A program made the position numbers and the translations under genes. A stretch of DNA of 13,207 nucleotides. Source: an uncultured Altererythrobacter sp. (lineage in GTDB: Bacteria > Pseudomonadota > Alphaproteobacteria > Sphingomonadales > Sphingomonadaceae). The stretch spans positions 1 to 13,207 of the forward strand of contig CALFEA010000158.1 of NCBI GenBank assembly GCA_937950385.1, written 5' to 3'. This document shows, piece by piece, positions 1-13,207 of the stretch; position 1 is the stretch's first letter; each line of letters starts with the position of its first letter. Under the pieces are notes generated by a model. The model was not told the origin of the DNA. It made no database searches and saw only the letters and a program-made list of their open reading frames with translations.

Positions 1-565
1 CTAGGATTGCAGCGTGGGCAATACCGTCTTTGCTGGAGCGAGCCGGGATCGAGTCCTCCTCTAGCATTTCGGTGATAGTGGCCCTGGCGCGGCCAACTCG
101 GCTTTTGATTGTGCCAACTGCGCATTCGCAAATTTGCGCCGCCTCTTCGTAGGAAAAACCGCCTGCGCCGACCAGTAGCAGTGCCTCGCGCCGTTCGGGG
201 GGCAGGGTCATCAATGCGCGGTGCATATCGGATAAATGTATCGGTTCTTCTTGGCCAGCCGGTGCGGTAAGAATGCGTTCTGCAACGACCTCATCATACT
301 CACCGTGAAATTTATTGCGCCGCATATCCGTTAGATAGGCGTTGCGCAGGATCACAAAAATCCAAGCACGCATTGAGGTTCCTGGCTCAAACCGATCACG
401 CGCCGCCCATGCCTTTAGCATTGCTTCTTGGACGAGATCATCGGCCGCGTCTGGGCGGCCGCAAAGGCCGCGCGCAAAGGCACGCAAATGCGGAATAACC
501 TCGGTCAGTTCGCGCTTGAAATCGGCTTTTTGAGCTGCCGTGCGTTCGACTTGAGTCATCAACAT
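1..565 (-). CDS. ecfG: General stress response ECF sigma factor EcfG (3' end cut by window edge)
   Basis: ECF-family sigma factor that directs RNA polymerase to general stress response promoters. Numbering from the ATG at 559, a sigma-2 region lies at about residues 12-80 (GRPDAADDLVQEAMLKAW, then RAWIFVILRNAYLTDMRR). A sigma-4 region lies at about 113-165 (LPPERREALLLVGAGGFSYEEAA, helix-turn-helix ending TIKSRVGRAR). The LVGAGG-FSYEEAA segment is typical of EcfG. No stop codon is reached at position 1. About 186 codons are present, close to the usual EcfG length, so only a few C-terminal residues are probably missing. The ATG at 565 abuts the nepR stop (TAG-ATG), and a second in-frame ATG lies at 559. 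No good ribosome binding site is visible, so translation is probably coupled to nepR. It is cotranscribed with nepR from the EcfG-type promoter at 843-867, which suggests autoactivation. In the family, NepR holds EcfG inactive until phosphorylated PhyR captures NepR. Confidence 0.95.
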   Translation of the reverse strand, partial: MLMTQVERTAAQKADFKRELTEVIPHLRAFARGLCGRPDAADDLVQEAMLKAWAARDRFEPGTSMRAWIFVILRNAYLTDMRRNKFHGEYDEVVAERILTAPAGQEEPIHLSDMHRALMTLPPERREALLLVGAGGFSYEEAAQICECAVGTIKSRVGRARATITEMLEEDSIPARSSKDGIAHAAIL

Positions 566-757
566 CTAAGTGCTTTTGCTGTCATCATCGAGTTTATCGA
601 GAAGATCATTGAAGCTGTCAGGTAGCGGTTCATCGACCACGGAATCATAAAGCTGACGCAGACCATTGGCCCAATCTGGCTCGCGGGCATCCTGCGGCGA
701 AGGGCGTTTTTTGCCCTTCTTTTTGGAAAGTTTCGAATCTTTGCCTTGCTTGGCCAT
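566..757 (-). CDS. nepR: Anti-sigma factor NepR
   Basis: Small (63-residue) anti-sigma factor of the general stress response. It sequesters EcfG in unstressed cells and is itself captured by phosphorylated PhyR. The N-terminus (1-20) is Lys/Ser-rich and probably disordered. The conserved NepR core follows: helix 1 at about 28-42 (DWANGLRQLYDSVV), the linker DEPLPDSF, and helix 2 at about 47-58 (FNDLLDKLD). The LRQLYD...EPLPDSF...LLDKLD pattern is diagnostic of the family despite the small size. The start is well fixed: an in-frame TAA lies only one codon upstream of the ATG. It is the first gene of a nepR-ecfG operon with no intergenic base before ecfG. The leader from the predicted EcfG promoter is about 80 nt. 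Confidence 0.95.
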   Translation of the reverse strand: MAKQGKDSKLSKKKGKKRPSPQDAREPDWANGLRQLYDSVVDEPLPDSFNDLLDKLDDDSKST

Positions 758-842
758 GCTTTAGGCGACTCTTTCCTCTTTTGGTGTATTACTTAGTACC
801 GCAACTTGGCGGGAACACCTATACTTTGTCCAGTGCATATTG

Positions 843-867
843 AACGACAATAACTCTGAATGGTTCC
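843..867 (-). promoter_or_regulatory. EcfG-type promoter of nepR-ecfG
   Basis: On the minus strand GGAAC (867-863) is followed after exactly 16 bases by CGTT (846-843). This is a perfect match to the alphaproteobacterial EcfG consensus GGAAC-N16/17-CGTT. It points at nepR, whose start is about 86 bases downstream of the CGTT. It implies that EcfG activates its own operon. The match is seen directly; the promoter activity is inferred. Confidence 0.85.
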
Positions 868-892
868 CAATTTTTGTTCTAGTTAGGATTTG

Positions 893-2533
893 ATGACTCA
901 AAATAGCCAAAAAGAAAGCCAATTTGGCGGAGCGAATGGGGGTCTTACAAACTTCTTGCTCGCGCTGCCTCGCTTGTCAGCAATTGGAGTTTTTGTTTTC
1001 ATCGTCCTCATAACCGTCATTGGGGCCATCGCGATTGATCGCAATGAAACGGCGAAACATGAGGCGTTGATGCGCGATGTTTCCAATGCTCTTGTTGCCG
1101 ATTTGGAGCGACGGGTTAGCAACCATTTGGCTTTTTTGGGCGCTGGTGCAGCGCTATTCTCTGTAGTCGACGAAGTGGATGAAGCTGTCTTTTCTAGCTT
1201 TGTCAGTTCTCTGCCACGCGCGCAGGATCCTGTCGGTTCACAAGGTGTCGGCTGGGCCAGGGTGGTTGGCCAAGAAACATCTTCGGCGATGAAAGTCCCC
1301 GTTACTTTTCTAGAGCCGCCGGGCGAGGGCAATCAGCGCAGTCTGGGTTTCGACCTGTATTCAGAACCCGCAAGGCGTGAGGCAATCACTATTGCTGCAG
1401 AAACCGGTAAGCCCAGCACTTCGGGTAAATTGCAGCTAGTCAACCGGCCCAAAGATAAGGGTTCGGGCTTTCTTATTCTGGTGCCGGTTTATAATTTGCC
1501 AGCGGATCAAGTGACAAGGCTTGATAAGAGGGCGCGCTCTTTGAAGGGGTTTGTGTTTACCCCATTCAACGCGCCTCAGGCTTTGGATGAGGCCCTAGAG
1601 AGTACCGCATATAAAGATCTGAGCGTACGCTTGTATTATGGCGATGCCCGGCCAGAAAACCTTTTGGCGTTTCATGAAGGTGATCAAGAGGCGGGCAACA
1701 GTATTCTTGAGAGAGTACTTGTTGCCAATAAAAAGATGACGATCTCGGTCGCTTCAGCTCCTCGTCCAGTTATCTCAATTTTGGCGCTCGAGACTTTGCT
1801 GCTTGGCCTAGCCGTTGCAACCTTGCTCGCATCGCTGATCCATTTCGTGACAGAGCGCGCAATCCTAAATGAAGCGTCGCGTGAGCAGATGGAGCAGCAA
1901 AACTCGATCCGTTCATCATTGACTAGGGAGCTCAATCACCGGGCAAAGAATACGCTCGCCAATGTATTGTCGATCATTTCATTAACGCGGCGCCGCAGCA
2001 CGGATTTGGATCAATTTGCGGATGCGCTGGATGGACGAGTGCGGGCCTTATCAGCGACCCATGATCTGCTCACCCGGTCAGAATGGAGCACGACGCCGCT
2101 CCGCGATATTTTGGAAACGGAATTGTCTTCCTTGATCGAGGCGCGCGAGGGAGCAGTGCGCTTGTCTGGTCCTGATACTTTGCTGGCTCCCAATGATGCA
2201 CTGTCGCTTGGATTGGCGGTGCATGAATTGGCAACCAATGCTGCGCGTTTCGGCGCGCTTAGCGTGCCAGAGGGGCAATTGAGCGTTAGCTGGCATCTGG
2301 ATGGCGATGGGATCGCGATTGTGGAATGGCGGGAGCTAGGCGGGCCCCCTGTGCCGCAAGAGCGGACTGAAGGTTTTGGGACGAATTTGATCGAGAAAAT
2401 TGTGGCTCACGAATTCAAAAGCCCGGTCGACCTACAATTTTTGCCAGAGGGTGTTGTGTGTGTTTTGCATGTTCCAGTGCGCGAGCGGGTAGATTTTGCG
2501 ATCCGGCAAAAACCGTCGATCAGCCGGCTCTAA
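893..2533 (+). CDS. Membrane-bound CHASE-domain HWE sensor histidine kinase, probable PhyR-pathway kinase
   Basis: A 546-residue sensor kinase. Transmembrane helix 1 is at about 29-49. A periplasmic CHASE domain spans about 70-285 (GFDLYSEPARREAI at 152-165, then SGKLQLVNR and GFLILVPVYN, the CHASE signature). Transmembrane helix 2 is at about 292-318. The cytoplasmic HWE kinase core has its phosphoacceptor His349 in RELNHRAKNTLA, the N-box HELATNAARFGAL with Asn449, the W-x-E motif at 479-481 (WRELGGPPV), and the glycine box GFGTNLIEKIV at 494-504. Kinases of the HWE/HisKA_2 class are the known regulators of PhyR, and this gene lies between nepR-ecfG and phyR, so PhyR is its likely partner. 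Whether it acts mainly as kinase or phosphatase cannot be read from sequence; Sphingomonas PhyP and Erythrobacter GsrK/GsrP are precedents of both signs. The ATG at 893 is preferred over the TTG at 890 because a TAGGA-like ribosome site lies about 5 bases upstream. Confidence 0.9.
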   Translation: MTQNSQKESQFGGANGGLTNFLLALPRLSAIGVFVFIVLITVIGAIAIDRNETAKHEALMRDVSNALVADLERRVSNHLAFLGAGAALFSVVDEVDEAVFSSFVSSLPRAQDPVGSQGVGWARVVGQETSSAMKVPVTFLEPPGEGNQRSLGFDLYSEPARREAITIAAETGKPSTSGKLQLVNRPKDKGSGFLILVPVYNLPADQVTRLDKRARSLKGFVFTPFNAPQALDEALESTAYKDLSVRLYYGDARPENLLAFHEGDQEAGNSILERVLVANKKMTISVASAPRPVISILALETLLLGLAVATLLASLIHFVTERAILNEASREQMEQQNSIRSSLTRELNHRAKNTLANVLSIISLTRRRSTDLDQFADALDGRVRALSATHDLLTRSEWSTTPLRDILETELSSLIEAREGAVRLSGPDTLLAPNDALSLGLAVHELATNAARFGALSVPEGQLSVSWHLDGDGIAIVEWRELGGPPVPQERTEGFGTNLIEKIVAHEFKSPVDLQFLPEGVVCVLHVPVRERVDFAIRQKPSISRL

Positions 2534-2546
2534 GGGCGCTGGATTG

Positions 2547-3353
2547 CTAACTGATGGGGCTGCTTGATTTGAAGAACAAAGCTTGGCTAATGGCGGCGCG
2601 GACTGTTTTTTCTTGGAACGGCTTGGTCACCAAATAGGTTGGCTCAGGCCGGTCGCCTGTCAACAATCGCTCAGGATAGGCGGTGATGAATATCACCGGC
2701 ACAGAACCGATGGCGAGAATGTCATCAACCGCATCAAGGCCTGATGATCCATCGGCCAATTGAATATCCGCTAGCACCAGTCCTGGCGAGGCACTGGCGA
2801 CGATGTCTTGTGCCTGTGTCCGAGTTGCTGCTGTGCCGCAAATAGTGTGTCCTAGCCCATCAACAAGTTCCTCCAATTGCATGGAGATCAGCGGCTCGTC
2901 TTCAATTATTAGAACATTTGTCGCGGATTCATGATCAATCTCGCCGATGGCATCCTGCACCAGATCGCCGATTTCATCGATAGGCAGACCTAGGATTTCG
3001 GATGCTTGATCAGTGCTAAACTCCTCTAGAGTTGTCAGTAATAATGCCTGCCTGTTCAGCGGCGTTATCGCGCTAAGCCGCCCTCGCGCCGCCGTTTCGT
3101 GGGCCGATCCATGCGTTTCGCTGTCTGAGCTGGTTGCGCCTGTGTCCTTGTGGGTTGTTGACCAGACAATTGTGAATGCTCGGTAGAGGCCAGCACGGCC
3201 TTCTTCTAGCATGTGTTTAACCGATGGATTATCCAAGGAAGCCTGTAATGTTGCGCGAACAAAATTGTCGCCGCTTTTCTGTGATCCGGTGAGCGCGCGC
3301 GCATAGCGCCGCAAATATGGCAAATTCGCTGCAACACGATTACTTAACGACAT
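2547..3353 (-). CDS. phyR: Response regulator / anti-anti-sigma factor PhyR
   Basis: Master switch of the general stress response. Its N-terminal half mimics an ECF sigma factor and its C-terminal half is a receiver; on phosphorylation it binds NepR and frees EcfG. The sigma-like part covers about 1-140: the sigma-2-like region begins LPYLRRYARALTGSQKSGD at 11-29, and the sigma-4-like region is about 97-140 (LNRQALLLTTLEEFSTDQASEILGL). The receiver is at about 145-265, with acidic residues E151-D152-E153, phosphoacceptor Asp196 (LADIQLAD), Thr224 (FITAYPERLLTG) and Lys244 (KPF). The 268-residue length is normal for the family. A GTGAGG ribosome site lies 7 bases before the ATG. The gene converges on the kinase with only 13 bases between stop codons. 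No canonical EcfG promoter is visible upstream, unlike nepR. Confidence 0.97.
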   Translation of the reverse strand: MSLSNRVAANLPYLRRYARALTGSQKSGDNFVRATLQASLDNPSVKHMLEEGRAGLYRAFTIVWSTTHKDTGATSSDSETHGSAHETAARGRLSAITPLNRQALLLTTLEEFSTDQASEILGLPIDEIGDLVQDAIGEIDHESATNVLIIEDEPLISMQLEELVDGLGHTICGTAATRTQAQDIVASASPGLVLADIQLADGSSGLDAVDDILAIGSVPVIFITAYPERLLTGDRPEPTYLVTKPFQEKTVRAAISQALFFKSSSPIS

Positions 3354-3560
3354 CTGACGACCTCACCCCAAAATTATGAACAAATTCGTCTTTTCAAATT
3401 AACTAACTTGAATCCAATCAATAAAAATTTGAATTTCAAAAGAATTATTTCATTAGTCTTAAAATTTGTTTCAGTGAACAAAATAATGGAATTAGGAAAG
3501 CAATGAAATCAGTGTCCTGTGAAAATTTTGCAAGTAAGTGGCTTTTTTGTCAGATTTTTG
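3354..3560. other. AT-rich intergenic region upstream of phyR
   Basis: About 207 bases between the phyR start and the sRNA promoter with no credible ORF. It is markedly AT-rich compared with its surroundings. It must hold the phyR promoter on the minus strand. The best sigma-70-like candidate is TTGAAA (3397-3392) and TAATTT (3376-3371), but the 15-base spacer is short, so this is weak. There is no GTTCC (minus-strand GGAAC) in this stretch. Confidence 0.5.
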
Positions 3561-3585
3561 GGAACCGATTGCGCCTTGATGCATT
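3561..3585 (+). promoter_or_regulatory. EcfG-like promoter of the candidate sRNA
   Basis: GGAAC (3561-3565) is followed after exactly 16 bases by CATT (3582-3585). This matches the EcfG consensus GGAAC-N16/17-CGTT at all but one position. The spacing is identical to that of the nepR promoter in this window. Transcription would start near 3591, right at the base of a stable hairpin and about 55 bases before an intrinsic terminator. Confidence 0.65.
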
Positions 3586-3590
3586 CTTTT

Positions 3591-3678
3591 AATGTCACCG
3601 CCGAGACCCCCCTCCCGTCCAAGCGGTTGGTGACATGTTTTTAAGGCCCTTGCTCTGACGAGCAGGGGCCTTTTTTCT
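3591..3678 (+). ncRNA. Candidate general-stress small RNA, GsrN-like
   Basis: A noncoding transcript of about 88 nt is defined by an EcfG-like promoter just upstream and an intrinsic terminator at its end. Hairpin 1 (3592-3636) has eight Watson-Crick pairs (ATGTCACC with GGTGACAT), a G-U pair, one bulged U, and three more pairs. It exposes a loop of about 20 nt (3604-3623) containing CCCCCCTCCC, complementary to purine-rich Shine-Dalgarno sequences. A U-rich linker (3637-3642) follows, then hairpin 2, the terminator. In Caulobacter crescentus the sRNA GsrN is transcribed by the GSR sigma factor and pairs with mRNA such as the katG leader through a C-rich loop. The layout here is the same, and the position beside phyR fits. 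Homology to GsrN is inferred from architecture and regulation; I cannot align them. The RNA converges on the GNAT-like gene at 3711. Confidence 0.65.
3645..3676 (+). terminator. Intrinsic terminator of the candidate sRNA
   Basis: An 11-base-pair stem pairs 3645-3655 with 3660-3670 (one G-U pair) around a TGAC loop, followed by TTTTTT (3671-3676). The T-run is present only in the plus direction; on the minus strand the stem is followed by TTAAAAAC. It therefore terminates plus-strand transcription, and the only plus-strand transcription unit available upstream is the candidate sRNA. Confidence 0.85.
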
Positions 3679-3710
3679 GTTCTAGGTGACAAAGATGACT
3701 GGATTTGCGC

Positions 3711-4868
3711 CTAAAGCGCTTTTTCAAAAATCACATATTCGCGGTTGCATGTGCTTTCGATCGTATCAGCAATAGCAACCATTCCCTTATTATCATCAAG
3801 GATCCAGCCAAGCTCTCCGCGTGCAGAGTCAAATTCGGCAACCGATGCTTCGCGAATGTCGCTGATCATCATAAAGGCAAGCTGGCTAGCGAGCCGCGAA
3901 TTGTGCAGCTCTTTCTTCACGCCCATCAATGGCACTCGCATGCCCGATTGGCTTGGTTTGCGTAGCCAGCGCAGCAAATGGAACCAGCCAAAGGGAAACA
4001 GCTTGCCATCTATTTTCTGTAGGACGTGATTAATGTCTGGGAAGGTCAGCATGAAGGCAACCGGTTCACCGTCCAGTTCTGCAATCATATTGAGCGGCTC
4101 AAAAATGATCGGTTTCAGTTTCTTGCCTGTATAGGCAATCTCTTCGGGGGTCAGCGGGACAAAGCCCCAATTGTCGGACCAAGCGTCGTTGAGGATCGCC
4201 AGAACCGAAGCTGCCTCCTCATCCCAACGCGATTTGTCGACACGCCGCACGGTCACACGCTCATTGTTTTGGCCTGATTTGACAATCCGTTGCACCAGCT
4301 TGGGGAAGGGTCTGTCGATTGGGACATCATAGGTGAAAAGCGTTTTGGCAATGTTATATCCCGCGCCCTCTATCCAACCGCGATAGGCTGCGGGGTGATG
4401 GCCCATCATGATCATCGGCGCATGATCCTGCCCGCGCACGAGCAGCCCGGGTTCCTCCCATATAGACATCGATATCGGCCCTAAAGCGCGTGTCATGTCT
4501 TGCTCGCGCAACCAATTTTCAGCCGCTGTTAGCAGGGCCTTGCCGATACTTTCATTCTCAGCATCGAAATAGCCGAAATTGCCTGTTCCAGGTCCAAAGC
4601 CTTGTTCAGGCGGCATAGTTAGCGCCAGCTCGTCAATATGCGCAGATATGCGCCCGACGGTTTTGCCTCCGCTTTTTGCAAGGAATAGCTGCGCACGCGC
4701 ATGGCCGAAAAACGGATTTTTATCCGGGTCAATCAATTCCATCTGTTCGCTGCGCAATTGAGGTACACTATTGGGCAGGCGTGCGGCAAAATCGCGGCCG
4801 CATTCAACAAAGGCGGAGCGGCCCCGCTTGCCAGATACCGATTCAATCACCACTTCAGCGCTAGACAC
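3711..4868 (-). CDS. GNAT-like protein of unknown function (YghO-type family)
   Basis: A cytoplasmic protein of about 385 residues in a widespread but uncharacterised GNAT-related family that includes E. coli YghO. Family hallmarks, numbered from the upstream ATG: VPQLRSEQMELIDPDKNPFF at 37-56, QLFLA...VGRISAHID at 62-81, GNFGYFDAENES at 98-109, then GPISMSIWEEPGLLV at 132-146 and MIMMGHHPAAYRGWIE at 154-169. No signal peptide or membrane helix is evident. The substrate is unknown. Start choice: an ATG at 4874 sits directly against GGAGG (4879-4875), leaving no spacer, whereas the in-frame GTG at 4868 is 6 bases from that GGAGG. GTG is therefore the more likely start; the two differ by two residues. 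It is monocistronic as seen, divergent from the desaturase and convergent with the sRNA. Confidence 0.8.
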   Translation of the reverse strand: MSSAEVVIESVSGKRGRSAFVECGRDFAARLPNSVPQLRSEQMELIDPDKNPFFGHARAQLFLAKSGGKTVGRISAHIDELALTMPPEQGFGPGTGNFGYFDAENESIGKALLTAAENWLREQDMTRALGPISMSIWEEPGLLVRGQDHAPMIMMGHHPAAYRGWIEGAGYNIAKTLFTYDVPIDRPFPKLVQRIVKSGQNNERVTVRRVDKSRWDEEAASVLAILNDAWSDNWGFVPLTPEEIAYTGKKLKPIIFEPLNMIAELDGEPVAFMLTFPDINHVLQKIDGKLFPFGWFHLLRWLRKPSQSGMRVPLMGVKKELHNSRLASQLAFMMISDIREASVAEFDSARGELGWILDDNKGMVAIADTIESTCNREYVIFEKAL

Positions 4869-4911
4869 TTGCATCCTCCGGTTTAGCGAAAGCGTATCTG
4901 TGGCGACGGAT

Positions 4912-4981
4912 AAAGGCCCAAGTCAAGCGAGTGCGGCGATCACAGTGATGAGAACTCATTATTTGCTCCTATTGGGCCTTT
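4912..4981. repeat. Inverted repeat in the divergent intergenic region
   Basis: A perfect 10-base inverted repeat, AAAGGCCCAA at 4912-4921 and TTGGGCCTTT at 4972-4981, with 50 bases between the arms. It lies between the divergent GNAT-like and desaturase genes. It could be a two-site operator or could fold in RNA, and its right arm ends 19 bases before the desaturase start. No known regulator is recognised. Confidence 0.45.
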
Positions 4982-5000
4982 TGCGGTAAAGCTGAAAATT

Positions 5001-6104
5001 ATGTCCGGTACTATTGATCCAACTCTGCCTTCTGCGCCTGCTAGCTTGCGGGAAGGCGGACCTGCGCACCGCGCGCAATTTATGGATACCGATGACAAGG
5101 CGATGCTGCGCGCCGTGCGCGAGCTGACCCGTGATTTGGGCTCTGCAAGGGGGCGCTATTATTGGCCCGACATGCTGGTGTCAGCGGGGCTTGGTTATGC
5201 CGGAATAGCAAGCGCGGTTTTGGCTGACAGCCTGCCCTTGGCGCTGCTGAGCGGCCTGATTGCATCGCTAGCGCTGTACCGCGCGCTAATGTTTAATCAT
5301 GAGCTTACCCATCTGCACCGCGACGCGGTTCCTGGCTTCCGCCTTGTGTGGAACGCGCTGGTGGGTATTCCGCTTTTGACGCCCAGCTTTATGTATGAAG
5401 GCGTCCACACGCTGCACCATAAACGCACGCAATATGGCACGATTGAAGACCCTGAATATTTGCCGCTTGCGCTGATGAAACCGTGGAGCTTGCCGCTGTT
5501 TGTGATCGCGGCATTGCTGGCGCCGGTCGCGCTGATCCTGCGCTTTGCCGTGTTGGTGCCATTGAGCGCGATTATCCCGCCCCTGCGCACGCTATTGTGG
5601 CAGCGTGCATCCTCACTGGCGATCAATCCTGATTTCCGCCGCAAACCTGCAACGGGCTCTGTGCGGACATTGATGCTTTGGCAGGAAAGTGCAGGCTTCC
5701 TTTGGGCATGGGCTGTGCTGGCCTCGACCCAGATGATTGGCTGGCGTCCATTGCTGATCGCGCTGGCGATTGTGTCGGTGACAGCATTGCTCAATCAATT
5801 GCGCACTTTGGTGGCGCATTTGTGGGAGAATGAAGGCGATCCCATGACGGTGACCGCGCAATTCCTCGACAGCGTCAATGTCCCGCCGCCAGGGATAGTA
5901 GCAGAGGTTTGGGCGCCTGTTGGCTTGCGCTATCATGCGCTGCACCATCTTATGCCATCCATGCCTTACCATGATTTGCCAGAGGCGCACCGGCGACTGC
6001 GAAGCGAGCTAGGGACTGGTTCTACCTATGAAGGGGCGAACCATGCGGGCATGTTTGTATTGGTTGCGCGCATCGCCAAAAGCACGATGATTACGCGAGG
6101 GTAA
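5001..6104 (+). CDS. Membrane fatty acid desaturase family protein
   Basis: An integral-membrane non-haem di-iron desaturase/hydroxylase of the FA_desaturase family, 367 residues. All three histidine boxes are present: HELTHLH at 100-106, HTLHH at 136-140 and HALHH at 312-316, with a further His273 in a membrane-proximal segment (LVAHLWEN). Hydrophobic segments flank the boxes at about 59-96, 165-195 and 230-270, as expected for a four-helix desaturase. The likely substrate is a membrane lipid acyl chain, but carotenoid or sphingolipid-type substrates cannot be excluded. No strong ribosome site precedes the ATG at 5001, and an in-frame ATG at 5082 (MDTDDKAML) is an alternative start. The gene converges on the GNAT gene with four bases between stop codons. 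Confidence 0.88.
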   Translation: MSGTIDPTLPSAPASLREGGPAHRAQFMDTDDKAMLRAVRELTRDLGSARGRYYWPDMLVSAGLGYAGIASAVLADSLPLALLSGLIASLALYRALMFNHELTHLHRDAVPGFRLVWNALVGIPLLTPSFMYEGVHTLHHKRTQYGTIEDPEYLPLALMKPWSLPLFVIAALLAPVALILRFAVLVPLSAIIPPLRTLLWQRASSLAINPDFRRKPATGSVRTLMLWQESAGFLWAWAVLASTQMIGWRPLLIALAIVSVTALLNQLRTLVAHLWENEGDPMTVTAQFLDSVNVPPPGIVAEVWAPVGLRYHALHHLMPSMPYHDLPEAHRRLRSELGTGSTYEGANHAGMFVLVARIAKSTMITRG

Positions 6105-6111
6105 GCGCTTA
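6102..6111. repeat. Palindrome formed by two convergent stop codons
   Basis: TAAGCGCTTA is a perfect 10-base palindrome whose arms are the desaturase stop (TAA, plus strand) and the GNAT stop (TAA, minus strand), separated only by GCGC. No T-run or longer stem is present, so it is not a convincing terminator. Confidence 0.6.
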
Positions 6112-6627
6112 GCCTAGAAAATGGATCATCGCACAGCGCCGCTCGGCGGGAATGCCCAAACCAACTGCCCCCTTAAGCGACTCCGCTAAATGCGGACGCC
6201 CTTCAAAGTTCTCTACTTCGACGAAACCCTGTCGCGCGTAAAATGGGGCATTCCACGCAATATCGCGAAACGTATTAAGCGTGATCGCTCTGAAACCAGA
6301 ATTGCGCCCATCAATTTTTAGGGCGCCCAGCAGAGTTTTCCCAATTCCTTGCCTCTGGTATTTTCGTGACACGCTCAGCTCATGCAAATGCAGCTCTTTG
6401 CGCACGGGCCCAGCCTCGGCAAAGCCGACGATTTCTTCGCCAACTAGCGCGGTCAGTGAGCGGCCATGCGCGATCGCTTTGATGTGATGCTCGACGCTGG
6501 ATGTAGGCGGGATCGGAATGCCCGCAAGCTCAGGGGCCTGTCGCAGCAGTTCCGCCGCATCATCTTCAACACGAAAGAAGTGCTCTGCATCTTCTCTACG
6601 CGATAGGCGAATCGAGAAGTTGCTCAT
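6109..6627 (-). CDS. GNAT family N-acetyltransferase coupled to lptG
   Basis: A 172-residue single-domain acetyltransferase using acetyl-CoA. Motif A (acetyl-CoA pyrophosphate loop) is SVSRKYQRQGIGKTLL at 85-100, with the Q-R-Q-G-I-G signature at 91-96. The downstream ITLNTF...WNAPFYARQGFVEVE (115-139) matches the beta-5/alpha-4 part of GNAT folds that ends in the Tyr/Phe-rich acceptor region. The start is set at 6627, where ATG overlaps the lptG stop as ATGA, a sign of translational coupling; an ORF extending to 6687 would run into lptG and is less likely. The substrate cannot be told from the sequence. Its position behind lptF-lptG may reflect only cotranscription rather than a role in lipopolysaccharide (LPS) export. 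Confidence 0.85.
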   Translation of the reverse strand: MSNFSIRLSRREDAEHFFRVEDDAAELLRQAPELAGIPIPPTSSVEHHIKAIAHGRSLTALVGEEIVGFAEAGPVRKELHLHELSVSRKYQRQGIGKTLLGALKIDGRNSGFRAITLNTFRDIAWNAPFYARQGFVEVENFEGRPHLAESLKGAVGLGIPAERRCAMIHFLG

Positions 6628-7721
6628 TCTTCGGTTCGAATAAGGACAGTTTCGCCGATCAGGATAAATAGGAAGAACGGTGCCCATGCCGCCAAAAACG
6701 GCGGATAGCCGCCAAAATTGCCCATTGCGAGCGCCGCATTATCCACCACGAAATACGCAAAGCCCAAGGCCATCCCAATTATAGCGCGCACCAGCAATTG
6801 GCCTGAACGTGCAAGACCAAATGCAGCAACCGCGCCGAGCAATGGCATAAGGAATGCAGACAAAGGCCCTGACAATTTGTGCCACCATTTCGCGCGCATT
6901 TCTGCCGTGCGGCGGCCGACGGCTTCATAAGCCTTTATCGATTGGTAGAGCTCTGCAAATGACAGCGCATCGGGATCCACTGACTGCAAATCGATCTTAT
7001 CGGGTGTCAGGGTCTCCCCAACGGTAATGTCGGCGAGTTCCTGTGTTTCTGCGCTGGTTACATCGAAGCTGGTCGCATTGGTCAGCTTCCAGCCGGGCGC
7101 TGCATAAACGGCCTTTTCGGCGCGCACTTGCTGCTGGATCATCCCGCTTGCGCCGCGATTATACCAAGCGACATCTTGCATGACGATGTCTTTACCCGAG
7201 CCAGTGATTGTCGCAGCGGAGAGGATATCCTCGCCATCGGACAAATAGACATTGGCTTTGCTTTCGCTACTGGGCGGGATTGAACCAAATTCGCTCGCCT
7301 CCCACACTTTCAGCGTGGCGGTCGCGCGGGTCACAACGCGTTCGTTAAAACCAAAACTTGCCACTGCCACAAAGGCTGCGGTCAGCAAGAGCGGCGCCAG
7401 AACCTGGTGTGCGGACAGTCCAGCAGCCTTCATCGCAACCACTTCGGAATTTTGGTTCAGCGTCACCAAGGTGATCAGCGTCGCCAGCAGAACCGAATAG
7501 GGCAGAAAGCGCGACACAAGTTGCGGTATTCGCAGGCCCGCATAGGTCAGTAATTCCCCCTGACCATTGCCTTCGACTGCCAAAATTTCGCCGCTGGTTG
7601 AGAGCAAATCGAGCATCATCAAGACCAGCACAAGCATCACCAATACCGCAAAAATACGGATGACGAACATCTTAGCCAGATACATCGTCAGCGTGCTGGA
7701 TGGGAAAAAGTCGAGGGACAT
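6624..7721 (-). CDS. lptG: LPS export ABC transporter permease LptG
   Basis: Inner-membrane permease that pairs with LptF and the ATPase LptB to extract LPS from the inner membrane and pass it to LptC and LptA. The 365-residue length is normal for the family. Predicted helices are at about 17-39, 67-88 and 105-124, followed by a periplasmic beta-jellyroll domain at about 125-280, then helices at about 283-303, 309-332 and 341-361. Family features include the conserved segment NQNSEVVAMKAAGLS at 89-103 (the coupling region facing LptB) and RAKWWHKLSGPLSAFLMPLLG at 276-296. It begins 6 bases after the lptF stop and overlaps the following GNAT gene by four bases, so it is the middle gene of an operon. 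Confidence 0.95.
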   Translation of the reverse strand: MSLDFFPSSTLTMYLAKMFVIRIFAVLVMLVLVLMMLDLLSTSGEILAVEGNGQGELLTYAGLRIPQLVSRFLPYSVLLATLITLVTLNQNSEVVAMKAAGLSAHQVLAPLLLTAAFVAVASFGFNERVVTRATATLKVWEASEFGSIPPSSESKANVYLSDGEDILSAATITGSGKDIVMQDVAWYNRGASGMIQQQVRAEKAVYAAPGWKLTNATSFDVTSAETQELADITVGETLTPDKIDLQSVDPDALSFAELYQSIKAYEAVGRRTAEMRAKWWHKLSGPLSAFLMPLLGAVAAFGLARSGQLLVRAIIGMALGFAYFVVDNAALAMGNFGGYPPFLAAWAPFFLFILIGETVLIRTEE

Positions 7722-7727
7722 TTTATG

Positions 7728-8984
7728 CTACTCGGCTGGCTGAATTTGAGGATTAGGCAGAGACGCCTCGTCAGATGCATTCATTGATGGCGCACGCTTA
7801 CGCTGGAACAATTTGCCAAGCCGTTTGGATATTTTCGCAAAAGTCGCCTCCAATGCCCCAATCGCTTGGCCGCCTGGCACATAAGCCACACGGTAATACA
7901 TCCACAAGATCAGCGATGCGAACACCACAAATGGCCCCCATAGCGCGAGGATCGGATCGACCCGGCCCAATGCGGCGATATCCTCTGCCGACTGATTTAT
8001 CTTGTGATAGGCCACCACCATGATGATCGATATGAATACGCCTAGCGCGCTGGTGGATCGTTTGGGCGGGATTGCAAGCGCCACCGCCATCAGCGGTAGG
8101 AGCATCATCATGACGACCTCCACCAGTCGGAAGTTGAAACTGGCCTGAGAGGCATCACGTTTCGCCTCAGTGGAATTATCGCTCCACCCAATTTTCAGCA
8201 ATTCTGGCAGAATATATTCGCGTTCCGCATCCCCGCGATCACGGAATTCGTCGATCCTTGGCAAGTCAATCGGCAGATCATGGCGGCTAAAACTAAGGAC
8301 ACGCGGCGTTTTGCTGCCTGTATCCTGCACAATTGTCCCGTCAGATAAGCGTAGGATAATCGTGTCAGGGCTATCGCTGGTGGCGAGGAATGAGCCTTCA
8401 CGGGCAGATATGGAGAGCACTTGGCCCTTGGCATTGGCGACCCGGGCGAAAATGCCTTTCAGCTTGCGCCCTTCGTCCTCGCTTGCCTCGATCCGCAAAG
8501 CCATGCGGTCTTTCAGCGTCGTAAACTCGCCTACCTTGATCGACGCGCCCAATGCGCCCGATCGCAGCTCATATTCCATCTGCTCATAATAATACCGGCT
8601 GAGAGGCTGGACGTAGAACACCAGCGCGACATTGACCGCGACGAGCACCAAAGTGATCGCATAGGGCACGCGCAGCAAGCGGTTATAGCTCATGCCGACA
8701 GCGCGCAGCACATCCAATTCGCTGGAGGTCGCAAGCTTACGAAATGCGAGCAAAATGCCGAGGAGCAGGCCCAAAGGGATCGCAAGGCTGGCATATTCCG
8801 GGATAAGTGCGCCGAGCATTTTGAAGACAACACCAATCGGCCCACCTTCTACCGCAACAAAATCAAACAATCGCAGCATCTTATCGAGCAGCAGTAGTGA
8901 TGCAGCCAGCGCGAAGATACCCAGCATCGGGAACACCACCAGACGCAGGATGTAGCGATCAATGCTGGGAAGAAATTTGAACAC
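7728..8984 (-). CDS. lptF: LPS export ABC transporter permease LptF
   Basis: Inner-membrane permease partner of LptG in the LptB2FG LPS extractor. Predicted helices are at about 16-34, 56-80 and 103-125, a periplasmic jellyroll at about 126-285, and helices at about 287-306, 312-328 and 345-364. The conserved cytoplasmic loop TSSELDVLRAVGMSYNRLLR at 86-105 is the segment that contacts LptB. At 418 residues it is longer than LptG, mainly because of a basic, then acidic/Pro-rich cytoplasmic tail (366-418, including KISKRLGKLFQRKR). It is the first gene of the lptF-lptG-GNAT operon. The 107 bases upstream contain a possible minus-strand TATAAC -10 but no clear -35. Confidence 0.95.
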   Translation of the reverse strand: MFKFLPSIDRYILRLVVFPMLGIFALAASLLLLDKMLRLFDFVAVEGGPIGVVFKMLGALIPEYASLAIPLGLLLGILLAFRKLATSSELDVLRAVGMSYNRLLRVPYAITLVLVAVNVALVFYVQPLSRYYYEQMEYELRSGALGASIKVGEFTTLKDRMALRIEASEDEGRKLKGIFARVANAKGQVLSISAREGSFLATSDSPDTIILRLSDGTIVQDTGSKTPRVLSFSRHDLPIDLPRIDEFRDRGDAEREYILPELLKIGWSDNSTEAKRDASQASFNFRLVEVVMMMLLPLMAVALAIPPKRSTSALGVFISIIMVVAYHKINQSAEDIAALGRVDPILALWGPFVVFASLILWMYYRVAYVPGGQAIGALEATFAKISKRLGKLFQRKRAPSMNASDEASLPNPQIQPAE

Positions 8985-9091
8985 GTTAGGGGCGCTGCAC
9001 CGTTTTTGAGTTGTTATACGCCTGCCTAGCGCGAAAAATGCTCGCGGTCATCCCTAAGCCTTGAGGTTAGGCACGGTGCGATTGTTGGCGA

Positions 9092-9424
9092 TTAGTCTTT
9101 TTCCAACGTGCATTGCAGTGGATGCTGGTTCTGTTTGGCGAAATCCATCACTTGATTGACCTTGGTCTCAGCGACTTCATAGGGAAAAACCCCGCAAACG
9201 CCGACGCCTTTTTGATGAACATGCAGCATCACACGCGTCGATTCTTCCAGATTCATTCCGAAAAAGCGTTTGAGCACCATGACCACAAACTCCATGGGAG
9301 TGTAATCATCGTTTAGAAGCAGAACTTTGTATTGGCTGGGCTTTTTGGGTTTGGCCTTGGATTTGGTGGCGATACCGATTTCGTTCTCACCGTCCCGGTC
9401 GTCATCGCTATCATTTGCCATCAT
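9092..9424 (-). CDS. clpS: ATP-dependent Clp protease adaptor ClpS
   Basis: Cytoplasmic adaptor that delivers N-degron substrates to the ClpAP protease. The ClpS core is plain: the [17 protein letters not shown] segment (Asn-Asp-Asp lining the N-degron pocket), [22 protein letters not shown] (adaptor helix and ClpA contact), and the C-terminal [11 protein letters not shown]. The disordered N-terminal extension is acidic, then Lys/Pro-rich ([14 protein letters not shown]), as usual in ClpS. The start is uncertain: two tandem ATGs at 9424 and 9421 give 110-111 residues, the normal length, without a good ribosome site. The reading frame stays open to an ATG at 9511, which would add an unlikely 29-residue leader ([14 protein letters not shown]...). 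It appears to be monocistronic; the companion clpA is not in the window. Confidence 0.93.
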
Positions 9425-9563
9425 GATGGCAGCAGTAGAGAGGCGGTTTTCGCCAAGCGGGCAGAGGACGTTTTTCATATACACTAGGCTCATATCGCAA
9501 GCCCGCGCCAAATCGCAAGATGTCAGTTTTGAGATTATGCGCGATTACGGAGCGGTTGGACGC

Positions 9564-9595
9564 AAAAAACCGGCCAGGGGCTTACCCCTGACCGG
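9564..9595 (-). terminator. Intrinsic terminator downstream of the phasin gene
   Basis: A GC-rich hairpin pairs 9585-9595 with 9570-9580 (one C-A mismatch) around a four-base loop. Reading the minus strand, it is followed by TTTTTT (9569-9564). It lies about 80 bases past the phasin stop. There are also four Ts on the plus-strand side, but no plus-strand gene precedes it. Confidence 0.8.
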
Positions 9596-9675
9596 CTTTT
9601 GATAGTGCGACCTATTGGGCAAATGCACTGATCATATTGGTCAGCACATTTTACCCGGAAGGGCTCAAGCAGAGC

Positions 9676-10476
9676 TTAAGCAGCTTTCTTGAAGCGCTCA
9701 ACAGCCACGCTGAAGCGGCTAGAGATTGGCGCGAAAGCGTCATTGTAGATTTTCAACCAGTTCTCAGTGTTCTTAGAACCGAAAGAAATCGCAGCATCAA
9801 CGTTGCGGCGTGCGATTTCACCTTGAAGCTGAACCAGCTCAGTAGGTGACTTAACAGCAGCCATTTTCTTCACGTCGGTTGTCACTGTAGCAGCAACAGT
9901 TTTGGTGGTCGCGATTTGCTCGCGGCCCATTTCTTGTGCGCCAGCAAACAGGATCTTGCCTGATTCAACAACCGCTTCGAGGTTGTCTTTGTTGAATGAG
10001 CCGAACTCACCAGCAAATTCGCCCGCTTTCGCAGCAGCTTCTTTAACGCGTGTTTGCGCGTCAGCAGCCATGTCTTTTGCTGTATCGGTGATGTTTGTGT
10101 CTTTAGCTTTAGCCATGATGGTATCCTTCAATTTGGAAACAGTGTTTGCCGCCTGAGTGGTTTTTGTTTTGGCGGTGGTTTTCTTTGGAGCGGCTTTTGC
10201 AGCGCGCTTCGCAGTTGTCTTCTTAGGAGCCGCCTTCTTCGCTGCTACTTTTTTCGCAGTTTTCTTAGGGGCTGCTTTCTTGGCCGCTGCTTTCTTAGGA
10301 GCAGCCTTTTTAGCCACTGCCTTCTTGGCAGGAGCCGCTTTCTTCGCAGGCGCAGCTTTTGCGGCCGGTGCGTCAGTTGTTGCAGCTGGTTTAGCAGCCG
10401 CGTCTGCATAGGCCTTCTCAGCCGCTGCATCGATTTTTGAAACTGTGTCAGTTACAGTGTTAGCATTGGTAGCCAT
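9676..10476 (-). CDS. phaP: Phasin family protein with N-terminal Lys/Ala/Pro-rich histone-like extension
   Basis: A surface protein of polyhydroxyalkanoate granules, 266 residues in two parts. Residues about 39-108 are a low-complexity run of AAPAKK / KKAAPKK-type repeats, very basic and resembling histone H1 tails. Residues about 110-262 form an amphipathic, helix-rich phasin domain: EFGSFNKDNLEAVVESGKI at 156-174, ELVQLQGEIARRNVDAAISF at 213-232 and ENWLKIYNDAFAPISSRF at 238-255. The basic tail probably binds nucleic acid. In Pseudomonas PhaF a comparable repeat tail lies at the C-terminus and tethers granules to DNA; here it is N-terminal. A GAGGA ribosome site precedes the ATG. It lies downstream of phaC but has its own promoter, flanked by candidate operators, and its own terminator. 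Confidence 0.88.
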   Translation of the reverse strand: MATNANTVTDTVSKIDAAAEKAYADAAAKPAATTDAPAAKAAPAKKAAPAKKAVAKKAAPKKAAAKKAAPKKTAKKVAAKKAAPKKTTAKRAAKAAPKKTTAKTKTTQAANTVSKLKDTIMAKAKDTNITDTAKDMAADAQTRVKEAAAKAGEFAGEFGSFNKDNLEAVVESGKILFAGAQEMGREQIATTKTVAATVTTDVKKMAAVKSPTELVQLQGEIARRNVDAAISFGSKNTENWLKIYNDAFAPISSRFSVAVERFKKAA

Positions 10477-10487
10477 GAGATCCTCGC

Positions 10488-10510
10488 TTTATGTTGCACT
10501 GCACAAAATA
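10488..10510. promoter_or_regulatory. Candidate PhaR operator, promoter-proximal copy
   Basis: TTTATGTTGCACTGCACAAAATA is the promoter-proximal arm of an inverted repeat. It overlaps the -10 box and the presumed start of the phasin transcript. The TTGC-NN-TGCACAA core resembles the TGC/GCA-rich sites bound by the PHA repressor PhaR in alphaproteobacteria. Binding here would block transcription. The repeat is seen; the regulator is inferred. Confidence 0.6.
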
Positions 10511-10532
10511 GGCATTGCGACTGCGAAGTCAA
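10505..10532 (-). promoter_or_regulatory. Sigma-70-type promoter of the phasin gene
   Basis: On the minus strand TTGACT (10532-10527) and TATTTT (10510-10505) are separated by 16 bases. The start would be near 10498, giving a leader of about 20 nt. The promoter sits exactly between the two inverted-repeat arms. Confidence 0.7.
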
Positions 10533-10533
10533 G

Positions 10534-10558
10534 TATTTTTTGTGCACCGCAACATAAA
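10534..10558. promoter_or_regulatory. Candidate PhaR operator, promoter-distal copy
   Basis: Inverted copy of the element at 10488-10510, lying just upstream of the -35 box. Read on the minus strand it begins TTTATGTTGCGGTGCACAAA. It differs from the first copy by two substitutions (AC to GG) and two extra A residues. The pair brackets the phasin promoter. Confidence 0.6.
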
Positions 10559-10585
10559 TGAAGAAAGTGGCTATATTTCTGAAGC

Positions 10586-12496
10586 TTAGCGCGTCTTTAC
10601 ATAGCGTCCAGGCGCATCTTCAATCATGCTATCACCGCGCCCACCCGGCTTGCGCTTGCCTTTTACCGGCACGCGGACGTTATCTTGAGCCTCCAGCCAT
10701 TCCATCCAATAGGGCCACCAACTGCCCGGATGCTCCTCAGCGCTTTCAATGAAATCAGCCAGCGAGGCCGCCTTGCTGTCGCCGACCCAATATTGATATT
10801 TGCCCGCAGCAGGAGGGTTCACAACTCCGGCAATATGGCCCGATCCCGCCAGCATGAAATTCACCGGCCCAGAATAGTGCTCGGTCGCGCGCCATACGCT
10901 TTCGGCCGGCGCAATATGGTCTTCCTTGCCTGCTTGAATAAAGCTGGGCGTGGTGATTTGGGTGAGATCAATTTTGGTCCCATCTGCCTCCAGCGCATCA
11001 GGCTGAACCAATTTATTGTCGCGGTAGAGATCGCGCAGATAGGCTCCATGCCATTTGCTCGGAAGATTGGTGACATCGCCGTTCCAATGCAGCAGATCAA
11101 AAGCGGGATAATCCTCACCCATCAGGTAATTGTTTACGACGTAATTCCAGATCAAATCCTTGCCGCGCAGGGAATTGAATGTCGCTGCCAAGAACCGCCC
11201 ATCGAGATAACCGTCGCCTGACAGTTGATCGATCATATCGAGCTGGCTTTCGCCGATCAGTGTTCTCAGCTCACCGCTGCGTTCAAAATCCACTTGGGCT
11301 GTAAAGTATGTTGCGCTTTTGACTTTATCGCTCTCACCGCGCCGCGCCATAACGGCCAGGCTAGCGGCCAAAGTTGTGCCTGCCACGCAATAGCCGATGG
11401 TGTGGACGCTCGGCACATCGAGCCGTTCGCGAATATGGTCAATCGCGCTGATTTGGCTGCGGATATAATCGTCCCAAACAACATCTTTCATCGAGGTGTC
11501 TGCCGATTTCCAGCTCACCACAAACACTGTCAGACCTTGATCAACGGCCCATTTGATGAAGCTCTTCTTTGGTGTCAGATCGAGGATGTAGAAGCGGTTG
11601 ATCCACGGCGGGAAAATCACCAAGGGAACTTCCAGCACGTCCTTGGTTGCGGGGCTATATTGCACGAGCTGGTACATTGGCGTTTCGTGCACAACCTTAC
11701 CCGGTGTCGCCGCCAAATTCTCGCCCAAGGTAAAGGCGTTGGGATCAGTATGGGTCAGCTGCCCGCGCTTTAGATCGGTGATCAAATGCTGCATCCCGCG
11801 CACCAGGTTTTGGCCCTTGGTGTCCATGGTGCGCTGCATCACGGCCGGATTGGTCATGAGGAAATTATCGGGGCTCATCGCATCGAGCAGGGACTGGGTT
11901 GCGAATTGCAATTGCTGGCGCTTTTCCTTGTCCAGCCCATCAATATTTTTGACAGCTGAGGAAAGATATTCCGCCAGCATCAGATAGCTTTGGTGAAGCA
12001 AGATAAAGCCCGGGTGCTGCTGCCATGCAGGATCGGAAAAGCGGCGATCCTTGCGAGGAAGAGCGGGCGCATCGGCATCGCCTGATTCGCCTGCGCCCAT
12101 CAATCCGGTAAAGGCGCTTTGCCAAATTTCGGCTGTGTCTTTCGCAGCTTTTTGCGCCATATCGATTGGGGCTTTGGGCATATGCTTAGCAAAGCTTTGC
12201 GTCATCAACATGAATTGCGCAGGATCGATTGCTTGGCTGCCATTGCCCATTTTACCAGCCGCCTCGCTGGCCTTATCTTTCAAAAACCCGAGCCAAAGGG
12301 TCTGCAATTGCGCTGCGGATCCGGACCATTCAGCCATGTCCTTCGGATCAAATTTGGCTGAATTGGGTTGATTCTCGCTCAGGCCCAATCCGGCAAAGCC
12401 TTCCATCATAGTGCGCAAAGCATCGCTTCCTTGATCGAAAAATGCGCGCATTGGTTCGCTTGCGTCGCCGGGCTTTCCGTTTTGGTCTTTGGCCAT
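10586..12496 (-). CDS. phaC: Class I poly(R)-hydroxyalkanoate synthase PhaC
   Basis: Polymerises (R)-3-hydroxyacyl-CoA into polyhydroxyalkanoate at the granule surface. The 636-residue length fits class I synthases. The N-terminal domain (about 1-250) is variable and helical, with the PHA-synthase segment RFSDPAWQQHPGFILLHQSY at 152-171. The catalytic alpha/beta-hydrolase domain follows: VIFPPWINRFYILDL at 293-307, nucleophile Cys370 in the lipase-like box GYCVAGT, general-base Asp526 in GKEDHIAP, and His554 in GSGHIAGVVNPP. LLHWNGDVTNLP at 468-479 is also typical. The box has Ala where many class I enzymes have Gly after C-x. A Lys/Arg-rich C-terminus (611-620) is present. The only ribosome site is weak. 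It lies upstream of the phasin gene, and no copy of the phasin operator is seen before phaC. Confidence 0.97.
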   Translation of the reverse strand: MAKDQNGKPGDASEPMRAFFDQGSDALRTMMEGFAGLGLSENQPNSAKFDPKDMAEWSGSAAQLQTLWLGFLKDKASEAAGKMGNGSQAIDPAQFMLMTQSFAKHMPKAPIDMAQKAAKDTAEIWQSAFTGLMGAGESGDADAPALPRKDRRFSDPAWQQHPGFILLHQSYLMLAEYLSSAVKNIDGLDKEKRQQLQFATQSLLDAMSPDNFLMTNPAVMQRTMDTKGQNLVRGMQHLITDLKRGQLTHTDPNAFTLGENLAATPGKVVHETPMYQLVQYSPATKDVLEVPLVIFPPWINRFYILDLTPKKSFIKWAVDQGLTVFVVSWKSADTSMKDVVWDDYIRSQISAIDHIRERLDVPSVHTIGYCVAGTTLAASLAVMARRGESDKVKSATYFTAQVDFERSGELRTLIGESQLDMIDQLSGDGYLDGRFLAATFNSLRGKDLIWNYVVNNYLMGEDYPAFDLLHWNGDVTNLPSKWHGAYLRDLYRDNKLVQPDALEADGTKIDLTQITTPSFIQAGKEDHIAPAESVWRATEHYSGPVNFMLAGSGHIAGVVNPPAAGKYQYWVGDSKAASLADFIESAEEHPGSWWPYWMEWLEAQDNVRVPVKGKRKPGGRGDSMIEDAPGRYVKTR

Positions 12497-12639
12497 AATG
12501 TTCTCGCGCTGTGAGGGACAATTAGGGGGGAGGTTAGCGAAACTGGCTTCCCTTAGCGAGGCTTATCCGCTTAGGTGCATAACGCATTCATATGCATGCC
12601 ATAATACACCGCACGAAATACGCATCTGATCGAGAGACA
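12497..12639. other. Divergent promoter region between phaC and the aminotransferase gene
   Basis: 143 bases separate two divergent starts and must carry both promoters. A CATAAT -10-like hexamer lies at 12600-12605 (plus strand) about 35 bases before the aminotransferase ATG, without a recognisable -35. A G-run followed by GAGG occurs at about 12525-12533 on the plus strand. No confident promoter for phaC was found. Confidence 0.4.
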
Positions 12640-13207
12640 ATGAACGACGAATTCTACCGCATGAAGCGCCTGCCGCCCTATGTCATTGCTGAGGTGAATG
12701 GCCTGCGTCATGCTGCGCGTCAGGCGGGTGAGGATATTATTGACCTTGGCATGGGCAACCCCGATCAGCCGCCGCCTGCCCATGTGATCGAGAAGCTTTG
12801 CGAAGTGGCGATGAAGCCGGATGCGCATGGTTATTCCCAATCAAAGGGCATTCCTGGATTGCGCAAGGCGCAGGCCAATTATTACCAGCGCCGGTTTGGC
12901 GTTGATGTTGATCCTGAAACCGAGGTTGTTGTGACCATGGGCTCCAAAGAGGGGCTGGCTAGCCTTGCCAATGCAATCACGGCGCCAGGCGATGTGGTGC
13001 TTGCGCCCAATCCGTCCTACCCGATCCACACATTCGGCTTCATCATCGCAGGTGCCACGATCCGCGCCGTTCCAACGACGCCGGACGAGGAATATTGGCG
13101 GTCCCTCGAAAGCGCGATGAACTTTACCGTGCCGCGCCCCAGCGTGCTGGTTGTGAATTATCCATCCAACCCTACTGCCGAAGTGGTCGATCTGGCGTTT
13201 TATGAGC
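12640..13207 (+). CDS. alaC: AlaC/DapL-like class I/II aminotransferase (5' part, runs off the window)
   Basis: A PLP-dependent aminotransferase of fold type I; 189 codons are visible and the gene continues past the right edge. It starts MNDEFYRMKRLPPYVIAEV, and the order of motifs follows E. coli AlaC (glutamate-pyruvate aminotransferase): RLPPYV at 10-15, GEDIIDLGMGNPDQPPP at about 31-47, HGYSQSKGIPGLRKA at 64-78, the PLP phosphate-binding region VTMGSKEGLASL at about 99-110, PNPSYPIHTFGF at 124-135 and NYPSNPTAEVVDL at 173-185. The PLP-binding lysine lies beyond the window. Homologues in this order are often annotated LL-diaminopimelate aminotransferase, so alanine synthesis is the better supported but not the only option. 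A GAGAG ribosome site lies four bases before the ATG. Confidence 0.9.
   Translation, partial: MNDEFYRMKRLPPYVIAEVNGLRHAARQAGEDIIDLGMGNPDQPPPAHVIEKLCEVAMKPDAHGYSQSKGIPGLRKAQANYYQRRFGVDVDPETEVVVTMGSKEGLASLANAITAPGDVVLAPNPSYPIHTFGFIIAGATIRAVPTTPDEEYWRSLESAMNFTVPRPSVLVVNYPSNPTAEVVDLAFYE

Follow-up and report, generated by a model that had tools for sequence, protein, structure and literature searches.

A conserved small RNA family with a C-rich loop lies beside phyR in the general stress response locus

Results

The locus and the anatomy of the small RNA

The window, a stretch of 13,207 nt from an uncultured Altererythrobacter sp., carries genes of the general stress response (GSR) in the order ecfG (partial), nepR, a CHASE/HWE kinase gene, phyR, the small RNA (sRNA) described here and an acyltransferase-like gene (Table 1). 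The ecfG assignment is based on its position after nepR and on the conserved gene order in relatives rather than on a family search. The acyltransferase-like gene had no Pfam match; at least 8000 homologues of it were scored, and it stays beside the sRNA in the loci read. Elsewhere, at 9676-12496 on the minus strand, the window holds phasin and polyhydroxyalkanoate synthase (PhaC) genes, which are ordinary.

Table 1. Features of the general stress response locus in the window.
Feature	Position	Strand	Evidence
ecfG sigma factor, partial, leaves the window	1..565	-	translation; place after nepR
nepR, anti-sigma factor	566..757	-	PF18557
nepR-ecfG EcfG-type promoter, GGGAAC-N16-CGTT	843..868	-	
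Histidine kinase of the CHASE/HWE type, flanked by nepR and phyR	890..2533	+	PF03924, PF07536
phyR, anti-anti-sigma response regulator	2547..3353	-	PF22029, PF22233, PF00072
EcfG-type promoter of the sRNA, GGGAAC-N16-CATT	3560..3585	+	sequence
sRNA 5' hairpin	3592..3636	+	fold; identity; covariation
C-rich loop GAGACCCCCCUCCCGUCCAA, proposed pairing region	3604..3623	+	sequence, conservation
Single-stranded linker, U-rich in the window, ACGAUCCCGA in most relatives	3637..3642	+	
Intrinsic terminator, stem and six Ts	3643..3676	+	fold; covariation
Acyltransferase-like neighbour, far side of the sRNA	3711..4874	-	"N-acetyltransferase" in public records

A preliminary description of this DNA had proposed a self-contained sRNA unit between phyR and the acyltransferase-like gene, there called GNAT-like, and every element that it named lies in place. 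The EcfG-like promoter consists of GGAAC at 3561-3565 (GGGAAC at 3560-3565), a spacer of 16 nt and CATT at 3582-3585. Transcription is predicted to start about 7 nt past CATT, close to the base of a 5' hairpin in which 3592-3603 pairs with 3624-3636 around a 20-nt loop (GAGACCCCCCTCCCGTCCAA). The terminator is made up of a stem at 3643-3672 and six Ts at 3671-3676. The RNA from 3586 to 3678 folds at -42.1 kcal/mol, compared to -23.2 +/- 2.9 in 200 shuffles (z -6.5). The opposite strand of the segment is also stably folded (z -4.8), and we therefore assigned the direction of the sRNA by its promoter and T-run rather than by its fold. As had been noted, the terminator has no plus-strand gene immediately before it: the flanking phyR and acyltransferase genes are both on the minus strand, and the sRNA is thus a stand-alone plus-strand unit. 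The first plus-strand gene with a family match beyond it starts at 5001.

Conservation and covariation

Related loci were collected with a blastn query spanning 3540-3690, which gave 53 same-genus matches, and these were combined with the window and with loci from a search for PhyR. The PhyR search contributed eight further core-bearing loci, in which linkage to phyR is by construction; three of the eight were repeats of included genomes and were removed, as was L072, leaving 59 distinct sequences. L072, a blastn match outside the family (genome G072, E 0.004), was rejected as a chance match that has no GSR genes nearby and no match to the covariance model.

Across the 59 loci, compared ungapped and anchored on the C-run, the 5' hairpin reached a mean pairwise identity of 0.83, followed by the linker at 0.71 and the 5' arm of the terminator at 0.49. 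Values were lower for the A-rich stretch preceding the promoter (0.37), the promoter spacer (0.33), the sequence farther upstream (0.27) and the sequence past the terminator (0.25). Conservation of the 5' hairpin is far above chance. The C-rich loop of about 20 nt recognized in the window proved to be a family trait, its motif CCCCTCCCGTC being present in 56 of the 59 loci; the C-run is six long in 48 loci, seven in five, five in three, four in two and one in a single locus. The U-rich linker that had been described holds for the window and not for the family: 52 of the 59 loci have CGATCCC at this place and 44 have ACGATCCCGA, and the window has neither.

Both members of the pair had changed in 11 of the 21 pairs of the sRNA, and 98.5% of cells were paired, compared to at most 53.9% in slid versions of the structure. 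None of 500 shuffles matched the observed pairing percentage, pair count or covariation score, and six of the 500 reached the observed number of pair types. Most of the covariation is carried by the terminator stem, where eight of 11 pairs changed on both sides. The 5' stem is near-invariant within the genus (98.6% of stem cells paired, three of ten pairs changed on both sides), and compensating changes restore it in the distant loci L067, L068 and L040 and in variants from genus g41 (L162). The compensatory stem changes, near-invariant C-rich loop and conserved GGAAC box that the preliminary description had anticipated among relatives were all found. We conclude that the sRNA is a real, conserved RNA family.

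The promoter and its -10 box

GGAAC and CATT are present in all 59 aligned loci, with a spacer of 16 nt in 58 and 17 nt in one. The nepR promoter of the same loci reads GGAAC-N16-CGTT in 49 of 53, and none was found in the other four. Within one locus, the pairing of CATT at the sRNA with CGTT at nepR-ecfG looks as if the dose of the sRNA were separately set. Given CATT in 59 of 59 sRNA loci against CGTT in 49 of 53 nepR loci, a different or weaker sigma input to the sRNA is conceivable. In the genome from which the window comes, GGGAAC-N16-CNTT was not enriched, with eight matches compared to 20 for a reversed-pattern control; two of the eight are the nepR and sRNA promoters.

A study of Sphingopyxis granuli (PMC7083833) places CATT among the frequent natural EcfG -10 boxes and gives TGTT as a further natural box. 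In that work the CATT promoter PmltA2 was transcribed in vitro with both EcfG paralogues, far more strongly with EcfG2; a change from CATT to CGTT raised output, and the change from CGTT to CATT at another promoter lowered it. Because CATT boxes in S. granuli are transcribed by EcfG, and more weakly than CGTT, the sRNA box fits a tuned EcfG promoter. Promoter sequence and the published in vitro data on CATT together suggest that the sRNA is under EcfG control.

Range across genomes

By blastn the sRNA is present in 53 of 60 same-genus genomes. Of 396 genomes of the order, 139 contain it when scored with a covariance model at a minimum of 40 bits; these carriers represent 27 genera, all from a single family. 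Weaker matches were left out of this tally because many genomes have matches scoring about 20-36 bits at places away from phyR, some of them antisense or to other hairpins. The best model match in G188 (33.4 bits) and in G030 (30.2 bits) sits immediately behind katG. When 385 genomes of the class were sampled, the window's own genome and four more of its family among them, strict filters and E <= 1e-4 left just two matches outside the family, at 37-38 bits. The host range appears to be one part of the Sphingomonadaceae, made up of the Erythrobacter relatives and possibly Novosphingobium; one carrier with a species name is Altererythrobacter xiamenensis CGMCC 1.12494 (L037). A literature search that covered titles and abstracts, with most subscription papers outside its scope, turned up no description of the sRNA.

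Genus g41, possibly Novosphingobium, has both near-identical and diverged copies. All eight diverged copies that were read have a GGAAC promoter, a rebuilt stem and a C-rich loop and lie beside phyR; the sequence of the loop is altered and its C-richness retained. Their -10 box is CGTT in seven and TGTT in one, and the linker is CGATCCC in seven and CGTTCCC in L168. In these copies (L162, L163, L165-L169 and L187) the second hairpin is followed by TCAA and not directly by a T-run, and termination may be different. Four g41 copies below 40 bits (G243 at 38.0, G425 at 36.2 and G204 at 33.3 bits; G348 absent among the matches listed) were accepted solely by their position beside phyR. They are included in alignment A2 and in the sRNA-family model R2, and they are outside the 139.

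Association with phyR

The physical linkage to phyR that had been pointed out in the window extends to its relatives: the sRNA is divergent from phyR, with the acyltransferase gene on its far side, in the window and in all 53 loci found by blastn with the sRNA's own sequence. Among genomes of the order sample with listed coordinates for both, the sRNA lies on PhyR's contig and on the opposite strand in 28 of 28 genomes (27 at 40 bits or more, plus G243 at 38). The distance to the N-terminus of PhyR is 152-282 nt in 21 of these genomes and 978-1589 nt in seven.

The PhyR model PF22029 was matched in all 139 genomes with a strong sRNA match, at E 7.2e-20 or better. Its matches in 326 of all 396 genomes overstate the presence of PhyR, as those near 1e-13 are probably EcfG itself, a reading adopted because G298 and G420 have such matches and no PhyR protein match. 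At the 40-bit cut-off the sRNA is missing from eight same-genus genomes, seven of which also lack a match to PhyR at E <= 1e-15. Estimated completeness of the seven is at least 95% in six and 70% in G053. Joint absence of PhyR and sRNA was seen in G007, G014, G033, G037, G047, G053 and G188, the last of which has no PF22029 match of any kind. The sRNA and PhyR are thus present and lost jointly, and part of the genus has apparently lost the GSR.

The exception is G030, which has kept phyR and has no sRNA; the sequence upstream of its phyR is identical to that of L041 (uncultured Erythrobacter sp. isolate 3-1198-3Z). The sRNA was likewise not found upstream of phyR in seven loci of genus g28, one of g38 and three of g31, nor in G373 (g41) and G066. 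Since phyR occurs on its own in G030 and in further genera of the family, a GSR can exist without the sRNA.

Comparison with GsrN

The preliminary description had likened the RNA to GsrN of Caulobacter. PMC5869019 describes GsrN as an RNA of about 100 nt that is driven by sigma-T and whose 5' loop, with six tandem Cs, is modelled as the target-recognition site; katG is activated when GsrN pairs with its leader, and GsrN homologues are typically close to GSR genes. The same text describes a strict GGAAC/CGTT scan for Caulobacter and reports no apparent gsrN-like gene in Erythrobacter litoralis.

A GsrN-type loop pattern derived from the printed target sites matched 28 of the 89 genomes of family f70, which we infer to be the Caulobacteraceae. 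A GsrN-type 5' end was present at 27 f70 loci, one per genome, with PhyR within 1.5 kb in 23 of the 27; by loop, promoter and phyR proximity these loci are taken to be GsrN. Model R3 was built from 22 of the 27, the five with divergent or incomplete 3' parts being excluded, and it recognizes two of its own members, L198 at 120.7 bits and L216 at 103.6 bits. R3 gave no match at the window sRNA at E <= 10, so the covariance-model search that had been suggested did not recover the RNA. Among eight other loci of the sRNA family, R3 matched L160 (8.8 bits, E 1.5) and L166 (8.5 bits, E 1.7) on the RNA itself; these matches are no evidence of homology, yet not a clean absence either. Conversely, model R2 scored GsrN loci at no more than 16.6 bits and unrelated places at up to 23.8.

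GsrN (CCNA_R0081) and the sRNA have in common an EcfG/sigma-T type of promoter, a C-rich unpaired 5' region, a terminator, a length of the order of 100 nt and a place near the GSR genes phyR, nepR and ecfG, which for GsrN is the usual one. The C-run is six or more in GsrN, and a run of six is present in 48 of the 59 sRNA loci. They differ in that the 5' stem of GsrN has an inner hairpin whereas that of the sRNA has none, and in that the -10 box is CGTT in the GsrN promoter and CATT in the sRNA promoter within the genus. Moreover, GsrN pairs with the katG leader, and a low-power comparison of katG leaders gave no sign of pairing with the sRNA. The earlier comparison therefore stands for layout, C-rich loop and promoter type and is not supported for membership of the GsrN family, as judged by R3 and R2: the sRNA is GsrN-like in layout, genomic place and probable sigma factor rather than by shown homology. 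The GsrN-like RNAs predicted in Rhizobiaceae and others (PMC5869019) resemble the sRNA in their GSR-locus position, EcfG site and exposed C-rich 5' loop, a likeness drawn from the published description and not from sequence.

Comparison with other small RNAs

An Rfam scan of the window found no family at its gathering threshold and only weak matches below it. The best of these was suhB/MmgR (RF00519), which like the sRNA has a CU-rich stretch and a terminator; the aligned letters agree chiefly in the terminator, and membership was rejected because the match scored 20.6 bits where the family's gathering threshold is 41.

PMC10746234 describes an anti-Shine-Dalgarno sRNA, NfeR1, which silences translation through a motif complementary to the Shine-Dalgarno sequence. 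NfeR1/alpha-r14 and the AbcR-type cuckoo RNAs resemble the sRNA in having an unpaired CU-rich motif of this kind. In NfeR1, however, CCUCCUCCC occurs in each of three hairpins and transcription is controlled differently, whereas the sRNA has one loop with ACCCCCCUCCCGUCC. Membership of the alpha-r14/cuckoo group was rejected on the single loop with CCCCCCUCCC, no second copy of the motif being seen in the aligned RNAs.

Two genomes of genus g46, L170 (G418) and L179 (G408), have an EcfG-type promoter (CGTT and CATT, respectively) that points away from phyR. Behind it come two hairpins whose unpaired parts are C-rich (GCCCCC and CCCUCCUCACCCCCC), with no T-run. The sRNA-family model detected nothing at these two loci, which may hold a third type of C-loop RNA in the GSR locus.

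Searches for targets

The sRNA loop contains CCUCCC, the complement of GGGAGG. We found katG in all 32 genomes tested, and in 30 katG loci the longest complement to the loop within 250 nt before the matched part was 5-9 nt. This upstream complement was better than all windows of the gene's own body in three of the 30 loci, a comparison of low power given that the GsrN site is just 7 nt. No conserved G-tract was present in the 30 katG upstream regions. Several loci, for example L245, L252, L262 and L264, share a TTGGAC(G) element some 150-170 nt ahead of the matched katG segment; it was rejected as a target signal of the sRNA as it is present also in genomes without the sRNA, and it is possibly a promoter element. 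Predicted pairing energies at the gene starts of ecfG, phyR, the kinase and the acyltransferase were no better than those of shuffles, and pairing at the nepR start was marginal, with 31 of 53 loci below their own shuffle mean; the shuffles were mononucleotide shuffles, and the nepR and ecfG starts are approximate.

Discussion

The sRNA is a distinct family of GSR-locus C-loop RNAs. Beyond the observed anatomy of the gene, its conservation and covariation, its linkage to phyR and its joint presence and loss with PhyR, we consider it probable that the segment is an EcfG-promoted gene for a plus-strand sRNA of about 85 nt, a dedicated part of the GSR whose loop pairs in trans. PhyR would free EcfG from NepR, and EcfG would then make the sRNA together with its protein regulon, the intrinsic terminator ending the transcript at about 85 nt. 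The exposed ACCCCCCUCCCGUCC loop would pair in trans with G-rich mRNA leaders or with ribosome-binding sites of the GGGAGG type and alter the translation or stability of the target mRNAs. Silencing by blocked ribosome binding seems the likeliest outcome, and a GsrN-like activation is possible. Transcription and pairing are both read here from the sequence.

Other explanations of the segment can be weighed against this one. If the sRNA were a true GsrN orthologue, the ancestral gene of the Caulobacteraceae diverged in sequence, this would account for the shared layout (an EcfG promoter, then a 5' stem that has a C-rich unpaired part, a linker and a terminator), the six-C run in 48 of 59 loci and the position near phyR in both clades, and the weak R3 matches in L160 and L166 do fall on the sRNA. 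However, neither model detects the other family above background, the inner 5'-stem hairpin of GsrN-type loci is missing, the class sample of 385 genomes yields just two weak matches outside the family under its strict filters, and katG leaders gave no sign of pairing in a test of low power. We regard orthology as unlikely. It also seems improbable that the sRNA mainly binds protein or other RNAs as a sponge, its loop titrating a C-binding protein or a G-rich sRNA. The very high conservation of the loop, for which no target was found, would suit such a role; the g41 loops that change sequence yet stay C-rich fit pairing as well, and the C-rich loops of GsrN and CU-rich loops of NfeR1 act on mRNAs experimentally (PMC5869019, PMC10746234).

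Two further readings dispense with a trans-acting RNA. The terminator hairpin sits where the acyltransferase gene has its 3' end, and the segment also folds well on the opposite strand, as would be expected of a mere terminator or regulatory element, belonging to that 3' end or to the phyR upstream region, with no separate RNA. This reading, which we consider very unlikely, leaves unexplained why all 59 loci have the promoter, why the 5' hairpin and its loop are near-invariant and why there is a T-run on the plus side, where the next gene with a family match is as far away as 5001. A short peptide gene is harder still to credit. Frame 0 of the plus strand is free of stops in 54 of the 59 loci, but so is frame 0 of the minus strand in 46. 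The C-run (six in 48 loci, otherwise 7, 5, 4 or 1) varies in length by single bases, which breaks the reading frame, the aligned loci showed no shared start codon, and the compensating stem changes indicate an RNA.

On the preferred reading, an sRNA gene driven by EcfG, a wider pattern can be proposed tentatively, and with rather less than even confidence. EcfG-driven C-loop RNAs may be a standard output arm of PhyR-NepR-EcfG, with several independent origins or replacements within the Alphaproteobacteria, represented by GsrN in Caulobacteraceae, by the ultraconserved sRNA in Erythrobacter relatives and g41, and by the two-hairpin type of g46. As part of this same tentative proposal, the non-consensus CATT -10 box would separate the dose of the sRNA from that of the nepR-ecfG operon.

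The CATT box present in 59 of 59 loci also suggests how such RNAs may escape notice, as a strict CGTT search overlooks these promoters; that such a search caused the earlier miss in E. litoralis is only a guess. The sRNA offers a defined gene and a defined pairing loop for testing, and it would extend the GSR by a post-transcriptional arm in a large group of bacteria that includes E. litoralis, in which PMC5869019 reports no apparent gsrN-like gene.
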